From positions 186,001 through 250,000 of the forward strand of contig JAHBXN010000002.1 in NCBI GenBank assembly GCA_019636475.1: a stretch of 64,000 nucleotides of DNA, in the 5' to 3' direction. The notes under the pieces are model-generated. The model had not been told where the DNA came from, did not search any database, and saw only the letters and a program-made list of their open reading frames with translations. The DNA comes from Phycisphaerae bacterium (GTDB lineage: Bacteria > Planctomycetota > Phycisphaerae > UBA1845 > UTPLA1). Shown piece after piece: positions 1 through 64,000 of the stretch; the first letter of the stretch is position 1, and every line of letters starts with the position of its first letter. The position numbers and the translations under genes are program-made.

Positions 1-1080
1 CCTGTCGCAGGCCACGTCACGGAAATCTCACGAACGTGGTCGCCCTTCGACGGCCAGGTCGCCGCCGCCGTCATCGAGCCGGACGGCACCGCGGATGCCA
101 TCTCGCCGAATCCCGACTGGGAGGATGAATCGCTGATCATCCATTTGGCCGAACGCGGTGTGATGTGCGAATTCCCGCGCATGCCGTTGCACCAGTACCT
201 GCAACAGGCCGTCGCGACGGGCGTGACGGATCTGATCGTCAACGCGATGGAAACCGAGCCATTCGTGGCGACCGATCTTCGAACGATCGTCGAACAGCCC
301 GGCCGAATCGTGGACGCGACCTGCGAACTCGCCGACGCTCTGGGCGTTCTCCGTGCGATCATCGCCGTTCCCTTTCGCCATCGACGAATCGTCCACCGCC
401 TCAAGTCTGAGGCGGCTGATCGGATGGTTGAAATCGTTGCAATGGCCGATCCGTATCCGCAGTGTCACCCCCACCTGCTCGTCAAGGCGATTCTCCAACG
501 CGAAATCCCACCCGGCATGAGCCCGCTGGACGAGCGTGCCGTCGTCCTGCCGCTGGCTGCCGTGCGTGCCGCGGCCGACGCAGTCATGGGCGGTCTCCCC
601 GTGACCCATGCGGTGCTCACGGTCTCAGGCGATGCCATCGAGCAACCGGGCGTCTATCGCATTCCCGTCGGCACACCGATCGAGCGACTGGTGCATCGGC
701 TCGGACTTCGTGGACCGATCGAACAAGCCGTCATGGGCGGCCCGCTCACAGGAATCCCCCTCGGGGATGCCCAAGCCGTCATCACCCGGGAATCCAACGC
801 GCTGCTGTTGTTTCTCGAGCGCGAACTGGTCACACCGACCGATTGCATCCGCTGTGGCTGGTGCGTGGATGACTGTCCGGTCGGAATCGTCCCTCCGGAC
901 CTGATGCGACTCGACGTCGCCGCCGCCTGTACGAATGTTGAGCTGTCGCATCTCAAGGCGTGCATCGATTGCGGCCTTTGCACCTACGTCTGTCCGTCTC
1001 AGCTGCCGCTGGCCCAAGCGATTCGTCGAGCCCGAACTCGATTTGCCCGTCCTTCGGAAATGGTGGACACGACCGCGTGA
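1..1080 (+). CDS. rnfC: Electron transport complex subunit RnfC, 3' part
   Basis: The reading frame is open from the first base, so the N-terminus lies outside the window. RnfC is the peripheral NADH-binding iron-sulfur subunit of the ion-pumping Rnf complex. The visible part has the RnfC core followed by two ferredoxin-type CxxCxxCxxxCP clusters near the C-terminus (starting CIRCGWC and CIDCGLC), each expected to hold a 4Fe-4S centre. The stop TGA at 1078-1080 overlaps the GTG start of rnfD, so the two are translationally coupled. The family assignment is secure; whether the complex is complete cannot be seen here. Confidence 0.93.
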   Translation, partial: PVAGHVTEISRTWSPFDGQVAAAVIEPDGTADAISPNPDWEDESLIIHLAERGVMCEFPRMPLHQYLQQAVATGVTDLIVNAMETEPFVATDLRTIVEQPGRIVDATCELADALGVLRAIIAVPFRHRRIVHRLKSEAADRMVEIVAMADPYPQCHPHLLVKAILQREIPPGMSPLDERAVVLPLAAVRAAADAVMGGLPVTHAVLTVSGDAIEQPGVYRIPVGTPIERLVHRLGLRGPIEQAVMGGPLTGIPLGDAQAVITRESNALLLFLERELVTPTDCIRCGWCVDDCPVGIVPPDLMRLDVAAACTNVELSHLKACIDCGLCTYVCPSQLPLAQAIRRARTRFARPSEMVDTTA

Positions 1081-2237
1081 GTACCAATCAACCATGGGTC
1101 AGAGGACCCCAGAGCCTGATGGGGTCGCCGCCACATCGGTCTGGCGGACACACTCACCGGCAGGTGGTGCGGGCCTGGTTGCTCGCGGCCGGCGTCGTCG
1201 GACTATGCGGAGTCACGCTATTTGGTGCGGCCGCCGCGCGGGTCATTCTGGCGTGCGTGTTCTCGGCGGTCGCGACCGATGCACTGATGGGGCTGCTTTC
1301 GCGATCGCCTTTTCAAGGCCGATCAGAACGGGCCGCACTCACTGGCATGCTCCTGGCACTGACCTTGCCGGCGACGACGCCGTGGGCTGTTGCCCTGTTC
1401 GGCTCGGTGGTTGCCGTATTGGTAGGTCAGGGCATCTTCCAGGGCCGGCTGATGCCGGCGCTGGTCGGCCGGGTTGTCACTCAATATGTCTTTTCAGGAT
1501 ACCTTTTCCTCGCAGGGACGCTGCTCTACTCACCCGTGCTTACGCCAGCCCACCTGTTTTTCGGGGATATCTCCGATGCCGAGCGAGTCGTGCACTATCA
1601 AGGCTGGTTTGAGTCGCAGGAATCCACGATCCACAACGCCTACGAACTTGAGCGCCCCGTGCAAATTCTCCGCAAATTCGCACACGCCAGGCTTCCTGCC
1701 GACGGCGATTTGATCTTCACGCCGATTCTTCGCGATCAACTTCCGCCCTGGCGAGATACGGTGTTCGGCGTCGTGCCGGGCGGAATCGGCGAAACCTGCA
1801 TCATCGGATTGATCGTCGCTGGAATGTACCTCGTGCATCGCGGTTTTCTGAGGTGGCAGCTTCCGGTCACGCTCGTCGCAAGCGCCGCGTTCGCCCTCTC
1901 CATACTGCCCGTCGAGACCGCCGCCGGCTTTCGCTGGTTTCCGGTGTTGGAGATTGAGCAGAACCAGGCTGTCGGGCTCGCCTATATTCTCCACCACCTG
2001 ACCGCCGGCCAGATCATGTTGACGGCATTCCTGCTCGCGGTGGATCCGATCTCCTCGCCGCTGCGCGTTCATGGCCAGATCATTTTCGCCGCGGGCATCG
2101 GGTTGATCGCCGCATTCATGCGTCTGTATGGCTCGCTTGACGGCGAGTGCTACTGGGCCGTCCTCCTGATGAATGCCTTTGTCGGGATGATTGACCGACA
2201 ACTCCGGCGACCCGTTCTCGGAATTGCGGAAGAATAA
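1077..2237 (+). CDS. rnfD: Electron transport complex subunit RnfD
   Basis: Polytopic membrane subunit of the Rnf complex. I start it at GTG 1077, which overlaps the rnfC stop as GTGA; an ATG at 1119 is an alternative. The sequence has many hydrophobic helices and the RnfD-typical segment FGVVPGGIGETCIIGLIVAG in its second half. RnfD normally carries FMN on a threonine in an S/T-G-A-T motif. I do not see that motif; the corresponding stretch reads SPVLTPAHLFFGD, so flavin attachment is uncertain. No rnfG, rnfE, rnfA or rnfB follows: the next gene is a pilus ATPase. Confidence 0.9.
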   Translation: MSTNQPWVRGPQSLMGSPPHRSGGHTHRQVVRAWLLAAGVVGLCGVTLFGAAAARVILACVFSAVATDALMGLLSRSPFQGRSERAALTGMLLALTLPATTPWAVALFGSVVAVLVGQGIFQGRLMPALVGRVVTQYVFSGYLFLAGTLLYSPVLTPAHLFFGDISDAERVVHYQGWFESQESTIHNAYELERPVQILRKFAHARLPADGDLIFTPILRDQLPPWRDTVFGVVPGGIGETCIIGLIVAGMYLVHRGFLRWQLPVTLVASAAFALSILPVETAAGFRWFPVLEIEQNQAVGLAYILHHLTAGQIMLTAFLLAVDPISSPLRVHGQIIFAAGIGLIAAFMRLYGSLDGECYWAVLLMNAFVGMIDRQLRRPVLGIAEE

Positions 2238-2376
2238 GCCATCCGAATCGACCGGCGCGGCGATGCCGACGCTGCATTCACACTCCATCCGAAATCCGTG
2301 AGAAATCCCAACTGACCTGCTATCATTCAGCCTGGAAATCGGCACCGCCAGCGACCCGCCGGCTCGGAGTCTCATT

Positions 2377-3471
2377 ATGGACCTGCCTGCCATTCTTCGT
2401 TTCGCACTCGCGAACGGCGCATCCGACGTGCATTTGCAATCGGGGTCGCCGCCCATCGTCCGAATCCAGGGACAAATGCGCGCGCTCGACGTCCCGGCAC
2501 TTCAGTCAGACACGGCCCGACAGGTGATCGCCGACCTGATGCCCGCCGACCGTGTGATGAATCTCGACCGGAACCTGACCGATGGCGTCGATTTCTCATT
2601 TCAGGCCGACGGTATCGGGCGATTTCGTTGCAGCGCCTACAGCCACCTGGGGCGCCCGGGGCTGGTGATGCGCGTCATTCCGGCCGCCCCGCCGCAGCTC
2701 AGCGCACTGAATTTGCCGGAAGTGCTGGAAGAAATCGCACTTGAAGATCGCGGCATGACGCTGATCACCGGGACAACCGGCAGCGGAAAGAGCACGACAC
2801 TTGCCGCGATGATCGACCTCATCAACTCGGCACGCAGCAAAAAAATCGTCACCATCGAAGACCCTGTTGAGTTCATTTATCAAAACCGCCGATCGCTCAT
2901 TTCGCAGCTCGAAGTGGGGCATGACACGCCGTCGTTCCAGCAGGGCCTTCGCCAGGCGCTGCGCCAGGACCCTGACGTCATCGTCATCGGCGAACTTCGC
3001 GATCTCGAGACGCTGCGAATCGCCTTGCAGGCCGCCGATACCGGCCATCAGGTGTTCGCCACCGTTCACAGCTCGAATACATGGCAGACCATCGAGCGCA
3101 TCATTGCGATGTTCCCCCCCGCCGAGCACCGGCTGCTGCTGTCACAACTCGCGAAATCGATCGAAGCGATCATCTCCCAGCGATTGGTCACGTCAAAGGA
3201 CGGACCGCGCATTCCGGCCGTTGAGATTCTCCGAGGCTCGCCCGTGACCGAGAAGTACCTCCTCGAGAACAGGCTTTCGGAACTAAGCGATTATCTCGCG
3301 AGCGGCGAATCCGGCATGCAGACCTTTGATCAACATCTGCTGGAGCTTTACAACACAAAGCGAATCACCGGTACACAGGCGATGCAGTGGAGCAGCAATA
3401 CCGAGGCGATGTCACTTGCAATGCGCGGAATCCGCCGAGTCGGCGGTGGAAGGATGACTGCGCAGAAATAG
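2377..3471 (+). CDS. pilT: PilT/PilU-type pilus retraction ATPase
   Basis: Hexameric cytoplasmic ATPase that powers type IV pilus retraction. The 364-aa product has the family length. It shows the N-terminal PilT domain (ASDVHL near residue 16), Walker A GTTGSGKST at 132-140, the Asp box VTIEDPVEF, Walker B with IGELRD near 204-209, and the His box around ATVHSSNT at 228-235. A GGAG Shine-Dalgarno precedes ATG 2377. The only other type IV pilus-like gene here is the prepilin at 40.9 kb, so the remaining machinery must lie elsewhere. PilT and the related PilU cannot be separated from sequence alone. Confidence 0.93.
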   Translation: MDLPAILRFALANGASDVHLQSGSPPIVRIQGQMRALDVPALQSDTARQVIADLMPADRVMNLDRNLTDGVDFSFQADGIGRFRCSAYSHLGRPGLVMRVIPAAPPQLSALNLPEVLEEIALEDRGMTLITGTTGSGKSTTLAAMIDLINSARSKKIVTIEDPVEFIYQNRRSLISQLEVGHDTPSFQQGLRQALRQDPDVIVIGELRDLETLRIALQAADTGHQVFATVHSSNTWQTIERIIAMFPPAEHRLLLSQLAKSIEAIISQRLVTSKDGPRIPAVEILRGSPVTEKYLLENRLSELSDYLASGESGMQTFDQHLLELYNTKRITGTQAMQWSSNTEAMSLAMRGIRRVGGGRMTAQK

Positions 3472-3523
3472 CCGGCATTCGGCTGCGTGCGCTCCGCCAG
3501 AAGGACGGCGGCTCGCATCCCTG

Positions 3524-4933
3524 CTACCCCCGAACCGCCCAGCTCAGGATTTGTCCCATCTTCGGCGGTTTACCCTGCATCAGAATTCCCACACGGAACA
3601 CCCTTCCCGCGGCCCAGACGCAAATGACGGTAACCAGCGCGCACCCCGCCAGCGCAGCCGGCGCCTGCCACAACGGAACCGGCACCTCCATCGATTGACG
3701 CATGGTCATGATCATCGGTGACGTAAGTGGGAACAGTGACAATGCCGTGGCAATCCCGCCGCCCGGATCGCGGATAATCGGCACGAGAAAGAACATCGGA
3801 ATGATCATCGGGAACATGACCGGCATAATCAGGCTCTGCGCCTCCTTCACGTCATTACAGCATGCCCCGGCAGCCAGGAACATCGAGCCGTACATGAAGA
3901 TGGCCAACGCAAGGAAGAACACGAACCAGCCCACCAGAACCGGACTGACCATGTCCATCTTGCCGTAGTACGCTGCGACGGCGATCCCGCCGGCGGCATA
4001 GATGCCCAGCAGCGTCAACGCGACGAAGGCATGACCGATGAGCTTGCCCATCATCAGATCGAACGGCCGGAGCGAACCAAGCAGCACCTCGCTGATGCGC
4101 TGCATTTTTTCCTCGAGCACGCCATGCAACAGCGGCTGCACGGCGATCATGAGCAGCATCCACATCATCATCATGACGAAAAAGGGCACAAGGAACCCCG
4201 CCGCGGCGCTGGTGGCCTCGCCGCCCTTCACCTCGCCGGTTTGCGAACGTGAAAGCAACCCGAAAGAATCCAGCCTGACCGGCGCCAGCGCGCGCATCAC
4301 GGTTTCCAAATCCATGCCCGAACGAGCAAAACGAGCCGCCCGGACCCGATCCCCGATAACCTCGCTCAACCACTCCGGCAACTCGCGATACGTTTCCCGA
4401 TTGGAGTAATAGCGGATCGCGCCTCCCTCGCTCTGCGGCTGTATCGAAGCCGCTGTCGCACTTCCGGCCGCGGAGGCAGCTGTTGTTTCAGAAGGCATTC
4501 CCGGCTCCGCGGGAGCGACAGCAGCCTCCCTCGGATCAAGAATCCCACGATTGATCTCCACGAACGCAAACAACTCTCCGGACCGGACCCGGTCCGAGAG
4601 TTCCAGCAACTGCCCCTGTCGATCCGCCTCGTTCGGCGGAATCTCCACCATCTCGTAGCTCGGTTCCATTTGCCTGCCGGTTTCGGAATCGAAGATGTCA
4701 TGCTTGTTGCGCCATTCGGCGGCATCGTGCAGCGGGACAAACAGACTTCCGGTCCGATCAATCACGGCCACGCGCTTGACGCTTGCATCGCCGCGCTTCG
4801 CCACCAGCGTCTGCACGAGCACACTGCCCGACATGAACACCGGCATGAGAATCACGCCGACGATGAAGCCCTTGCTCCGCACGTTGGTGCGATACTCGCG
4901 CATCGCGACCGCCCAGGTCTTTCGCATGGTCAC
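3524..4933 (-). CDS. ABC-2 family transporter permease (NatB-like)
   Basis: Membrane subunit of an ABC exporter. There is one N-terminal transmembrane helix (RSKGFIVGVILMPVFM region), a large extracytoplasmic domain of about 200 residues containing an Ala/Pro-rich linker, then a C-terminal block of five or six helices starting near FLVPFFVMMMMWMLLM. This is the layout of NatB-type ABC-2 permeases. The GTG at 4933 overlaps the TGA of the upstream ATPase gene by four bases (GTGA); an in-frame ATG lies at 4927. The substrate is unknown; sodium export by NatAB is the best-known precedent, but the similarity seen here is only at family level. Confidence 0.88.
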   Translation of the reverse strand: MTMRKTWAVAMREYRTNVRSKGFIVGVILMPVFMSGSVLVQTLVAKRGDASVKRVAVIDRTGSLFVPLHDAAEWRNKHDIFDSETGRQMEPSYEMVEIPPNEADRQGQLLELSDRVRSGELFAFVEINRGILDPREAAVAPAEPGMPSETTAASAAGSATAASIQPQSEGGAIRYYSNRETYRELPEWLSEVIGDRVRAARFARSGMDLETVMRALAPVRLDSFGLLSRSQTGEVKGGEATSAAAGFLVPFFVMMMMWMLLMIAVQPLLHGVLEEKMQRISEVLLGSLRPFDLMMGKLIGHAFVALTLLGIYAAGGIAVAAYYGKMDMVSPVLVGWFVFFLALAIFMYGSMFLAAGACCNDVKEAQSLIMPVMFPMIIPMFFLVPIIRDPGGGIATALSLFPLTSPMIMTMRQSMEVPVPLWQAPAALAGCALVTVICVWAAGRVFRVGILMQGKPPKMGQILSWAVRG

Positions 4934-5892
4934 ACTCCACCGCTGCTTGCCGGCTGAAATTTGATTCTTGCCGCCCCATCGGGCTCCGGTTCCGCCGCCG
5001 GGCCTGCGATTCGAACGAAGATATCATGCAGCGTCGGCGTGGCGATCTCGAAATGGCTCACCCGAGTTCGAGCAACCAGCGCGGCGAGCACCGCTTGCGA
5101 ATCAGAACCCTGCGACATGCGCAATTCCTGTAGCTGGCCGTAGTTGTTCACACGCTCCACGCCGGGCAGTTGCTCGAAATCCACGCCGTTGCCTTCGCAC
5201 CGCACGCGCACGGTGTCGCGCCCGAATCGCTCCTGTATCGACAAGAGCGTTCCATCCAGCACCTTGCGGCCCTTGTAAATCATGAAGATGAAATCGCACA
5301 TCTTCTCGGCCACTTCCATGTCATGCGTCGAGAAGATGATCGTCGCACCGCGGCGTCGCTGCTCGAGGATCACGTCCTTGACGACTTCCATATTGACCGG
5401 ATCCAGTCCCGAAAACGGCTCATCCAGAATCAGCAGCTCCGGCTCGTGAAGAATCGTCGTCAGGAACTGAACCTTTTGAGCCATGCCCTTCGACAACGAC
5501 TCAACCGGTTTGGGCCCCACACCGGGAAGATCGATTCGATTCAGCCATCCGTCTATTTCAGCGTTGTTGACGCGCCGGCCCTTCAGCTCCGCGTAGAATT
5601 TCAGAAGATCATGGACCTTCATCTTGCGATACAGTCCGCGCTCCTCGGGCAGATAGCCCACCCGATCCGACGCCGCGCCGCCGCTCGTCGCGTCTTCGCC
5701 CAGCACCTCGATACGACCGCTGTCGGGATGGTAGATCCGCATGATCATGCGAAGCGTCGTGGACTTGCCGGAACCGTTCGGCCCGATGAACCCGTAAACC
5801 ACGCCGCGAGGAACCATCAACGAAAGCTGGTTCACCGCGACCGTCGCGCCGAACGTCTTGGTCACGTCCGCGATGGATACTGCACTACTCAT
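4930..5892 (-). CDS. ABC transporter ATP-binding protein (NatA-like)
   Basis: ATPase partner of the downstream permease. Motifs in order: Walker A GPNGSGKST, Q-loop region, signature LSKGMAQKVQ, Walker B LLILDEPFSGLD and the switch histidine in FSTHD. The signature is LSKGM rather than LSGGQ, as is usual in this exporter group. A C-terminal extension of roughly 90 residues follows the nucleotide-binding domain (TVRVRC onward). I choose ATG 5892, preceded by GGAG at a spacing of 8; an upstream ATG at 5922 has a poorer ribosome site. The stop overlaps the permease start. Confidence 0.9.
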   Translation of the reverse strand: MSSAVSIADVTKTFGATVAVNQLSLMVPRGVVYGFIGPNGSGKSTTLRMIMRIYHPDSGRIEVLGEDATSGGAASDRVGYLPEERGLYRKMKVHDLLKFYAELKGRRVNNAEIDGWLNRIDLPGVGPKPVESLSKGMAQKVQFLTTILHEPELLILDEPFSGLDPVNMEVVKDVILEQRRRGATIIFSTHDMEVAEKMCDFIFMIYKGRKVLDGTLLSIQERFGRDTVRVRCEGNGVDFEQLPGVERVNNYGQLQELRMSQGSDSQAVLAALVARTRVSHFEIATPTLHDIFVRIAGPAAEPEPDGAARIKFQPASSGGV

Positions 5893-6148
5893 TCCGAATA
5901 CTCCGACCGCCGATTGCGCCATGTCTCTTCAACAGAAGATTCGCGCCGGCTCCCACTCATGCAGCCGAACAGCCCACCCGCGAGAAGACTAACGCAGCCA
6001 GACCCGTTTGCTCACGCACCCATGATATGAAGGATTCGCTGGATATGACACGACTAATCCGATGTTGAAAGGCGTATTTGACGGACCGCACGTTCGAGAC
6101 TCCGCCGGAAATGCCGCAATGAAAACTCCGCGCGTCGGAACGACGGCG

Positions 6149-8362
6149 CTAAGCCCATCCGACCGCGGCGCCCAGTTGATTGATCGCCAGCGCCGCGCTG
6201 TAGGCCAGCACCGTCATGTATCCGAACATCAATGCCGGCCATTTCCAGGAACCCGTCTCTCTCCGCGTCACGGCCAGGGTGCTTACGCATTGGCATGCCA
6301 GAACGTAAAACACCATTAAACCCGTCGCCACGCGCGGCGTGAAAAGTGGGCGCCCGTCCGCGCGGGTCGCTGCCGCCAGTTTGTCACGGAGCATATCAGA
6401 CGCGTCGTCCGTCGCGCCGATCGAAAAGGTGATGCCCATCGTTCCGACGAAAACCTCCCGCGCCAGAAAAGACGAGAGAATTCCGATGCCGATTCGCCAA
6501 TCGTACCCCAATGGCTCAATCGTCGGCTCGATCAGGTGGCCCAGTCGCCCGAGCCAGCTTTGACGCAATTGCGCCCCGGCCAGGATGTGATCTCGCTCGT
6601 CAACCCCCAGCGGTGCGCCATCGAGTTCCGCAAGCTGCGCAACAACTTCCTGAGACAGATCAGCAACATCCATTCTGGGGAAATAGCCGAGCGCCCAGAT
6701 CACAATGCAGGCGGCAACAATCGTCGTCCCCGCGCCGGTGAGAAACTGCTTGCTGCGGTCCCACATCGTTCGAACAATGACACGTGCCTGCGGCAGACGG
6801 TATGGCGGCAGTTCCATAATGAATGTCGGGCGTGGGCCTCGCAGCAGCGTTTTTTTGAAAACCACCGCCATCAGCAAAGCTGTCACCGTGCCAAGCAGGT
6901 AAAGCCCAAGCATCACACCGGTCTTGAGCCATAGCCGGTCGCCATACACCGCCGCAATCAGAATGAGATACACCGGTAACCGAGCCGAGCAACTCATCAG
7001 CGGAGCGATCAGTATCGTCGTCAGTCGATCACGCCGATTTTCGATGGTGCGCGTCGCCATGATGCCGGGAATGGCGCACGCATAGCTCGAAAGCAGCGGA
7101 ATGAAACTGCGGCCGTGCAGACCGACGCGGCTCATCAGGCGATCCATCAGAAACGCCGCCCGTGCCATGTAGCCGGAATCCTCAAGAATCGAGAGAAACA
7201 GGAACAGAATGCAGATCTGAGGGAAGAAGACGACCACCGAGCCGACGCCGTTGATAATGCCATCCGCCAGCAACGATTGCAGCAAACCGTCGGGCACCCA
7301 CACACGCACTGCCGAGACGCACAAGGCCTGCACGGATTCGATCATGCCCATCAATGGCTCAGCCCACGAAAAGATCGATAGGAACAACAAGCCCATGACG
7401 ACCACGAAAACACCGAAACCGTATATCCGATGCGTCACAACCGAATCAACGCGATCCCTGATGCTCGCCTTCCGCGGCAGCGCATCCCCGCCGGAGCGTT
7501 GAACCCGCACGCGCGATACGATCTGTGACACATGCCGGTACCGTGCCTCAATGATCGCAGCCGCAATATCCGATTCGGCCTCGTTCAATTCTTCCGCCGT
7601 CCGAGCCATCTCCTCGGCCAGCGCCGGCGGCACCTGCGCGACAAGACGCCGGGATGCCGCGCGCCCGGTCGCATCGCCCGACAGATAATCCGTCATCCAG
7701 AGAAGCGCCGCCGAGCGTGAGACGCAACACGTCGTCGCGCCCGAGCTCGTCAGATCGCTCGCGATTTTCTCCACGCACCGGTCGATTTCCAAAGGCAGTT
7801 CGAGTGAGTGCCTTGAATGTGGCACGATGCTTCCGCCCATGAGTGCACGGCGCAATTCGTCGAGCCCTCGCCCCGAACGCGCGACGGTGGGAATCACCGG
7901 CACGCCCAGTTCGCGTGAGAGAAGCTCGCAATCGATGCGCTCGCCGCGCGCCTCAACCTCATCCATCAGGTTACAGGCGACAACAACCCGCATGCCGAAT
8001 TCAATCAGTTGCGTCGCGAGATATAGATTGCGTTCGAGATTCGACGCATCGATCACGACGAGAACCGCGTCAGGGCGGGATTCGCCGTTGAGCAGGCCGA
8101 GCAGCACGTCGCGCGAGATCGCTTCATCGGGTGAACGCGCGGACAGACTGTAGATCCCCGGCAGGTCAACGAGGATGATCCCGCTTCCCAGGAGGCGGCC
8201 CTCGCGCTTCTCAACGGTTACGCCCGGATAGTTGGCCACGATGTAGCGCAGCCCGGTAAGCTGATTGAAGAGAGAGGTTTTGCCGGAGTTCGGATTGCCA
8301 GCGATGGCGATACGATGCACGGTTGCCGACACCGCCGAAACATCGGCCGGTCGAACTGACAT
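6149..8362 (-). CDS. feoB: Ferrous iron transport protein B
   Basis: Inner-membrane Fe(II) importer with an N-terminal G-protein domain. Visible motifs: G1 GNPNSGKTS at 22-30, the switch-I segment NYPGVTVEK, G3 DLPG at 66-69, G4 NLMD at 131-134. Two Gate-type transmembrane blocks follow, with the conserved segment RSFIPLLSSYACAIPGIMA. At 737 aa it has normal length. The start codon shares one base with the feoA stop (TAATG), so the pair is an operon, probably iron-repressed through the palindrome upstream of feoA. There is no feoC-like gene. Confidence 0.96.
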   Translation of the reverse strand: MSVRPADVSAVSATVHRIAIAGNPNSGKTSLFNQLTGLRYIVANYPGVTVEKREGRLLGSGIILVDLPGIYSLSARSPDEAISRDVLLGLLNGESRPDAVLVVIDASNLERNLYLATQLIEFGMRVVVACNLMDEVEARGERIDCELLSRELGVPVIPTVARSGRGLDELRRALMGGSIVPHSRHSLELPLEIDRCVEKIASDLTSSGATTCCVSRSAALLWMTDYLSGDATGRAASRRLVAQVPPALAEEMARTAEELNEAESDIAAAIIEARYRHVSQIVSRVRVQRSGGDALPRKASIRDRVDSVVTHRIYGFGVFVVVMGLLFLSIFSWAEPLMGMIESVQALCVSAVRVWVPDGLLQSLLADGIINGVGSVVVFFPQICILFLFLSILEDSGYMARAAFLMDRLMSRVGLHGRSFIPLLSSYACAIPGIMATRTIENRRDRLTTILIAPLMSCSARLPVYLILIAAVYGDRLWLKTGVMLGLYLLGTVTALLMAVVFKKTLLRGPRPTFIMELPPYRLPQARVIVRTMWDRSKQFLTGAGTTIVAACIVIWALGYFPRMDVADLSQEVVAQLAELDGAPLGVDERDHILAGAQLRQSWLGRLGHLIEPTIEPLGYDWRIGIGILSSFLAREVFVGTMGITFSIGATDDASDMLRDKLAAATRADGRPLFTPRVATGLMVFYVLACQCVSTLAVTRRETGSWKWPALMFGYMTVLAYSAALAINQLGAAVGWA

Positions 8363-8592
8363 TACGTTGCCTCGATATGGACCGTCGCAGCTTCGGATTT
8401 GCGAACACTCAGACGGTAGCCTCGCAACTGCAATTCGACCGGATCGCCCAGCGGTGCGACACGAACCACGCTGACCAGCGTGCCGCGGGTCAGGCCCATT
8501 TCGAGCAAACGATGCCGAATGCCGGCCTCGCCACCCACGCCCCTAACGAAACCCGACTGCCCCGGATTTAGGTCGCCAAGCAACTTAGGCAT
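8362..8592 (-). CDS. feoA: Ferrous iron transport protein A
   Basis: Small cytoplasmic SH3-like protein of 76 aa that accompanies FeoB. It has the family pattern of a glycine-rich start, the RLLEMGLTRGT core, and a final strand SVRKSEAATVHIE. It is the first gene of the feoAB operon, and its TAA overlaps the feoB ATG by one base. A Fur-like palindrome sits about 63-81 bases upstream of the start codon, which suggests iron-dependent control. Confidence 0.93.
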   Translation of the reverse strand: MPKLLGDLNPGQSGFVRGVGGEAGIRHRLLEMGLTRGTLVSVVRVAPLGDPVELQLRGYRLSVRKSEAATVHIEAT

Positions 8593-8654
8593 AAGCTCTT
8601 ACGATCCTTCCGCTCGCTGGCACGACTGGTCTCAGCCTTCGCGATCGAGAGCTG

Positions 8655-8673
8655 ATTGAGACTCAATCTCAAT
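8655..8673. promoter_or_regulatory. Putative Fur box upstream of feoAB
   Basis: The 19-mer ATTGAGACTCAATCTCAAT is an interrupted palindrome: the outer seven bases on each side are perfectly complementary and the centre is nearly symmetric. It resembles the Fur-box form TGAGAAT-CATTCTCA known from several proteobacteria. It lies in the only gap from which feoAB can be transcribed. Calling it a Fur site is inference; a DtxR-type iron regulator could also use such a site. Confidence 0.6.
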
Positions 8674-8860
8674 TAGTTTGTAATCCGTCGGCCCGATGTT
8701 GTCAACGAAAATCAATCCCATCAGGCAAATTTGGCCAGTTGAGGTATCGCGCCACGGACTGGGCGCAGGATCGCGATAAATCGACCAAAAGCCGACCGCG
8801 AAATGCATCGAATTAAAGGATGAAACGCTTGGAAATTCAGATGGGCGGGAACCGGCGAAA

Positions 8861-9196
8861 TCAGGATTCGGATGCGTCGTCGTCATCATCGTCCGCTGAG
8901 CGGACGACCTCTTCGCCCAGAAGGCGCTGCTTCATCACGCGACCAATCTTGAATTTAACCGTCCGCTTTTCGGGGACATGAACGCGCTCGAGGGTCTTGG
9001 GATTCTGCGCGACGCGTGCCGCACGAACCTTGCTCTCAAACACACCGAAGTCACGAAACTCCAAGCGGTTGCCCGCACCGAGTTCCTCGATGATGTCGTC
9101 TAGAAAGCTCTGAATAATCCGCTTCACCACGACGCGCTTGTTATTCGTTCGATCGGCGATTCGATCGATAAGTTCTTTCTTCGTAACGGTTCGCAT
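8861..9196 (-). CDS. HU/IHF-family DNA-binding protein
   Basis: Nucleoid-associated protein of 111 aa, slightly longer than the usual 90. It has the family N-terminus (TKKELIDRIAD), the conserved segment EFRDFGVFESKVRAARVAQN leading into the beta arm, and the closing helix KIGRVMKQRL. Unlike typical HU it ends in an acidic run of six aspartates followed by ASES, which could reduce DNA affinity or recruit partners. The start ATG 9196 has an AGGG upstream. It stands alone, transcribed toward feoAB. Confidence 0.93.
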   Translation of the reverse strand: MRTVTKKELIDRIADRTNNKRVVVKRIIQSFLDDIIEELGAGNRLEFRDFGVFESKVRAARVAQNPKTLERVHVPEKRTVKFKIGRVMKQRLLGEEVVRSADDDDDDASES

Positions 9197-9228
9197 GATG
9201 AAAACCCTAGGCGACTTTCTACGATGCG

Positions 9229-9244
9229 AGAGCAGCGCTGCTCT
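9229..9244. promoter_or_regulatory. Perfect 16-bp palindrome in the HU leader
   Basis: AGAGCAGCGCTGCTCT is a perfect palindrome 33-48 bases upstream of the HU start codon, next to a possible -10 hexamer (GATAAA on the minus strand, just upstream of it). It may be an operator or a leader hairpin. No regulator can be named. Confidence 0.35.
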
Positions 9245-9954
9245 TTATCAACCTTGACGGCTGGCGGCCCTTCTTGCACGGCGAAGAAGTCCCGCTCCGT
9301 CGATCTCTACGAACCCCCTCGAAACGCCGTAACCCATCCTACCGCAAACAGTTCCTGCGACGCAAGCAACTATTTTTGGTGATTCACAGGCCAAATCCTG
9401 CGGCAAGTCCTTCCGTGGCACGAAGATACGATTCCGACATGGTTTCGAGGCCAGCGGACGGAACTCGCCCCAATGCTCATAACATCCTATTTAGAATAGT
9501 CTTATGTCGGCCCGACATGCTTCCCTCCCCTCACCTGCCGGCATGGCGGATCGCGGTCGCCTCATTGATCGCTCTGTAGCCCGACAGCCCGACTCGCCCA
9601 CCATCTGTGCCATGAATCTGGCACTCCTTGCATCACCGGACCGGCGGTTTCTGCCGCTGGGATCGCACCTGAAGATGATCAAATCGCCCGTTCCCATCGC
9701 ATCAAAGACGCCGGTAACTCCACCCGCAAAGAACCAGACGGCCCGCTGAACCACAAGGCACGTTCAACAAGCCACTTAGGCGCCATATCGCCTGCCATCA
9801 GGCCCTTTGCAACGCGAGAGCCTTCCCGCTAATCTACGGGGCTTTCGTTTTGGACGCAGCCGGTTCCACCCCGGGATCGCCTGGGAGACGGCCACGGCGG
9901 CCCCGGATCACATGAAATTGCATCCCCGCATCTGCGGGTGTCGGAGCTTTCGGA
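9245..9954. other. Intergenic region without a recognisable gene
   Basis: About 700 bases between the divergent HU and PpiD-like genes. Open frames on both strands lack family features, plausible start sites and coding-like composition. A short imperfect hairpin at 9819-9843 (CCG/CGG plus AGCC/GGCT) followed by TTTCGTTTT could be a weak plus-strand terminator. The ribosome site for the next gene (GGAG near 9943) lies at the right end. I see no tRNA or known riboswitch. Confidence 0.5.
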
Positions 9955-12087
9955 ATGATTAAGACGCTACGGGTTCACAGCAAGAAAATCATGGTGGGCC
10001 TCGTTCTGTTCGCCATGTTTTCCTTCGTCGGCGGTTCTGCTTTGACTTCCTGCTTTCAGCAGCGAGCCAGCGACATCCTGGTCATGCGCTGCTACGGCGA
10101 GACCCTCAATTTGCAGGATCTCAATGCAGCACAGGCCGATACCGAAATCCTCGGGCGCCTGATGTTCGATTGGAGAAACGGCCGGGGCGATGAAATCGAT
10201 GTCCGTCATTGGCTGATGCTCTCGAAAGAAGCGGAGCGGGCCGGCATCACGATCTCCTCCGCGGACGTGAACAGAGTTCTCGAACAACGCGAATCCATGC
10301 TGGTTCAATTCAACGCCGGAACGCTTGCCGACATTCGCAAGCAACTGCGTGTCTCGCTTTCGGCCATGCAGGCGGCCGTTGCGCGACAGATGGCGATCGG
10401 GGAGTATTTCGAACGCATTCGCCTGGCGTCGATGCCGTCCGAGCCACAGGTGAAGCACTATGTGCAGGCAACCGAAGACAAAATAAACGTCGGCTTCGTG
10501 GCGCTCAAAGCCGACCAGTTCATCGACAACAACGAGCCCGTCTCCGCCGAGGACGCGGCGGCGCAGTTTGCAAAGTACAAGGACGTGCTGCCGGCCGACA
10601 GCCCTGACGGTTTCGGATACAAGCATCCGCAACGCGTGAGGCTTCAGTACGTTGCCGCGTCGGTCTCAAAGATTGAAGCCCAGGTCAGCGTCACCGAAGA
10701 AGAAATCAAAAATCAGTGGAAGGCCAATCCGAACAAGTACATGAAGACCATCATGGTTGATGAGCCGGCGCCGGTCGACCCGGCCGCGACTCAACCTGCG
10801 TCGCAACCCGAGATGCGGCAGGTTCCCAAGCAGGTGCCGCAAACATACACCGAGAGCCGCGACGCCATCTCCCGCGAATTGAAGAAAAACAAGGCCGCAC
10901 GGCTTGCGCGTCAATTCGCATCGCGCCTCACCGAGGAACTTGCGAAACCCTGGGCAGATCTGAAGAACGACGAGAAGACCGGATTCAAGCCGATTCCTGA
11001 ATCGGTCAAGGACCCGGCTTTCCTCCGGAGCGTGAGCGCTCAACTGGCTGCAAAGTTTGGCGTGAACGTCGACTACAGCGAGACCGATTTCTCCTCAGAA
11101 GAGGATATCGCCAACGACTTCGTTCTGCGCGGCGCCGAAATGCCCGGCGATAAGGACACGCCCATCTCCTTGTCGGAGCTCGCGTTTCGAGTGCCCGGAT
11201 TCTTCACGCCCGAGGCCAACCGCGAATCTGACCTGCGGATGCAGTTATTCCAGACGCCCATCCTCCCGATGACGGTCGCCGGCCCTTCTGCCGGATTCGA
11301 AATTCGTGGAAACCAGCTTGTGCCCAAGCCCGGCGAGCCCGCCAACTACATCGTCTTTCGGGTCATCGAAACCCGCGACGCCCAGGCGCCGCTCGTCATT
11401 GACGAAGTAATGCCCAAAGTCGAACGCGACATTCGATTGCAGCGCGCCTTCGGCCGAGTGGAGCCGATCGCGAAGGAACTGTGCGCCGTCGCCTCGCGCA
11501 TCGGTCTCGACCTTGCGTTGACGCACTTCGAGGACTTGCGTGTGACACGAGGCGTTCGCGCCGTATCGAAGCCCGCGCCGTTCTCGCGCATGAGCCGAAT
11601 CACCGATCCCGCCGAACGGGAAACGCGCGCCCGCGAAAACCGTCCGATGATCGAGTATTCCGAGGTTGTCGGCGTCGGACGGGCGCCCGAGTTCGTGGAT
11701 GCCTGCTTTGAGATGGCCGCCGACAACTGGGCCCCGCCGATTCTGGACGTTCCGCAGACCAGTGCGGTTCTCGCCGCATCCACTCAGCCGGCGTCCGTAC
11801 CTCCACCGAAGGCCCGGGTGATCTCGATTCCCAAAACCAAGACGTGGTATGTGATCGAATTGCTCTCGACGAACCGCGTCAACAGCGACAACTACGAATC
11901 CGAGAAGCGCCAAGTCGCGTTCCAGACGATCATGGGCGATCGAAGCCTCGTCTCCCGGCTCCAATGGTTCGATCCCACCGCAATCGAGAAACGCTGCGAC
12001 TACAAGGACCTCGACAAGGACGCACAAGGTCGCTCTCGCATCGGCATGTACTCGCCCGCGCCGCAACAGCCGTTCAGTTTCTATTGA
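9955..12087 (+). CDS. Membrane-anchored SurA/PpiD-like periplasmic chaperone
   Basis: The 710-aa product begins with a short basic segment and one transmembrane helix (VGLVLFAMFSFVGGSAL), followed by a large extracytoplasmic part. The N-terminal arrangement (anchor, short strand ILVMRCYGETLNLQDL, then a helical SurA_N-like domain) is that of PpiD-type foldases that hold newly exported outer-membrane proteins. I cannot point to a clear parvulin active-site motif, so isomerase activity is doubtful. Two linkers rich in Thr-Gln-Pro-Ala interrupt the sequence near residues 280 and 605. It appears monocistronic. Confidence is moderate for the family and low for catalysis. Confidence 0.68.
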   Translation: MIKTLRVHSKKIMVGLVLFAMFSFVGGSALTSCFQQRASDILVMRCYGETLNLQDLNAAQADTEILGRLMFDWRNGRGDEIDVRHWLMLSKEAERAGITISSADVNRVLEQRESMLVQFNAGTLADIRKQLRVSLSAMQAAVARQMAIGEYFERIRLASMPSEPQVKHYVQATEDKINVGFVALKADQFIDNNEPVSAEDAAAQFAKYKDVLPADSPDGFGYKHPQRVRLQYVAASVSKIEAQVSVTEEEIKNQWKANPNKYMKTIMVDEPAPVDPAATQPASQPEMRQVPKQVPQTYTESRDAISRELKKNKAARLARQFASRLTEELAKPWADLKNDEKTGFKPIPESVKDPAFLRSVSAQLAAKFGVNVDYSETDFSSEEDIANDFVLRGAEMPGDKDTPISLSELAFRVPGFFTPEANRESDLRMQLFQTPILPMTVAGPSAGFEIRGNQLVPKPGEPANYIVFRVIETRDAQAPLVIDEVMPKVERDIRLQRAFGRVEPIAKELCAVASRIGLDLALTHFEDLRVTRGVRAVSKPAPFSRMSRITDPAERETRARENRPMIEYSEVVGVGRAPEFVDACFEMAADNWAPPILDVPQTSAVLAASTQPASVPPPKARVISIPKTKTWYVIELLSTNRVNSDNYESEKRQVAFQTIMGDRSLVSRLQWFDPTAIEKRCDYKDLDKDAQGRSRIGMYSPAPQQPFSFY

Positions 12088-12714
12088 TGTGATCCCGGCC
12101 GTTTCGCCCGGACATTCTGGACGCACGCCCGCGTAAAAATGGCGACCGGCGGATCGGACCAGGAGAATGACGAACGTACAAAGACGTTGACGCGATCCTG
12201 AACCGCCGCCGGTCTCTCCCCACTCCTAAAGCCCAGTGCGGCTGATCGTCCGCGCTCCAGGCGCAAGTTCGACCGCTGAGGCGAGCGTCAGCCCTGATCC
12301 GCCGCTTTCCACTCCGAAAAAATACGATTGTCTTAATATGGCTGCGTCAGCCGAACCACCCCAGGGTGAACGCTCGAACATCGCTTCGCATGAGACAATC
12401 GGATCAGGCCTCTGGGCACGCCCTCGGGCTTTGTGCGGCGGTTCGCTGGGAGATTTGCGAGATTCCGCCGCGCTGGAAAACGATTTCTTAACAGAAACGG
12501 CCGCCAAAGTCAAGATTTGGCCCATTGTCGCGCGGCCTATGACCGTCACTGCCTCCCGAGATCCGAGCAAGATAGCCGTCCCGGTTTGAGCGATTTCGGA
12601 TGCTGAGCATGCGACTTTTTCGATCACGGATGCTGAATTTTCCACCGGCTCCCGGACTCCACCGATGGCATCCACCAATGCGGACTTTCGATTTCTCGCG
12701 CCCCTGGTTTTTTG
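12088..12714. other. Intergenic region, no gene recognised
   Basis: About 630 bases between the PpiD-like gene and the promoter of the structured transcript. Open frames on both strands (about 117 and 150 codons) have no family features, no good ribosome site and overlap each other. A short repeated word CGGATGCTGA occurs twice near 12598-12630. Nothing else stands out. Confidence 0.5.
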
Positions 12715-12744
12715 TTGACTCTGAAAATCGGCTCTGACTAGACT
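12715..12744 (+). promoter_or_regulatory. Sigma70-type promoter of the structured leader RNA
   Basis: TTGACT at 12715-12720 (five of six matches to the -35 consensus), an 18-base spacer, and TAGACT at 12739-12744 (four of six matches to the -10). It predicts a transcript starting near 12750, exactly where the series of hairpins begins. Confidence 0.6.
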
Positions 12745-12938
12745 AGAGATGTCCGGCGAGTGCCCGATCGCATCGCCTCAAACATGGGCGAGGCGACAGC
12801 GATCGGCGTGCAGACCGGACCGAGCGATGCACTCCGTGCATCGGGCGTTGTGTCCGGCCGGTGACGGCCGTCGGACGGGTGAAGGCTCGACGCGCGACAT
12901 TCACTCATGCCCCGCGATCGAGGTCGCCGCCCATCACG

Positions 12939-12951
12939 AAGGAGGTGATCC
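12939..12951 (+). promoter_or_regulatory. Full-length Shine-Dalgarno complementary to the 16S 3' end
   Basis: AAGGAGGTGATCC is perfectly complementary over 13 nt to the conserved 16S rRNA tail GGATCACCTCCTT and is followed directly by ATG 12952, with ideal spacing from GGAGG. ATCAC (12933-12937) can pair with GTGAT (12945-12949), which would present the GAAGGAG core in a 7-nt loop. Confidence 0.8.
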
Positions 12952-12981
12952 ATGACGAGTGAGAGTAAGAAGCTGCTCTAG
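12952..12981 (+). CDS. Nine-codon leader peptide MTSESKKLL
   Basis: A minimal ORF (ATG to TAG at 12979-12981) directly behind the strongest possible ribosome-binding sequence. The peptide MTSESKKLL has no signal or known motif. It lies inside a transcript that has a good promoter and ends at a strong terminator, and its stop codon falls between two complementary repeats (12972-12976 and 12984-12989). That placement suggests that ribosome position, not the peptide, matters. No known leader-peptide family is recognised. Confidence 0.5.
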
Positions 12982-13028
12982 AGTGCAGCGACCGTGGCTG
13001 CAACACTCTAGGCAGCCTCATTGTTCTT

Positions 13029-13073
13029 GACCCGCCGGTGGCTGAGTCTCAGCGCCGGCGGGTCTTGTTATTT
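13029..13073 (+). terminator. Strong intrinsic terminator
   Basis: GACCCGCCGG (13029-13038) pairs perfectly with CCGGCGGGTC (13055-13064), with an additional inner stem GCTGA/TCAGC, followed by TTGTTATTT. It separates the structured transcript from the release-factor-like gene that starts at 13146. Confidence 0.85.
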
Positions 13074-13145
13074 AAGATCCCGACGCAGCCGATTCCGTGT
13101 GGCTCCTCGCACACTTCGCAACAAGGCAGCCTGAAACCCAAACAA

Positions 13146-13670
13146 ATGAACGGATCACGCGACCACTGGCTGCTGCAGTCTGACGACAATCTGCTTCGCC
13201 AGTGCCAGATTGACACCTATCGCGCCAGCGGTCCCGGCGGCCAGAAACGGAACAAAACCAGTTCAGCGGTTCGATTGCGGCACAAGCCCAGCGGACTGCT
13301 TGCCATTGCAGAAGAGAGCAGGTCTCAACACGAGAACAAGGCCAAGGCGTTGCGGCGATTGAGGATGGCCATCGCCCTGGAGATTCGCGTCGAATCCTCG
13401 GCCGCCGATCGCCATGCGGTCGTGGCGGGCGCGATCAGTTCGTCCGGCGGCATCGCGGTTCCGAGGCGTTCTCCGGACCGACCACGAATTATCGCGCACG
13501 TCATCGACGAAATCGCAGCCCACGGCGGAAGAATACAAATGGCGGCAGCATCGATCGGCGTCACGACCTCCCAATTATCGAAGTTCGTCTGCGACGACGG
13601 CAAAGTGCTTGCCGCGGTCAATCGCATTCGAAGCCAATTCGGCATTGGCCCACTCACTCAGCGAGAATGA
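13146..13670 (+). CDS. Release-factor-like protein with GGQ domain
   Basis: The 174-aa product contains an RF-1-type peptidyl-tRNA hydrolysis domain, with [20 protein letters not shown] at residues 26-45 including the catalytic GGQ at 31-33. The codon-recognition domains of RF1/RF2 are absent, as in ArfB or mitochondrial C12orf65-type rescue factors, so it probably frees stalled ribosomes. The C-terminal 75 residues are not ArfB-like and include a helix-turn-helix-like stretch near 131-148 ([18 protein letters not shown]). The start ATG 13146 lacks a Shine-Dalgarno; longer upstream frames would run through the terminator and are unlikely. Confidence 0.8.
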
Positions 13671-13696
13671 TCGGCCCGCAAACCGATCGTGACAAA

Positions 13697-13739
13697 AAAG
13701 AAGCCCGGCTGAGAATGGCCGGGCCTCCAATCGTTTTTT
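13697..13739. terminator. Bidirectional intrinsic terminator
   Basis: GCCCGGC (13703-13709) pairs with GCCGGGC (13718-13724). T-runs flank it on both strands: TCGTTTTTT on plus, and TTCTTTTTT read on minus. It serves the release-factor-like gene and the convergent small exported protein gene. Confidence 0.85.
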
Positions 13740-13824
13740 GATTCAATTGCCGTGAGCCGATGCCGGGCCTCGGGTAAACCGACGGCCGAGCGTCTCTCAT
13801 GGCAGCAGCGAGCGAGCCGCCGTA

Positions 13825-14202
13825 TCAGATACCGCCGCCGCCGACACCACCACCGCCACCGCCACCGCCGCCGCCGGCACCACCGCCGCCGCCGATGCCG
13901 CCCTGACCATCAGATGGCTGCGCGGGAGCATCGCCTCCGGGGAAGCCCGGAGGAACGTCGAAGAGGTCGCCATCGCCGCAGCCGAGCGGAATCGTGCAGC
14001 TCGGGTCAGCATTGAAGTCGGGCGTCTGAAGCAGGGGCCAGAGCAGATTGATCTGGTCAGCCGGCGAGCAGAACGTCAACACGCCGCCGCAGATCGGCAA
14101 AGACGCGGCAAAGTTGATGCAATTGTTGGCGAACAGGCTGCTGCCGGCGGCCAACAGGCCCAGACCGACCAACTTTCGCCGAATGCTCTTGTGCTTTCGC
14201 AT
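13825..14202 (-). CDS. Small exported protein with polyglycine tail
   Basis: 125 aa with a basic N-terminus and signal-like hydrophobic stretch (KLVGLGLLAAGSSLFA). The mature part carries five cysteines (CINF, ICGG, FCSP, SCTI, GCGD), then a Pro/Gln-rich linker and about 27 residues almost entirely glycine. GGAAGG precedes ATG 14202. No family is recognised. The gene that precedes it on the minus strand (14306-14593) is of the same kind: short, exported, Cys-containing and Gly-ending. The two may form an operon and could be surface or appendage components, but this is only inference. Confidence 0.65.
   Translation of the reverse strand: MRKHKSIRRKLVGLGLLAAGSSLFANNCINFAASLPICGGVLTFCSPADQINLLWPLLQTPDFNADPSCTIPLGCGDGDLFDVPPGFPGGDAPAQPSDGQGGIGGGGGAGGGGGGGGGGVGGGGI
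13831..13902. repeat. CCN/GGN triplet-repeat tract
   Basis: Imperfect trinucleotide repeat, mostly CCG and CCA on the plus strand, encoding the polyglycine tail of the small exported protein on the minus strand. Such tracts are prone to replication slippage, so tail length may differ between strains. Confidence 0.8.
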
Positions 14203-14305
14203 GATGGTGCCTTCCTATCTTTTATATCGTCAAATTACGAGGTAATTCTATCCAAACGCAAAGCGATCTCCTTCGGCGCGAAATACGTGCCGTGCCGCTC
14301 GGTTA

Positions 14306-14593
14306 TCAGCCGCCACCGCCAACGGGAATTTCACGAACCGGGCAACCCCACATGAGATCGTCATCCTGGTTGATGACCGGTCCGAGGACGCCATCGGCCG
14401 CACGGATCGCGTAATTCTCGGTGCCGCAGACATACAGCAGACCGAGGAAATAACCGTTATTGTCAATCAACAGTCCGCTCGAGGATAAGCCGGCTGTCCC
14501 GGTGGACGCGCAAAGCGTGAGGAACTGCGTGACGAACGCGCCAGCGGCTACATAGCCGGCAAGGACGAACATACGGATTTTACGTCGACTCAT
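14306..14593 (-). CDS. Small exported protein, unknown function
   Basis: 95 aa. The N-terminus is MSRRKIRMFVLAGYVAAGAF, a good signal peptide. The mature part has three cysteines (LCAST, VCGTE, WGCPV) and ends VREIPVGGGG. A clear GGAGGA lies seven bases before ATG 14593. It is followed on the same strand by the polyglycine protein. I do not recognise a family; the short exported form, cysteines and terminal glycines suggest relatedness in kind to its neighbour, though an alignment is not convincing by eye. Confidence 0.6.
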   Translation of the reverse strand: MSRRKIRMFVLAGYVAAGAFVTQFLTLCASTGTAGLSSSGLLIDNNGYFLGLLYVCGTENYAIRAADGVLGPVINQDDDLMWGCPVREIPVGGGG

Positions 14594-14816
14594 CTAAGAT
14601 GTCCTCCAAGACCCCGAGGTAGGCAAAGTCGCAGGTGGGGATACAGGCGAGGCGTGCAATAGGCTCAATAGCTCACCTACACATTGAAATGGTACCGCGA
14701 CGCCAAGTGGTTTTCAAGCCCCGGCGTCCTATCCAGAAACGCCTCCAGCCGCCCACGTCCGAGAAGCTCCCCGTTTCCGGATCAGGCCATAACACGCTGA
14801 CGGCAGCGGTCCGAAT

Positions 14817-15728
14817 TTACATCTGCACCCGGGTAAACGGCTTGATGATCAAGGCGAAAACGATGGACAACACGAACAGCGTGACCAGCCAATGGACGTC
14901 GTAGCCGAATATCGGCGTCGATCGCGGAGGATACGCGATTCGAATCGATTCGATCGGCGACGATTCCGCGATGGACATTTCGCCCGAGTAAAGCAGGCGA
15001 TCGAACCAGTGTCCGCCGCGAAGACTGCTGATCGGACCAAACTCCTCTCCGATCACCACAGGCACCCGCACCGCATTCACCGCATCTCCGAATTCAAGGA
15101 TTTTCTCACCGACCGAATCCGCGCGCAGCCGCCAGTCGGCCGTCCCGAGGGGCACGGCGCGACAAGGATCGTGCGGATCGTGAACGACGCCTGCGGGCAG
15201 TTTCAGTCGCGAACCGACACCCATCAGCGCGGCCTGCATCCGATCCCTTTTTTCGTAGTCAACTGTCGAAGCGGTCGCCTCGCGAGTAATCGGGTCCGCC
15301 GCCGAAGCGACCGGTTTGAGCTGAACGGTCACCCGAATCAACTCGCCGGGCTTGAAGGGACGGAATTGATATCGAAGGCCGATCTGCGCCATGATCAGAA
15401 CGAAGGGAACAGCCATGATGACCATCGGACGAAGCGAATGGAGCATGAGGCGCAGCGCATGCCAGATGATCATCCGCTGCGCCCGAAACGTCACCGCGAG
15501 GTTGTCCTTGAAAAGACGCGTCGACAGCAGATGCGCGGAGATCTGATTGCGAACATCCTTGATGGCGGATTGGTTGGACGTCCAGCCCCATATCAGCAGC
15601 ATGAGCCAGCCGATCAACGCGGAAATGACCACGAGCGCCACGGCGGGTGAACAAAAGGACACCAGTGCGAACGCCGCTGCGCCCAGTGCGTTCATTCCGC
15701 GCGTGATCATGTCGAGCGCTGCATTCAT
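14817..15728 (-). CDS. Integral membrane protein of unknown function
   Basis: About 303 aa from ATG 15728 (a TTG lies two codons earlier). Two N-terminal hydrophobic segments, a cytoplasmic-looking helical stretch (SAIKDVRNQISAHLLSTRLF onward), a further helix pair (RPMVIMAVPFVLIMAQIGL), an extracytoplasmic domain of about 150 residues and a final C-terminal helix. The pattern of helix, charged helical hairpin and helix recalls the Oxa1/EMC3/DUF106 superfamily, but I only infer this from layout. It is the last gene of a five-gene minus-strand operon with two phosphodiesterases, so it may help place or process their membrane or surface substrate. Confidence 0.75.
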   Translation of the reverse strand: MNAALDMITRGMNALGAAAFALVSFCSPAVALVVISALIGWLMLLIWGWTSNQSAIKDVRNQISAHLLSTRLFKDNLAVTFRAQRMIIWHALRLMLHSLRPMVIMAVPFVLIMAQIGLRYQFRPFKPGELIRVTVQLKPVASAADPITREATASTVDYEKRDRMQAALMGVGSRLKLPAGVVHDPHDPCRAVPLGTADWRLRADSVGEKILEFGDAVNAVRVPVVIGEEFGPISSLRGGHWFDRLLYSGEMSIAESSPIESIRIAYPPRSTPIFGYDVHWLVTLFVLSIVFALIIKPFTRVQM

Positions 15729-15770
15729 GAACAAGTACCGATCGATTCCCGAAACGCGACTCCCGGACGA

Positions 15771-15977
15771 CTACTCGATATATCCCAGCCCGCGCAGCCG
15801 ATCGAGTACGGCCGGATCGGTCTCGGTGCCACTGCCTTTGGCCTTGTCGAGCTCGGCCAGTTCTTTCTCGATTGCATGAGTAATGAATTCGTCGGGACTG
15901 CTGTAGCCGGCGGCCTCGGCATATTTCCGAACGCGCTCCAGCAGACCTTTGTCAATTTTTACGTTTCCGCCGAACAC
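15771..15977 (-). CDS. 68-aa ribbon-helix-helix-like protein
   Basis: GTG start at 15977 with GGGAGGG upstream. The N-terminal strand VKIDKGLLERVRKYAEAAGY and following helix SSPDEFITHAIEKELAEL fit a CopG/Arc-type ribbon-helix-helix fold. There is no toxin partner next door: it sits 36 bases before the membrane-protein gene and 37 after a phosphodiesterase gene, so antitoxin function is unlikely. The C-terminus LDRLRGLGYIE resembles the tail motif found near the ends of sulfatase-like proteins, including the two at 24.6 and 26.2 kb. It could be a local regulator or an adaptor. Confidence 0.72.
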   Translation of the reverse strand: MFGGNVKIDKGLLERVRKYAEAAGYSSPDEFITHAIEKELAELDKAKGSGTETDPAVLDRLRGLGYIE

Positions 15978-16014
15978 GATAACAAACCCTCCCGAAGAAT
16001 TAACCGCGAGAAAC

Positions 16015-18117
16015 TCATGGCGACAGCGGCGCGAACATGTTCCGCCCCTGCATGGAAGCCGGCGTTGAAATGCCGAATTCGGCCAGGATGGTCGGTGCGA
16101 CGTCGATCAGCGCCGGCGCCTCGGACACGATGCGTCGATTCGACAGGACAATCCCCGGCACGAAATCGTGCGCAATGCAGTGATCGGCGCTCCATGCCTC
16201 GCGATTGTCCGACACGACCGTCCGATCAAATCCGCCCATACCGGTCTGCCAACTGCTGCGATAGTCACGATTGTATCCGATGATCAGGTCGGGCGCGTTG
16301 ATCGCCTCGGGCCCCTTGTAGAATTCATCGCGCCGGTAAACCCGTGCAATCGGGTGCGAGTCCGGATAGGAAGGGTCTTCGTATGCCAAGAGCCTGGCAG
16401 TAATCTCATCCAGCAGCGCATCGCGGTCGCCCGGCTCGACACTGCCCATGCGTTCTCGTCCCTTGAGATTCAGGTACAGGCTGTTGATCCCCAGCCCGTA
16501 GGCCCGGGTCTTCGACCAGTCGGTCTTCCCGAAGAAAAGATCGGGCTTGCCATCGGAATCAAGATAGCCATTTTCGCGAAGCCAGGAATTCAGGCCGAAC
16601 TGGCGACGAAAATTGCCGAAGCCATGATCTGACATGACGATGTACGCAGCGTCATCTCCGAGCGATGCCATGCACCTTCCCAGCGCTTCGTCCATCCGCT
16701 CGTACACGCGCTCCACAACGCCGTGATACTTCCGGGCATCGGCCTCGGATCGAAAGGGATGCGGGTAGGTCGAGTCCCACCAGAAAATGTGCGACTGGAG
16801 ATCCGTGCTGCTGAAATAGAAAAAGAGCACGCCGTCAACATATCGCTCCAGGGCGTAGTCGAGCATTTTCATGCTTTCATCCAGAACGATATCCGCCTGC
16901 TTGCGATATTCTTCGTCGTCAATGTCCTTGAAGTGTCGTGCCCGAAACGTTTCGGCAAAGCCCTGGGTGTAGAACGGCCCGATTGCCTCGCCGATCTCCT
17001 TGACGAATTTCGGCGGCTCGCTGATGACGGCGGCGCAATTCGTCGGGATGAAATTCAGCGGAGAAACGTAGAGCTTGATCTCGGGATGAACTTGCTGAAC
17101 ATAGAAACGGACCATCGTCGGCAAACTCGGACCGACGGGCGTCTTGAGGAAGTATATTTCCTGCCAATCGCTCCAATCGCCCTCATTCAGCACAAGCTCG
17201 CGCGATTCGTTGCCCGCAACGCCTTCGTTGATCCATGCGATTTTCAGGCTCGGATTTTCCGGGTCGCGATAGATTCGCAATTCGACCTCCAGCTTCGGAG
17301 GCAATCCCGTGCGCGAACTGGCCGGCAGAAATTCGTTTGGCGGGCCGATGATCGTCGCGATGTAGGTGCCGGTCTTGAAGTCCTTGACGATGCGATCGCG
17401 CCGGCCGCCCCCCAGATCGACGGCTGCCCGCGGTTCAGTTGAGAAGTGCTGATAGGTTCCGAGTGTGGCCAGTGCATCAGGCACGCCCATTCCCGCAAGA
17501 CAGCACATGTGGCCGTGCTCTGATTCGCTCGGCGGATAATTCGCCGGAATCTTGTAGATTTGAATGGGGATGCCGCGTTCGTCGAGGTAGTTCCAGAAAG
17601 GCACGCCATATCGCGTGAGCGTTGTGGTCTGGCTGGCGGCGAATGGATTGAGATGCGACGAATTGAACTGGTACTTTGAGACCTGAAACTCGAAGAGTGG
17701 CTCGGGCGGCGGCACATCGATGCTGGTGGACGTACGGGGCGTGACGTTGAGATGCGGATCGGCCGGCGCGAGATCACGGTGGATGAAGTCGTATACCCCG
17801 TGAACACCCGGGTTCGCCCCCGTGATGAAGTTAGACCAGGCGACAGGACTTTGCGGTGGAATGCTCGTTTCGAGGGGTCTGAATCCGCCCTGCTGCTCGA
17901 GCTTCGCGAAATTCGGCATCCGATTTTCGTCGATCAGCTTTCGCACCAACCGCGGATCCATCCCATCACATCCGAGCACAAGAACCCGCTTGTGCCCGGC
18001 GTTTTTCGCACGCGGCACGGGAGTCCGGCCGGATGACTCCCGATCACATCCGGGCGAGCCCGCACCCAGGATGACCAGCAGCGCCGAAAGCAGATTCAAT
18101 TTGCAGGTTCGATTCAT
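16015..18117 (-). CDS. AlkP-superfamily phosphodiesterase, lipoprotein
   Basis: 700 aa, related to type I phosphodiesterases/nucleotide pyrophosphatases. The leader ends at GAGSPGC (Cys24), so it is probably a lipoprotein. Metal-ligand motifs: LVLGCDGMD near residue 51 and MSDHGFGNF in the second half. The nucleophile position, aligned to the sulfatase CxPSR, reads SPVAW (Ser90), so it uses serine rather than formylglycine. Large insertions between the metal-binding motifs give it its size. It follows the paralogous gene at 18171-20339 by 53 bases in the same operon. Substrate unknown; a surface phosphodiester polymer or lipid head group is plausible. Confidence 0.82.
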   Translation of the reverse strand: MNRTCKLNLLSALLVILGAGSPGCDRESSGRTPVPRAKNAGHKRVLVLGCDGMDPRLVRKLIDENRMPNFAKLEQQGGFRPLETSIPPQSPVAWSNFITGANPGVHGVYDFIHRDLAPADPHLNVTPRTSTSIDVPPPEPLFEFQVSKYQFNSSHLNPFAASQTTTLTRYGVPFWNYLDERGIPIQIYKIPANYPPSESEHGHMCCLAGMGVPDALATLGTYQHFSTEPRAAVDLGGGRRDRIVKDFKTGTYIATIIGPPNEFLPASSRTGLPPKLEVELRIYRDPENPSLKIAWINEGVAGNESRELVLNEGDWSDWQEIYFLKTPVGPSLPTMVRFYVQQVHPEIKLYVSPLNFIPTNCAAVISEPPKFVKEIGEAIGPFYTQGFAETFRARHFKDIDDEEYRKQADIVLDESMKMLDYALERYVDGVLFFYFSSTDLQSHIFWWDSTYPHPFRSEADARKYHGVVERVYERMDEALGRCMASLGDDAAYIVMSDHGFGNFRRQFGLNSWLRENGYLDSDGKPDLFFGKTDWSKTRAYGLGINSLYLNLKGRERMGSVEPGDRDALLDEITARLLAYEDPSYPDSHPIARVYRRDEFYKGPEAINAPDLIIGYNRDYRSSWQTGMGGFDRTVVSDNREAWSADHCIAHDFVPGIVLSNRRIVSEAPALIDVAPTILAEFGISTPASMQGRNMFAPLSP

Positions 18118-18170
18118 GACACGATTCGATCAGCAGCAGGTCAATGCGCCCGCCTGAAAAACCGTAGAGG

Positions 18171-20339
18171 CTACGCCGCCGCATGAACGCCACGGTCCGT
18201 CACGATTCTCAACGGTTGACCATCCATGTTCTTCGGCACGTCAACGCCGAAGAGTTCGAGCGCCGTCGGCCCCAGGTCCATAAGCCGCGGCGACTCGCTT
18301 TCGATCTTGTGGCTACAGAAAAAGACGCCCGGAATCAACTCGGGATCAATGCAATGATCGCCACTCCATGCCTTGGTGTTGTCGTGGAATACGGCATCGG
18401 TCACCTTGCCGATGGCGGTGTCCCAATCGACGCGATAGCCGCGATGGTAGCCGACGACCAGATCCGGCGCGGAATCGCGGAAGGGTCCCTGATAGCATTT
18501 TTCCTTGTCAAAAACACGACGAATGCCGGGTTCTCCGGTTTTCGGATCCTTCAGGCCGGTCAGCTTCGCTATGATCTCGGCCTTCAAACGCTCTGCGTCC
18601 TCACCCGATTCAACAATGCCCTGCGCCTCGCGGTCCTTGAGATTAAGGAACAGACCGGCAAGCCCCAGTGCATAGGCGCGTGTCCGGCTCCAATCCACCT
18701 GCGACAGATACTTGAACCCGGGCGATGCGCCGGGCTTCAGCGTCATGTACCCGTTCGCAATCAACCAGGCATTCAAATCGATGCCGCGCCGAAACGAATT
18801 GAAGCCGTGATCGGAAATGACCATCAGCATGGTTCCGTCGTCGCCCGCGCGTTTCATGGTCTCGCCGACAAGTTGATCCATGCGAATGTAGAGGTCCTCA
18901 ATCGCCGTCTCAAACCGATTCGGCTTGTAGTCCGAATCGAGGTTCGCCGGGTGCGCGGGGTGGTCGCGCTCGAGGTATCGCCAGAACATGTGCTGTATGC
19001 GATCCGTTCCGTCAAACACGCAGACGCACAAACCGCGCTTCGTATTGTCCAACGCGTCGAAAAACTGCTTCTCGCGCTCGCCGTCAATGCTGATGCACTG
19101 ATCCAGGAACGCGCCGTCCTCCACCAACCCTTCGTTGAGCACCCATGTATCTTCGGCCAGCCCCAGCGTCGCGAACGGGCCAAACCGCTTCGCCAGGTAG
19201 GTGCTGTAGGCCGTCGGATAGGAAATGGGCATCGCCGGCTTTTCCGGATCCAGATTGATCGGCATGACATAGAGTTCGAACTCCGGCTCCGTGCTCACAA
19301 GCATGAACCGGCAAATGCCGTTGACCGTCACGCCTGGCGCGGCCTTGAACTTCACCGTGACCCATGGTGTGTACTCATAGACCTTCAGTTCATGCCGCTC
19401 CCCGTCGATTACGAGGACGGCACGATCCCGGCCTTTGATCTCCACCGTGAAGGGAATCTTCATCGCCCCCCCATCGACAACCATCGAATTGTCCGGGCCG
19501 ATCAACTCGCTCCGAACCATGTCGCCGTCCCGCGTTACCGTCACCTGCTCGCCGCCCGTGCGCTCGCCGCCGTTGGACCGGGTGCTGTAGAAAGAGAACA
19601 AACCCTGGGTGCCTCGCAGATCGGGAACGCACATCGCGGACAGCACCACGCCACGGCATTTCTCCGGCGGCCATGTGATCGGCACGCGAATGACTGAGGT
19701 AAAGATTCCATGCTCGCCAAGCGTGTTCCAGAAGGGCTTGCCCTTGCGCATCAATCGAATGGAAGGCTTGTTCAGCGGAATAACGTATTTGCCAAGTTTG
19801 AGCGTCTTCGTGGGGGGGTGTATATCCACCGACGAAAGGAACGGGGTGTAATTGCGCCGGTCGGTGTTGAGAAAATCGTAGATGTTGTGCTTCCCGGGGT
19901 TCACCCCCGTCAGAAAGCTCGACCAGGCCACTGGCGAGAGCGGCGGCGTCGTCGTCCCAAGAAGTCGGAAGCCGCCCTGCTCGCCCAGCCGTTTGAGGTT
20001 GGGCATCTTCCCTTCATTCATGAACCGCTCGGCCAGCGTGTGCTCCATGCCGTCGAGACCGAGAATCACGAGTCGCTTGATCTTGCTTCGAGCAAACGCC
20101 TTTCGACCGCGAATCGCACGAAACACCCACCTGAACGGCCACAGCACAATCGTCAGCACCGCCAGCAGGAATGTCCAGAACACGACAAAGAGCGATGACG
20201 CCAGCGCGAAGCCCGCTCCCGGTCCGATATATGCGTGTGCCGGCTCTTCGGCACACAGCCACAAGCCCACGGCAAGAAGGATCACGGCCGTCTTGCGACA
20301 GCGAACGAGGGACACACATTGTGTGGAACGAAACGTCAT
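18171..20339 (-). CDS. AlkP-superfamily phosphodiesterase, membrane-anchored
   Basis: 722 aa from ATG 20339, which overlaps the upstream stop as ATGA. It has a signal-like segment, the motif AYIGPGAGFA, then a transmembrane stretch (FVVFWTFLLAVLTIVLWPF) before the catalytic domain. It shares with its neighbour the motifs LGLDGME, SPVAWSSFLTGVNPG (nucleophile Ser135) and SDHGFNSFRRG. Overall layout matches the 700-aa paralog, but this one is anchored by helices instead of a lipid. A tandem pair with different anchors suggests successive or complementary action on one envelope substrate. Confidence 0.82.
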   Translation of the reverse strand: MTFRSTQCVSLVRCRKTAVILLAVGLWLCAEEPAHAYIGPGAGFALASSLFVVFWTFLLAVLTIVLWPFRWVFRAIRGRKAFARSKIKRLVILGLDGMEHTLAERFMNEGKMPNLKRLGEQGGFRLLGTTTPPLSPVAWSSFLTGVNPGKHNIYDFLNTDRRNYTPFLSSVDIHPPTKTLKLGKYVIPLNKPSIRLMRKGKPFWNTLGEHGIFTSVIRVPITWPPEKCRGVVLSAMCVPDLRGTQGLFSFYSTRSNGGERTGGEQVTVTRDGDMVRSELIGPDNSMVVDGGAMKIPFTVEIKGRDRAVLVIDGERHELKVYEYTPWVTVKFKAAPGVTVNGICRFMLVSTEPEFELYVMPINLDPEKPAMPISYPTAYSTYLAKRFGPFATLGLAEDTWVLNEGLVEDGAFLDQCISIDGEREKQFFDALDNTKRGLCVCVFDGTDRIQHMFWRYLERDHPAHPANLDSDYKPNRFETAIEDLYIRMDQLVGETMKRAGDDGTMLMVISDHGFNSFRRGIDLNAWLIANGYMTLKPGASPGFKYLSQVDWSRTRAYALGLAGLFLNLKDREAQGIVESGEDAERLKAEIIAKLTGLKDPKTGEPGIRRVFDKEKCYQGPFRDSAPDLVVGYHRGYRVDWDTAIGKVTDAVFHDNTKAWSGDHCIDPELIPGVFFCSHKIESESPRLMDLGPTALELFGVDVPKNMDGQPLRIVTDRGVHAAA

Positions 20340-21049
20340 TTGGTGGTTCGACTCATCGATGCGGCGCCATACATCGCGGCAACCGCGAGCAGAAGACAGC
20401 CGACTGAAAGGATGATGGTCGAGGTGTTCATTACCGCAATGAAATAAAAACCCGTCATGAACGTGCCGACAATGCTGCCGACGACGCCCCACGCGTAAAC
20501 ACTCCCCATCGTACGACCCGTACGCCGACCGAGATCGAGCGCCGACTTCGCGACCACCGGGCTGATCAGCCCCAGCATTCCGCAGGGAATGAAGAATACA
20601 AGAACGACGTGCAGCGCTATTCGCAGCTTGAGCGAATCCATGCCTTCCAGAAAGGGCATGCTCCCGACAATGCGGTTAAACAGGCCTATCCCGAGCGCCA
20701 CGACCCCGGCCAATCCGAACAATCCGGCCAATGTCCGGCGCGCACCTCGCGAGTCCTTTGCATATCGATCCGCCACGCGCCCGCCCAGATAATTTCCCCC
20801 CGCGATTCCCGCCAGGACGACGCCGATGATGGACGTCCACGTATAGAGCGACGAACCGACGTACGGGGCGATCAGCCGGCCCGCAACCAGCTCAATCACC
20901 ATGATGCAGAAACTGGATGTAAACACCGTCGCATTCGCGATCACGAGACCGAAAGCCGCGGACGACGCAGACATCGACCCGCCGTTTGAGCGGACCGGCA
21001 CGCCGCGCGGCGCATTCGCATCGGACACGGATACGGATTGATTCGCCAT
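20336..21049 (-). CDS. Membrane domain of fused MFS/spermidine-synthase-like protein
   Basis: 237 aa with about six transmembrane helices. The segments VIELVAGRLIAPYVGSSLYT and GVVLAGIAGGNYLGGRVADR are typical of the membrane half of 'fused MFS/spermidine synthase' proteins. The C-terminal aminopropyltransferase (SAM-fold) domain normally fused to it is absent, and no separate synthase lies nearby. It is the first gene of the operon, with a 4-bp overlap with the next gene. It may be a transporter or scaffold for the phosphodiesterase system; polyamine synthesis is not supported. Confidence 0.78.
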   Translation of the reverse strand: MANQSVSVSDANAPRGVPVRSNGGSMSASSAAFGLVIANATVFTSSFCIMVIELVAGRLIAPYVGSSLYTWTSIIGVVLAGIAGGNYLGGRVADRYAKDSRGARRTLAGLFGLAGVVALGIGLFNRIVGSMPFLEGMDSLKLRIALHVVLVFFIPCGMLGLISPVVAKSALDLGRRTGRTMGSVYAWGVVGSIVGTFMTGFYFIAVMNTSTIILSVGCLLLAVAAMYGAASMSRTTK

Positions 21050-21250
21050 TCAAACGCCTCACGTCGAGTCAATTCGGCCAGCCGCCATCAGGCGACTCCG
21101 ATCGAAATGAAGCCATGTATTCTTGCAGAATCGCGGCCGCTTCGCCACTGATTTAGTTTCCGGGCCTGGCGTGCTATCATCACGAAAACCGCGCCGCACA
21201 GCCCAGCGGTTCGGCTCGCTCTCGTCAGGGTTCGTAGGAGCATCCAAGCT

Positions 21251-22396
21251 TTGACCAACGTTCGACCCCTGCGTGAGCTGGCGATGCTCTTCACCCGACT
21301 CGGCGTGACGGCCTTCGGCGGACCAGCCGCCCATATCGCGATGATGCAGGAAGAAGTCGTTCGACGCCGAAAATGGCTCAGCGACGAGGAATTCCTCGAT
21401 CTGCTCAGCGCGACGCAACTGATTCCAGGACCGAATTCCACGGAAATGGCCATTCATATCGGTCATCGCCGCGCGGGCTTCGCGGGGCTACTGGTCGCCG
21501 GAGCGTGCTTCATCATACCAGCCGTGGTGATTGTGCTCGCGCTGGCGCGGATTTATGTGCAATTTGGCTCACTTCCCGCGCTGGCAGGCATGCTCGACTG
21601 CGTGAAGCCGGTCATCATCGCGATCGTTCTTCAGGCCGTTTGGAATCTTGGTCGATCCGCTGTGAAGAACACCCGGCTCGCCGTCGTGGGTGCTGGCGCG
21701 CTCGCCGCCAACTTGTGCGGATTGAGCGAACTCGCCACACTGGCCGCCGCGGCCGTGGCCACGCTCGGACTGCATGCGGCGAGCGCAACGACCGTGCGGC
21801 GCAATACACTGAAAGCAATCGAGCCGTTCGCGCTATTCGGCCTTTCCGCCGGCGTCGAAGCCGCATCGGCAAATGCCGCGCCGGCGATTGTCGCGTCGCT
21901 CTTCGGAATTTTCGCAAAGATCGGCGCCGTTCTCTACGGAAGCGGCTATGTGCTGCTCGCCTTCGTCGAGGCGGAATTCGTCCATCAACGAAACTGGCTT
22001 ACCCAGACTCAGTTACTTGACGCCGTTGCCGTCGGGCAGCTCACGCCGGGACCGGTCTTCACCACGGCGACCTTCGTCGGCTATATCATTGCCGGATACA
22101 GCGGCGCGATGGCCGCGACAGGGGGCATCTTCCTGCCGGCATTCCTGTTCGTGGCGATCAGCGGGCCGATTGTTCCGCGAATGCGTCGATCCCCCCTCAT
22201 CGGCGTGCTGCTCGATGGTGTCAACGTCGCGTCACTCGCATTGATGGCGGCCGTCATCATTGAACTGGGTCGGCACGCGATCACGACGCCGCTGGGCGGC
22301 CTGCTGCTGACCGCTGCCGGCCTCGCCCTGCTGAAGTATCGCATCAATTCCACGTGGATAATCGCCGGCGCGGCGATCATCGGGCTGTTACGCTAA
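21251..22396 (+). CDS. chrA: Chromate transporter ChrA family, two-domain form
   Basis: 381 aa CHR-family membrane protein. It contains both homologous halves, each with an F/YGxxxxxx-G start and a QLxPGP motif: LFTRLGVTAFGGP with QLIPGPNSTEM, and FAKIGAVLYGSGYVLL with QLTPGPVFTTATF. Such transporters export chromate or related oxyanions. The start is TTG 21251 with TAGGAG ten bases upstream; no in-frame ATG fits better. The stop overlaps the convergent glycosyltransferase stop by three bases. It is divergent from the phosphodiesterase operon. Confidence 0.9.
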   Translation: MTNVRPLRELAMLFTRLGVTAFGGPAAHIAMMQEEVVRRRKWLSDEEFLDLLSATQLIPGPNSTEMAIHIGHRRAGFAGLLVAGACFIIPAVVIVLALARIYVQFGSLPALAGMLDCVKPVIIAIVLQAVWNLGRSAVKNTRLAVVGAGALAANLCGLSELATLAAAAVATLGLHAASATTVRRNTLKAIEPFALFGLSAGVEAASANAAPAIVASLFGIFAKIGAVLYGSGYVLLAFVEAEFVHQRNWLTQTQLLDAVAVGQLTPGPVFTTATFVGYIIAGYSGAMAATGGIFLPAFLFVAISGPIVPRMRRSPLIGVLLDGVNVASLALMAAVIIELGRHAITTPLGGLLLTAAGLALLKYRINSTWIIAGAAIIGLLR

Positions 22397-24471
22397 GGAC
22401 TTCCAACGCCGATCGATTGCCGAAACGCTTTCCGCTCCTCGAACAGTTTCAGCCTCGCGCCGATCTGCTCGATCGCTTCCGGATTCACGAATTTCCGAGC
22501 GAGATCCAGCGCTTTCTTCGCGGAACGCACCGCATCGTCAAACCGGCCCACTTCGGCATAGGCGACAGCGAGCGTGTCGTAAGTCTGCGGAATTTCAAGT
22601 CCGACGCTGGCCACCTCTTCAGCCAGTCGAACCGCTTCCGAGCCATTTCGCAGGCGATCGATCGGGCAGGTCGCAAGCATGAAGGCCAGCTTCCGCTTCA
22701 GATCGAGAAACCCCGGCAGCCGATCCACGCCTCGCTGAACCGTCGAAATCGCGTCGTCCCAGCGACCGAGGGAGGCCTGAAGACCCGCAAGCGGCTCGTA
22801 TACGTCCAGATCGCCGTTGAGCCGCAGCGCTCTTTCGAAGTGCCTGACTGCCGTCGTCGCGTCACCCTTTCGCATATGATAGTAGCCAAGCCCCGATTCG
22901 GCCTCGGCACAGTTCGAATCGAGCTTCAAGGCCGCCTCGTAATGTTCGGCCTCGCCGGGCAGTCCCTTGATCGAGAGTTGGTGGCCGATGCGTATCTGGG
23001 TGTTCGCGGCGTGAACGTCGAGGACCTCCTGCGGAATGCCTCGATGAATGCAGATCCATGCAAAATAGCTGAAGATGCCCAGCCCGATGATGCCGCGAAA
23101 ATCCCGCTTGTACAAATACTCGCACGCCTTCACCGGAACCAAGGCCGCAAGCACCATGGCCACCGGCATCATCGGCACCCGGAATCGCGAGCACACAAAA
23201 AACGCCACCACGCTCGCCGTATAAAGCACGACGAAGCTCGTGAGCGGCAGCGTCCGCTTGAAGTCCCAGAGCGCTATCACAAAGCCGATCAGTCCGAAGG
23301 CCAGAATCGCACCGGATGTCACGGGGAGCCGCAGCATCCATGGCGCGTATAACGCCGCCATCGAGGTTAAATCCGAATCGTTCGGAATCTCCCATTCGTA
23401 GAAAAACAACTGAAGCTTGCGGAAATTCAGTTCCCAGGCCCGTTGTGGATCCTCACGAAAAAAACGGAACGCCTCATCAAAGAAAAACTGATCGACTTCC
23501 GACGCCTTCAGCTTTCGGCCCAGCCGCTGCTCGGCCATGGACCTCCAGTCGATGAAGCCGCCAAGCCAGGAGGACCGGGCGCCAGGAAGGGTTGCCGAGT
23601 AGCCATCGGATGTTGGATTATTGCCGATGAAGAAATTCGGCCCGGCCTGCGACGCGATGAGAACAAAATCGTGTCCCACGACATAGTTGCGAATCGTTAC
23701 CGGCAGAATCGGAATCGCACACGCGAAGCACCAAACAGCCGACTTCCAGATCGAACGGACCACATTCGGCCAGCCGGCCCAGACGAGCCACAGCGCAATC
23801 ACGGGAATGAAAATCAGAACGTTGGGCCGGGTGATCGCGGATAGCCCCATGAACAATCCGGCGACGGCCCATAGCCACAGTGAATCTCGCTTGGCGGCTC
23901 GAAGAATGATCCACAGGCTGACAAGCATCAGGAAGATGCTGAGCGGCTCGAGCAGCAGTTCGGCATCAAAGTAGATCATGACCCAGTAAAACGCGCTGGC
24001 CAGTCCGGCAACCAGACCGACCGTTCGATTGAACGCCTCACGTCCTGCAAGATAGACAAATCCGCAACTCAATGAGCCCATCACGATCTGAACGATGCGC
24101 GGTGCCCAGTAAAGATCGCCGGTGACCAGCCGGATCAGCGCGAGGAAGTACGGATACAGCGGCGCCTTGAAGTAAGCCGAGCCGGGAAAGGCCGAGACGC
24201 CCTCCAGGATCATGCGCGCCCATTGATCGTGGGCTTCACCATCGAGAATCGGCTGATCAAAGAGCGGACTGCGGGAAACCGAAATGAGGTAGATGGTGCG
24301 AGGAATCAATGCGATGAGCGTGACGAAAGCGAAGCAGACATAATCCCGCCCGCTCAAGGCGACGCCCTGAAGCAATCCGAAGTCAAACAAGCGCGCCGTC
24401 CGCGACCCGGACGATTCGGTATTCGCCGATTGGGGTAGCACAACGGAAGGACCGGTTTCAGCCGCGCTCAC
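22393..24471 (-). CDS. GT-C glycosyltransferase (PMT/ArnT-like) with C-terminal TPRs
   Basis: 692 aa. GTG start at 24471 with GAGG nine bases upstream. The first extracytoplasmic loop, after helix one, contains the acidic motif LDGEAHDQWA followed by YFKAPLYPYFLALI, typical of PMT_2/GT39-like lipid-linked sugar transferases. About ten helices follow, then some 200 residues of TPR-like repeats (EAEHYEAALKLDSNCAEAES, TTAVRHFERALRLNGDLDVY) at the C-terminus. The TPRs should lie outside the cytoplasmic membrane and could hold an acceptor protein. It is last in a likely operon with the two sulfatase-like genes. Confidence 0.82.
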   Translation of the reverse strand: MSAAETGPSVVLPQSANTESSGSRTARLFDFGLLQGVALSGRDYVCFAFVTLIALIPRTIYLISVSRSPLFDQPILDGEAHDQWARMILEGVSAFPGSAYFKAPLYPYFLALIRLVTGDLYWAPRIVQIVMGSLSCGFVYLAGREAFNRTVGLVAGLASAFYWVMIYFDAELLLEPLSIFLMLVSLWIILRAAKRDSLWLWAVAGLFMGLSAITRPNVLIFIPVIALWLVWAGWPNVVRSIWKSAVWCFACAIPILPVTIRNYVVGHDFVLIASQAGPNFFIGNNPTSDGYSATLPGARSSWLGGFIDWRSMAEQRLGRKLKASEVDQFFFDEAFRFFREDPQRAWELNFRKLQLFFYEWEIPNDSDLTSMAALYAPWMLRLPVTSGAILAFGLIGFVIALWDFKRTLPLTSFVVLYTASVVAFFVCSRFRVPMMPVAMVLAALVPVKACEYLYKRDFRGIIGLGIFSYFAWICIHRGIPQEVLDVHAANTQIRIGHQLSIKGLPGEAEHYEAALKLDSNCAEAESGLGYYHMRKGDATTAVRHFERALRLNGDLDVYEPLAGLQASLGRWDDAISTVQRGVDRLPGFLDLKRKLAFMLATCPIDRLRNGSEAVRLAEEVASVGLEIPQTYDTLAVAYAEVGRFDDAVRSAKKALDLARKFVNPEAIEQIGARLKLFEERKAFRQSIGVGSP

Positions 24472-24561
24472 TCGATAGCCTCATTTAAAAATCAATTATC
24501 CCCGCAGAGTATCGCGATCGATCGGGAGAGAGTCAAAGCGAATGCCGGCGCTCGAGGCCGG

Positions 24562-26052
24562 TCAATCCGGCCCGGAGGCAGCCGGCTGAGTCGTGGCGAC
24601 TGGCCGGGTCGTGGAGGACGCCCCCGAACGACCGTTCGATTCAATCTCAAATTCCTCGTCGATGGAGCCGCCGGTGTAGCCCAGCGACTCGATCAGTGCC
24701 TTCATTTTCGGATCGTCGCGGAGCTTGTTGGAACGCGCGGCGGCCGTCCCACCCCGAATGTCGACGACGCTTTCAAGCAGTTCCCGCATTCTTCGAGCGT
24801 TTTCCGGCTCCTTGAGCGCAAGGTTGTCCTGTTCGTCCGGATCTTTTCGCAGATCAAAGAGCTCCTGCCTCCCGTCGCTGCTGATAACGAGCTTATGGTC
24901 GCGAATGCGCATCGCATGCCGTGAGCGTTGCACGGTGCAGACGATGACCTCAGAGCCGGAAAGCTCCCTGACATCCCCCGTGGCCAGTCCCCAGAGGCTG
25001 TCGCCTTCATGTTTGTCAGGGGGCGAGAGTTTCAGGAATTCAAAGATGGTGGGAAGCACATCGATCGTTTCCACAAGATTCGAGATTCGTCCGGGCTTGA
25101 CGCCCGCGCTCTTCGGAAACTTGATGATCAACGGAATACGAGTCATGTCATCGTAAACAGTCGCGTTGTGCCCGAATCGGCGATGTTTGAAAAACGCCTC
25201 CCCGTGATCGGAAAGGAAAACGATCATCGATTCGTCATATAGACCCGCCTCCCTCAGTTTTCCAAACAATTCGCCGACCGCCGCATCGACATAATGAATG
25301 TTTGCCCGATACCTCGCTTCGAGTCCGCGAATCGTTGATTCGTCCGCGCGGCCGGTCCGATGGGACTCATTCCATTGGTCGTGCAGTTTGTCCCAATCGG
25401 TGAGTTGGGCCTCGTATAGCCGAAGATGCGATTCAGGCGGTGTGTAAGGCTTGTGCGGCTGGAGAAAGTGAATGTAGGCAAACGTACCCGTCGGCTGAAA
25501 CTTCGGCAGAAGTTTCGCCACCTCGGAGTTAATATCGTCTGGAAGCGTAACGATAAAGTGACTGCTCTCTTCTGTTCGTCGCGACTTCTGAAGGGCTTCC
25601 AGCGCATACACCTGGACAGCCTCTTTGTAGCCGCGGTCAAGGCCGGTGGCAGGCGCGCCGGCGAACGGATTGCCGATCACCCCGAAGCAGTTCATGCCTT
25701 GGCGCGCGAGCGCCTGTGGCATCGTCTCAAACTCCGTGGGAAGAACCGTGCGGTCGGTCATCCGGTGTGTCGTCGCGCGGACACCGGTCATGAGGCTGGC
25801 AGTCGAAGAGACCGTGGTTGACGTTTGACTGTAGGCATTCTCAAAAAGAATGGATTCAGCGGCAAGGGCGTCGATATTCGGGCTTGTCTTGCCCGGATCG
25901 CCATAACAGCCGAAGTAGGCGGCCGATGCAGCGTCAATGACAATCACAAAAACCGATGGTGCGCGTTCGCCTCGCGTGTCCTTTTCTCCGCTGCAACCGG
26001 AGACGACAACCACGGCCAGCACGGCAATCCGAAGCGATCGGGTTCGGAACAT
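24562..26052 (-). CDS. Sulfatase-like AlkP-superfamily hydrolase with Thr nucleophile
   Basis: 496 aa lipoprotein (leader ends VVSGC, Cys20). Overall sulfatase fold: metal aspartate in VIVIDAA (Asp40), SDHGEAFFKH, GHNATVYDDMTRIPLII. The sulfatase CxPSR-x-x-L-x-T-G motif is replaced by TVSST-A-S-L-M-T-G, so the position that becomes formylglycine is Thr80 and classical sulfatase activity is not expected. A phosphodiesterase, phosphotransferase or phosphatase role as in threonine-nucleophile relatives is more likely. The tail contains LIESLGYTGGS and a Thr/Gln/Pro-rich end. Confidence 0.82.
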   Translation of the reverse strand: MFRTRSLRIAVLAVVVVSGCSGEKDTRGERAPSVFVIVIDAASAAYFGCYGDPGKTSPNIDALAAESILFENAYSQTSTTVSSTASLMTGVRATTHRMTDRTVLPTEFETMPQALARQGMNCFGVIGNPFAGAPATGLDRGYKEAVQVYALEALQKSRRTEESSHFIVTLPDDINSEVAKLLPKFQPTGTFAYIHFLQPHKPYTPPESHLRLYEAQLTDWDKLHDQWNESHRTGRADESTIRGLEARYRANIHYVDAAVGELFGKLREAGLYDESMIVFLSDHGEAFFKHRRFGHNATVYDDMTRIPLIIKFPKSAGVKPGRISNLVETIDVLPTIFEFLKLSPPDKHEGDSLWGLATGDVRELSGSEVIVCTVQRSRHAMRIRDHKLVISSDGRQELFDLRKDPDEQDNLALKEPENARRMRELLESVVDIRGGTAAARSNKLRDDPKMKALIESLGYTGGSIDEEFEIESNGRSGASSTTRPVATTQPAASGPD

Positions 26053-26186
26053 GACTCCCTTTCAGAATCAAACCTTGTACGTCAGCGATCGTCGACAATT
26101 CACTTCCCGCCGGTCCGACAAAAGGTCCCCGCGACTCCTCCGCGGTGATGCGCCGACGTTTGAAGTCGCACGATGCAATGCGTGTG

Positions 26187-27716
26187 TCATCTTCCCGACG
26201 AAGGCGCGCTCGTCGCCGGGCGATCCGTCAAGCCGCTATCGTTATCGTCCGACGGCCCGCTTTCATCGATATCAACCCAGTAACCGCCACCGCGCAATCG
26301 GTCGATCTCGTCCTTTGACAGCTTCACCGAAGTGCCGAGCCGTTCGCCGAGCAGCTTCTTGAACGAAGCCAGCACCTTTTCCAATTCGTCCGCGAGCGCG
26401 ATGAACTTCGACTCCCGCACCAGATTCCGCGTTTCCTTCGGATCCTCAACAATATCATAAAGTTCGCGCCCCGGCGGACGCTCGATAAACTTGTGGCGAC
26501 CTTTGACGCGAATCGCCGTCAGGTCCGGACCCCACATGTTTCCCTGCGAAAAGACTGATTCGTCCAGCCGGTTCTCGCCAAACAAGAGACGTTCGAGGCT
26601 CTTGCCGACGAATTTCGCCTCCGGTTCGATCCGGGTCAGCGAACATAGCGTCGGCGCAACATCCACGTGACCCACACTCTTGCGCGCCTCACCGGGACGG
26701 ATCAGGCCCGGCGCCCAGAATATCAGCGGCACCCGGATCATCTCGTCGTACAAAGAGTGCCCGTGCTCGAACCCGCCGTGATCGAAAAACTCTTCACCGT
26801 GGTCGGCCGTCACGACCAGCAGCGTCTTCTCGGCCAGCCCCATTCCGCCAAGTTCGTCAACAAGTCGGCCGACCTGCTCGTCGGTGTACGCAACCTCGCC
26901 GTTATAGAGCGCTTCGAGCCGTTTGATCGGTAAATCGGCGGGTTTGATACGTCCCTCGCGGAAATCGATCATGTCGCCTCGGCTGCCGAACAGCGTCGGA
27001 TCGGGCGTCAAATCCTCGGGCATCGCGAATTTTCTGCGGAAACGCTCCGGCGGATCGTACGCCAGATGCGGATCGAAGTAGTGCACCAGCAGAAAGAAAG
27101 GGCGATTCGACGACTTGCGTTGCTGTTTTATCCAGTTCACCGCCCAGTCCGTCACTTCCGTCGCGCGACGATGAACGCGTTGTGTCCGGTCCGGCGCCAC
27201 AAAATCATACACCGAAAAACCGCGATCAAGCCCATACTGCGGCGCGAGAAAGAAAACGTTCGCAATCGCTGCCGTGTCATAACCTTGGTCGTAAAAACAC
27301 TGCGCGATCGTGCGCACCCCCTCGGCCAATCCGTTGAACTCGAGCGAGCGGCCGCCCTTCTTCACACCGGCTCCGTGCTGCTGAGGATACGCGGACGTCA
27401 ACAGCGACGCCGTTGCCGGCAGCGTCCAAGGCGCATGTGAAAAGGCTTGATCGAACCGAAAGCCCCCTGCGGCCAGGCGATCAATATTCGGCGTCAGCCC
27501 AAGGCTGTTTCCATAGCAGCCAAGCTTGTCGGCTCGCAACGTGTCGATGAGAATCAGAATGACGTTTCGCGAGGTCTCTTTGGGAACGGGCCGATCCGGC
27601 GTGCGATCGCAGCCGGCCGTCACGACCATCACCCATAGTAGCGCGGTCCCCAGGCACTTCGCCGGCAAACTTCGCCGGCCTGCGGCGCCATGTCTGGAAT
27701 TCAAGTCGTTTCGCAT
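26187..27716 (-). CDS. Sulfatase-like AlkP-superfamily hydrolase with Thr nucleophile
   Basis: 509 aa lipoprotein (leader ends VVTAGC, Cys36). Motifs: LILIDTLRADKLGCYG (Asp58), HAPWTLPATASLLTS, VHYFDPHLAYDPP, TADHGEEFFDHGGFEHGHSLYDE. The nucleophile position is Thr98 (TLPAT in place of CxPSR), so formylglycine cannot form. The tail has EIDRLRGGGYWVD before a low-complexity end. It is the first gene of a minus-strand run with the sister hydrolase (135-base gap) and the glycosyltransferase. Probably envelope-facing; substrate unknown. Confidence 0.83.
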   Translation of the reverse strand: MRNDLNSRHGAAGRRSLPAKCLGTALLWVMVVTAGCDRTPDRPVPKETSRNVILILIDTLRADKLGCYGNSLGLTPNIDRLAAGGFRFDQAFSHAPWTLPATASLLTSAYPQQHGAGVKKGGRSLEFNGLAEGVRTIAQCFYDQGYDTAAIANVFFLAPQYGLDRGFSVYDFVAPDRTQRVHRRATEVTDWAVNWIKQQRKSSNRPFFLLVHYFDPHLAYDPPERFRRKFAMPEDLTPDPTLFGSRGDMIDFREGRIKPADLPIKRLEALYNGEVAYTDEQVGRLVDELGGMGLAEKTLLVVTADHGEEFFDHGGFEHGHSLYDEMIRVPLIFWAPGLIRPGEARKSVGHVDVAPTLCSLTRIEPEAKFVGKSLERLLFGENRLDESVFSQGNMWGPDLTAIRVKGRHKFIERPPGRELYDIVEDPKETRNLVRESKFIALADELEKVLASFKKLLGERLGTSVKLSKDEIDRLRGGGYWVDIDESGPSDDNDSGLTDRPATSAPSSGR

Positions 27717-28103
27717 AGCGAACTTAGCGACCGGAGCGGCAATCCCGCCGGTATTTGACTCGAGAAAGCCGTCACAGCGACGGTTCGAGAACCTTTCGGG
27801 GGATCAGCCGGATACCATTAACCCGCTGCTTCACAGCCTTCTACGCACCTCGACGGGACGCGTTCGAGATCACCGGTTATCGCCCCCAGTCTACCTCAAA
27901 TTCGCCGCGGCGAGAACACGTGCAATTGGCTGCGTTCCACGGTCTTGGTTGCACTGCTGGTACCTTATCGCCGCTTGAAAAGCCACCTGGGGTCGTCAAC
28001 AATAGACGTACGCGAGTCAGCCCGCCATGAAACCCGGATTCTCGGTCGTTCAAGCCAAAAACCCGGCATCACATGGCGCATTTACGGCAATCGGAGGCCC
28101 GGA
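27717..28103. other. Divergent intergenic region
   Basis: About 390 bases between the minus-strand hydrolase operon and the plus-strand exported protein. It must hold both promoters. A TTGAAA near 27976 with a poor -10 17 bases later is the best plus-strand candidate. The plus frame is open further upstream, but GGAGG at 28093-28097 fixes the start at 28104. No RNA gene seen. Confidence 0.5.
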
Positions 28104-29276
28104 ATGTCAATGTCACGCAAGACTGCGTTGTTCACGCTCGTCATCGGCCTGTCTTTCAGCGGCCGGTGGTTGCTCGCGGATGAATCCGCCGGGGCCGCGC
28201 CAGCATCCCAGGAATCCAAGAACAGCAGCGGAACATCGAGCAAGCCTATTCCTGAGATGCCACAGAAACCGCAATCTGAAAGTGAGCCGATTCCCGTTCG
28301 ATCGCTCCCGAAAATGACGATGCAGAAGTATCAATCCGGAACCAACGAGCCGATCGAGGAATCGCTCAGCGTCTCCAACCGAAACGTGATTCAGGATTAT
28401 GCAAAATACGGCGCAAACTCCGGAACCATGCTTCGCAATGCGAGCCCGGGACTCGCACGACTGTCGGCGCTCGCGCCCGCAAATCGGTCTCTGAATCGTC
28501 CCGGCGAGGTTTTCATCAGCCGAAACGGCAAGGCGATCGTGCAAACCAATCCCGACGGCAGCCAGACATTGACCCCGATCGGGGGATCTGGAAACTGGAA
28601 TGGCGCCTATTCCCGCTCCAAAACGACCGCACCGCGGCCGTCGCTTATCAGCAATCATTTCATGCGACCGGACGAAGCCGTCGTAATTGGCGCTTCAAGA
28701 GTCAACGAAGACGCCGTAAATTCGATGCAAACCTCCACAATCGTCACGCCGACCGCACCCACAGCCATGCCGCGAATCGCCGGCGCGCCGAGCACGGGCG
28801 CAGACTCGGCCGTTGCCGCTGCTGCTGCGCCCCATTCCAACGCGCCGATGGCCAATCCGACACCGCCTGCCCAAACGGCGGCAAAAACAGCGCAGCCGGT
28901 TGATCCGGCGTCGATCCGAGTCGATCGGGGTACGCAGAAAATCGTGCCGCTCTCGACTCCGCCCGCGCCGCCGCTCGACAAGTGGGAACAGTACTTCATG
29001 GATGTTTCGAAGTATTACAATTTCACGCCCCAGCAGCATGAGGCCGGGCTGCGCGTCCTGACGCACCTTCGCTCACGGGCGACCCAATATCGCATGAGCC
29101 GCGCTCCTCAATACGATGCGGTCGAGAAGATCAGCGACAAGTCGGCGCGCGACAGGCAGCTTGGCGAACTTAATCGCCCGATCGATGGAATGTTCGGCGA
29201 GTTGAAAGCCCGGCTGGAAAATCTGCCGACGCTTCAGCAGAAGCATGACGCGAACGGACCCGCGCCGAAAGGCTGA
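28104..29276 (+). CDS. Exported protein with shared C-terminal domain, unknown function
   Basis: 390 aa. ATG 28104 follows GGAGG by six bases. The signal peptide is MSMSRKTALFTLVIGLSFSG onward. The middle is low-complexity (Ser/Pro/Thr/Ala), without a known domain. Residues 307-390 form a conserved-looking helical module ending RPIDGMFGELKARLENLPT. The same module occurs at the end of the unrelated exported protein at 49065-50777, so it is a recurring C-terminal domain. Its stop is 40 bases from the convergent L,D-transpeptidase gene. Confidence 0.75.
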   Translation: MSMSRKTALFTLVIGLSFSGRWLLADESAGAAPASQESKNSSGTSSKPIPEMPQKPQSESEPIPVRSLPKMTMQKYQSGTNEPIEESLSVSNRNVIQDYAKYGANSGTMLRNASPGLARLSALAPANRSLNRPGEVFISRNGKAIVQTNPDGSQTLTPIGGSGNWNGAYSRSKTTAPRPSLISNHFMRPDEAVVIGASRVNEDAVNSMQTSTIVTPTAPTAMPRIAGAPSTGADSAVAAAAAPHSNAPMANPTPPAQTAAKTAQPVDPASIRVDRGTQKIVPLSTPPAPPLDKWEQYFMDVSKYYNFTPQQHEAGLRVLTHLRSRATQYRMSRAPQYDAVEKISDKSARDRQLGELNRPIDGMFGELKARLENLPTLQQKHDANGPAPKG

Positions 29277-29315
29277 CGCGCCAAGTTGTGCCGAGAGCAC
29301 GTCACCTGGTCCGGA

Positions 29316-29969
29316 CTACCATTCGGTGATATAGACGCGCGTGCCGGTCGGCACGTCGTCGAACAACCGGATTACATCCTCGTTTGACAATCGCACACAG
29401 CCCATTGAGGCCGGGCGGCCCAGCCGATGTTCAGCCGGCGTGCCATGTATGTAGATGAATCGATCGTGCGAATCGATGCCCGGACCGCGATTTTTCCCTT
29501 CTTCGAGACCGCGCAGCCAGAGAATCCGGGACAGAACCAGATCCTTGGTGGTCTCATCGCCGACCTTCCAGACTTCGCCGGTGAATTTGCGGCTGACCAG
29601 CACCGCGCCCTTCGGCAGATCCGCGCCGATTCGCTCGTCCACGAAGTGCCACCCCGTCGGCGTCTGGTAACTGCCTTCCCTGTTGCCGACACCCTTCTCA
29701 GCCGTCGAGCAGACAAGATTCCAGCGGACTCTGCCCTTCTGAATTCCGACCAGCCGTTGTCGTTCGACTGAAACCCACAGTCCGAGTCGATCGGCGACCT
29801 GCTCGTCCCAGCCTTCGGCGCGAAGCCGTGACATGACGGCGTCCGGGACCGCCCCATCGATTTGCCAGTCGGGTCCCGCCTCCGGCTCGACAGCGACGGC
29901 GCCGGTGCGGCAGCCGGTCGAACCCGCGAGGCACATCAGCACACAGAGCCAGTGGAGTGAACGATTCAT
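29316..29969 (-). CDS. L,D-transpeptidase (YkuD domain), lipoprotein
   Basis: 217 aa from ATG 29969. The leader has a lipobox ending AGSTGC (Cys20). The C-terminal YkuD domain shows the catalytic HGTPAEHRLGRP and SMGCVRL, with nucleophile Cys191. Such enzymes form 3-3 peptidoglycan cross-links or attach proteins to peptidoglycan, using Cys rather than the penicillin-sensitive Ser. Its presence implies a peptidoglycan wall. A longer upstream frame exists but lacks features. Divergent from the TPR-like exported protein at 30243. Confidence 0.9.
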   Translation of the reverse strand: MNRSLHWLCVLMCLAGSTGCRTGAVAVEPEAGPDWQIDGAVPDAVMSRLRAEGWDEQVADRLGLWVSVERQRLVGIQKGRVRWNLVCSTAEKGVGNREGSYQTPTGWHFVDERIGADLPKGAVLVSRKFTGEVWKVGDETTKDLVLSRILWLRGLEEGKNRGPGIDSHDRFIYIHGTPAEHRLGRPASMGCVRLSNEDVIRLFDDVPTGTRVYITEW

Positions 29970-30242
29970 CAGGAGCGGAATCCTATCGAGCAATCTTCGT
30001 CGATTCAATCGTTGAAGCCCCCGCCCCGCAGATCGATCGAAGTTGTAAGCCCAACTGATATTCCTCTGCATCGGCTGCCTCCGCTGCATCCGACGGCCGA
30101 TTTTTCTTGATTAGCGGTCGTGGTGGGCCAATAATACGCCAGAGGAATGCCCAAACGGCGCCGAACCCGAAAACCCCCGCCGATATCGAGGCCAGCCGGC
30201 TTCGCGATGCAGACTTGCTTCGCATTATTGAGGAGATTCGAA

Positions 30243-31544
30243 ATGAACCGCGTCGCTATCTGGATGATTGCGCTCTGCGTGATTGTTTCCGCATCATCAA
30301 CTCGGGCGGCAGGTCCGTCTGACTTGCTGAAGCAGGCCGTCGAAGAGAACGAACATCAGGACAAGGCATCGGCGAAGCCTATGGCCGAGGCTGATCGGAT
30401 GGCGGCTGAGGCAGACCGTCTGCTGGATGCTCGTGAGTTCGAACGGGCCGTTCGATTGTATGAAGGCGCCTATCGGCTCGATCCGAACAATCGGGCGATG
30501 TACGCGCGTCTTCTCGTGGCCAAACGGGCGGCCGGCGTCATGACTGAGCAGGATCGGGAAGCGCTGGCACTCATCGAAGAGGAGCAGGCAAACGAGGTCA
30601 ATCAGACTTTTCGCCGCGTTCGACTTCTGATTATTCAAGCCAGGCAAGCCGTTCGCTCCGGCGATCTTGAACTCGCGGTCGATCGCACCGACAACGCTCG
30701 GACATCGCTGGATGGCCTTCCGCGCCACATCGATACCTCCCCCTATCGGCGCGAACTATCCCAAATCACGGAATCGATTGCCCGCAAGGCCGCCAAAGCC
30801 GCCAAGGCCGATCGCGCCGGGGAATCGAGCGCGGTGGTCGCCCGCCGTTCGAACTCAACCCGCGTCCTGACCTTGTCGGAGATTGGCGAAGAATCGAGCG
30901 AAACGGATTTCGAGACCGCGCCGAGGTCGTCTATCCGCTCGAATTCCTTGAGCGAATTTGCCGAATCGGGCGAGATCGTCGCGATTGATGAAGCGCTTTA
31001 CGGCGAGTTCGCCATTCATGCTTACGAACGGGAGCTGGCTCGGTCGCTGGCTCGTCAACGAGCGCGCCACCTGATCGACAATCAAGTCGCGGCGTTTCCG
31101 CCGCCGCCTGGAGCGGACATCGCCTATCCAGCCGACTGGGCCGAGCGCGCCGCGCGGCGCGCCGCGCAGCGCGACGGCGTCATCCACGAAGGTCAGACAT
31201 ACACGGGCACGGACGGACAGAGCTATCAGACGGTCATCTACGATCTGGCAGAACTGGTCCATCCGGTTCCAAACTTCTACGCTTCTTATCCCGGCACCGT
31301 CCGAGAGCAGCGAATGCAGACGCTTGATCGGCAGTACCTCCGCGAGCGCAGCATGATCTTCAATGGGTGGCCGGAAGATCTGGCCGCTGGCATGCCGCTG
31401 CTGCATTACTTCGGAGGCGTGGACAACAACGCGATCAGCACGCGCACCGATCCATACGAAACGGCGCGCATCATGTCGATCCTGGAGCGATTCGTGAACA
31501 ATCCCGGGGCGCCAAGCGTCACGGCGCCGGCAGATTCACGATGA
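30243..31544 (+). CDS. Exported TPR-like protein, unknown function
   Basis: 433 aa from ATG 30243, preceded by GAGGAGA at good spacing. A signal peptide (MNRVAIWMIALCVIVSASS) is followed by a helical N-terminal region with a TPR-like motif (REFERAVRLYEGAYRLDPNN) and a second repeat-like stretch (AVRSGDLELAVDRTDNAR). The C-terminal 200 residues have no recognised family and contain aromatic-rich segments such as HPVPNFYASYPGTV. It probably acts in the periplasm as a scaffold. A strong terminator follows 250 bases downstream. Confidence 0.72.
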   Translation: MNRVAIWMIALCVIVSASSTRAAGPSDLLKQAVEENEHQDKASAKPMAEADRMAAEADRLLDAREFERAVRLYEGAYRLDPNNRAMYARLLVAKRAAGVMTEQDREALALIEEEQANEVNQTFRRVRLLIIQARQAVRSGDLELAVDRTDNARTSLDGLPRHIDTSPYRRELSQITESIARKAAKAAKADRAGESSAVVARRSNSTRVLTLSEIGEESSETDFETAPRSSIRSNSLSEFAESGEIVAIDEALYGEFAIHAYERELARSLARQRARHLIDNQVAAFPPPPGADIAYPADWAERAARRAAQRDGVIHEGQTYTGTDGQSYQTVIYDLAELVHPVPNFYASYPGTVREQRMQTLDRQYLRERSMIFNGWPEDLAAGMPLLHYFGGVDNNAISTRTDPYETARIMSILERFVNNPGAPSVTAPADSR

Positions 31545-31941
31545 GCTCCGCCAAGTCCGAAGACGCGTGCGGCTGAGTCCGCGCCAGTCAAACCTTATTA
31601 CCCCGCAATTCAGCGACCTGTCGACTCGGGTTCGCACCCGACCGGATTTTTCAACAAAAGAAACTGGGCGAATCGGTAGCCTCACGGGCCTGATCGTCCG
31701 TCATCCATTCGGGAGTACGACTCTCCGAGTCGCCCTCCTTTTCTTCTTCTCCTCTCGCCAAGGGGTCCTGACCGACCGACCCGAGGCATTCGGGCACAAC
31801 CGCCTTAGAGCGATTGTGCCCGTTTTTATTCATCCAGCCGCCGGTTCCTAAATCGTTCAGCTCCGGTTGCGGCAAAGATCCAAACAGAACAAGATGGTCC
31901 GAACGCGAGGCAGGTTCTCAGACCGCCGCCGGAGTACGCCC
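31545..31941. other. Intergenic region with terminator
   Basis: About 400 bases. The middle holds the strong plus-strand terminator described separately; downstream of it lies the presumed promoter of the amidohydrolase gene. GGAG at 31931-31934 is its ribosome site. I see no further gene. Confidence 0.5.
31789..31830 (+). terminator. Intrinsic terminator
   Basis: CGGGCACAA (31791-31799) pairs perfectly with TTGTGCCCG (31814-31822) and is followed by TTTTTATT. It ends transcription from the TPR-like gene and insulates the amidohydrolase-pur genes. Confidence 0.88.
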
Positions 31942-33300
31942 ATGATTCCCACCGCACGTTTCTTCAATTGGTGTCTAATTGCAGCCGTCGCCGTCTTCGC
32001 GGTCGTTCCCGACGTTCGTGCCGAAGGGGCTCCGTCGGACGATGCGATCCGAGCGATCGACGCGCACATCACGAAAGACCTTCCGGCATGGTTCGAGTTT
32101 TACAAGGTTTGCCATGCGAATCCCGAACTTTCGTTGCACGAGAAGGAAAGCTCCGAGCGAATCGCCGAAGCCTTTGCGAGAATCGGCCTGAAAGTCACTC
32201 GTCATGTCGGCGGCTTCGGGGTCGTCGGCATGCTTGAGAACGGGCCCGGCCCGGTCCTGCTAATTCGCGGAGACATGGACGCCCTGCCGGTCGTCGAAGA
32301 GACGGGCCTGCCCTATGCAAGCAAAGTGTTGCACACCGAGACAGACGGCAGCAAGGTCGGCGTCATGCACGCCTGCGGTCATGACATGCATATGACCGTC
32401 CTTGTCGCGACGGCGCAGACGCTGGCGGGGGTGAAAGACCTCTGGGCCGGCACCATCATGTTCGTGGCCCAACCCGCCGAGGAGATCGGTCAAGGCGCCC
32501 GACTGATGCTGGAGGATGGTCTCTATCAACGATTCGGCACGCCAAACTACGCGCTGGCCCTGCACGTCTCGCATGAGTTAAAGGTCGGAACGATCGGCTA
32601 TTCTCCTGAATGGGCCCTGGCCAACGTAGATTCCGTCGACATCACAATCCACGGACGGGGCGGTCACGGGGCGTACCCGCATCAGACCGTCGATCCCATC
32701 GTCACCGCGTCGCAACTCGTGCTCGCACTGCAAACCATCGTCAGCCGCCGACTGGACCCGCGCGATACGGCCGTTGTAACCGTTGGATCGATTCATGGCG
32801 GCACGAAGCACAATGTGATCCCCGAGACCGTGACGCTGCAACTCACGGTGCGGTCGTATACGAACGAGGTCCGAAAGAAGCTGCTGGACTCGATCCGTCA
32901 AATCGCGATCGATACCTGCAAGGCGGCAGCGTGTCCGAAGCCGCCGGACGTGCGAGTGGTCGATGAAGATTTCACGCCCGCAGTCTTCAATGATCCCGAA
33001 CTGAGCGATCAGATCGTCGGTGTCTTCGAGCGCGTCCTTGGAGCGCCCAACGTGATTCGCCGCCCCCCTTCGATGGGAGGCGAGGATTTTTCGCGATACT
33101 CACGGGATGCAAAAGGCGTCAAGGGATTCATCTACTGGCTTGGCGTGATCGACGATGCACGATTTGCCGCGGCTCAACAGCCCAACGGCCCCGCGCTGCC
33201 ATCGATCCACTCATCCACATTTCGGCCAGATCCGGAGCCGAGCATTCGCACTGGCGTGCGCACGATGAGCGCGGCGGCGCTGTCGATCCTGTCGAAGTGA
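31942..33300 (+). CDS. M20D-family metal-dependent amidohydrolase, exported
   Basis: 452 aa from ATG 31942 (GGAG seven bases upstream). A signal peptide (ending DVRAEGA near residue 30) precedes the catalytic domain, so it works outside the cytoplasm. The M20D metal-binding motifs are present: LIRGDMDALP, HACGHDMHM (Cys145, His147), QPAEEIGQG (Glu180, Glu181), LHVSHEL and a late PSMGGEDFS. Relatives hydrolyse N-acyl amino acids such as hippurate or indole-acetyl conjugates. The dimerisation-domain segment GRGGHGAYPHQTVDPI is also clear. Substrate not predictable. Confidence 0.9.
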   Translation: MIPTARFFNWCLIAAVAVFAVVPDVRAEGAPSDDAIRAIDAHITKDLPAWFEFYKVCHANPELSLHEKESSERIAEAFARIGLKVTRHVGGFGVVGMLENGPGPVLLIRGDMDALPVVEETGLPYASKVLHTETDGSKVGVMHACGHDMHMTVLVATAQTLAGVKDLWAGTIMFVAQPAEEIGQGARLMLEDGLYQRFGTPNYALALHVSHELKVGTIGYSPEWALANVDSVDITIHGRGGHGAYPHQTVDPIVTASQLVLALQTIVSRRLDPRDTAVVTVGSIHGGTKHNVIPETVTLQLTVRSYTNEVRKKLLDSIRQIAIDTCKAAACPKPPDVRVVDEDFTPAVFNDPELSDQIVGVFERVLGAPNVIRRPPSMGGEDFSRYSRDAKGVKGFIYWLGVIDDARFAAAQQPNGPALPSIHSSTFRPDPEPSIRTGVRTMSAAALSILSK

Positions 33301-33390
33301 CGACGCCGGGGGATTCGCTACAATGCCATGCTCCGCGCGATGCCGGGCGCGGATTTCGGAGATGAACAATCGGCCACCAGGGGCGACGGC

Positions 33391-33891
33391 ATGTCAGAGA
33401 CCGTGGACGTCGGCGTCGTGATGGGCAGTTCGAGCGATTGGGATACGCTGCGCCATGCGGCCGAGATACTGACTGAATTTGCCGTGAACCATGAGGTTCG
33501 CGTCGTCTCGGCTCATCGCACGCCAGATCTACTCTTCGAATATGCAGGCACCGCGGCCAAGCGCGGGCTGAAAGTGATCATCGCCGGCGCGGGCGGTTCG
33601 GCACATCTGCCGGGAATGCTGGCGGCTAAAACTGCGGTCCCGATCCTGGGTGTCCCGGTACAGTCACACACTCTTTCCGGCATCGATTCACTGCTCTCCA
33701 TCGTTCAGATGCCGAAGGGGATTCCGGTTGCCACGTTCGCAATCGGCCCCGCAGGCGCGGCCAACGCGGCACTCTTCGCCGTGGCTGTCCTTGCACAGGA
33801 TCGACCGGAACTTGCCGCACGACTCGACGCATTTCGTGCGAAGCAGACGCAGGCCGTGCTCGATCATCCCGACCCACGAGGTCGCCCATGA
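33391..33891 (+). CDS. purE: N5-carboxyaminoimidazole ribonucleotide mutase
   Basis: 166 aa class I PurE. It moves the carboxyl group of N5-CAIR to give CAIR in purine synthesis. Motifs: [30 protein letters not shown] and [20 protein letters not shown] start at ATG 33391 (AGGGG upstream) and not at an earlier in-frame ATG at 33328, because the protein then begins at the usual position. The stop overlaps the purK start as ATGA. Confidence 0.95.
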
Positions 33892-34994
33892 AAATCGGCA
33901 TTCTGGGCGGCGGCCAGCTCGGGCGCATGCTTGCGCTAGCTGGACACAACCTCGCCATCCGCACGCTGGTTCTGGAAGAGTCGGCTGAGTGTCCGGCTGT
34001 TAACGTGACCGATGTGCTCGTCGGCTCCTTCGAGCATCGCGGCGACCTGGAGCGGATCGCGGCCGCGTGCAGCGTCGTCACCTATGAGTTCGAGAACGTA
34101 CCGATTGAGGCGGCACGCTATCTGGCTGAACGCGTCCAGGTGTCTCCTCCGCCGCAGGCGCTCGAGTCGGCACAGGATCGTTTGCTCGAGAAGCGCCTTT
34201 TCCAATCGCTGGACATCGATACACCGGCATTCGAGCCGGTGGATTCCCGGAGCGACCTCGCCTCGGCCGTCGAGCGGATTGGATTGCCCGCCGTTCTGAA
34301 GACGCGGCGGATGGGTTATGACGGCAAGGGCCAGCGCATCCTGAACATTGAGAGCGACATGGATGCCGCATGGGAGGCACTTGGCGGCGTCCCGATGATT
34401 CTTGAACGATATGTTCCGTTTGACCGCGAAGTGGCGATCATCGCGGTTCGGACACGTGACGGATCGCATGCGTTCTATCCGCTCGTCGAGACCCGGCAGC
34501 GTGACGGCATTCTTCGGACGGCGGTCGCTCCCGAGCCGCGATGGACAGAGCCTCTCCAGGAGGCCGCGGAGACATACGCCGCGCGCCTGCTTGATCGGCT
34601 TGAATATGTCGGTGTGCTGGCATTGGAGCTATTCGAGCATGAAGGCTCGCTGCTGGGAAACGAATTTGCACCGCGCGTTCACAACTCCGGCCATTGGACG
34701 ATCGACGGCGCCGAAACCAGCCAGTTCGAGAACCATTTGCGAGCGATTCTTGGTCTGCCACTCGGATCGACGGCGGCAATCGGCCATGTCGGCATGGTGA
34801 ATCTGATCGGCGTCTTGCCGACACTGGAGTCCATGCTGCAAATTCCGCACGCCCGCGTTCACCTCTATGGCAAACGCCCGCGGCCCGGGAGAAAGATCGG
34901 CCATGTCACCGTTCGGGCCGACGACCCATCCACGCTGATCGCGCGGCTTGATGCACTGATCGAGATCGTACGACTGGCAGAGTCTGCGGACTGA
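33888..34994 (+). CDS. purK: N5-carboxyaminoimidazole ribonucleotide synthase
   Basis: 368 aa ATP-grasp enzyme that carboxylates AIR with bicarbonate and ATP. It starts [19 protein letters not shown], the family nucleotide-binding loop, then [23 protein letters not shown] and [18 protein letters not shown]. It overlaps purE by four bases, the standard arrangement of the two-step PurK/PurE route. Confidence 0.95.
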
Positions 34995-35107
34995 TCTCCA
35001 TGAATCGACCGGAAGCTCTCGCATGCCGGGCTCACTTCCGCTGAATCGGCCGCCGCTCTGCAAACCGAGGAAATTCGACTATGATGCATACTCAAAAGGA
35101 GGCCGTC

Positions 35108-35788
35108 ATGTCGATCAAAATTACCTTCATCGGTCACTCGGCATTTTATCTCGAGAGTGGTGAACACCGGATCGCCATCGACCCGTTCATCACCGGAAAT
35201 CCGGTCGCCAGGCTGAAGACCTCCGATATTCATCCGGGACACATCGTTGTTACTCACGGGCACGAAGACCACGTCGGTGACACGCTGGAACTCGCCAAGT
35301 CGAACCGGGCGGTTGTTTATTCGTCGTGGGAAATCTGCGGATACCTCGGCGAGCAAGGCATTCCCGACAATCAAAGGCAGCCCGGCAACGCCGGCGGAAA
35401 GATAAAATCACCGTTCGGCTGGGTCGCGTTCACACAGGCATTCCATTCCTCTTCGCATGGAGGCCGATACATGGGACAGCCGATGGGCGTGATGATCCAC
35501 ATCGGCGGCCGAACGATCTATCACTGCGGCGACACCGGTCTTTTCGGGGACATGAAGCTGCTCGGCGAGATTTACAAGCCCGATGTTGCGATGATTCCGG
35601 TGGGTGACCGATTCACGATGGGGCCGGAGCTTGGCAAACTGGCGGCTGAAATGATCAAGCCGAAGATCGCCATCCCCATGCACTACGGCACGTTTTCCGG
35701 ATTCCTCACCGGCGATATCTCCGCCTTTTCACCGGCCGGCGTTGAAGTCAAAGCGATGAAGCCGGGCGAGTCATGGGAACTGCACTGA
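35108..35788 (+). CDS. Metallo-beta-lactamase-fold hydrolase (UPF0173)
   Basis: 226 aa from ATG 35108, with AGGAGG five bases upstream. Metal-dependent hydrolase of the YtkL/UPF0173 type: FIGHSAF at the start, the THGHEDHVGD motif, later FHSSSHGG, HCGDTGLFGDM and PMHYGTF. The family is widespread but biochemically little defined. It stands between purK and the acyltransferase gene with no overlap, so co-function is not implied. Confidence 0.9.
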   Translation: MSIKITFIGHSAFYLESGEHRIAIDPFITGNPVARLKTSDIHPGHIVVTHGHEDHVGDTLELAKSNRAVVYSSWEICGYLGEQGIPDNQRQPGNAGGKIKSPFGWVAFTQAFHSSSHGGRYMGQPMGVMIHIGGRTIYHCGDTGLFGDMKLLGEIYKPDVAMIPVGDRFTMGPELGKLAAEMIKPKIAIPMHYGTFSGFLTGDISAFSPAGVEVKAMKPGESWELH

Positions 35789-35840
35789 GCGCTTCGCCAG
35801 GCTGACTGGCGCGGCAGAATGGTCCATTGAGCTGAACGGC

Positions 35841-37193
35841 ATGACGAACCCATCATCGCCCATGACCGCCGCGCAGACCACCGGGTGCGTTCAGCCGCTC
35901 AATGCGGCTGACCGGCTGATGCTGGTTGCGCACGAGGGAATGCGCCGGCTGGGCCATCCGGGCTTTCAGTGTCAGACCCATGTCTGGCTGGACGGGCGCC
36001 TCGATGTCGGCAAATTCCGGAGCGCTCTGGCGTCGCTGGAGCGTCAATACCCTGTCATCACATCGCGACTGGCCCGGGATCGCCGCGGCATCCCATACTG
36101 GTCGGCACATGCCGGACCGGTGAAATTTACTGAGCTGGACGAATCATCAGACGAACAGGCCACCGTCTGGCGGACCGGCGAGCGCCTCTTCGCGGAGCCG
36201 CTCGATCCGGACCGTCATCCGCCGATTGAGTTTCACCTGCTGCACCTTCCCGACGGCCGCGACGTGCTGCTCCTACGATTCAGCCACGTGCTGATGGACG
36301 GCAAAGGCCCCGAGTTCGCGCTGAGCGAGATCAGCCGGCTCCACGCCGAAGAATCCGCCTCCACGATTCCGGCGATGCCATGCGCGCACGACGAACTCGC
36401 CGAGCACCTCAGCCGCATCGGACGGCGCAGGCGTTTTTCAGCAGCGATGCAGGTAGTTCGCAGCCAGATCAAGCTGCCGATTCGATCCGGCGTGCTTGCC
36501 CGGGGCGATGTGTCGCAATGGTGTCATGGGCCGCTTCGAATTCTCGTTCGAGAAATGGATGAGGCTCGGACACGGGCGGCGATTGATCGTGTACGGCGTC
36601 TGTGCGGTTTTGCGAATCTGTCGCCCGCGGTGCTCGCCTCGGTGTTTCGTGCGATACGGGCATTTACGGACAAGCCCATCGGCCGCAGAACGGGGTTTCA
36701 GACCGATGTGCCGCTCAATCTTCGCGCACCGGGGAAGATTCATCCCGTGTTTCGGAACTATATGTCATTCATCCGAATGTGTGCCAGGGCCGACGAACTG
36801 GAAGACCGCGATGCACTGACCAGGTCGCTCAATGCCTACATGCGCGATCAGATTCGCCGGGGAGTGGATATCGGCACGGCACAAATGATGTCGTTAATGG
36901 CTCCGATGGAAAAGCTCCTCGCCCGGCATCTGGTCGATCGCATGCGGAAGGATCCCATCTCGCTTGGATTTGGCTTTCTCGGTCCGGTGCTTGCGGGTCT
37001 GGAGTCATTCTGCGGTCGACGAGTGGATCGGCTCTATTCACTGAACGCCTCCATTTCCCCTCCCGGCATGGTGCTGCAAGTGGGCCAGTTCCGCGGCAGA
37101 ATGAGCCTCGCGATGACTTACATCGAAGAAAAGGTGCCTGACGAACTGGCGAACCGCTTCGCCGAGTTTATCATGGACGACCTGACGACGTGA
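35841..37193 (+). CDS. Standalone condensation-domain acyltransferase
   Basis: 450 aa of the chloramphenicol-acetyltransferase-like fold. The catalytic HxxxDG is SHVLMDG (His149, Asp153), as in NRPS condensation domains, polyketide-associated acyltransferases and wax-ester synthases. The N-terminal PLNAADRLML segment resembles the start of the last group. No adenylation or carrier domain is nearby. An acyl-CoA dehydrogenase follows after 55 bases, which points to an acyl-chain or lipid product rather than a peptide. A second ATG at 35862 is a possible start. Confidence 0.8.
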   Translation: MTNPSSPMTAAQTTGCVQPLNAADRLMLVAHEGMRRLGHPGFQCQTHVWLDGRLDVGKFRSALASLERQYPVITSRLARDRRGIPYWSAHAGPVKFTELDESSDEQATVWRTGERLFAEPLDPDRHPPIEFHLLHLPDGRDVLLLRFSHVLMDGKGPEFALSEISRLHAEESASTIPAMPCAHDELAEHLSRIGRRRRFSAAMQVVRSQIKLPIRSGVLARGDVSQWCHGPLRILVREMDEARTRAAIDRVRRLCGFANLSPAVLASVFRAIRAFTDKPIGRRTGFQTDVPLNLRAPGKIHPVFRNYMSFIRMCARADELEDRDALTRSLNAYMRDQIRRGVDIGTAQMMSLMAPMEKLLARHLVDRMRKDPISLGFGFLGPVLAGLESFCGRRVDRLYSLNASISPPGMVLQVGQFRGRMSLAMTYIEEKVPDELANRFAEFIMDDLTT

Positions 37194-37248
37194 TCGCGGC
37201 GGCGGCGACGATGAACGCAGATACAGGACCCCTCGGGAAGCCAGAATC

Positions 37249-38382
37249 ATGAACTTCGAACTGTCCGAATCCCAGCAGTCCATTCGCCAGGCTGCCATCG
37301 ATTTCTCGCAGAAAGAACTGGCTGGCGGAGTGGTCAATCCGACCTTCGACCGCGACGGCTGGAAAAAGTGTGCCGCTTTCGGCGCGATGGGCATCACCAT
37401 TCCGACGGAATTCGGCGGCCGCGGGCAGAATCTCGATGAGATGGTCGCGATGATGGAAGGCCTCGGCTACGGTTGCAAGCGATACGGCCTGCTGATCGCG
37501 ATCAACGCGCACATATTCGGCAGTGTCGAAACACTCTACAAAGCCGGCACCGATGAACAGAAGGCGCGCTATCTTCGGAAGCTCGCCACCGGCGAATGGG
37601 TCGCAGCCCATAGTGTCACCGAACCCGAAGGCGGAAGCGATCTCGGCAACATGCAGACGATCGCACGGCGCGTGGGTGATCGATGGATCATCAATGGCAG
37701 GAAGAAGTACGCGACGTGCGGCGCCGGCGCCGACCTGCATGTGGTTTATGCCCGAATGGACGACGCCGAGCGATACCGCCTGAGCTGCTTTCTCGTCGAG
37801 CCGGGAACGCCCGGCATGACCGTGCGTCCACTCCCCGCCACCGGCCTGCACGGCTCCGGATTGAGCGAAGTGATCTACGAAAATGTCTCGGTGCCCGACG
37901 AAAATGTGCTCGGCAAGCCCGGCTCCGGCTCAATGGTGTTTCAGGGATCCATCGAACGCGAACGCGCCTGCATCTTCGGCTTCGTCCTGGGGGCGATGAA
38001 GAAGGAACTCGAACTGGCCGTTGAATATGCCAACAAACGCCACGTCGGCGGTCGCGCCATCGCCGGGTATCAGGCCGTCGCCCATCGAATTGCGGATATG
38101 AAAGTGCGGCTGGATGCCTCACGATTGCTGCTGTACCACGTGACATCGTTGAAGAGCGCGAACAAACGCGCGCCGATTGAGGCGGCCGTCGCCAAATTAT
38201 TTATCAGCGAGAGCTTTGTGCAAAGCAGCCTGGACCTGATACGCACCTTCGCCGGCAACGGATTCATCACCGAGAACGGCATTCACACCTTTCTGAACGA
38301 CGCCCTCGGCACTATCATCTTCAGCGGCACCAACGACATCCAACGAAACATCATCGCGGCGCAAATGGGTGTTCGAGGATGA
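37249..38382 (+). CDS. Acyl-CoA dehydrogenase
   Basis: 377 aa flavoenzyme with the normal three-domain length. Motifs include AAHSVTEPEGGSDL for FAD and substrate contact and FSGTNDIQRNI at the C-terminus. In medium- and short-chain enzymes that last motif starts EGT and supplies the catalytic glutamate; here it is SGT (Ser359). As in isovaleryl-CoA and long-chain dehydrogenases, the base may instead be in helix G, where GSIERERACI offers Glu236 or Glu238. Probably cotranscribed with the acyltransferase upstream. Confidence 0.9.
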   Translation: MNFELSESQQSIRQAAIDFSQKELAGGVVNPTFDRDGWKKCAAFGAMGITIPTEFGGRGQNLDEMVAMMEGLGYGCKRYGLLIAINAHIFGSVETLYKAGTDEQKARYLRKLATGEWVAAHSVTEPEGGSDLGNMQTIARRVGDRWIINGRKKYATCGAGADLHVVYARMDDAERYRLSCFLVEPGTPGMTVRPLPATGLHGSGLSEVIYENVSVPDENVLGKPGSGSMVFQGSIERERACIFGFVLGAMKKELELAVEYANKRHVGGRAIAGYQAVAHRIADMKVRLDASRLLLYHVTSLKSANKRAPIEAAVAKLFISESFVQSSLDLIRTFAGNGFITENGIHTFLNDALGTIIFSGTNDIQRNIIAAQMGVRG

Positions 38383-38410
38383 CATGCCCCGGCGCCGTTG
38401 CGTCTTCGCG

Positions 38411-40756
38411 TCATTGCAATGACACTGGATCGACATCGACCACGACGCTCTTTGCGCGCGCACGGAGTATTTTCTCGCTCTTCATCACTGCGTTGGCACG
38501 CATCAACGCATCGGCTGTCGGAAAGGTCACGAGAACGTCAAATCGGTAAAGGTCGCGAATTCGAGTGATCGGCGACTCACGCGGCTCAAAGACTCTTGCC
38601 GGAATGCCGTGCATTTTAAATCGCTCCCGGGCCGTTCGGCTCAAAGTCTCTGCGGCCGACCGCGCCCGCGTAACATGTCCGTCGGCGAGCACGATTCTCA
38701 GCATCCGCGACCATGGCGGTAGATCCATCTCGCGGCGAAGCGCCAGTTCGTGCCGCGCAAAGCCCTCATAATCGCCGGCAACGGCGTGTCGAATCGGTGA
38801 CGTATCAGCCGCAAAGGTCTGCACCACCACGGTCCCGCCCGTATCGCCGCGCCCACTGCGACCGGCCACCTGCAGAACTAGCTGGAAAGTCCGTTCTTCG
38901 CTGCGAAAGTCATCCAGCGCCAGCGCCGTATCAGCACTGATCACACCGACAAACGACACAAACGGAAAGTCCAGCCCTTTCGCCACCATCTGGGTGCCGA
39001 CCATGACATCAAACTCCCGCCGTTCAAACGCACCCAGAAGGTCCGCGAAGTCCGCCGCGCCTCGCATGATATCCGAATCGATCCGCCGCACGCGCGCCGC
39101 GGGAAAACGCCGGCCGATCTCCTCCTCGACCCGCTCGGTACCCAATCCGAATTTCACCATCGTTCCATCGCAGCCGAGGTTCTGACACCTTCCTGGCACA
39201 CGAAGCGTCCGGCCGCAGTAGTGGCAGTGAGCCATCGACGTGCTGGCATGAAAGACCAGACGAACCGTGCAATGCGGACACGTCAGAATCGTTCGGCATT
39301 TTGCACAATGCAGGAAACTCGCATAGCCGCGACGGTTCAGTAGAATCACCGCCTGTTCATTCCGATTCAACGTATCGTTCAACTTCTCTTCCATCACGCG
39401 GGAAAGCATGTGGACGCCAGGACGGACGCGATGTTCCTCATTCATGTCCACGAGGTGCATCGTCGGAAGCGCTAGACCGCGCACGCGATTCGGCAGGCGC
39501 AGAAGATGATAATGCGGCCGGCGCCCCACGTTCAGCCAGGTCTCCAGCGATGGCGTCGCCGATCCCAGTACGATCGGTATGCCCTCGATATGGCATCGCT
39601 TCACCGCCACATCGCGAGTGTGATAGCGCGGCGCGGACTGGCTCTTGTAGCTCGGCTCGGCCTCCTCATCCACGATCATCAGGCCGAGATTGGGACACGG
39701 CGCAAAGACGGCGCTGCGCGTCCCGATGACCACCGAGAACTCCCCGGCCGCAACAGCCGCCCACGTTCGCGACCGCTCGACGGAGGTCATGCCGCTGTGA
39801 ATGGTCGCCACGCGGTCGAATCGACACTCCAGTCGCCGAACCGTCTGCGTCGTCAGCGCGATCTCCGGCACCAGCATCACCGCCTGTCGACCGAGCGCCA
39901 GCGCTCGGCGGATCGCGGCAACATAGACTTCCGTCTTACCGCTGCCGGTCACGCCATAAAGCACTTCGACGGCAAATTTTTCCGCTTCCAGCGCGGCGGA
40001 GATGTGGTCGATCGCCGCGCGTTGGTCGGCGTTCAACTCGAATCCCGGCTCCGGATGCAGCTCGCGCGGCGCGGCGAGCGCGGAATGTTCCGGCCGCGAT
40101 TCAATGCTTACCTGTCCGCGCTTTTCAAGTGTGCGCAGCACAGAAATCGTGCAGCCGACAGACCTGAGCAGTTCATCGGCTTGAACCAACTCGCGGCCGG
40201 TGTGTCGTGCTTGCTCCAGACGATGAAGGATCGCATCAGCTTTCGCGGAGCGCTTTGCCTTCCCTGTCTCACGGGTTACGGCTTCGGAGGTATTGCCTTC
40301 GCCATGTGAAAGATCCGAGTGAATGAAGCCCCGTGCGAGTCGAACGTAAGCGACTTGCCGCATTCCGGCGTGCCGCTTAGCGGCCGAAGGCACCATGAGA
40401 TCGAGTGTTCGCCCGACGGGCGAGGCATAGTACTGCGACAGCCAGACACCCAGCTTGAGCAACGCCGGCCCGATGATCGGTTCGTCATCGACGATGCCGA
40501 CGATCGGCCTGAGCGTCGAATCCCATTCGCATTCGCTGACCTCGATGCAGAATCCCGGCGCCAGCTTTCCGCCGCGACCGAATGGAGCCGTCACACGCAT
40601 GCCAGGCCGCAGCCTGCCAGCCAGTTCGTCCGGCACCGCGTAGCTGTATGGCGTCTCCACCGGCCGCAACAGCGCAACGGATGCGACACGGATTCGCCGG
40701 GATTCCACCGGCTCGATCAACGAAGGCGTCAGTTGTTCGGCGCGGCTTCTCGGCAT
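38411..40756 (-). CDS. priA: Primosomal protein N' (PriA helicase)
   Basis: 781 aa from ATG 40756. Replication-restart helicase. The N-terminal DNA-binding domain (VETPYSYAVPDE) is followed by Walker A GVTGSGKTE at 268-276, motif II at 363-366, the zinc-binding cysteines CAKC, CPHC, CHYC and CQNLGC, and the C-terminal motifs GTERVEEEI and VAGRSGRGD. Motif II reads DEEA where PriA normally has DEEH; the rest of that segment (EPSYKSQSAPRYHTRDVAVKR) is standard. The longer upstream frame is not supported. Confidence 0.95.
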   Translation of the reverse strand: MPRSRAEQLTPSLIEPVESRRIRVASVALLRPVETPYSYAVPDELAGRLRPGMRVTAPFGRGGKLAPGFCIEVSECEWDSTLRPIVGIVDDEPIIGPALLKLGVWLSQYYASPVGRTLDLMVPSAAKRHAGMRQVAYVRLARGFIHSDLSHGEGNTSEAVTRETGKAKRSAKADAILHRLEQARHTGRELVQADELLRSVGCTISVLRTLEKRGQVSIESRPEHSALAAPRELHPEPGFELNADQRAAIDHISAALEAEKFAVEVLYGVTGSGKTEVYVAAIRRALALGRQAVMLVPEIALTTQTVRRLECRFDRVATIHSGMTSVERSRTWAAVAAGEFSVVIGTRSAVFAPCPNLGLMIVDEEAEPSYKSQSAPRYHTRDVAVKRCHIEGIPIVLGSATPSLETWLNVGRRPHYHLLRLPNRVRGLALPTMHLVDMNEEHRVRPGVHMLSRVMEEKLNDTLNRNEQAVILLNRRGYASFLHCAKCRTILTCPHCTVRLVFHASTSMAHCHYCGRTLRVPGRCQNLGCDGTMVKFGLGTERVEEEIGRRFPAARVRRIDSDIMRGAADFADLLGAFERREFDVMVGTQMVAKGLDFPFVSFVGVISADTALALDDFRSEERTFQLVLQVAGRSGRGDTGGTVVVQTFAADTSPIRHAVAGDYEGFARHELALRREMDLPPWSRMLRIVLADGHVTRARSAAETLSRTARERFKMHGIPARVFEPRESPITRIRDLYRFDVLVTFPTADALMRANAVMKSEKILRARAKSVVVDVDPVSLQ

Positions 40757-40863
40757 GACGATCTCGTATCGAAGGTTCGACTCGATTGTACATAGATCGC
40801 GTGAGCCTGATACGCCCGCTGGGCATGAACGGGGCCGCAATGGAGCTCTTAACAATCGGATTG

Positions 40864-40908
40864 TAAAAAAAGAACAACGGCGGCTTACGAATCGTAAACC
40901 GCCGTTGT
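40864..40908 (-). terminator. Intrinsic terminator of the prepilin gene
   Basis: A 16-bp stem (40874-40889 with 40893-40908, one G-U on the minus strand) with a 3-base loop. On the minus strand it is followed by a run of Ts (A-run 40864-40871 on plus). Very strong, placed 42 bases after the prepilin stop. Confidence 0.92.
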
Positions 40909-40949
40909 GAATTTGCCAGACAATCCGTGAATCGACTAATTCACGAGCG

Positions 40950-41807
40950 TCAAGGGACGATGACCGCGTCCGAGTTGCTACCCGGGTTGGCAATCGTCGC
41001 CGTCGGAATGGCCGTACCGGCGTCGACCGGCTGAGTGGCACCCGCCGCAACGTAGGTGTAGCAGTTGTCGCGACCGCGGGAGACCGTCAGACCGGGGCTG
41101 ATGCGACCCGACAGACCAACGTCGGGACCCTTCTCAAAGCTGACGTGGCTATCCTGGAACAGGATGTTCTCGCCTTCGCGGTTGGTGTGGTTCTTCGAGT
41201 TACCGCGACCGGCTTCGCGTCGGTCAGTGAGGGGAGCCACGCCCGTGATGCCGCCCTTGATGTACGGATTTCCGTCCGCCATGATCGGGAAAGTCGGCTC
41301 CGAGCTGGTTCCGACGATTCGGCGATTCGGGTCGTGCTGATAGTGATAGCCGTAGCTGAGGTACTGCGACGCACCCGAGGCCGGGTTCTCGCTCAGGAAA
41401 TCGAAGTAGGCAGTTGTGTCCTGAGCCGGATCCGGGATGTCGGTCGTGCTGGGGCAGTTGAACTGCTTCGGAGTCGAGTTATTCGCTCGGAGCAGCGCCC
41501 AGAGGTCAACCGAAACCGACGGCGTGCCGGTCGTGGACGGCTCATTGATGCGGTTGTTGGGCAGGAAGTTCTGCATCGCACCGTTGTTGGCATTCCAGAC
41601 CTGAGCAATGGCCGGGAAGGTGCCCGGATCGTCCTGGGCATAGATGTACATCGACTGGCCGAGACCCTTCAGGTTCGCGGCGCAGACGGTTCGCTTCGAG
41701 AGCTCGCGAGCTCGCGACAGCGACGGCAGAAGGATCGAGATCAACAACGCGATGATCGCGATCACAACCAGGAGCTCAATCAGAGTAAACGCTTTGGATC
41801 TTTTCAC
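40950..41807 (-). CDS. Type IV prepilin-like protein (planctomycete H-X9-DG type)
   Basis: 285 aa starting at GTG 41807, with GGAGG eight bases upstream. The leader is only VKRSKA, then [20 protein letters not shown], the class III prepilin signal; the residue before the cleavage site is Ala rather than the usual Gly. Downstream comes [18 protein letters not shown], and near the C-terminus [12 protein letters not shown]. This is the layout of the abundant planctomycete pseudopilins of unclear role. It has its own long leader region and terminator, suggesting high and separate expression. Confidence 0.92.
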
Positions 41808-42827
41808 GGTCCAAACCTCCTTAACGGTTTCCGATGGACCTTCTACTTCGGGCATCGGCGAGCCAGGGTATTCTGAAGTACACTTACAAATAAGAGCTTC
41901 CGCACGACTTAGACGGCTCGAGCGTCGTCTAGGTCCGCATCCCCTGCTACACCGCATTCCTTTCGTACAAGGCCCCGACCACACCGCAATGATCGGGCTT
42001 TACAATCTTACCCTCGCCGACCAGCGACAACCGCTGACCAGCCGCGAGGCTATTCGAGTCAACCTTTGCTTGGCATCGACTCCATCGGGAGTCCATTGCC
42101 GCTAATGTCCAACCGCTTCAATACTGTCCTGGCGGGGCGTAAGTTTCGGAGCCGGATGTCGCCTTGTGACATGGGCGCGTCACGGCGCACAACGCTTAGC
42201 AACCGAAAAATCCGCAGTTTCAGGAGGTGAGCAGGCTGAGGATGAATCTACTTCCGGCACCGCCCAATGTGCTTGAACATCGGCGGCGCACCGAACCGAA
42301 TGAATGATTACGGGGTATGAAATCGAGCCACTCAGCTTCCCAACCTTACCTGCACGGGATACACTCACCGCCTTATTTCTTTCACTGAATTCTAATCGAC
42401 TTCGGGCTATCGGGTCAACTAATTCGTAGCGATTCCGCTGATTCATCGCAGCGTTTCTCTCGCCAAACCAGCCCCAAAACCGGTGCTTCCGCAGCCCGGG
42501 AAGTCCATTGATCCGCCGGCATTCATCGACTACATGGCGAATCGACTGAAGTCGCCGCGCATGTCCCGTTACCCTCTTCGGCAGGCTGATAAATGGCCTC
42601 CTTCAGCCCGATCACAATTTCAGAGCAGGTAATACCTCTGTAACAACTTGTAAATACACACCTTATACATGCTTTTGTCACAGCAGGCCGACCAGGCCGC
42701 ATCCGGCAAATCCGAAGCATTGCTGATTGAACCCGGGCCGGCAGTCTGATAATTTCCACCAGCGAACCGACCGGAGGCCGTCATTCAAGCTCCGTGGAGG
42801 TTCGCCGACAGATCCCTGGAGCGGCCC
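41808..42827. other. Long divergent intergenic region
   Basis: About 1 kb between the prepilin (minus) and the pyrophosphorylase (plus). In the prepilin leader, TAGACG and CGTCTA flanking a GCTCGAGC-like centre (about 41909-41932) can form a hairpin. No tRNA, riboswitch or convincing ORF is seen. Base composition is more AT-rich near 42600-42700, which may mark the plus-strand promoter. Confidence 0.5.
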
Positions 42828-44264
42828 ATGTCCGACCTTGCTGCCGAGTATCGCCTGTTGAAGTCTGCATTCGACGCCGTCGAGCAAGGCCATGTTTTCA
42901 CATTCTGGACCGAGCTTGCAGAAGACGAGCGACGCATCCTGCTCGACGACCTGAAGAGCATCAATCTGACCCAACTTCCCGGCGTAGCCGCCCTTGCGCA
43001 GAAGCCCGACGCGCATGCCGCGATTCCTGACGACCTCACTCCGGCCGAAGTCATTCCCCGCGAGTCCGTCGGACGCGATACCATTCGCCTGGGAGAGAAG
43101 CTTCTGGAAGAAGGCCGAGTCGCGGCATTCACCGTGGCTGGCGGGCAGGGTACGCGGCTCGGCTTCGACGGGCCCAAAGGCGCGTTGCCGGTGTCGACCG
43201 TGCGCGGCAAAACGCTCTTTCAACTCTTCGCAGAGTCGATTCTCGCGACCGAACGACGCTATCGAACCACCGTTCCGTGGTACATCATGACGAGCCCTGC
43301 AAACGATGCCCAGACGCAGGCGTTTCTGCGCCGATATCAATTCTTCGGCCTCGCGCCGGACCGCGTCCGATTCTTTCAGCAGGGCGTGATGCCCTCATTT
43401 GATTCGCAAGGGAAAATCCTGCTCGATCAGAGAAACCGCGTCGCGCTTTCTCCCGACGGTCACGGTGGCTCGCTACTTGCGATGGCGACGTCAGGCGTGC
43501 TGGCCGACATGGCTGCACGCGGCGTTGATTACATCAGCTATTTCCAGGTCGATAATCCGCTGGTCTTTTGCCTCGATCCGGTCTTCATCGGATTGCACGC
43601 CGCCGGCGGAGCGGAGATGTCAAGCAAAATAGTGCCCAAGGCTGACGATCTGGAAAAAGTCGGAAACTTCGCCACGTCAGGCGGAAAGCAGATCGTGATC
43701 GAGTATTCCGACATGCCGGAATCGGTCGCGCGCTCACGCAATCCGGATGGCTCCCGACGATTCGATGCCGCGAACATCGCGATTCACATCCTCTCCCGAT
43801 CGTTTGTCGAACGACTCACCGCCGACCGTGCGAGCTTCGCATTGCCCTGGCATATTGCGCGAAAGAAGATCCCCTTTGTCGATCCGTCCACTGGCGGCCG
43901 AGTCGAACCGTTGGAGCCGAACGGTGTCAAGATTGAGGCATTCGTTTTTGATGCGCTGCCGCTGGCCCGCGCGGCCACGCTGCTGAGAACCTCGCGCGAG
44001 AACGAATTCAGCCCGGTCAAGAACAAGACGGGAGTTGACTCAATCGAGACAGCGCGGCGTGACATGAGCCGCCGCGCCGAAAACTGGCTGTTGCAGGCCG
44101 GATTGATTGATGAACACGATGCCAATGCCATGCCTCCGGTCGCATGCGAGATCAGTGCTCTCGCCGCGCTCGACGCCGCGGAACTCGCGGAGCGCGCACG
44201 CCGCGGAATGATCAGCGTTCATCGAATCGACCACCCCACGCCTGCGATCGTCATTGACGCATAG
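42828..44264 (+). CDS. UDP-N-acetylglucosamine/hexose pyrophosphorylase, UAP type
   Basis: 478 aa uridylyltransferase of the eukaryotic-like UDPGP/UAP1 family, not the GlmU type. It contains FTVAGGQGTRLGFDGPKGAL (nucleotide-binding GGQGTRLG at 105-112), FFQQGVMPSFD, PDGHGGSLLAM and YFQVDNPLVFCLDP. It makes a UDP-sugar from UTP and a sugar 1-phosphate, probably UDP-GlcNAc for LPS or peptidoglycan. GGAG precedes ATG 42828 by six bases. It is convergent with the anti-sigma gene. Confidence 0.9.
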   Translation: MSDLAAEYRLLKSAFDAVEQGHVFTFWTELAEDERRILLDDLKSINLTQLPGVAALAQKPDAHAAIPDDLTPAEVIPRESVGRDTIRLGEKLLEEGRVAAFTVAGGQGTRLGFDGPKGALPVSTVRGKTLFQLFAESILATERRYRTTVPWYIMTSPANDAQTQAFLRRYQFFGLAPDRVRFFQQGVMPSFDSQGKILLDQRNRVALSPDGHGGSLLAMATSGVLADMAARGVDYISYFQVDNPLVFCLDPVFIGLHAAGGAEMSSKIVPKADDLEKVGNFATSGGKQIVIEYSDMPESVARSRNPDGSRRFDAANIAIHILSRSFVERLTADRASFALPWHIARKKIPFVDPSTGGRVEPLEPNGVKIEAFVFDALPLARAATLLRTSRENEFSPVKNKTGVDSIETARRDMSRRAENWLLQAGLIDEHDANAMPPVACEISALAALDAAELAERARRGMISVHRIDHPTPAIVIDA

Positions 44265-44278
44265 CGTCGGAACACGAA

Positions 44279-45139
44279 TCAACCGCCGGCCGGGGCATTC
44301 GACTTGAAATATGCCGGCGGCTGCTTCCATTCCTCCGGCATGTCGCGCTCATGGATCAGGTCGAGCACCGCAGGCTGCTCGAAGGGCGACACCTCGACGA
44401 GTGAGAGGTTCGGCAACCGCCGACGATGCATGTACAGACCGTCGGCCAGCGCCGGCGCGATGGTCAGATCGAAGTCGCGATCGACAAATACCACGACGCC
44501 GCGCCCATCCACTTTCGCCAGAATCTCGACGCACTGCGAAGAGGGGGCGCCGGCGACTTTCACATACGACACGCCTGTCCACTCCGCATTCGGAGGTGGC
44601 GCCACGATCGCGAGTGCCGATCCGAATTTCCAGAAAAATGTCTGGGCGAACTCACGATCGTCCTTGCAGAGCCATTGTGCCTTGAACTTGTTCGCAACGC
44701 AGATCTGATACGCCTCGGCCATATCGATCAGCCGGGGCCCTTCCGCCAGGAACGTCGACGATGGCATCCTGAAAAAGGCATGCCAGCCGTACCAACCAAG
44801 GGCGAGGGCCGCCACGATCGAAGCAGCAACAGCGGCCGCCAGGCCGCCGCGCGTAAATCGTCGTGGCTGGCGGGCCCGAGACGACTCACCGAAACTTCTC
44901 ATGGCGCCGAGCGCGGTGTCGTCCGTGGAGCCCACCGGCTCCGATGGCGCATCGCCGGGAGTCGGCGCATAAAGACGGCGAAGGGAACCGTTGATCTTTC
45001 GTTGCAATTCGACGGCCGCGCGGAGCGATTCGTCGGCGGCAATTGCCTGTTCAAATCGGGCGCGATCGACTTCCGAAAGTTGGTGGTCGACGTATCCGTC
45101 AAGCAGCGATGCCGGATTGTCATGCCCGTCAATGTTCAT
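44279..45139 (-). CDS. Probable anti-sigma factor, one transmembrane helix
   Basis: 286 aa from ATG 45139, which overlaps the sigma-factor stop as ATGA. The N-terminus, LLDGYVDHQLSEVDRARFEQ, is a helical domain of the type that opens many anti-sigma factors, but without the HxxxCxxC zinc motif. A single helix (GGLAAAVAASIVAALALGWY) follows near residue 135, then an extracytoplasmic domain with three cysteines. Its role as the partner that holds the adjacent ECF sigma factor is inferred from the gene order. Confidence 0.75.
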   Translation of the reverse strand: MNIDGHDNPASLLDGYVDHQLSEVDRARFEQAIAADESLRAAVELQRKINGSLRRLYAPTPGDAPSEPVGSTDDTALGAMRSFGESSRARQPRRFTRGGLAAAVAASIVAALALGWYGWHAFFRMPSSTFLAEGPRLIDMAEAYQICVANKFKAQWLCKDDREFAQTFFWKFGSALAIVAPPPNAEWTGVSYVKVAGAPSSQCVEILAKVDGRGVVVFVDRDFDLTIAPALADGLYMHRRRLPNLSLVEVSPFEQPAVLDLIHERDMPEEWKQPPAYFKSNAPAGG

Positions 45140-45759
45140 GCGTGGCCTCGCCGACCTGTTGCAACATCCCAACCGCTCGCCATCAGTCGCTCGCGCATCA
45201 AGCGCCTCGCACGATGGACATGACTCATCGCCGTGCCTTCGGGGATCGAAAGCACAGCGGAAATCTCCGAGTATTCCATCGACTCGATCGACCGCAGCAG
45301 CAGGCACGCGCGGGCGACTTCGCCCACGTCGGCCAGCGCTCGGCTGACCTGATCATCGAACCAGGAATGCTCCACTGGCAGTTCGCCTCGGGGCCCCAGC
45401 TCAACGCGACCCGGATCGGTGCATCGAAGCACCGAACCCGTCAGCGCCGTATCACCATCGAGACTCGCACTTTTCCTTCGATTCTCGCGTCGAGCTGTAT
45501 TCATGGCGACATGGCGAACAACCTGACCCATCCATGCAGTGAAACTGGTGCCGGGAGTGAACTGATCGTACTTCTGAAATGCTATCACCGCCGCGTCCTG
45601 CACTACATCGTCCGCCAGCGTCCGATCGCCGATGAGGCCCGCCGCGATGAGCCAGAGCACGCGGCGCGCTCGCAAGAAATGCGCAGAAAATTCAGCCTCC
45701 GCGCGAACACGATTCGCTGCGGCCTCCGAGACGGTCCCGCTCTGGTCCTGATCAATCAT
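45136..45759 (-). CDS. ECF-type RNA polymerase sigma factor
   Basis: 207 aa from ATG 45759; an upstream in-frame start at 45834 is possible. Region 2 is visible as IGDRTLADDVVQDAAVIAFQ and TSFTAWMGQVVRHVAMNTAR, and region 4 as LRSIESMEYSEISAVLSIPE followed by GTAMSHVHRARRLMRERL. Cotranscribed and overlapping with the probable anti-sigma gene, so it probably responds to an envelope signal. The lipoprotein gene upstream on the same strand is a possible target. Confidence 0.9.
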   Translation of the reverse strand: MIDQDQSGTVSEAAANRVRAEAEFSAHFLRARRVLWLIAAGLIGDRTLADDVVQDAAVIAFQKYDQFTPGTSFTAWMGQVVRHVAMNTARRENRRKSASLDGDTALTGSVLRCTDPGRVELGPRGELPVEHSWFDDQVSRALADVGEVARACLLLRSIESMEYSEISAVLSIPEGTAMSHVHRARRLMRERLMASGWDVATGRRGHA

Positions 45760-45958
45760 TCGACTACGATTCAGTAATGTCCCGCCGAACCTGCGGGCTT
45801 GCAAAGTGTTTTCATGCTCCGCAAACCGAACCACAGGGCTGCGGGCAGACTCCGACTGGGCAAAATCGGTCCGATCACACCGAGATTGGGAAGCTTCTCC
45901 GGCCCTGATCCGCCCCCGTCAGGACGCTCCATCATTGCGACAGGAAACCGACGCCGCG

Positions 45959-46672
45959 CTACTCATCGTCGGAATCGTCGGAATCGTCATCTTCGCCGGG
46001 CTCGTCGCCTTCGGCCTCGTCGGAATCTTCGTCATTTGCATCGTCATCGGACGCATCGTCGGTGTCGTCCTCGGACGTGGATTCGTCGTCTGAATCGGAA
46101 TCCTCGTCTGAATCGTCTGAATCGTCGGAATCGTCGGAATCGTCATCATCGCCGGTCGTCGCGGCATCGCCTTCATCCGATTGCCCGGCTGCATCCTTCC
46201 CGGCTTCCTTCGATTCCGCTTGCTTAACGGGGCGGTCGGCCGATTTCCCGCCGCCTCCAAAAATTCCACCGGCAATCTTCCTGCCCAGCTTGAGGAGCTT
46301 GCCGCCCCCCGCTGACCCTCCTGCCGGAGCCGCGGAAGTCGCCTTCGAAGACGGTGTCTCACCACTGGCATTTCGTTCTCCGGCTGACTTATCGCCTGAT
46401 CTCGCACTTTTTGGTTTGGGCTGGTTTTTCCTGGCGGTCTCGATGTTTTTGGCCCGGAAAGTTTCCAGCGCGTCGTAGGACAGCGTCCGTTCGGGGAGCA
46501 GCTTGACTTCGGTTTGTGCGCCGAGATAGCTCGAATCAAACTCCGGCGTTCCCGCCGGCATCAGTTCACCCATTTTCACATCGGGCTGGCCCCCCAGGGG
46601 CGTCTCCCGATCGCAAGCGGCGGCAGCAATCACGAGGAGCAGACACACCGCAACGGACGAAACTCTCAGCAT
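45959..46672 (-). CDS. Lipoprotein with acidic Ser-Asp tail
   Basis: 237 aa from ATG 46672. Signal ending AAAAC (Cys20) marks a lipoprotein. The middle is low-complexity: Lys/Ser/Ala, then Gly-rich around GGIFGGGGK. The last 65 or so residues are almost only Asp, Ser and Glu, in DSD-type repeats. Such runs bind calcium or other cations, as in serine-aspartate surface proteins, but there is no homologous folded domain here. It lies just upstream of the sigma/anti-sigma pair on the same strand. Function unknown. Confidence 0.75.
   Translation of the reverse strand: MLRVSSVAVCLLLVIAAAACDRETPLGGQPDVKMGELMPAGTPEFDSSYLGAQTEVKLLPERTLSYDALETFRAKNIETARKNQPKPKSARSGDKSAGERNASGETPSSKATSAAPAGGSAGGGKLLKLGRKIAGGIFGGGGKSADRPVKQAESKEAGKDAAGQSDEGDAATTGDDDDSDDSDDSDDSDEDSDSDDESTSEDDTDDASDDDANDEDSDEAEGDEPGEDDDSDDSDDE
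46107..46142. repeat. Tandem 9-bp repeat encoding Asp-Ser-Asp units
   Basis: Four consecutive 9-base units, two TCTGAATCG followed by two TCGGAATCG, within a longer degenerate tract (about 45965-46155) that codes for the acidic tail of the lipoprotein. In-frame slippage would change tail length without breaking the gene. Confidence 0.8.
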
Positions 46673-46916
46673 TTGAATACCCCGGTTGGATCTTTGAAAA
46701 ACGGAATCGGAGGATTGAGTGCCGCGCGACAACTTCACGCGGCCGTTCCGAAACCTCTTTCAGTGTAATCCGCAATGCCCGCCGATTCAACGAATGCCCC
46801 GCCGAATGCAAACGTCTGAACGGCCCCGGATCATTTCGGGAAGGCGGATCCCTGGCCGGATTCCGCCAGCCCGCTGGGTTATCGGGTCAATCCGGACCGG
46901 ATTGCTGCCGGTCTTC

Positions 46917-48992
46917 CTACCGTTTCACGCTCTCCGCGCCCGACTTCATCAATTCGATCAACTCGCTTGCGCGCGGTTCCGCAATAAACTCGACGTGCCC
47001 GTCGACAAACACAAAACACGCACCATTGTTGTCATTGAATATCGCACGCTCGGCGAGCAGCACTTCATCAGGGGGGCTCTTGGTGCTTAGTCCGGGGCGA
47101 TAGATGATGTAGGATTTCTCAGTCAGTTCGTCAAAAGATTCGGGACCTTCCTCGTTGTACGGATTCCTGAAGTAACTCAGCGTGATCGAATTCGGCGCCA
47201 GGCGCAGCAAATCCTCCAGGCTCGCTGGAAATTCGCCATTCGAATCCATCGCACAAATCTGGATCGCCTGGCCGATCCCTCGCAGGTTGTACATGCTTTG
47301 AATGCGCAGGGCTTCTTGTCGAGATTGAATGACCGCCTCAGTGCCGGCTTCCACCATCGCGATCAACAAAGGAGTCGCATCATCCTTGCTCTCCTTCGAT
47401 TCCAGATCCCGCGGCCGGCCGAGGTCCCAGACCAACTCCAATGTCGCCATCCGATCCCGCGACCAGAGGGCAAGACTTGCCGTGCCCGACGACATCAGCG
47501 TCCCCAATCTGGGTCCAAGCGTGAACGGAATAAACGGCGCTTTCTTTACGAGCATTTGCAGATCGAGCATTAATGCGAAGTGATTCGATGCCTCGATGCC
47601 GGCATAGCGCTGACGAATGCTCTTGTTTGCCGGTTCGGCGCTTCGACCGGCAGCGCATTGGGCGACGTCCATGAGCGTCTCCGGTGAATCAGCCAGGACA
47701 AAATGGTTTTTCGCCGACGCGAACGCGAACGGCGCCGCGGCGCCGCCCACATGAATCCGCAATCCGTCGCGCTCCACGATACGGACCGGCAATTCAAATT
47801 GGGTCACGAGTTGATCCAATTGACGGTTGAAGGCGGCGGAGTTGCCGAGCGGACAAACCGCCGCCCATCCAACCGGCGATTTCCTTGTAAAATCAACTCG
47901 AACGCCGAAGACCAGCTCATTCACAAGTTGGCCGAGAAACTCGCCATCCCAGTCGACGCCGGTGGTCGCCTTGAATGTCGCGAGGTCTTCCAGATACTCC
48001 TGCCCGATGGTCTTGTCGAACAGGTCAGTCAGCTCATAAACGCCGGCCAGCGCACGCGACGCACTGCTCCAACCGAACCGGCCGACCGCACAAAAATCAT
48101 CGGGCAGCGCACCCAGTGCCGTCGACTTCGATCCGGGCCGCATCAACCACGCCGGCAGCCCACGACAGCCCTCCTTCATTGCCAGGTTCGCCCGAAGCGA
48201 AATGGTCTGTTTCTCCCAGGTCAGTTCCAGTGACACGGATTCGACGTCCGTCGGCGAGAGCACGCTTAAGGCGATTTCCGCCAGACTGTTCGGCTCGGGC
48301 TTCAAGACCTCCGCCGCGGTCAGCAGCGCGTGCGGATTCACAATCACTCGGATTCCGCGATCCTTCGACAACGATCTGCAGAGCCGCCGTGAACCCGGCT
48401 TGTCAATCCAGCGACTCTTCGGGTATTCGTCCCGCCGCCATCGCAATACTCGGTTCGCCTTGGTCGCGCCGAAGGCGATCCGGTCACGCATCGCGAAAGC
48501 CAGCACCATTTCGTCACGATTGCGGTCAAAAATCCGAATCGACCGCTCGCCCGGCTCCATTGTCAACGCCGAGGTCGCGGACGATCTCAGCATCGACCGC
48601 CAGGCGGGCAACAATCTTTCCTCGCACCAATCCTCGAACTTTTCGTCCGGCCGGTTCATCTCAATCGCAATGAGAATGCCCGAATCTTTGGACATTTCGA
48701 ATCCGCGCGGCGGCACCCAGCCAATGACAAACGGGCCCGGTATCCGCTTGATTGCTTCAAGAACCTGCTTCTGCGCCAGTTCATTCGGCGCGATCGCTCC
48801 AACCAACGGTCCCAGCAGTTTCGGCGGTAGAGTCTGGGACGGCCGATCAACAAGAACGATCACACCGACATCGGCCGGCATCGTCTCCAGAAGCTTTTCG
48901 ATATCGTCTTCTGCGCGAGCCGTCGCGTCGAACGTCGCCGAACACAAGGCAATCAGTGCGACGGTGACAGGCATCCGCGATTTCATCATCAT
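46917..48992 (-). CDS. Large exported protein with pilin-like C-terminal module
   Basis: 691 aa from ATG 48992 (GAGG eight bases upstream; three consecutive ATG codons). Signal peptide, then about 530 residues of an unrecognised, probably beta-rich region. Near the C-terminus, SMYNLRGIGQAIQICAMDSN parallels [18 protein letters not shown] of the prepilin at 40.9 kb, and the end, GACFVFVDGHVEFI, matches the H-X9-DG-like end. So the prepilin globular module is reused without the pilin N-terminus. It follows the next exported-protein gene on the same strand by 72 bases, likely one operon. Confidence 0.75.
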   Translation of the reverse strand: MMMKSRMPVTVALIALCSATFDATARAEDDIEKLLETMPADVGVIVLVDRPSQTLPPKLLGPLVGAIAPNELAQKQVLEAIKRIPGPFVIGWVPPRGFEMSKDSGILIAIEMNRPDEKFEDWCEERLLPAWRSMLRSSATSALTMEPGERSIRIFDRNRDEMVLAFAMRDRIAFGATKANRVLRWRRDEYPKSRWIDKPGSRRLCRSLSKDRGIRVIVNPHALLTAAEVLKPEPNSLAEIALSVLSPTDVESVSLELTWEKQTISLRANLAMKEGCRGLPAWLMRPGSKSTALGALPDDFCAVGRFGWSSASRALAGVYELTDLFDKTIGQEYLEDLATFKATTGVDWDGEFLGQLVNELVFGVRVDFTRKSPVGWAAVCPLGNSAAFNRQLDQLVTQFELPVRIVERDGLRIHVGGAAAPFAFASAKNHFVLADSPETLMDVAQCAAGRSAEPANKSIRQRYAGIEASNHFALMLDLQMLVKKAPFIPFTLGPRLGTLMSSGTASLALWSRDRMATLELVWDLGRPRDLESKESKDDATPLLIAMVEAGTEAVIQSRQEALRIQSMYNLRGIGQAIQICAMDSNGEFPASLEDLLRLAPNSITLSYFRNPYNEEGPESFDELTEKSYIIYRPGLSTKSPPDEVLLAERAIFNDNNGACFVFVDGHVEFIAEPRASELIELMKSGAESVKR

Positions 48993-49064
48993 TGCTATGA
49001 CCTCACGTGCATCGAACCCGGCCCGAACCGCGAACACCGGCACCGCCATGCCGGGATGCAGGCA

Positions 49065-50777
49065 CTACCTCTGCTCTGAACTCGATCGGCTCTTTGAATT
49101 GGCCCGCTGCCCGGCGGTCGGCAGCGTTTCAAGTCGCCTTTTCAATTCGGTGAACAGTTCGTCCAACGGGCCCACGCCGGCTTTCGCAGCGTCCTCATCA
49201 CCTGATTCGATGATGTCGCGCAATCGCTGCCCCTGTGTGTGTTCAAACGCTGCTGCGCGGGCCTCGATGTCGCGCAGGATCGATTCTGCCGCGGCTCGCT
49301 GCGAATCAGAAAATTCGTGCCGATTCGCGAATGAGATGACATACCGTCGCCATTTCGACGCTCGCGGCGTGAGGATCACCGGCGTTCGACGCTTCTTCAT
49401 CAGCAGCGCCTCATCATCACGACCAACCTGCCCTATGCCGGAAGGTCGCTCCCCACTCTTTGTCGGCGGCGCGTAGTCGAAGTCGTATCCGGTGATCGGA
49501 TCGTAAGGCACCTCCGCAAGATACCGCGGCACGAGTTGTGAAAGCGATGAGGGATAGACGCCTTTTTCCTTTCGATAGACCTCCACCGCAATCGACAATC
49601 GCGTACGAGCAAAATTGCTATGGGCGCGAAGCGAGAGGAAGTGAGTGCGCGCAAGCGACGGAAGCATCATGCGCGTCAGCCTGTCCCAGGCCGGCAGCTT
49701 CCTGAACAGCAATTCCTCGTCAACCGTCTCGCCCGGCGTGTCATCCTCCGATCGCGACGACTCCGCAATCGCGTCGAAAAATTCGTTCATGTTCCGCTTG
49801 ATCGCGCGATCCGGGAGATAAATTCGCTGAACGGCCGCCCGCAAGCGGCTCCAGCCGCTGGGCTCGGCCTGACCCGTGGGAAAATTTCCGCCATTGGTCG
49901 CCATCGCATCCCAGCCCCCGTAGTCGATCAGATCATCGACAATCGCAGTGGACCATTTCTGCTCCGCCCGCAGCATGGGTTCAAAGCGAGGAAGTGTCGC
50001 CTGCAACTCGTTCATCGCCTCCAGCGCGGCCTTCAGTGTCTGCGCGTCGGCATGTTCACTGGCGACCACGCGCATCATGCCCGTCTCGGCCAATCCGCCA
50101 CAGGCAAAACCAACCAAACCCTCGATGAGCGTCCTCCCATTGCCGATGTGGTTCCCCAAACGCTGAATCGTAAGGAACCGGTCGAGCGCGGCTTCCGCAT
50201 CGCCATTTGCGAGCCGATAGGTCGCGTCAGCCGCCATGATCCGGGCCAGTTGCCGTGAGTGCCCCAGTGTCGGCAGAAGCGCGGCCAACATCATGTCCGA
50301 ATCGCCGCGAAACATGGGCATGTCAAATTGCGACGACAAGACGGCGTCGCGCGCAGTCGCGATGGCCGGCGCGTTTTCGTCCAGCCACGCCTTCAATCGA
50401 ACACCCGTCTCGCCCTCGGGCCAGTCGCCCCCGGACGCTCCCGCAAAAGCTTCATCCAGCTCGGCCGGACAGTCCTTCATCTGGTTCAGCGCCCCGACCA
50501 GTTTCCACGCCGCATTCTGTCCAATGGGAATGTTCGGGTACTCCATACCGCGCGCCCGCAACAGCTCGGCCGGCATGATCTCGAATTGTTGACCGCGAAG
50601 GATCACCTTCCCGTCATCAGTGAAGACCGAACCGACGCCCGTCGGCGGAGGATCGACCGGGGATGGTTGCGCCAAGGCGCTGCCGACGTCGCAATGCCAC
50701 GCGATTGCCACGATCGCGGCACACCTCATCCAAAGAAACGTGCTGTGGTGATTCAGTCGCGGAGTCAGTTCACCCAT
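49065..50777 (-). CDS. Exported protein with pseudopilin-like segment and shared C-terminal domain
   Basis: 570 aa from ATG 50777, preceded by a strong GGAGG at seven bases. Signal peptide ends near SALAQ. A helical middle region is unrecognised. Around residue 405-455, ARTRLSIAVEVYRKEKGVYP and YLAEVPYDPITGYDFDY resemble the globular part of GspG-type pseudopilins. Residues 489-554 form the same helical module that ends the exported protein at 28104-29276, closing PLDELFTELKRRLETLPT. First gene of a likely two-gene operon. Confidence 0.75.
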   Translation of the reverse strand: MGELTPRLNHHSTFLWMRCAAIVAIAWHCDVGSALAQPSPVDPPPTGVGSVFTDDGKVILRGQQFEIMPAELLRARGMEYPNIPIGQNAAWKLVGALNQMKDCPAELDEAFAGASGGDWPEGETGVRLKAWLDENAPAIATARDAVLSSQFDMPMFRGDSDMMLAALLPTLGHSRQLARIMAADATYRLANGDAEAALDRFLTIQRLGNHIGNGRTLIEGLVGFACGGLAETGMMRVVASEHADAQTLKAALEAMNELQATLPRFEPMLRAEQKWSTAIVDDLIDYGGWDAMATNGGNFPTGQAEPSGWSRLRAAVQRIYLPDRAIKRNMNEFFDAIAESSRSEDDTPGETVDEELLFRKLPAWDRLTRMMLPSLARTHFLSLRAHSNFARTRLSIAVEVYRKEKGVYPSSLSQLVPRYLAEVPYDPITGYDFDYAPPTKSGERPSGIGQVGRDDEALLMKKRRTPVILTPRASKWRRYVISFANRHEFSDSQRAAAESILRDIEARAAAFEHTQGQRLRDIIESGDEDAAKAGVGPLDELFTELKRRLETLPTAGQRANSKSRSSSEQR

Positions 50778-51539
50778 TCGCTCACCTCCGACCTAAGTGA
50801 GAATCCTTAATGTTTGAGCCAATTAAAAGCAGAAATTCGGGCATTTTTCGCCGTTTATTTGGATCATTCTTTAAGCAACTTCACTTAGTATGAATCGACA
50901 GTCGACCCCTGACGCAATTTAACCACCGGTCGTTGTAGAACGACCGCTCCGAGCTTGAATATCCGTCAACAGACTCTACATCTCACGGTGTGGCTGGTGC
51001 TCCGCGTTGCGTTTCGCGGTCTGATTGCAGTGCCCTGAAACCCGGCCGAACCCCGAACGCAAACCCGCGCCGATGCGCCGCGACGAACTCGTGAACCGGT
51101 GCAGCCGAATTTGAAACACCCTGGCGGTATGCGTTGCGCTGAGGAGAGTCATTGTGCCGAGAGTGGACACGAACGCAACATTAAAATACTGAGGTTGCCA
51201 GACTCCGCGGAGGCATGCCGCCAGACCCCGCATTGCTGCTCTGCGGCATCATGCCGGACCGATCGTTAACCTGCCCTTCTCCACGGAATCCCCCGAAGCG
51301 GCGACCGGCTTCCGATAAAATACGCATCCCGAGCCGGAGAAGTTAGATTAGGATTCTAAATCCGCCCGGCTTGCGACCATCCTGTTCGGGAATGGAAGGT
51401 TGGCCCGCCGATCGCAGAACCCTCGGACATGGAGGCAGGTTTGGGAAGTTCGCGTGTACACCGGGCGGACGACAAGCTGGAGTCCCACGGCCAGTTGGTT
51501 ATCGGTTATACTGACTCGACGTTTGACTACCCCTTAAGC
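50778..51539. other. Intergenic region
   Basis: About 760 bases between divergent genes. It is more AT-rich at 50800-50930, likely the minus-strand promoter zone. GGATT-CTA-AATCC at 51350-51362 is a short palindrome. TATACT at 51507-51512 may be the -10 of the CAP-domain gene. The plus frame is open from 51429, but the export signal begins only at 51540. No RNA gene seen. Confidence 0.5.
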
Positions 51540-52559
51540 ATGATGGCACAAATCCACTCAACCAAGCGGAAGCCCCGAAGTCGATCACCGCGACTGATTC
51601 ACTGCCTGTTCGCGGCGGGCTTGGCCGCGATTATCGGCTGCGACGGCTTCTCGCTCTCATCCACGCCGATCGGCAATCCGATTCCAACTGGCGGAATCAG
51701 CGGCACGACGCCAGGCGACAACGGAATTGCCTCCAATGCTTCACCCGCCGCAAGCGAGTATGAGCAGCTTGCGCTGGAACGGATCAACCGAGCCCGTTTG
51801 ATGCCCGGCCGTGAAGCGGAGCGATACGGAATCGCAGTCGATGAGGGTGTCCCCGGTCAGATCGACAGCACGCCGAAGCAGCCTGTCGCTCTGAACAGCA
51901 CGCTGCGTGTGGCGGCCCGCGCACACAGCGAAGACATGCTGAACCAGGACTACTTCGCGCATCGCAATCTCCTCGGCCAAGGTCCGGGCGATCGAATCAC
52001 GTCCGCTGGGTATGCGTGGTCCACGGTGGGAGAAAATCTCGCGTGGAACGGAACGACGGGAACAATCGACCCGCATCAGACCACGGAACAACAGCACGAG
52101 AACCTGTTCGTCGATCGCGAGATCGAGGGTCGTGGACATCGCATCACGATGCTTCATCCGGCGCTACGTGAAGTCGGCATATCGATCGTCCGCGGCAGCT
52201 TCACCTCAAACGGGATCGAATATACCGACTCGCTGATGCAGACACAGGAATTCGCCGCGTCACCCAACAGCCCGACCTTTGTCCTGGGGGTCGTCTACGA
52301 CGATCTCAATCGCAACGGCGAGTACAACCTCGGCGAAGGCCGGCCCGACGCCACCGTCCGGTTGAACAACCTGGCCCGCGCGACCAATTCGGGCGGCGGC
52401 TACGTGTTCGCGGTCGATACACCCGGCGAATATGTCCTCACCTTTCCGTCCGGAAGCCGGCTCACTCTGACAATCGACGCGGGCGATCCCAATATCAAGG
52501 TCGATTCGATCGACGGAACCCGGGTGCTCGTCAATTTCGGACAAGGCGGAATTCGCTGA
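51540..52559 (+). CDS. CAP/SCP-domain lipoprotein with C-terminal Sdr-like domain
   Basis: 339 aa from ATG 51540. The leader ends LAAIIGC, so it is probably a lipoprotein. Residues about 70-240 form a CAP (SCP/PR-1-like) domain: ALERINRARLMPGREAERYG, AARAHSEDMLNQDYFAHRN, STVGENLAWNG, LHPALREVGISIVRG. A C-terminal beta-sandwich of the SdrD_B type follows, with the calcium-loop-like DLNRNGEYNLGEG. Extracellular; CAP proteins bind sterols or act as proteases in some cases, and the role here is unknown. The plus strand is terminated by a hairpin at 52620. Confidence 0.85.
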   Translation: MMAQIHSTKRKPRSRSPRLIHCLFAAGLAAIIGCDGFSLSSTPIGNPIPTGGISGTTPGDNGIASNASPAASEYEQLALERINRARLMPGREAERYGIAVDEGVPGQIDSTPKQPVALNSTLRVAARAHSEDMLNQDYFAHRNLLGQGPGDRITSAGYAWSTVGENLAWNGTTGTIDPHQTTEQQHENLFVDREIEGRGHRITMLHPALREVGISIVRGSFTSNGIEYTDSLMQTQEFAASPNSPTFVLGVVYDDLNRNGEYNLGEGRPDATVRLNNLARATNSGGGYVFAVDTPGEYVLTFPSGSRLTLTIDAGDPNIKVDSIDGTRVLVNFGQGGIR

Positions 52560-52617
52560 GCCTTGCATGCTGCACTGTTAGCATTTCGGCAGACCCGATC
52601 CACCCAGTTGCGAAAAG

Positions 52618-52656
52618 AAAAGCGTCGCGCCGGAGTCTCCTCCGAACGCGACGCTT
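52618..52656. terminator. Convergent terminator hairpin
   Basis: AAGCGTCGCG (52620-52629) pairs with CGCGACGCTT (52647-52656), with an inner CGGA/TCCG. On the minus strand it is followed by TTTTCTTTTC, a good terminator for the metallopeptidase gene; on plus the T-tract is weaker. Confidence 0.82.
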
Positions 52657-52695
52657 GCATCTTTCACACGAACGCCGGCAAACGCGCGGGACCGA

Positions 52696-54111
52696 TCACT
52701 TCTCAATGAGTTTCAGCTTGGCGCGGCGTTTCTCCTCGGCCTTGACCCACTTGCGATTGGCCTCGAAGTCCTCTTCGGAGCTGAAACGCTCCAGCCGGTC
52801 GAGGACCTTGGGATTGAATCCGCCGCGTCGAAGGAAGTACTCTTCATCGGGAACCTTCTTATCCCGGCTCACATGGGTCTCGACCCATTTCATCCACTGC
52901 TTCTCCAGCTTCTCCTGCTCCTCGATCGGGAACTTATCCTGCCATGCCAACATCGTGTCACCTTGATACGTCGTCTGACGATCAACGCCGACACGCTTCG
53001 ACAGGTCAAAAATCGCGCGGAAGTGATTGCGGCCTTCGACCCCGCTCGACATCATGTAGGCCGCCAGAGACCAGGATTGGCAGTAGTTCAGATAGCCTTG
53101 CGGCGTCGTCATGTCTCGATGCCACGATGCAGGGTCGATCTTCCACACATAGTCGAAGTTCTTCCACCCATCGGTGCCGAACAACCGCCGGATGATCGGA
53201 GCGTACCGTCCCCGGTCGGGCACTTCGAGAAGATTCTCATCCACATCCTTGTCAAAATCCCACCACTCGAAGACCGATGCATGACCTTCATTCCACCAGT
53301 TCGGAGCCCGCACTGGAAATCCGATATTGTAGCCCGGAAGCAGTGTCATCCCGAGCCGCATCTGAAGTTCCATGTGGGCGGCTTCGTGCTTCAGCGTGCC
53401 CTTCTCCCATTTGGCGAAATCGGTTTCACCGTCCGTGAACTGCGACAACCGGAAGTGTCTTGCCGGCCAGGCATCAAGGCGGTCCTGCATCAGGTGCGCC
53501 GCCGGCTGGAACATGCCGCCGCTGCCCGGCGCGCCGCCATTCCGCATATAGGTCGCGCGGTCCGCAAACACAATCACCTCGATCGGTTGCTTGATTTGCG
53601 CGGGCACGCCGAGAAACTTCTTGTAGGCGTTTCCATAGTCGCGATGCAGCATCTCCATGTACATCGCGGTGTCTGCGGTGAATTCCTTCGAAATATCCGT
53701 CCGGACGATGAAGGGGTGTCCCATGTAGGTCCACAAATAGACCTGCTCTTTGCCGTTCGTGAAGGAGCCGCCCGTGAAGTCGCCCTTCTTGTCCTGCTTG
53801 ATGCGCTTCAGAAGCGCGGCATACCGCTTGTCATAGGCTTCGTCGCTCTCGGTGCGGCGCTGGCCCCATCGTATGTGGGAACTGCCGTCCTCTCGAAGAG
53901 GATGTTTCTTCTTGGCTGATTTGTCGTCTTTTGACGACTTCTTCGGTTTGGCCTTTTTCTTGGCCCCGGCGTCGCCATCATCCATGCATGCCATCTTGCC
54001 GAGCAGTTCATCGCGGTCCGGGCAGGCTCGCGCCAAACCGGGCATCGCGAACAAGGCACAAAGCGCAACGAGCACAAAGTCACTCAGTGTCCTGTTTCCG
54101 TTCGTTCGCAT
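52696..54111 (-). CDS. Exported zinc metallopeptidase-like protein (DUF1570-like)
   Basis: 471 aa from ATG 54111, with GGAG five bases upstream. The signal peptide ends near GLARA, followed by a Lys-rich linker. The active site KHEAAHMEL (His242, Glu243, His246) and NEGHASVFE (Glu275, 29 residues later) fit a gluzincin-type HExxH...E site, as in planctomycete DUF1570 proteins. The rest is a helical domain rich in Trp and Tyr. Substrate unknown. It sits alone with a terminator behind it. Confidence 0.82.
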   Translation of the reverse strand: MRTNGNRTLSDFVLVALCALFAMPGLARACPDRDELLGKMACMDDGDAGAKKKAKPKKSSKDDKSAKKKHPLREDGSSHIRWGQRRTESDEAYDKRYAALLKRIKQDKKGDFTGGSFTNGKEQVYLWTYMGHPFIVRTDISKEFTADTAMYMEMLHRDYGNAYKKFLGVPAQIKQPIEVIVFADRATYMRNGGAPGSGGMFQPAAHLMQDRLDAWPARHFRLSQFTDGETDFAKWEKGTLKHEAAHMELQMRLGMTLLPGYNIGFPVRAPNWWNEGHASVFEWWDFDKDVDENLLEVPDRGRYAPIIRRLFGTDGWKNFDYVWKIDPASWHRDMTTPQGYLNYCQSWSLAAYMMSSGVEGRNHFRAIFDLSKRVGVDRQTTYQGDTMLAWQDKFPIEEQEKLEKQWMKWVETHVSRDKKVPDEEYFLRRGGFNPKVLDRLERFSSEEDFEANRKWVKAEEKRRAKLKLIEK

Positions 54112-54556
54112 TACATCTCCTTCCAACTTCCGTCGCGCAAACTCCGTGACCCTGATACAACCCTGGCGCTCGTCAAATTTCAAACCGCGCCGGGCTGCCT
54201 ACGACCGCCGAACGACCAGAATCACGACCGCCGGACCGAGCCCGACGAACGACAGGACCGACGTGGATCGCGAATTCTGGAACCCAAATGGATATCATAT
54301 TTTATCGTCGCGGGCCGGCCTCGCCAAAACCTATTCGCCCGATTTCTTAACCAGCGATTCACCCTGACTTTCGAAGGATTCCGCTCAATTGGGGTCGGGC
54401 GCAGCGCCGAACTTCCCTCTTTCGTGCCGTCGCGGCGAACATCGGTCGGATTTTTACGACTCAGCGATCAGACTTTTGGGCATTCAGCCGATGCAGGCCG
54501 TTTCGAAGCGCCGATATAAGACAGGCATCTGACAGAATCCACGAGGGCGTAGCTCG
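54112..54556. other. Divergent intergenic region
   Basis: About 445 bases with the promoters of the metallopeptidase (minus) and the membrane protein (plus). No hairpin with a T-run and no RNA gene is evident. GAGGG at 54543-54547 serves the TTG start at 54557. Confidence 0.5.
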
Positions 54557-55951
54557 TTGCAAATACTTAATTTCACCAATAGTTACAATGCCGCCTCGCC
54601 GCGACGATTCGCTCTCTGGATCGGCGTGGTGGTCACATTGGCTTCGGCGGCAGTCAACGTCCGCTCAATCAGCAATGACAATATTCCTAACGTACTCATC
54701 CCAATCAGCATTCTCCGGGAGCACAATCTCGAACTGGGAGAATTTCGCACGTTGATCGAGGGGTACAAGGACCGGGTCTGCTATTGGGCGGTTCAGTCGG
54801 CGAGCGGAATCTACTCACGATATCCGGTCTGGACCGGCGTCATGGCTGTTCCGTTTTTCGTGCCGTACGCCGTTTTTCACCCCGATTCGATCGCTGAAGC
54901 CGACTTGCTTCGAATCGGAAGAGTCGCTTCGGTCTTCGCCTGCGGCATCTTCGCCGCTATGTTTGCTGCAACACTACGCCGATTCGTGCCGGGATCATGG
55001 GCGGCCGGCCTGACGGCCGTCACCGTCCTCGGCAGCACAATACAGCACCAGCTTGGGGCCAATCTCACCAATCAAACCTTGCCGATCGTCTGCGTCGGCG
55101 CAATCCTCTGGTTCGTGACCCGGCCAACGCTGTCGCGCCGCGGAGCTTGCGCCGCCGGGATGATCGCCGGACTCGCCATCGGAGCGCGCCCGGCCATTCT
55201 CTTCGTCGCGCTCGCACCGCTGGGCGTTTTTCTGACGCGGCGCGATCTGCGACGACACCTGCCCCATGTCGCGTTGGCGAGCGCCCTGGTTCCGGCCCTG
55301 ACGCTCTGGTATCAGCATGCCGCATTCGGCAACGCTTTCAGCACCGGCTACGGTGACGAAGCTGACGCCGGATTCACCGCCTCGCTGCCGAACGGACTCG
55401 CCGGCCTTATTGTGAGTCCGACGTGCGGACTACTGATCTATTCACCGTGGTTGATCTTTGCGGTGCAAGCGGCCGTCCGCCTCATCCGCGGAAGAGCCCC
55501 GGTGCAAAGCGACTCTGCGGCTGCCGACTCCATCCCGAGAACCGAACTCGCGCGGTGGCTCGCCGCGGGGATCATTCTCCAATGGCTGTTCTTCTCGAAG
55601 TGGTGGGCATGGAACGGAGCACTCGCCTTCGGTGGACCGCGCATGCTGGCGGAAGCGATTCCGCTGATGACGCTGCTCATTGCAATGAACGGAATCCCGG
55701 CGCATCGGCGTTGGCTGGTCGGCCTGGGGCTGTTGGCGATGATTCACTTCGCCGTCGGCTCGATCTGCTACGATGCGGTCGCTCCGTCGAACCCGGCAAA
55801 GCCGGACTGGAACATTCGTGCCGACTTCATCGCGCTTTACATTCGGCAATTCGGCGTCATTGGACTGATCAAGGAATCCGCGCAGGGCATGGCGATTCTC
55901 GGTGTCACGCTGATATCCGGTGGAATCATGGCCGGTCGATTGATGCGTTGA
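54557..55951 (+). CDS. Polytopic GT-C-like membrane protein
   Basis: 464 aa with about ten helices. Start TTG 54557 with GAGGG upstream; no ATG occurs until well inside the first extracytoplasmic loop. The first loop NDNIPNVLIPISILREHNLE resembles the start of lipid-linked glycosyltransferases/DUF2029-like proteins (acidic residue, Pro, and a long following helix), and SGIYSRYPVWTGVMAVPFFV follows as in that group. Likely a sugar transferase acting on the periplasmic face; the donor is not predictable. Convergent with the aminopeptidase gene. Confidence 0.72.
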   Translation: MQILNFTNSYNAASPRRFALWIGVVVTLASAAVNVRSISNDNIPNVLIPISILREHNLELGEFRTLIEGYKDRVCYWAVQSASGIYSRYPVWTGVMAVPFFVPYAVFHPDSIAEADLLRIGRVASVFACGIFAAMFAATLRRFVPGSWAAGLTAVTVLGSTIQHQLGANLTNQTLPIVCVGAILWFVTRPTLSRRGACAAGMIAGLAIGARPAILFVALAPLGVFLTRRDLRRHLPHVALASALVPALTLWYQHAAFGNAFSTGYGDEADAGFTASLPNGLAGLIVSPTCGLLIYSPWLIFAVQAAVRLIRGRAPVQSDSAAADSIPRTELARWLAAGIILQWLFFSKWWAWNGALAFGGPRMLAEAIPLMTLLIAMNGIPAHRRWLVGLGLLAMIHFAVGSICYDAVAPSNPAKPDWNIRADFIALYIRQFGVIGLIKESAQGMAILGVTLISGGIMAGRLMR

Positions 55952-55972
55952 TGCGACTGCGCGTCGCCTGGC

Positions 55973-57244
55973 TCACTTCTCAATGCCGCGCGTGAGGACC
56001 TCCGGTGCGCCATCCGTCACCAGAACATTGTCTTCGATCCGGACGCCGCCGATCTGAATGTGCTTGTCCACCAGCGGCCAGTTCACTGCATCGCCAAAGG
56101 TCCGTCGTCGCTCCGGATCGTTCAGAATTGCGGGAATGAAATACAATCCCGGTTCGACCGTCACGACGAAGTCCGGTTCCAGCGGCAGATCAATCCGAAG
56201 ATACGCCAGACCAAACCGGGTACTGCGCTGGCGACCCGGCAGGTATCCTCCCGCGTCGCGCACGCCAAGACCCACCAGGTGGCCCAGCCCGTGCGGGAAG
56301 AACATCGCATGCACATCGCGGTCCACCAACTCACCGGGATCCCCGCGAAGCACACCGATCTCCACCAGGCCGGCGGCCATATCCCGGGCAGCCGCCAGAT
56401 GGATTTCGCGATACTCCGCCCCCGCCCGGCATCGCGAGACCGCTTCGATCTGTGCCTTCAATACGACACCGTACAAATCCCCCGCGAATCCCGACGGGAG
56501 CCCTTCGGCGCCGAAGGTGCGAGTGACATCCGCGGTATAGCCCTCGATTTCCGCACCGGCGTCGATCAACACCAATTCGCCCGGAGCGATCTTCCGCCGA
56601 CTCGGCTCAAAGTGAAGGACCGCCGCGTTGGAGCCGGTCCCAACGATCGAGCCGTACCCGGTGCGATCCGCGCCCTGCCGGAAGAACTCAGCTTCCATCT
56701 CGACCTGGACCTGTCGTTCCGAAACGCCTGGTCGAATCGACTTGCGCGCCAACTGAAATCCGGCGGCAGTCGCCGCGACCGCCCGGCGTATTCGCTCCAA
56801 CTCCACTGCGTCCTTCGGACGGCGGGCCTGCGTCAGACGTTCGCGCACGGCCGCCGCCGTGGACACGTCACCGAATATGCCTGGAACATGACACCCAAGA
56901 TTCACGATCGGGCGCCCTCGTCGAACCGCGAGCCATCCGCCCAGTTCGGCGAGCGGGCGCGCCGCGCCCCATTCAAAGGGTTCACGCCCCTCCCAGACGC
57001 GCTCCGCCTCTGTCACGGGAGGAAGAAAATCGACCCAGCCATCCGCCGCATCAAATGCGACCACCGCCCCGGGGGTCGCGCGATCGGCAAGGTATCGATA
57101 CTCCGAATGCGGAAGGAACCGATAGGTTTGGTCCGCTCCGCCGGGAATCGGCACCGGTTCTCCCGCGCCGACGAGCAGCACTTCGTCCGACAGATTCAAT
57201 GCACTTGCCACGCGCTCCCGACGCTTGATCAGATAGTCCGACAT
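55973..57244 (-). CDS. M24B Xaa-Pro aminopeptidase
   Basis: 423 aa from ATG 57244; an upstream TTG at 57286 is less likely. N-terminal creatinase-like domain, then the pita-bread catalytic domain with the metal ligands in LVLIDAGAEIEGYTADVTRT, FFPHGLGHLVGLGVRD, VTVEPGLYF and GVRIEDNVLV. It cleaves N-terminal residues preceding proline. It follows the LptC/LptA-like gene by 87 bases on the same strand and may be cotranscribed, though there is no functional link. Confidence 0.93.
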   Translation of the reverse strand: MSDYLIKRRERVASALNLSDEVLLVGAGEPVPIPGGADQTYRFLPHSEYRYLADRATPGAVVAFDAADGWVDFLPPVTEAERVWEGREPFEWGAARPLAELGGWLAVRRGRPIVNLGCHVPGIFGDVSTAAAVRERLTQARRPKDAVELERIRRAVAATAAGFQLARKSIRPGVSERQVQVEMEAEFFRQGADRTGYGSIVGTGSNAAVLHFEPSRRKIAPGELVLIDAGAEIEGYTADVTRTFGAEGLPSGFAGDLYGVVLKAQIEAVSRCRAGAEYREIHLAAARDMAAGLVEIGVLRGDPGELVDRDVHAMFFPHGLGHLVGLGVRDAGGYLPGRQRSTRFGLAYLRIDLPLEPDFVVTVEPGLYFIPAILNDPERRRTFGDAVNWPLVDKHIQIGGVRIEDNVLVTDGAPEVLTRGIEK

Positions 57245-57331
57245 GAATTGATGCTCTCCAGTGGAGGTTATTCGAACCGGCGTCAAACCACTTCGACCGG
57301 CAAAACGCGGATTTTTCAGCGCGTTCCGATT

Positions 57332-60300
57332 CTATCGGCCGCTGGACGTGACCGACGACCTCGGGGATTGAATTGCATTAGTCACCCGGTTCCAGATCAG
57401 CAGCGGGCCGCGCCACATGTTGAAACGCCCACCCTCGGCCTGATCGATGATTCTCGCGTCGAGGCCCGGACCGCCCTCCAACCGCACTTCCCCGGTTGCG
57501 CGCAGATACTGGAGATACTCACCCATGAGGCTCTTGGTGCCGTCCTGCATGTGAACAGCATCCCGCGCGATCATTCGTTCCAGTTCCGTGGCACGTACGA
57601 ACTGAGACGAACCTGCCGGGTCGCTCGACGCCTGGGAAGCCTTGCCCGATGCAAATTCCAGCAGCAGATTGCCGCAGGTCAACTCCGCCCGCCGGCCTTC
57701 GCCAAGCTTCTGCAGCGCGGCTGCATTCAGATCGAACGCCTCAGCCAGTTCGTCGCGCATCACGACCTGCTGCCCGGACAGGTGCAGCATGCGCACGTTC
57801 TTGTCAAAGGACACCAGCGCGCGATCAACAAAAAAGTCCATTGCGTTCCCCCATTCGATCAGCGTCTGACTCGGCCCGTCGCTTCGCACCGAACTCATCA
57901 TCGGACTGGCGACATGCGACGATCGTCGGCGCTGCACCTTGCCGGATGCGTCCTCGAATTGGTAGTCCTCGATCAGCAGAGTGCCTTCGCACGGGACGGA
58001 CATCTGCTCTGTCCGAAGGTCCGCCACGATCTGGCGTCCGGCGATTCGAGCCCGGCTCATCAGACGGCCACGAGGAAAATCCGCAGTCGGCGGCCCGAAC
58101 GTGCTGCTGATTGCCTCCGCGTGCCCCTCCGCCACCACGTATACCGGCCGCTTCTGATCCAGCTTGACCGTGATATTGTCCTTGAATTCCAGTTCGGCGC
58201 GGTCATTCCGAATCTCGCCGAGAAACGCAAGCTGATCAAGATAGTTGCGCCCCTTCGGCTTCTTTTCCTTCGCCGGGGCCTTGGCAAGACGAATGGTCAG
58301 TTTGTCGCAGTTCAAAGTGAATTCGTCGGTCGAACTCCGGACGTTGTCCACGAAGACGCCGTAGTCCTTCGCTAGACGAAGCTGCATCTGCCCGGTCCAG
58401 GTCGTCTTCACCGGCGTCGGTTTCGCCAGGCGACGGCCGCCGAAATCCTCGTATGTGACCATCCAGGCCTTTCCCGAACCGGGAACGTCGACACTCTGTT
58501 TGTCCGCGTCGATCTCGATCTGATGGCCGTGAATCGCCATGTCTCCGAAGCGCGCCTTTGCAAAGATCTCCGGCGAGGGGCTGACGATCGATACTCTGAC
58601 CATCTCCTCGCCGTTGCGAATCGCCGCCTTGAGCGATTCCGCATCGCGAATCCGCATGTTGTGGGCCGGGTCGACGGCCGAGACACGTCCGGTGGCGTCG
58701 AGCATCTCAATGCCCAGACGAGCCTTGCCAACGATCGGCGTCTTGCCGTCCGGTGCCATGACGGTCTTGTCGGCAAACTGATTCAGCGTCACCTTCATGA
58801 CATTCGCTCGAATCTCGCGTTCACCCTGCTTCGCCAGCACCTCGCCGACCGCATCGACCGCGCGGGGCGCGCTGCGACCATCCGGTCCTCGCGCCATCCG
58901 AACATCCAGCCGTTCGGCTTCGATTCGATCATCCCCGCGACTGAGCCGAACCTGGCCCGACATATTGAGGTGCTCGATCGCGTCCGACGTATCCGCGCCG
59001 TCCGAAGACGCCGGTGTCGCACCAAAAGTTGCAGCCACCTCCTCCGATTCGAGATGCTCGTCGCCGCGGCTGAAGCGCACGTCGCCGTGGAACCACGCCC
59101 GCCGCAGGAACTCCTTATCCCGGAGTTCCGATCGGCCCGTCTGCTCGTTGACTCGCTCGACAGAGCGCACGCCCAACTCCAGGTCGACCCCGCGCGACCA
59201 TCGAATCTCAACCGGCTCGCCCGGCTTTGACAACCGATCCCCCGGCGCATCCTCTTTCACCGAAACCAGCGCCACGGGGCCGGACTCCCCGGCCTTCCGG
59301 GGCAACTTCGACGCGCCGGTCTGCCGATCCACCATGAAGCCGGCGCCCTCGACACGCCCCAGGCCGCGCCGCCGATCGAAGAACACCTCGGTCCCGGACA
59401 AGCGCCGATCCGCATCGACCGACATCACGACAGGCGCTTCACTGGCACCCAACAGCCATATCTGTTTTCGCTCTCCGCGATAGACCAGCTGCAGGCAATC
59501 CGCGCTTCCACGCTCGCTCGTCACAACAACCGGCTCACCGCTGGCGATCGCATCGAATCGATTGCCGCTCTGTTCCCCAGGCGGCACAAAGAGCGGGCGC
59601 AATTCCAGGGGACCGTTCCAGGTCAGCACGATTACATCTTCGCCCGCATCGGCCTCAGCCGCGTCTGCGCGGGCGGCTGCCACGTCCTCGCGGCTCGCCA
59701 CCGCCGGCGTCTCGCCGGCCGGTCCCGAATTGATCGATGCCGTCCCCATTGCATCGCGCTGAAACGAAGGCTCGACGCCAGCCGGGCGATTTGCCTTGAT
59801 TGCACCGTCTCCCCGTTCCGGTGACATTAGATCGCGCTGCTGCCCTCCAAGATCGAAATGGACCTCCAGTCGCTCCGCGTCCATCCTCCCGACGGCCACG
59901 CCGGCGCGGAATTGCTCGACCGCCACCTGATGATTGAACACAACGCGATATGTGTTGATTCGCTTTGCCCCCTTCGGTGACAGCACAGAACCTGTGGAGT
60001 CCGAACTGACATTCCTGCGAACATCTGACTCCTTCACCAACGGATCGGCCATGCCACCCCGCGATTCGGATTTGATCGCCTCCAGATCCGCCGCCAGTGC
60101 ATCCGGTTCGCGGAGGCCTCTTGAATCGTCATCATCGTAAATCGATTGCGCGACGTTAGCCATGAACCGCGCGCCTTCCAGCCGGATCTCCGATGCCGCT
60201 TCATCGGCACTCATGGCCTTGACCGAGATCGGCTCATTCGCGCGAGCAAGCGGAACACGTTCGTCCGTGTTCGCCGCGCCCGTTGCGCCGATCGCCGCCT

Positions 60301-61150
60301 GACCGTGGGTCGCCGCAACGGCGGCACCTTCAGCGCCTTCGGACTCCTCATTCAGCAAGACGGATTTCGACTCTTCGGCATCGCCGCGCCGGCGCTTTCG
60401 CTCCTCGCCCGGAAGGCCGAACTCGACAAGATTGGCCCCCCGTCGCAGAGTCATCCTGCCGCCCTGCTCCAGATGAAGAAGTTCGACGCGATTGTCGGTC
60501 TGATTCCACTTGACTGTCAGGCCGCTGACATCTTCGATGCGGGCCTCCCGCCCATCCACCACCACGGTGCTGTCGGACAACAGTTCGGCGCGGTCCATAT
60601 CGAAGCGTGCCGAATCCATCTCAATGCGAATCAACTCGTCCGGATGCTGGTTCATTTCAGCGCGGTCCGGATTCTCCTGCCGCCATGCCGTCGTGGTTCG
60701 ATCGATAATGACGCGCACATTGCCTCGGAGCACGCCGCGCTGCGCGTCGACGTGGCTCTTGGTTTTCTGGGCGACGGTGACATCGGCCTGGTCCGCGGAG
60801 ATATAGGTCATCTCGCCCCGCGGCATAAAGATCGTGATGAGCATCTGCTCGACGTGATATTCCGAGTCGTTCTGCGGAAACCACTTCCGGGCCTCGAACG
60901 CATACTTCGGGCGACCGGACACTTCATCCAGTACGACGAATCGCGATTCCTCACCGGGGCTGATCGGAACGCGCACGTCTCCGAAGGATTGCGCGCCCTG
61001 GGTCGTCGGAACAGAAACGAATTCCCGAACTGCCTCGATCCCCTGACCGTCCGACGTGGTTTCCGTCAGTTGATCGTTCGAGGAGAAGAGGAGATACGCA
61101 CCGATCGCCATCAATACGGGCGTCGCCGCGAGTAAAATCTTCTTTTGCAT
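57332..61150 (-). CDS. Giant LptC/LptA-like LPS transport protein
   Basis: 1272 aa. One N-terminal helix (KILLAATPVLMAIGAYLLF), then a very long periplasmic part. The stretch GEMTYISADQADVTVAQKTK onward and repeats of the kind MDSARFDMDRAELLSDSTVV and LDVRMARGPDG look like LptC/OstA (beta-jellyroll) units, with variable low-complexity inserts between. LptC is normally about 190 aa and LptA about 180 aa, so this could be several fused jellyrolls forming much of the LPS bridge. kdsC lies directly upstream, the classical kdsC-lptC-lptA order. The assignment rests on layout and context. Confidence 0.65.
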   Translation of the reverse strand: MQKKILLAATPVLMAIGAYLLFSSNDQLTETTSDGQGIEAVREFVSVPTTQGAQSFGDVRVPISPGEESRFVVLDEVSGRPKYAFEARKWFPQNDSEYHVEQMLITIFMPRGEMTYISADQADVTVAQKTKSHVDAQRGVLRGNVRVIIDRTTTAWRQENPDRAEMNQHPDELIRIEMDSARFDMDRAELLSDSTVVVDGREARIEDVSGLTVKWNQTDNRVELLHLEQGGRMTLRRGANLVEFGLPGEERKRRRGDAEESKSVLLNEESEGAEGAAVAATHGQAAIGATGAANTDERVPLARANEPISVKAMSADEAASEIRLEGARFMANVAQSIYDDDDSRGLREPDALAADLEAIKSESRGGMADPLVKESDVRRNVSSDSTGSVLSPKGAKRINTYRVVFNHQVAVEQFRAGVAVGRMDAERLEVHFDLGGQQRDLMSPERGDGAIKANRPAGVEPSFQRDAMGTASINSGPAGETPAVASREDVAAARADAAEADAGEDVIVLTWNGPLELRPLFVPPGEQSGNRFDAIASGEPVVVTSERGSADCLQLVYRGERKQIWLLGASEAPVVMSVDADRRLSGTEVFFDRRRGLGRVEGAGFMVDRQTGASKLPRKAGESGPVALVSVKEDAPGDRLSKPGEPVEIRWSRGVDLELGVRSVERVNEQTGRSELRDKEFLRRAWFHGDVRFSRGDEHLESEEVAATFGATPASSDGADTSDAIEHLNMSGQVRLSRGDDRIEAERLDVRMARGPDGRSAPRAVDAVGEVLAKQGEREIRANVMKVTLNQFADKTVMAPDGKTPIVGKARLGIEMLDATGRVSAVDPAHNMRIRDAESLKAAIRNGEEMVRVSIVSPSPEIFAKARFGDMAIHGHQIEIDADKQSVDVPGSGKAWMVTYEDFGGRRLAKPTPVKTTWTGQMQLRLAKDYGVFVDNVRSSTDEFTLNCDKLTIRLAKAPAKEKKPKGRNYLDQLAFLGEIRNDRAELEFKDNITVKLDQKRPVYVVAEGHAEAISSTFGPPTADFPRGRLMSRARIAGRQIVADLRTEQMSVPCEGTLLIEDYQFEDASGKVQRRRSSHVASPMMSSVRSDGPSQTLIEWGNAMDFFVDRALVSFDKNVRMLHLSGQQVVMRDELAEAFDLNAAALQKLGEGRRAELTCGNLLLEFASGKASQASSDPAGSSQFVRATELERMIARDAVHMQDGTKSLMGEYLQYLRATGEVRLEGGPGLDARIIDQAEGGRFNMWRGPLLIWNRVTNAIQSPRSSVTSSGR

Positions 61151-61209
61151 TCAAACCTGCTTCTATCAGTGATCGGTCGGGCGCTTTCGCCACGTTTCAA
61201 TCAGACCGC

Positions 61210-61737
61210 CTAAAGGTGTTCTCCGACCACGTCAATCCATTTCCCATTCAGACGCAGTAGCCGCTCAACCACCTCCGCAAGGGCTCCTCGGCCGCCGCTT
61301 CGCCGCGTCACAAACCGAGCCGCCCTTTTCACGATCGGCAGTGCGTTGGCCACCGCCACCGGATAGCCGCAACGCCGCATCGGGCCGAGATCCATCCAGT
61401 CGTCGCCCACGACGCAGACCGAGTCTTCTTCCACCGCGCATTGGCTCAGCATCGCCTCATACGCCGGAAGCTTGTCCGCCACTCCCAGATAGACGGCGTC
61501 GATTCCGAGGTCTTTCGCTCGTTTCGTGACGGCCGGGGTATCGCGCCCGCTGACGATTCCAACCAAACCGCCGCACCGCTTCCAAAGCTTGATCGCTGTC
61601 CCGTCCTGCACATGAAATGCCTTAAGCTCATTTCCTGCATCAAGATATGGCAATTCGCCCGTCGTCAGCACCCCATCGACGTCGAGCAAGAGGAGGCGAA
61701 TTTTCGCCAACGGGCTTTCGGACAAAATAGCCGTCAC
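61210..61737 (-). CDS. kdsC: 3-deoxy-D-manno-octulosonate 8-phosphate phosphatase
   Basis: 175 aa from GTG 61737 (a TTG at 61773 is possible). HAD-superfamily phosphatase: LLLLDVDGVLTTG (nucleophile Asp19, Asp21), GIVSGRDTPAV, and GDDWMDLGPMRRCGYPVAVAN. It releases phosphate from KDO 8-phosphate before activation for LPS inner core. Related HAD enzymes act on similar 8- or 9-phosphates, but the LptC-like neighbour supports KdsC. It implies an outer membrane with KDO-containing LPS. Confidence 0.88.
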   Translation of the reverse strand: MTAILSESPLAKIRLLLLDVDGVLTTGELPYLDAGNELKAFHVQDGTAIKLWKRCGGLVGIVSGRDTPAVTKRAKDLGIDAVYLGVADKLPAYEAMLSQCAVEEDSVCVVGDDWMDLGPMRRCGYPVAVANALPIVKRAARFVTRRSGGRGALAEVVERLLRLNGKWIDVVGEHL

Positions 61738-61825
61738 GCACGGAATCTTAGGTCGATCGAACGAACGACACAATCAGGATGTGGCGACTTCGGTCTGTTC
61801 ACGGGGTTTAGACAGCCGGAACCGA

Positions 61826-63055
61826 TCAGGGCCTCAGGCATGAATTGACGAAATTCACGCGATCATGCACGTCGCCGAACCGGCCAAAGCCCACGTCGAT
61901 TGAGATTTCGACGTCATCGCCAAGCTCGACGTCGATCCGCCGGGGCCGCTCGCCGTAAAGAAGACCTGACTCCTTGACGATCACCCGCTGCCCGGCGCGG
62001 ACGACAAAATCAGCATTCGCCTTCGGACCGGCCGAGTCATCGATACCAACCCAGCCGGTCAATCGTCGACAGCCGACCGGAACGCGCCATGTGGCCCGAC
62101 AGGCCGAATGAAGTCCCAGCCCCCGGGCATATTCCCGTCCACTGAGCTGCAACGTGCCGCCGATTGCATTCTGGTCAATTCCCAGCGGCCACGAGGTATT
62201 GAAGAAGGGAATGCTTTCGTATGACACAGGATTCACCTGCGACAACCAAACGCGATCAAGGCGCGCCGACTCAATCGCCAACATTCGATTGACCTCGACC
62301 AACACTTCAACGCCGCCGCGCAGTTTCAGCCTGAACGACTTGCCATCGAGATCAATTGATTCACACGCCAGTTCCGCACCCTGGTCCATGCGGACCAGCC
62401 AGCCGCCGCGCTCGTTCCTCTCGATGCCAGACCGATCGGATCCGCAGTTCAATGCCATGACGACATCCCACTCGAAGCGTTCCTCCGACTCGCCGTCATC
62501 GCCGATGAATGTCACGCCTTCGGCATCAACAGCCGTCAGGATGCCGTACGCATTGTCGCCGTTTTGAAGCCGCACCCGGTCGATCGCGGAATCGGCACCC
62601 AACTTCAATTCTTCGGCAGCGGTCGGGACAGGATTCGTGCCGGCGCGCATGACCGATCGGATCGCATCGATCGGCTGCCGGATTCCGCCGACCCCGTCAA
62701 TCTGAAACAGTATGTGCTCGTCGTCCGCGCCCTCGATCATCGCGCCGAATCGGCTGCCGTCGACCAGCCGCACCTCCCACGCAGCCGCCGAACTCCGCCG
62801 CTCAGCGCCAGCCATCTGCACCAGGTCGAGTTCATCGGCGCGCAGAATGACGCGAGAATGATCGGCGATGCGAATTTCAAGTTCCCCCTTCGCCGACCAG
62901 CTTACCAGCGAGCCGTCGAACTCTCTGCCGTCGAGTGTCGTCACGATGACAGCGGGCGGATTGACGACGCCACGCGACGATACGTCGGCAGAGTCATTCA
63001 ACTGAGCCGGCCCCAGGAGGTTAAACATCAGAGTTAGAAGAAGAACTGAGCTCAT
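61826..63055 (-). CDS. Exported NPCBM-domain protein
   Basis: 409 aa from ATG 63055 with a short signal-like start. The first 220 residues hold repeated small beta-strand units (VTTLDGREFDGSLVSWSAKG and VRLQNGDNAYGILTAVDAEG are similar). The C-terminal 150 residues form an NPCBM/NEW2 carbohydrate-binding domain: GREYARGLGLHSACRATWRV, LTGWVGIDDSAGPKANADFV, LLYGERPRRIDVEL. No catalytic domain, so a binding role is likely. It lies 21 bases downstream of the repeat protein at the window edge, in one operon. Confidence 0.82.
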   Translation of the reverse strand: MSSVLLLTLMFNLLGPAQLNDSADVSSRGVVNPPAVIVTTLDGREFDGSLVSWSAKGELEIRIADHSRVILRADELDLVQMAGAERRSSAAAWEVRLVDGSRFGAMIEGADDEHILFQIDGVGGIRQPIDAIRSVMRAGTNPVPTAAEELKLGADSAIDRVRLQNGDNAYGILTAVDAEGVTFIGDDGESEERFEWDVVMALNCGSDRSGIERNERGGWLVRMDQGAELACESIDLDGKSFRLKLRGGVEVLVEVNRMLAIESARLDRVWLSQVNPVSYESIPFFNTSWPLGIDQNAIGGTLQLSGREYARGLGLHSACRATWRVPVGCRRLTGWVGIDDSAGPKANADFVVRAGQRVIVKESGLLYGERPRRIDVELGDDVEISIDVGFGRFGDVHDRVNFVNSCLRP

Positions 63056-63076
63056 CGTGACTTTGCTCGCAGCGGT

Positions 63077-64000
63077 CTACCGCTGAAAGATCGGCAAAGT
63101 CTGCTTGGGGATTTGCAAGATAATCAGCGCCATGGCCGTACCGTATTCGCTGCCGGCCTGTCCTCTCCAGGATCCGTCCGTCAGTTGTTTCGAAATCAGT
63201 TCGTCGCGAATTGCCGGCCACCAGCGATCCCAGTGCGAGCCGCCAGCCTGAAACATCGCCTGTGCCGCATAATAATGGCCGTAGAAGTAGTGCGTCTGCT
63301 CCTCCGTCAACCCCGGGGTGAAGCGTTCGAGGTACGCGATACCTCGCTGAATCGGCGCTGTATCGTACACGCCCGCGTATTGCAGCGCTGCCACCCCGGC
63401 CGCCGATCGAGCGAACATGGACCCCGACGAATCGAGCATGTACCGAAAACCACCGTCCGATTCCTGGCTGTCTTGAACATACTTGATGGCCCGGTCGATG
63501 GTGCTTTTTGGTACGGCGATTCCGGCATTGCGCGCCGCACGAAGCGCCATGATCTGGCAGATCGTGACGGAGATGTCCGCGTCCGCTCGGACCGGATGAT
63601 ACCGCCATCCGCCCTGCTCGTTCTGCGTTCGAACAATCAGCGCGACGGCCTTCTGAAGTTTCTCGCGAAGTTCCGAACGAGCGGACGTCCCGTACACTTC
63701 CGCCAGGAACAACGTCGCGAATCCGTGGCCGTACATTGGACCGTATGAAGTCTCCGCGGTGATCAGGCCGGACTGCTCCGAGCAGGAGTCCAGCACAAAT
63801 TTCAAGCAAAGATCCACGACGCGTGCATATCGACCGCGGCCGGGCAGGCTTCCTTCCGCGACAAACGCAATCCCGCCCAGTGACGTGATGCCGACATGTC
63901 GCCCATACTGCGATTGCCCTCCGAATGAACCATCCGGCAGTTGTTGCTTTTCGAGCCATTCGAGCCCCCGCGCGACGGCGGACTCGAGTTCCGGCGTGGG
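63077..64000 (-). CDS. Prenyltransferase/squalene-oxidase-repeat protein, 3' part
   Basis: The frame is open to the right edge, so the N-terminus is outside the window. The product has repeated alpha-helical units of the terpenoid-cyclase fold with QxxDGS/QxxGGW motifs: WLEKQQLPDGSFGG, VRTQNEQGGWRYHPV, VQDSQESDGGFRYML and LISKQLTDGSWRG. No DxDD cyclase motif is seen in the visible part, so this is probably one of the non-catalytic or uncharacterised planctomycete members rather than squalene-hopene cyclase. It leads the operon with the NPCBM protein. Confidence 0.85.
   Translation of the reverse strand, partial: PTPELESAVARGLEWLEKQQLPDGSFGGQSQYGRHVGITSLGGIAFVAEGSLPGRGRYARVVDLCLKFVLDSCSEQSGLITAETSYGPMYGHGFATLFLAEVYGTSARSELREKLQKAVALIVRTQNEQGGWRYHPVRADADISVTICQIMALRAARNAGIAVPKSTIDRAIKYVQDSQESDGGFRYMLDSSGSMFARSAAGVAALQYAGVYDTAPIQRGIAYLERFTPGLTEEQTHYFYGHYYAAQAMFQAGGSHWDRWWPAIRDELISKQLTDGSWRGQAGSEYGTAMALIILQIPKQTLPIFQR

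Follow-up and report, generated by a model that had tools for sequence, protein, structure and literature searches.

A stand-alone structured RNA of planctomycetes with a long 16S rRNA complement and a minigene that ends within a hairpin

Positions 12715-13073 (+) of the window, by which we mean the whole 64,000-nucleotide stretch of DNA analyzed here, are, on sequence evidence, an RNA gene with a promoter, a structure of about 320 nt and an intrinsic terminator. The RNA combines a long complement of the 16S rRNA tail with a very short open reading frame, and it appears to be the founding example of a new, undescribed planctomycete RNA family. That this is a genuine family of stand-alone, translated RNAs is a conclusion we hold with high confidence, and what such an RNA may do is considered after the evidence for its structure, its minigene and its distribution. 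The features of the locus are as follows.

12715-12744 (+): sigma-70-like promoter, TTGACT at 12715-12720 and TAGACT at 12739-12744 with an 18-nt spacer, 9 of 12 consensus positions
12751-13073 (+): predicted transcript, 323 nt, its 5' end placed 7 nt beyond the -10 element
12761-12811 (+): hairpin P1 of the 5' domain, a perfect 8-bp stem plus a nested stem (predicted fold)
12821-12847 (+): hairpin P2, arms CGATGCAC and GTGCATCG (predicted fold; similar hairpins in homologs by eye)
12853-12875 (+): hairpin P3, GACG tetraloop at 12863-12866 (covariation)
12863-12995 (+): probable loop-loop contact, A12864-C12865-G12866 of the P3 loop with U12995-G12994-C12993 of the P5 loop
12939-12952 (+): AAGGAGGTGATCCA, perfect 14-nt complement of the 3' tail of the genome's own 16S rRNA, an extended Shine-Dalgarno sequence
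12952-12981 (+): minigene ATG ACG AGT GAG AGT AAG AAG CTG CTC TAG (MTSESKKLL*), nine codons and a stop, the stop lying within the next hairpin
12972-13016 (+): 3' hairpin P5, segments a 12972-12976, b 12985-12989, c 12997-13001 and d 13012-13016, apical loop 12990-12996 (GACCGTG)
13029-13073 (+): intrinsic terminator, 10-bp stem 13029-13038/13055-13064 followed by the U-rich tail TTGTTATTT
13146-13670 (+): release-factor-like gene (RF-1 domain, PF00472, E = 4e-21), a neighbor outside the RNA system

The RNA gene and its occurrence in the order

A first-pass annotation of this DNA had described, for the interval 12715-13145, a structured RNA bounded by a promoter and a terminator of its own, carrying a minigene and representing either a leader or an independent small RNA. 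The structured RNA is borne out by the TTGACT-18-TAGACT promoter, the perfect stems, the 10-bp terminator stem and the homologs described below. The perfect stems that had been pointed out are present at 12764-12771/12799-12806, 12825-12832/12836-12843 and 12978-12985/13004-13011, each of 8 bp, and the minigene (ATG at 12952, TAG at 12979-12981) is backed by the homologs as well. The extent needs correction, the 3' end of the RNA falling at about 13073, and the 14-nt complement to the 16S tail is a feature absent from that annotation. The option of an independent small RNA is supported: neighbors are not conserved, promoter-like sites (at least 9/12) occupy the corresponding position in 69 of 87 homologous loci of the order, versus 4% of mononucleotide-shuffled segments, and terminator-like structures (score of at least 15) are found in 64 of the 87, versus 0.2% of such segments. 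A simple terminator scan passed over the terminator at 13029-13073, probably because the 16 nt between its arms exceed the loop limit of 8.

When 61 genomes were searched with the region by BLAST, relatives yielded clear partial matches (best 5.5e-27), and 12 loci read by eye alongside our own again show the promoter, Shine-Dalgarno sequence, minigene, GCAGCGAACGTGGCTGC-type hairpin and terminator. R1, a covariance model built on the 3' part (109 positions, 10 pairs), matched at E <= 0.01, its E-values being rough, in 88 of 114 genomes of the order, which are species representatives and many of them fragmented, and in 54 of the 65 that are of good quality. One locus in a good-quality genome (L231), without a Shine-Dalgarno sequence or start, was dropped, and the counts became 87/114 and 53/65. 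Each of these 87 genomes carries a single strong copy, and any second matches listed are close to the noise at about 20 bits. A convincing copy is absent from 27 of the 114 genomes, and when 14 of the 26 matchless genomes and four genomes with weak matches were searched again with laxer filters and judged by score, the best new match reached 18.6 bits. Two single-contig genomes of the same family, G002 and G013, are 96-97% complete and have no detectable copy. The level of noise can be read from the window itself, where R1 matches 34145-34253 (-) with 19.1 bits, antisense within a gene that we take to be purK. Since this match puts the noise near 20 bits, most of the 41 matches of R1 in the phylum are noise unless their sequence backs them. 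Phage-borne copies were considered and rejected: the 17-mer GCAGCGAACGTGGCTGC occurs in seven viral contigs, in none of which a Shine-Dalgarno sequence and minigene stand within the preceding 200 bases, and these occurrences were taken as chance.

Structure, minigene and relatives outside the order

The + strand of the RNA (324 nt, 12750-13073) folds with -168.7 kcal/mol, versus -135.5 +/- 6.7 kcal/mol in 100 dinucleotide shuffles (z = -4.9). The - strand departs from its own shuffles even more strongly (z = -7.9), so that energy alone cannot settle which strand is folded. The use of G-U pairs is informative here. P3 contains 116 G-U cells versus 9 A-C cells, an excess which argues that the + strand is the folded one; pairing b:c of the 3' hairpin has 31 versus 4, and a:d, with 28 versus 27, is uninformative on the strand. 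A functional - strand, that is, an anti-Shine-Dalgarno RNA, was rejected on these counts and on the promoter, minigene and terminator of the + strand.

P3 is the best supported element of the fold. Among 77 sequences its two parts pair in 93.6% and 96.0% of cells, and the pair with the highest mutual information lies within it (z = 17); in slid controls for P3 plus the loop-loop contact, paired cells drop to 24-54%. All nine of its pairs (9/9) have changed on both sides, so the RNA passes the check for compensatory changes that the first-pass annotation had proposed. Because P3 lies outside the search model R1, its covariation is independent of how the loci were discovered.

The 3' hairpin P5 is built of four mutually complementary segments (a = GCUGC, b = GCAGC, c = GCUGC, d = GCAGC). 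The minimum-energy fold of our locus has the pairings a:d and b:c, and the alternative a:b + c:d is possible. When the 55-nt segment of each order locus is folded, all 87 minimum-energy structures contain the nested arrangement a:d + b:c. In an alignment fitted to a:d + b:c, this arrangement pairs in 90.6% of cells and a:b + c:d in 98.0%. Covariation of a:d + b:c is modest, with 5 pairs changed on both sides versus 3.5 in shuffles (46 of 500 shuffles are equally high), and 72% of cells still pair when the arrangement is slid by -3 columns; two pairs extending a:d are prominent by mutual information (z = 7.6 and 4.8). The a:b + c:d arrangement has 3 such pairs versus 0.6 in shuffles and could be a mere by-product of the repeated GCUGC/GCAGC words. 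Conservation of the 3' hairpin and of the Shine-Dalgarno sequence is partly by construction, since R1 includes both and the loci outside the order were found through R1 or a Shine-Dalgarno pattern.

The loops of P3 and P5 likely form a three-pair kiss (A-U/C-G/G-C), a contact suggested by comparison and not proven. Of the 77 sequences, 62 have a GACG and 7 a GGCG tetraloop in P3, and the apical loop of P5 contains CGC in 7/7 sequences with the GGCG loop versus 1/62 with the GACG loop (Fisher 7e-9, a value overstated because only two independent pairs lie on starred branches of the RNA tree, in which the P3 loop changes about six times). At the kiss columns 73/273, 14 of 76 sequences are unpaired. 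In the 5' domain, ATGGGCG (12784-12790) could pair with CGCCCAT (12928-12934) upstream of the Shine-Dalgarno sequence, and comparable GGGC/GCCC pairs can be seen by eye in several homologs.

In the 4.4-Mb assembly, GGATCACCTCCTT occurs at exactly two sites, the 3' end of the 16S rRNA (SSU match of 1374 bits) and the complement of the RNA. Across 126 six-frame ORFs of the window, a rough baseline (150 codons or more, counting overlapping and antisense frames, with the first ATG or GTG as start), the longest upstream match to the tail is 8 nt, in one ORF, and the commonest is 4 nt. The complement has a median length of 13 nt (range 7-18) in the 87 order loci, all scored against the 16S tail of our own genome. 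Predicted accessibility of the Shine-Dalgarno sequence gave no signal (mean unpaired 0.37, versus 0.34 over the whole RNA).

The minigene that follows begins with GTG in 57, ATG in 17 and TTG in 13 of the 87 loci, 11 nt (62 loci), 12 nt (24) or 10 nt (1) downstream of the first G of GGAGG. It comprises 6 codons in 11 loci, 7 in 2, 9 in 41, 10 in 10, 11 in 22 and 14 in 1. The first in-frame stop takes only four distinct positions: a+7, as in our locus, in 72 loci, a-3 in 13, and other places in 2. In the other two frames the first stops are spread over 36 and 22 distinct positions, favored places being present there too (34 and 23 of 87). The stop at a+7 is kept in 4 of the 13 loci that already stop at a-3, versus 72 of 74 elsewhere (Fisher 7e-8, which is overstated, as the late group stops somewhere by definition and the independent changes are few). 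The early-stop loci call for about three changes on the RNA tree, and only two independent pairs lie on starred branches. The peptide itself is loosely kept: many end in a basic residue plus a few others, and peptides of the IGxLP type differ freely at their middle residue. We regard translation of the minigene as well supported by these comparisons.

The choice of stop codon is an observation in its own right. TGA ends the minigene in 3 of 87 order loci, versus 23 of 40 non-overlapping ORFs of the window (Fisher 1e-11). This avoidance within the order (e.g., L124 and L210; our own stop is at 12979-12981) looks as if codons of release factor 1 were preferred. In the relatives outside the order, TGA is used in 8 of 27.

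These relatives were sought with the pattern AAGGAGGTGATCN{0,2}RTG, which matches in 54 of 392 phylum-wide genomes, our own included; a control with the reversed pattern gave 5 hits. The 58 distinct sites outside our genome divide into 37 that open ORFs of up to 20 codons and 21 that open longer ones. A terminator lies downstream at 17/37 short-ORF sites versus 0/21 long-ORF sites, and an upstream hairpin with a G[A/G]CG loop is present at 25/37 versus 5/21. We accepted 27 relatives by eye, namely 24 of the 37 short sites and three loci with a variant Shine-Dalgarno sequence found through R1. The near-duplicates L142, L150 and L271 were left out; of the remaining 10 short sites, L309, L312 and L314 are also relative-like and seven are not. 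The 27 carry 12 family codes, which puts relatives of the RNA in at least 12 families besides our own. L312 and L314 (G420 and G457; family code f39), in large near-complete genomes, are likely relatives, and the RNA family may extend further in the phylum.

Minigenes of the 27 relatives have 10-19 codons, and the other two frames run for 0-525; a short ORF was a selection criterion, so a count of 27/27 is partly by construction. No such selection lies behind the 37:21 split or the contrast in terminators. In 21/27 a stem of four or more pairs can be placed around the stop, a count made without a control. Among these 27, the kiss was not found and the 3' hairpin is unlike that of the order; a joint alignment of the order with the other classes was too poor for a model. 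The motif CCGACGGG is frequent after the stop hairpin outside the order (L141, L144, L248, L257, L269, L309 and others), in the place taken by GAACGUG in the order; it may pair with the GCCC just upstream of the Shine-Dalgarno sequence.

Neighboring genes and alternative readings

The first-pass annotation had placed the RNA as a leader before the release-factor-like gene, and at our own locus that gene, at 13146, is indeed adjacent and co-directional. A role as its attenuating leader does not hold up elsewhere. The RNA is absent, by pattern and by model, from the 80 best of 148 loci with homologs of that gene (flanks of up to 3 kb; the sole model hit has 10.3 bits and E = 0.61, which is noise), and a homolog lies within only 2 of the 114 RNA loci examined (87 in the order and 27 others), our own and a partial match in L196. 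Orientation could be assigned in 68 order loci. The nearest downstream ORF shares the strand of the RNA in 30 of them, lies opposite to it in 33 and was not seen in 5, and the largest shared downstream family accounts for 6 of the 68. Leadership of this gene as the function of the family is refuted by these three lines, and we give it scarcely any credence; species-specific read-through into the gene may occur. Two further ORFs flank the pair. Next to the release-factor-like gene, 13825-14202 (-) is an ORF with a glycine-rich low-complexity tail; upstream, a large ORF at 9955-12087 (+) resembles SurA at its N terminus with a match below threshold (PF13623, 24 bits versus a cut-off of 28.5).

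Strong folding of the - strand is what might be cited for a chance fold of GC-rich DNA without any gene, a reading to which we assign practically no probability, as homology, covariation, strand-specific use of G-U pairs and conserved stop positions refute it. A small ORF on a structured RNA also recalls type I toxin-antitoxin systems or other peptide-toxin RNAs; such RNAs fit poorly with single copies in most of the order's genomes and with a short peptide that by eye is not hydrophobic, and we consider this origin very improbable. An mRNA for a functional micropeptide of about ten residues, with the structure protecting or regulating it, deserves more attention. The minigene is present in 87/87 order loci and in the accepted relatives (where a short ORF was partly a selection criterion), many peptides have K or R shortly before the stop by eye, and C-[TS]-[KRM] is seen in 13/114 loci, its Thr codon showing some synonymous variation (ACG 8, ACC 2, ACT 1). 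Yet the Cys codon is TGT in 13/13, the middle residue of the IGxLP type is R, G, W, M, E, T or L, the length ranges from 6 to 19 codons and the starts are mostly not ATG, and we judge a micropeptide to be an improbable explanation.

In another reading, binding of the 16S tail would itself be the function. The RNA would tie up 30S subunits as a sponge or hibernation factor, a ribosomal counterpart of 6S RNA, and the minigene would serve just to clear ribosomes. The 14-nt complement exceeds that of all 126 six-frame ORFs of the window, and the predominance of GTG starts (57/87, with ATG in 17/87) may fit slow initiation rather than output of a peptide. Planctomycetes are also listed among the phyla that have species with small fractions of Shine-Dalgarno genes in a paper whose tables include one planctomycete (PMC5397173). 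However, a decoy has no need for a kept frame or for a stop at fixed structural places, and we think this account unlikely, if worth keeping in mind.

Proposed mechanism and nearest known systems

The reading we put forward is that of a stand-alone RNA gene acting in trans as a ribosome-gated switch that senses translation; on the comparisons above, our confidence in it is evenly balanced. The extended Shine-Dalgarno sequence, with its long 16S complement, would recruit 30S subunits, and GTG starts would make their clearance slow. A ribosome would then read the minigene and reach the stop, which in most loci lies between segments a and b. Given the usual size of the ribosome footprint, a ribosome at the stop would cover a and probably b; it would thereby break a:d, b:c and the kiss with P3 and free c to pair with d. 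The conformation of the RNA, and hence the exposure of the conserved apical loop or of the 5' domain, would report initiation, translation and termination by the ribosome. As there is no gene in cis, the readout would have to occur in trans, with the RNA binding a protein, pairing with another RNA or sequestering the 30S subunits themselves. More speculatively, the RNA might be a housekeeping "probe mRNA" of Planctomycetota, whose shape is set by 16S pairing, translation of ten codons and termination in a hairpin and which would let the cell gauge its translation machinery; this broader idea is possible but doubtful.

Very few structured RNAs are known to interact directly with the ribosome while being conserved throughout a large group of bacteria, tmRNA being the standard example. 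The present RNA is free-standing, its fold incorporates an ORF of about ten codons, and its complementarity extends over most of the single-stranded 16S tail. If it does sense or park ribosomes, it would be a counterpart of 6S RNA at the level of translation, offering testable predictions for a phylum of unusual cell biology. A class that is both RNA and gene can be overlooked by ORF finders and by RNA libraries alike. The phylum is, moreover, one of those named as having few Shine-Dalgarno genes (PMC5397173).

The impression of the first-pass annotation that the RNA fits no recognizable family agrees with Rfam 15, which gave no match at gathering score in the window, nor one within the RNA of 19 homologous loci, where a single unrelated tRNA lies outside it. 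At E <= 10, five sub-threshold matches were found in the RNA region (E = 0.86 to 7.2), none of them credible. We found no description of the RNA in the open-licence literature. Another planctomycete candidate RNA is the Rhodopirellula-1 motif, in whose table row we take the "y" to mean cis-regulatory. That row, "? y ?", lists Proteobacteria and Planctomycetes without an Rfam accession and dates from 2010 (PMC2864571).

With tmRNA (RF00023) our RNA shares a structured body, a short reading frame and a link to the ribosome. It differs in having no tRNA-like domain or tmRNA match by Rfam or ARAGORN, and the true tmRNA is encoded separately in the same genome (G000:C4:4382-4733). 6S RNA (RF00013) is likewise a stand-alone RNA and binds a core machine, as is suspected for ours; the present RNA has no RF00013 match, possesses an ORF and a 16S complement, and 6S RNA resides at another locus (G000:C3:352155-352348, 46.8 bits versus a cut-off of 46.4). 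That the RNA stands in for a missing tmRNA, 6S RNA, RNase P RNA or SRP RNA was rejected, all four being found elsewhere in G000; the relatives tested exceed the cut-off for tmRNA in 15/16 genomes, for 6S RNA in 7/16 (14/16 at E <= 0.001), for RNase P in 5/5 and for SRP RNA in 4/5.

Dual-function small RNAs such as SgrS and VcdRP (see also PMC5521070) have their own promoter and terminator and a translated ORF. Our RNA resembles them at the sequence level in the first respect (69/87 and 64/87 order loci) and, by the comparisons above, probably in the second. Unlike theirs, its ORF has 6-19 codons and ends at or in the structural core, its ribosome-binding site matches most of the 16S tail, and it is present as a single copy in most genomes of the order. 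The leader-peptide attenuators and switches of the trp, erm and tna types share with it a strong ribosome-binding site, a very short ORF and a stop beside a hairpin of four mutually complementary segments. A short ORF over alternative hairpins is predicted for our RNA as well, the ORF ending just before the hairpin in 13/87 loci. In contrast to these attenuators, the RNA stands alone, with no conserved same-strand gene directly downstream, and its terminator is a separate element.
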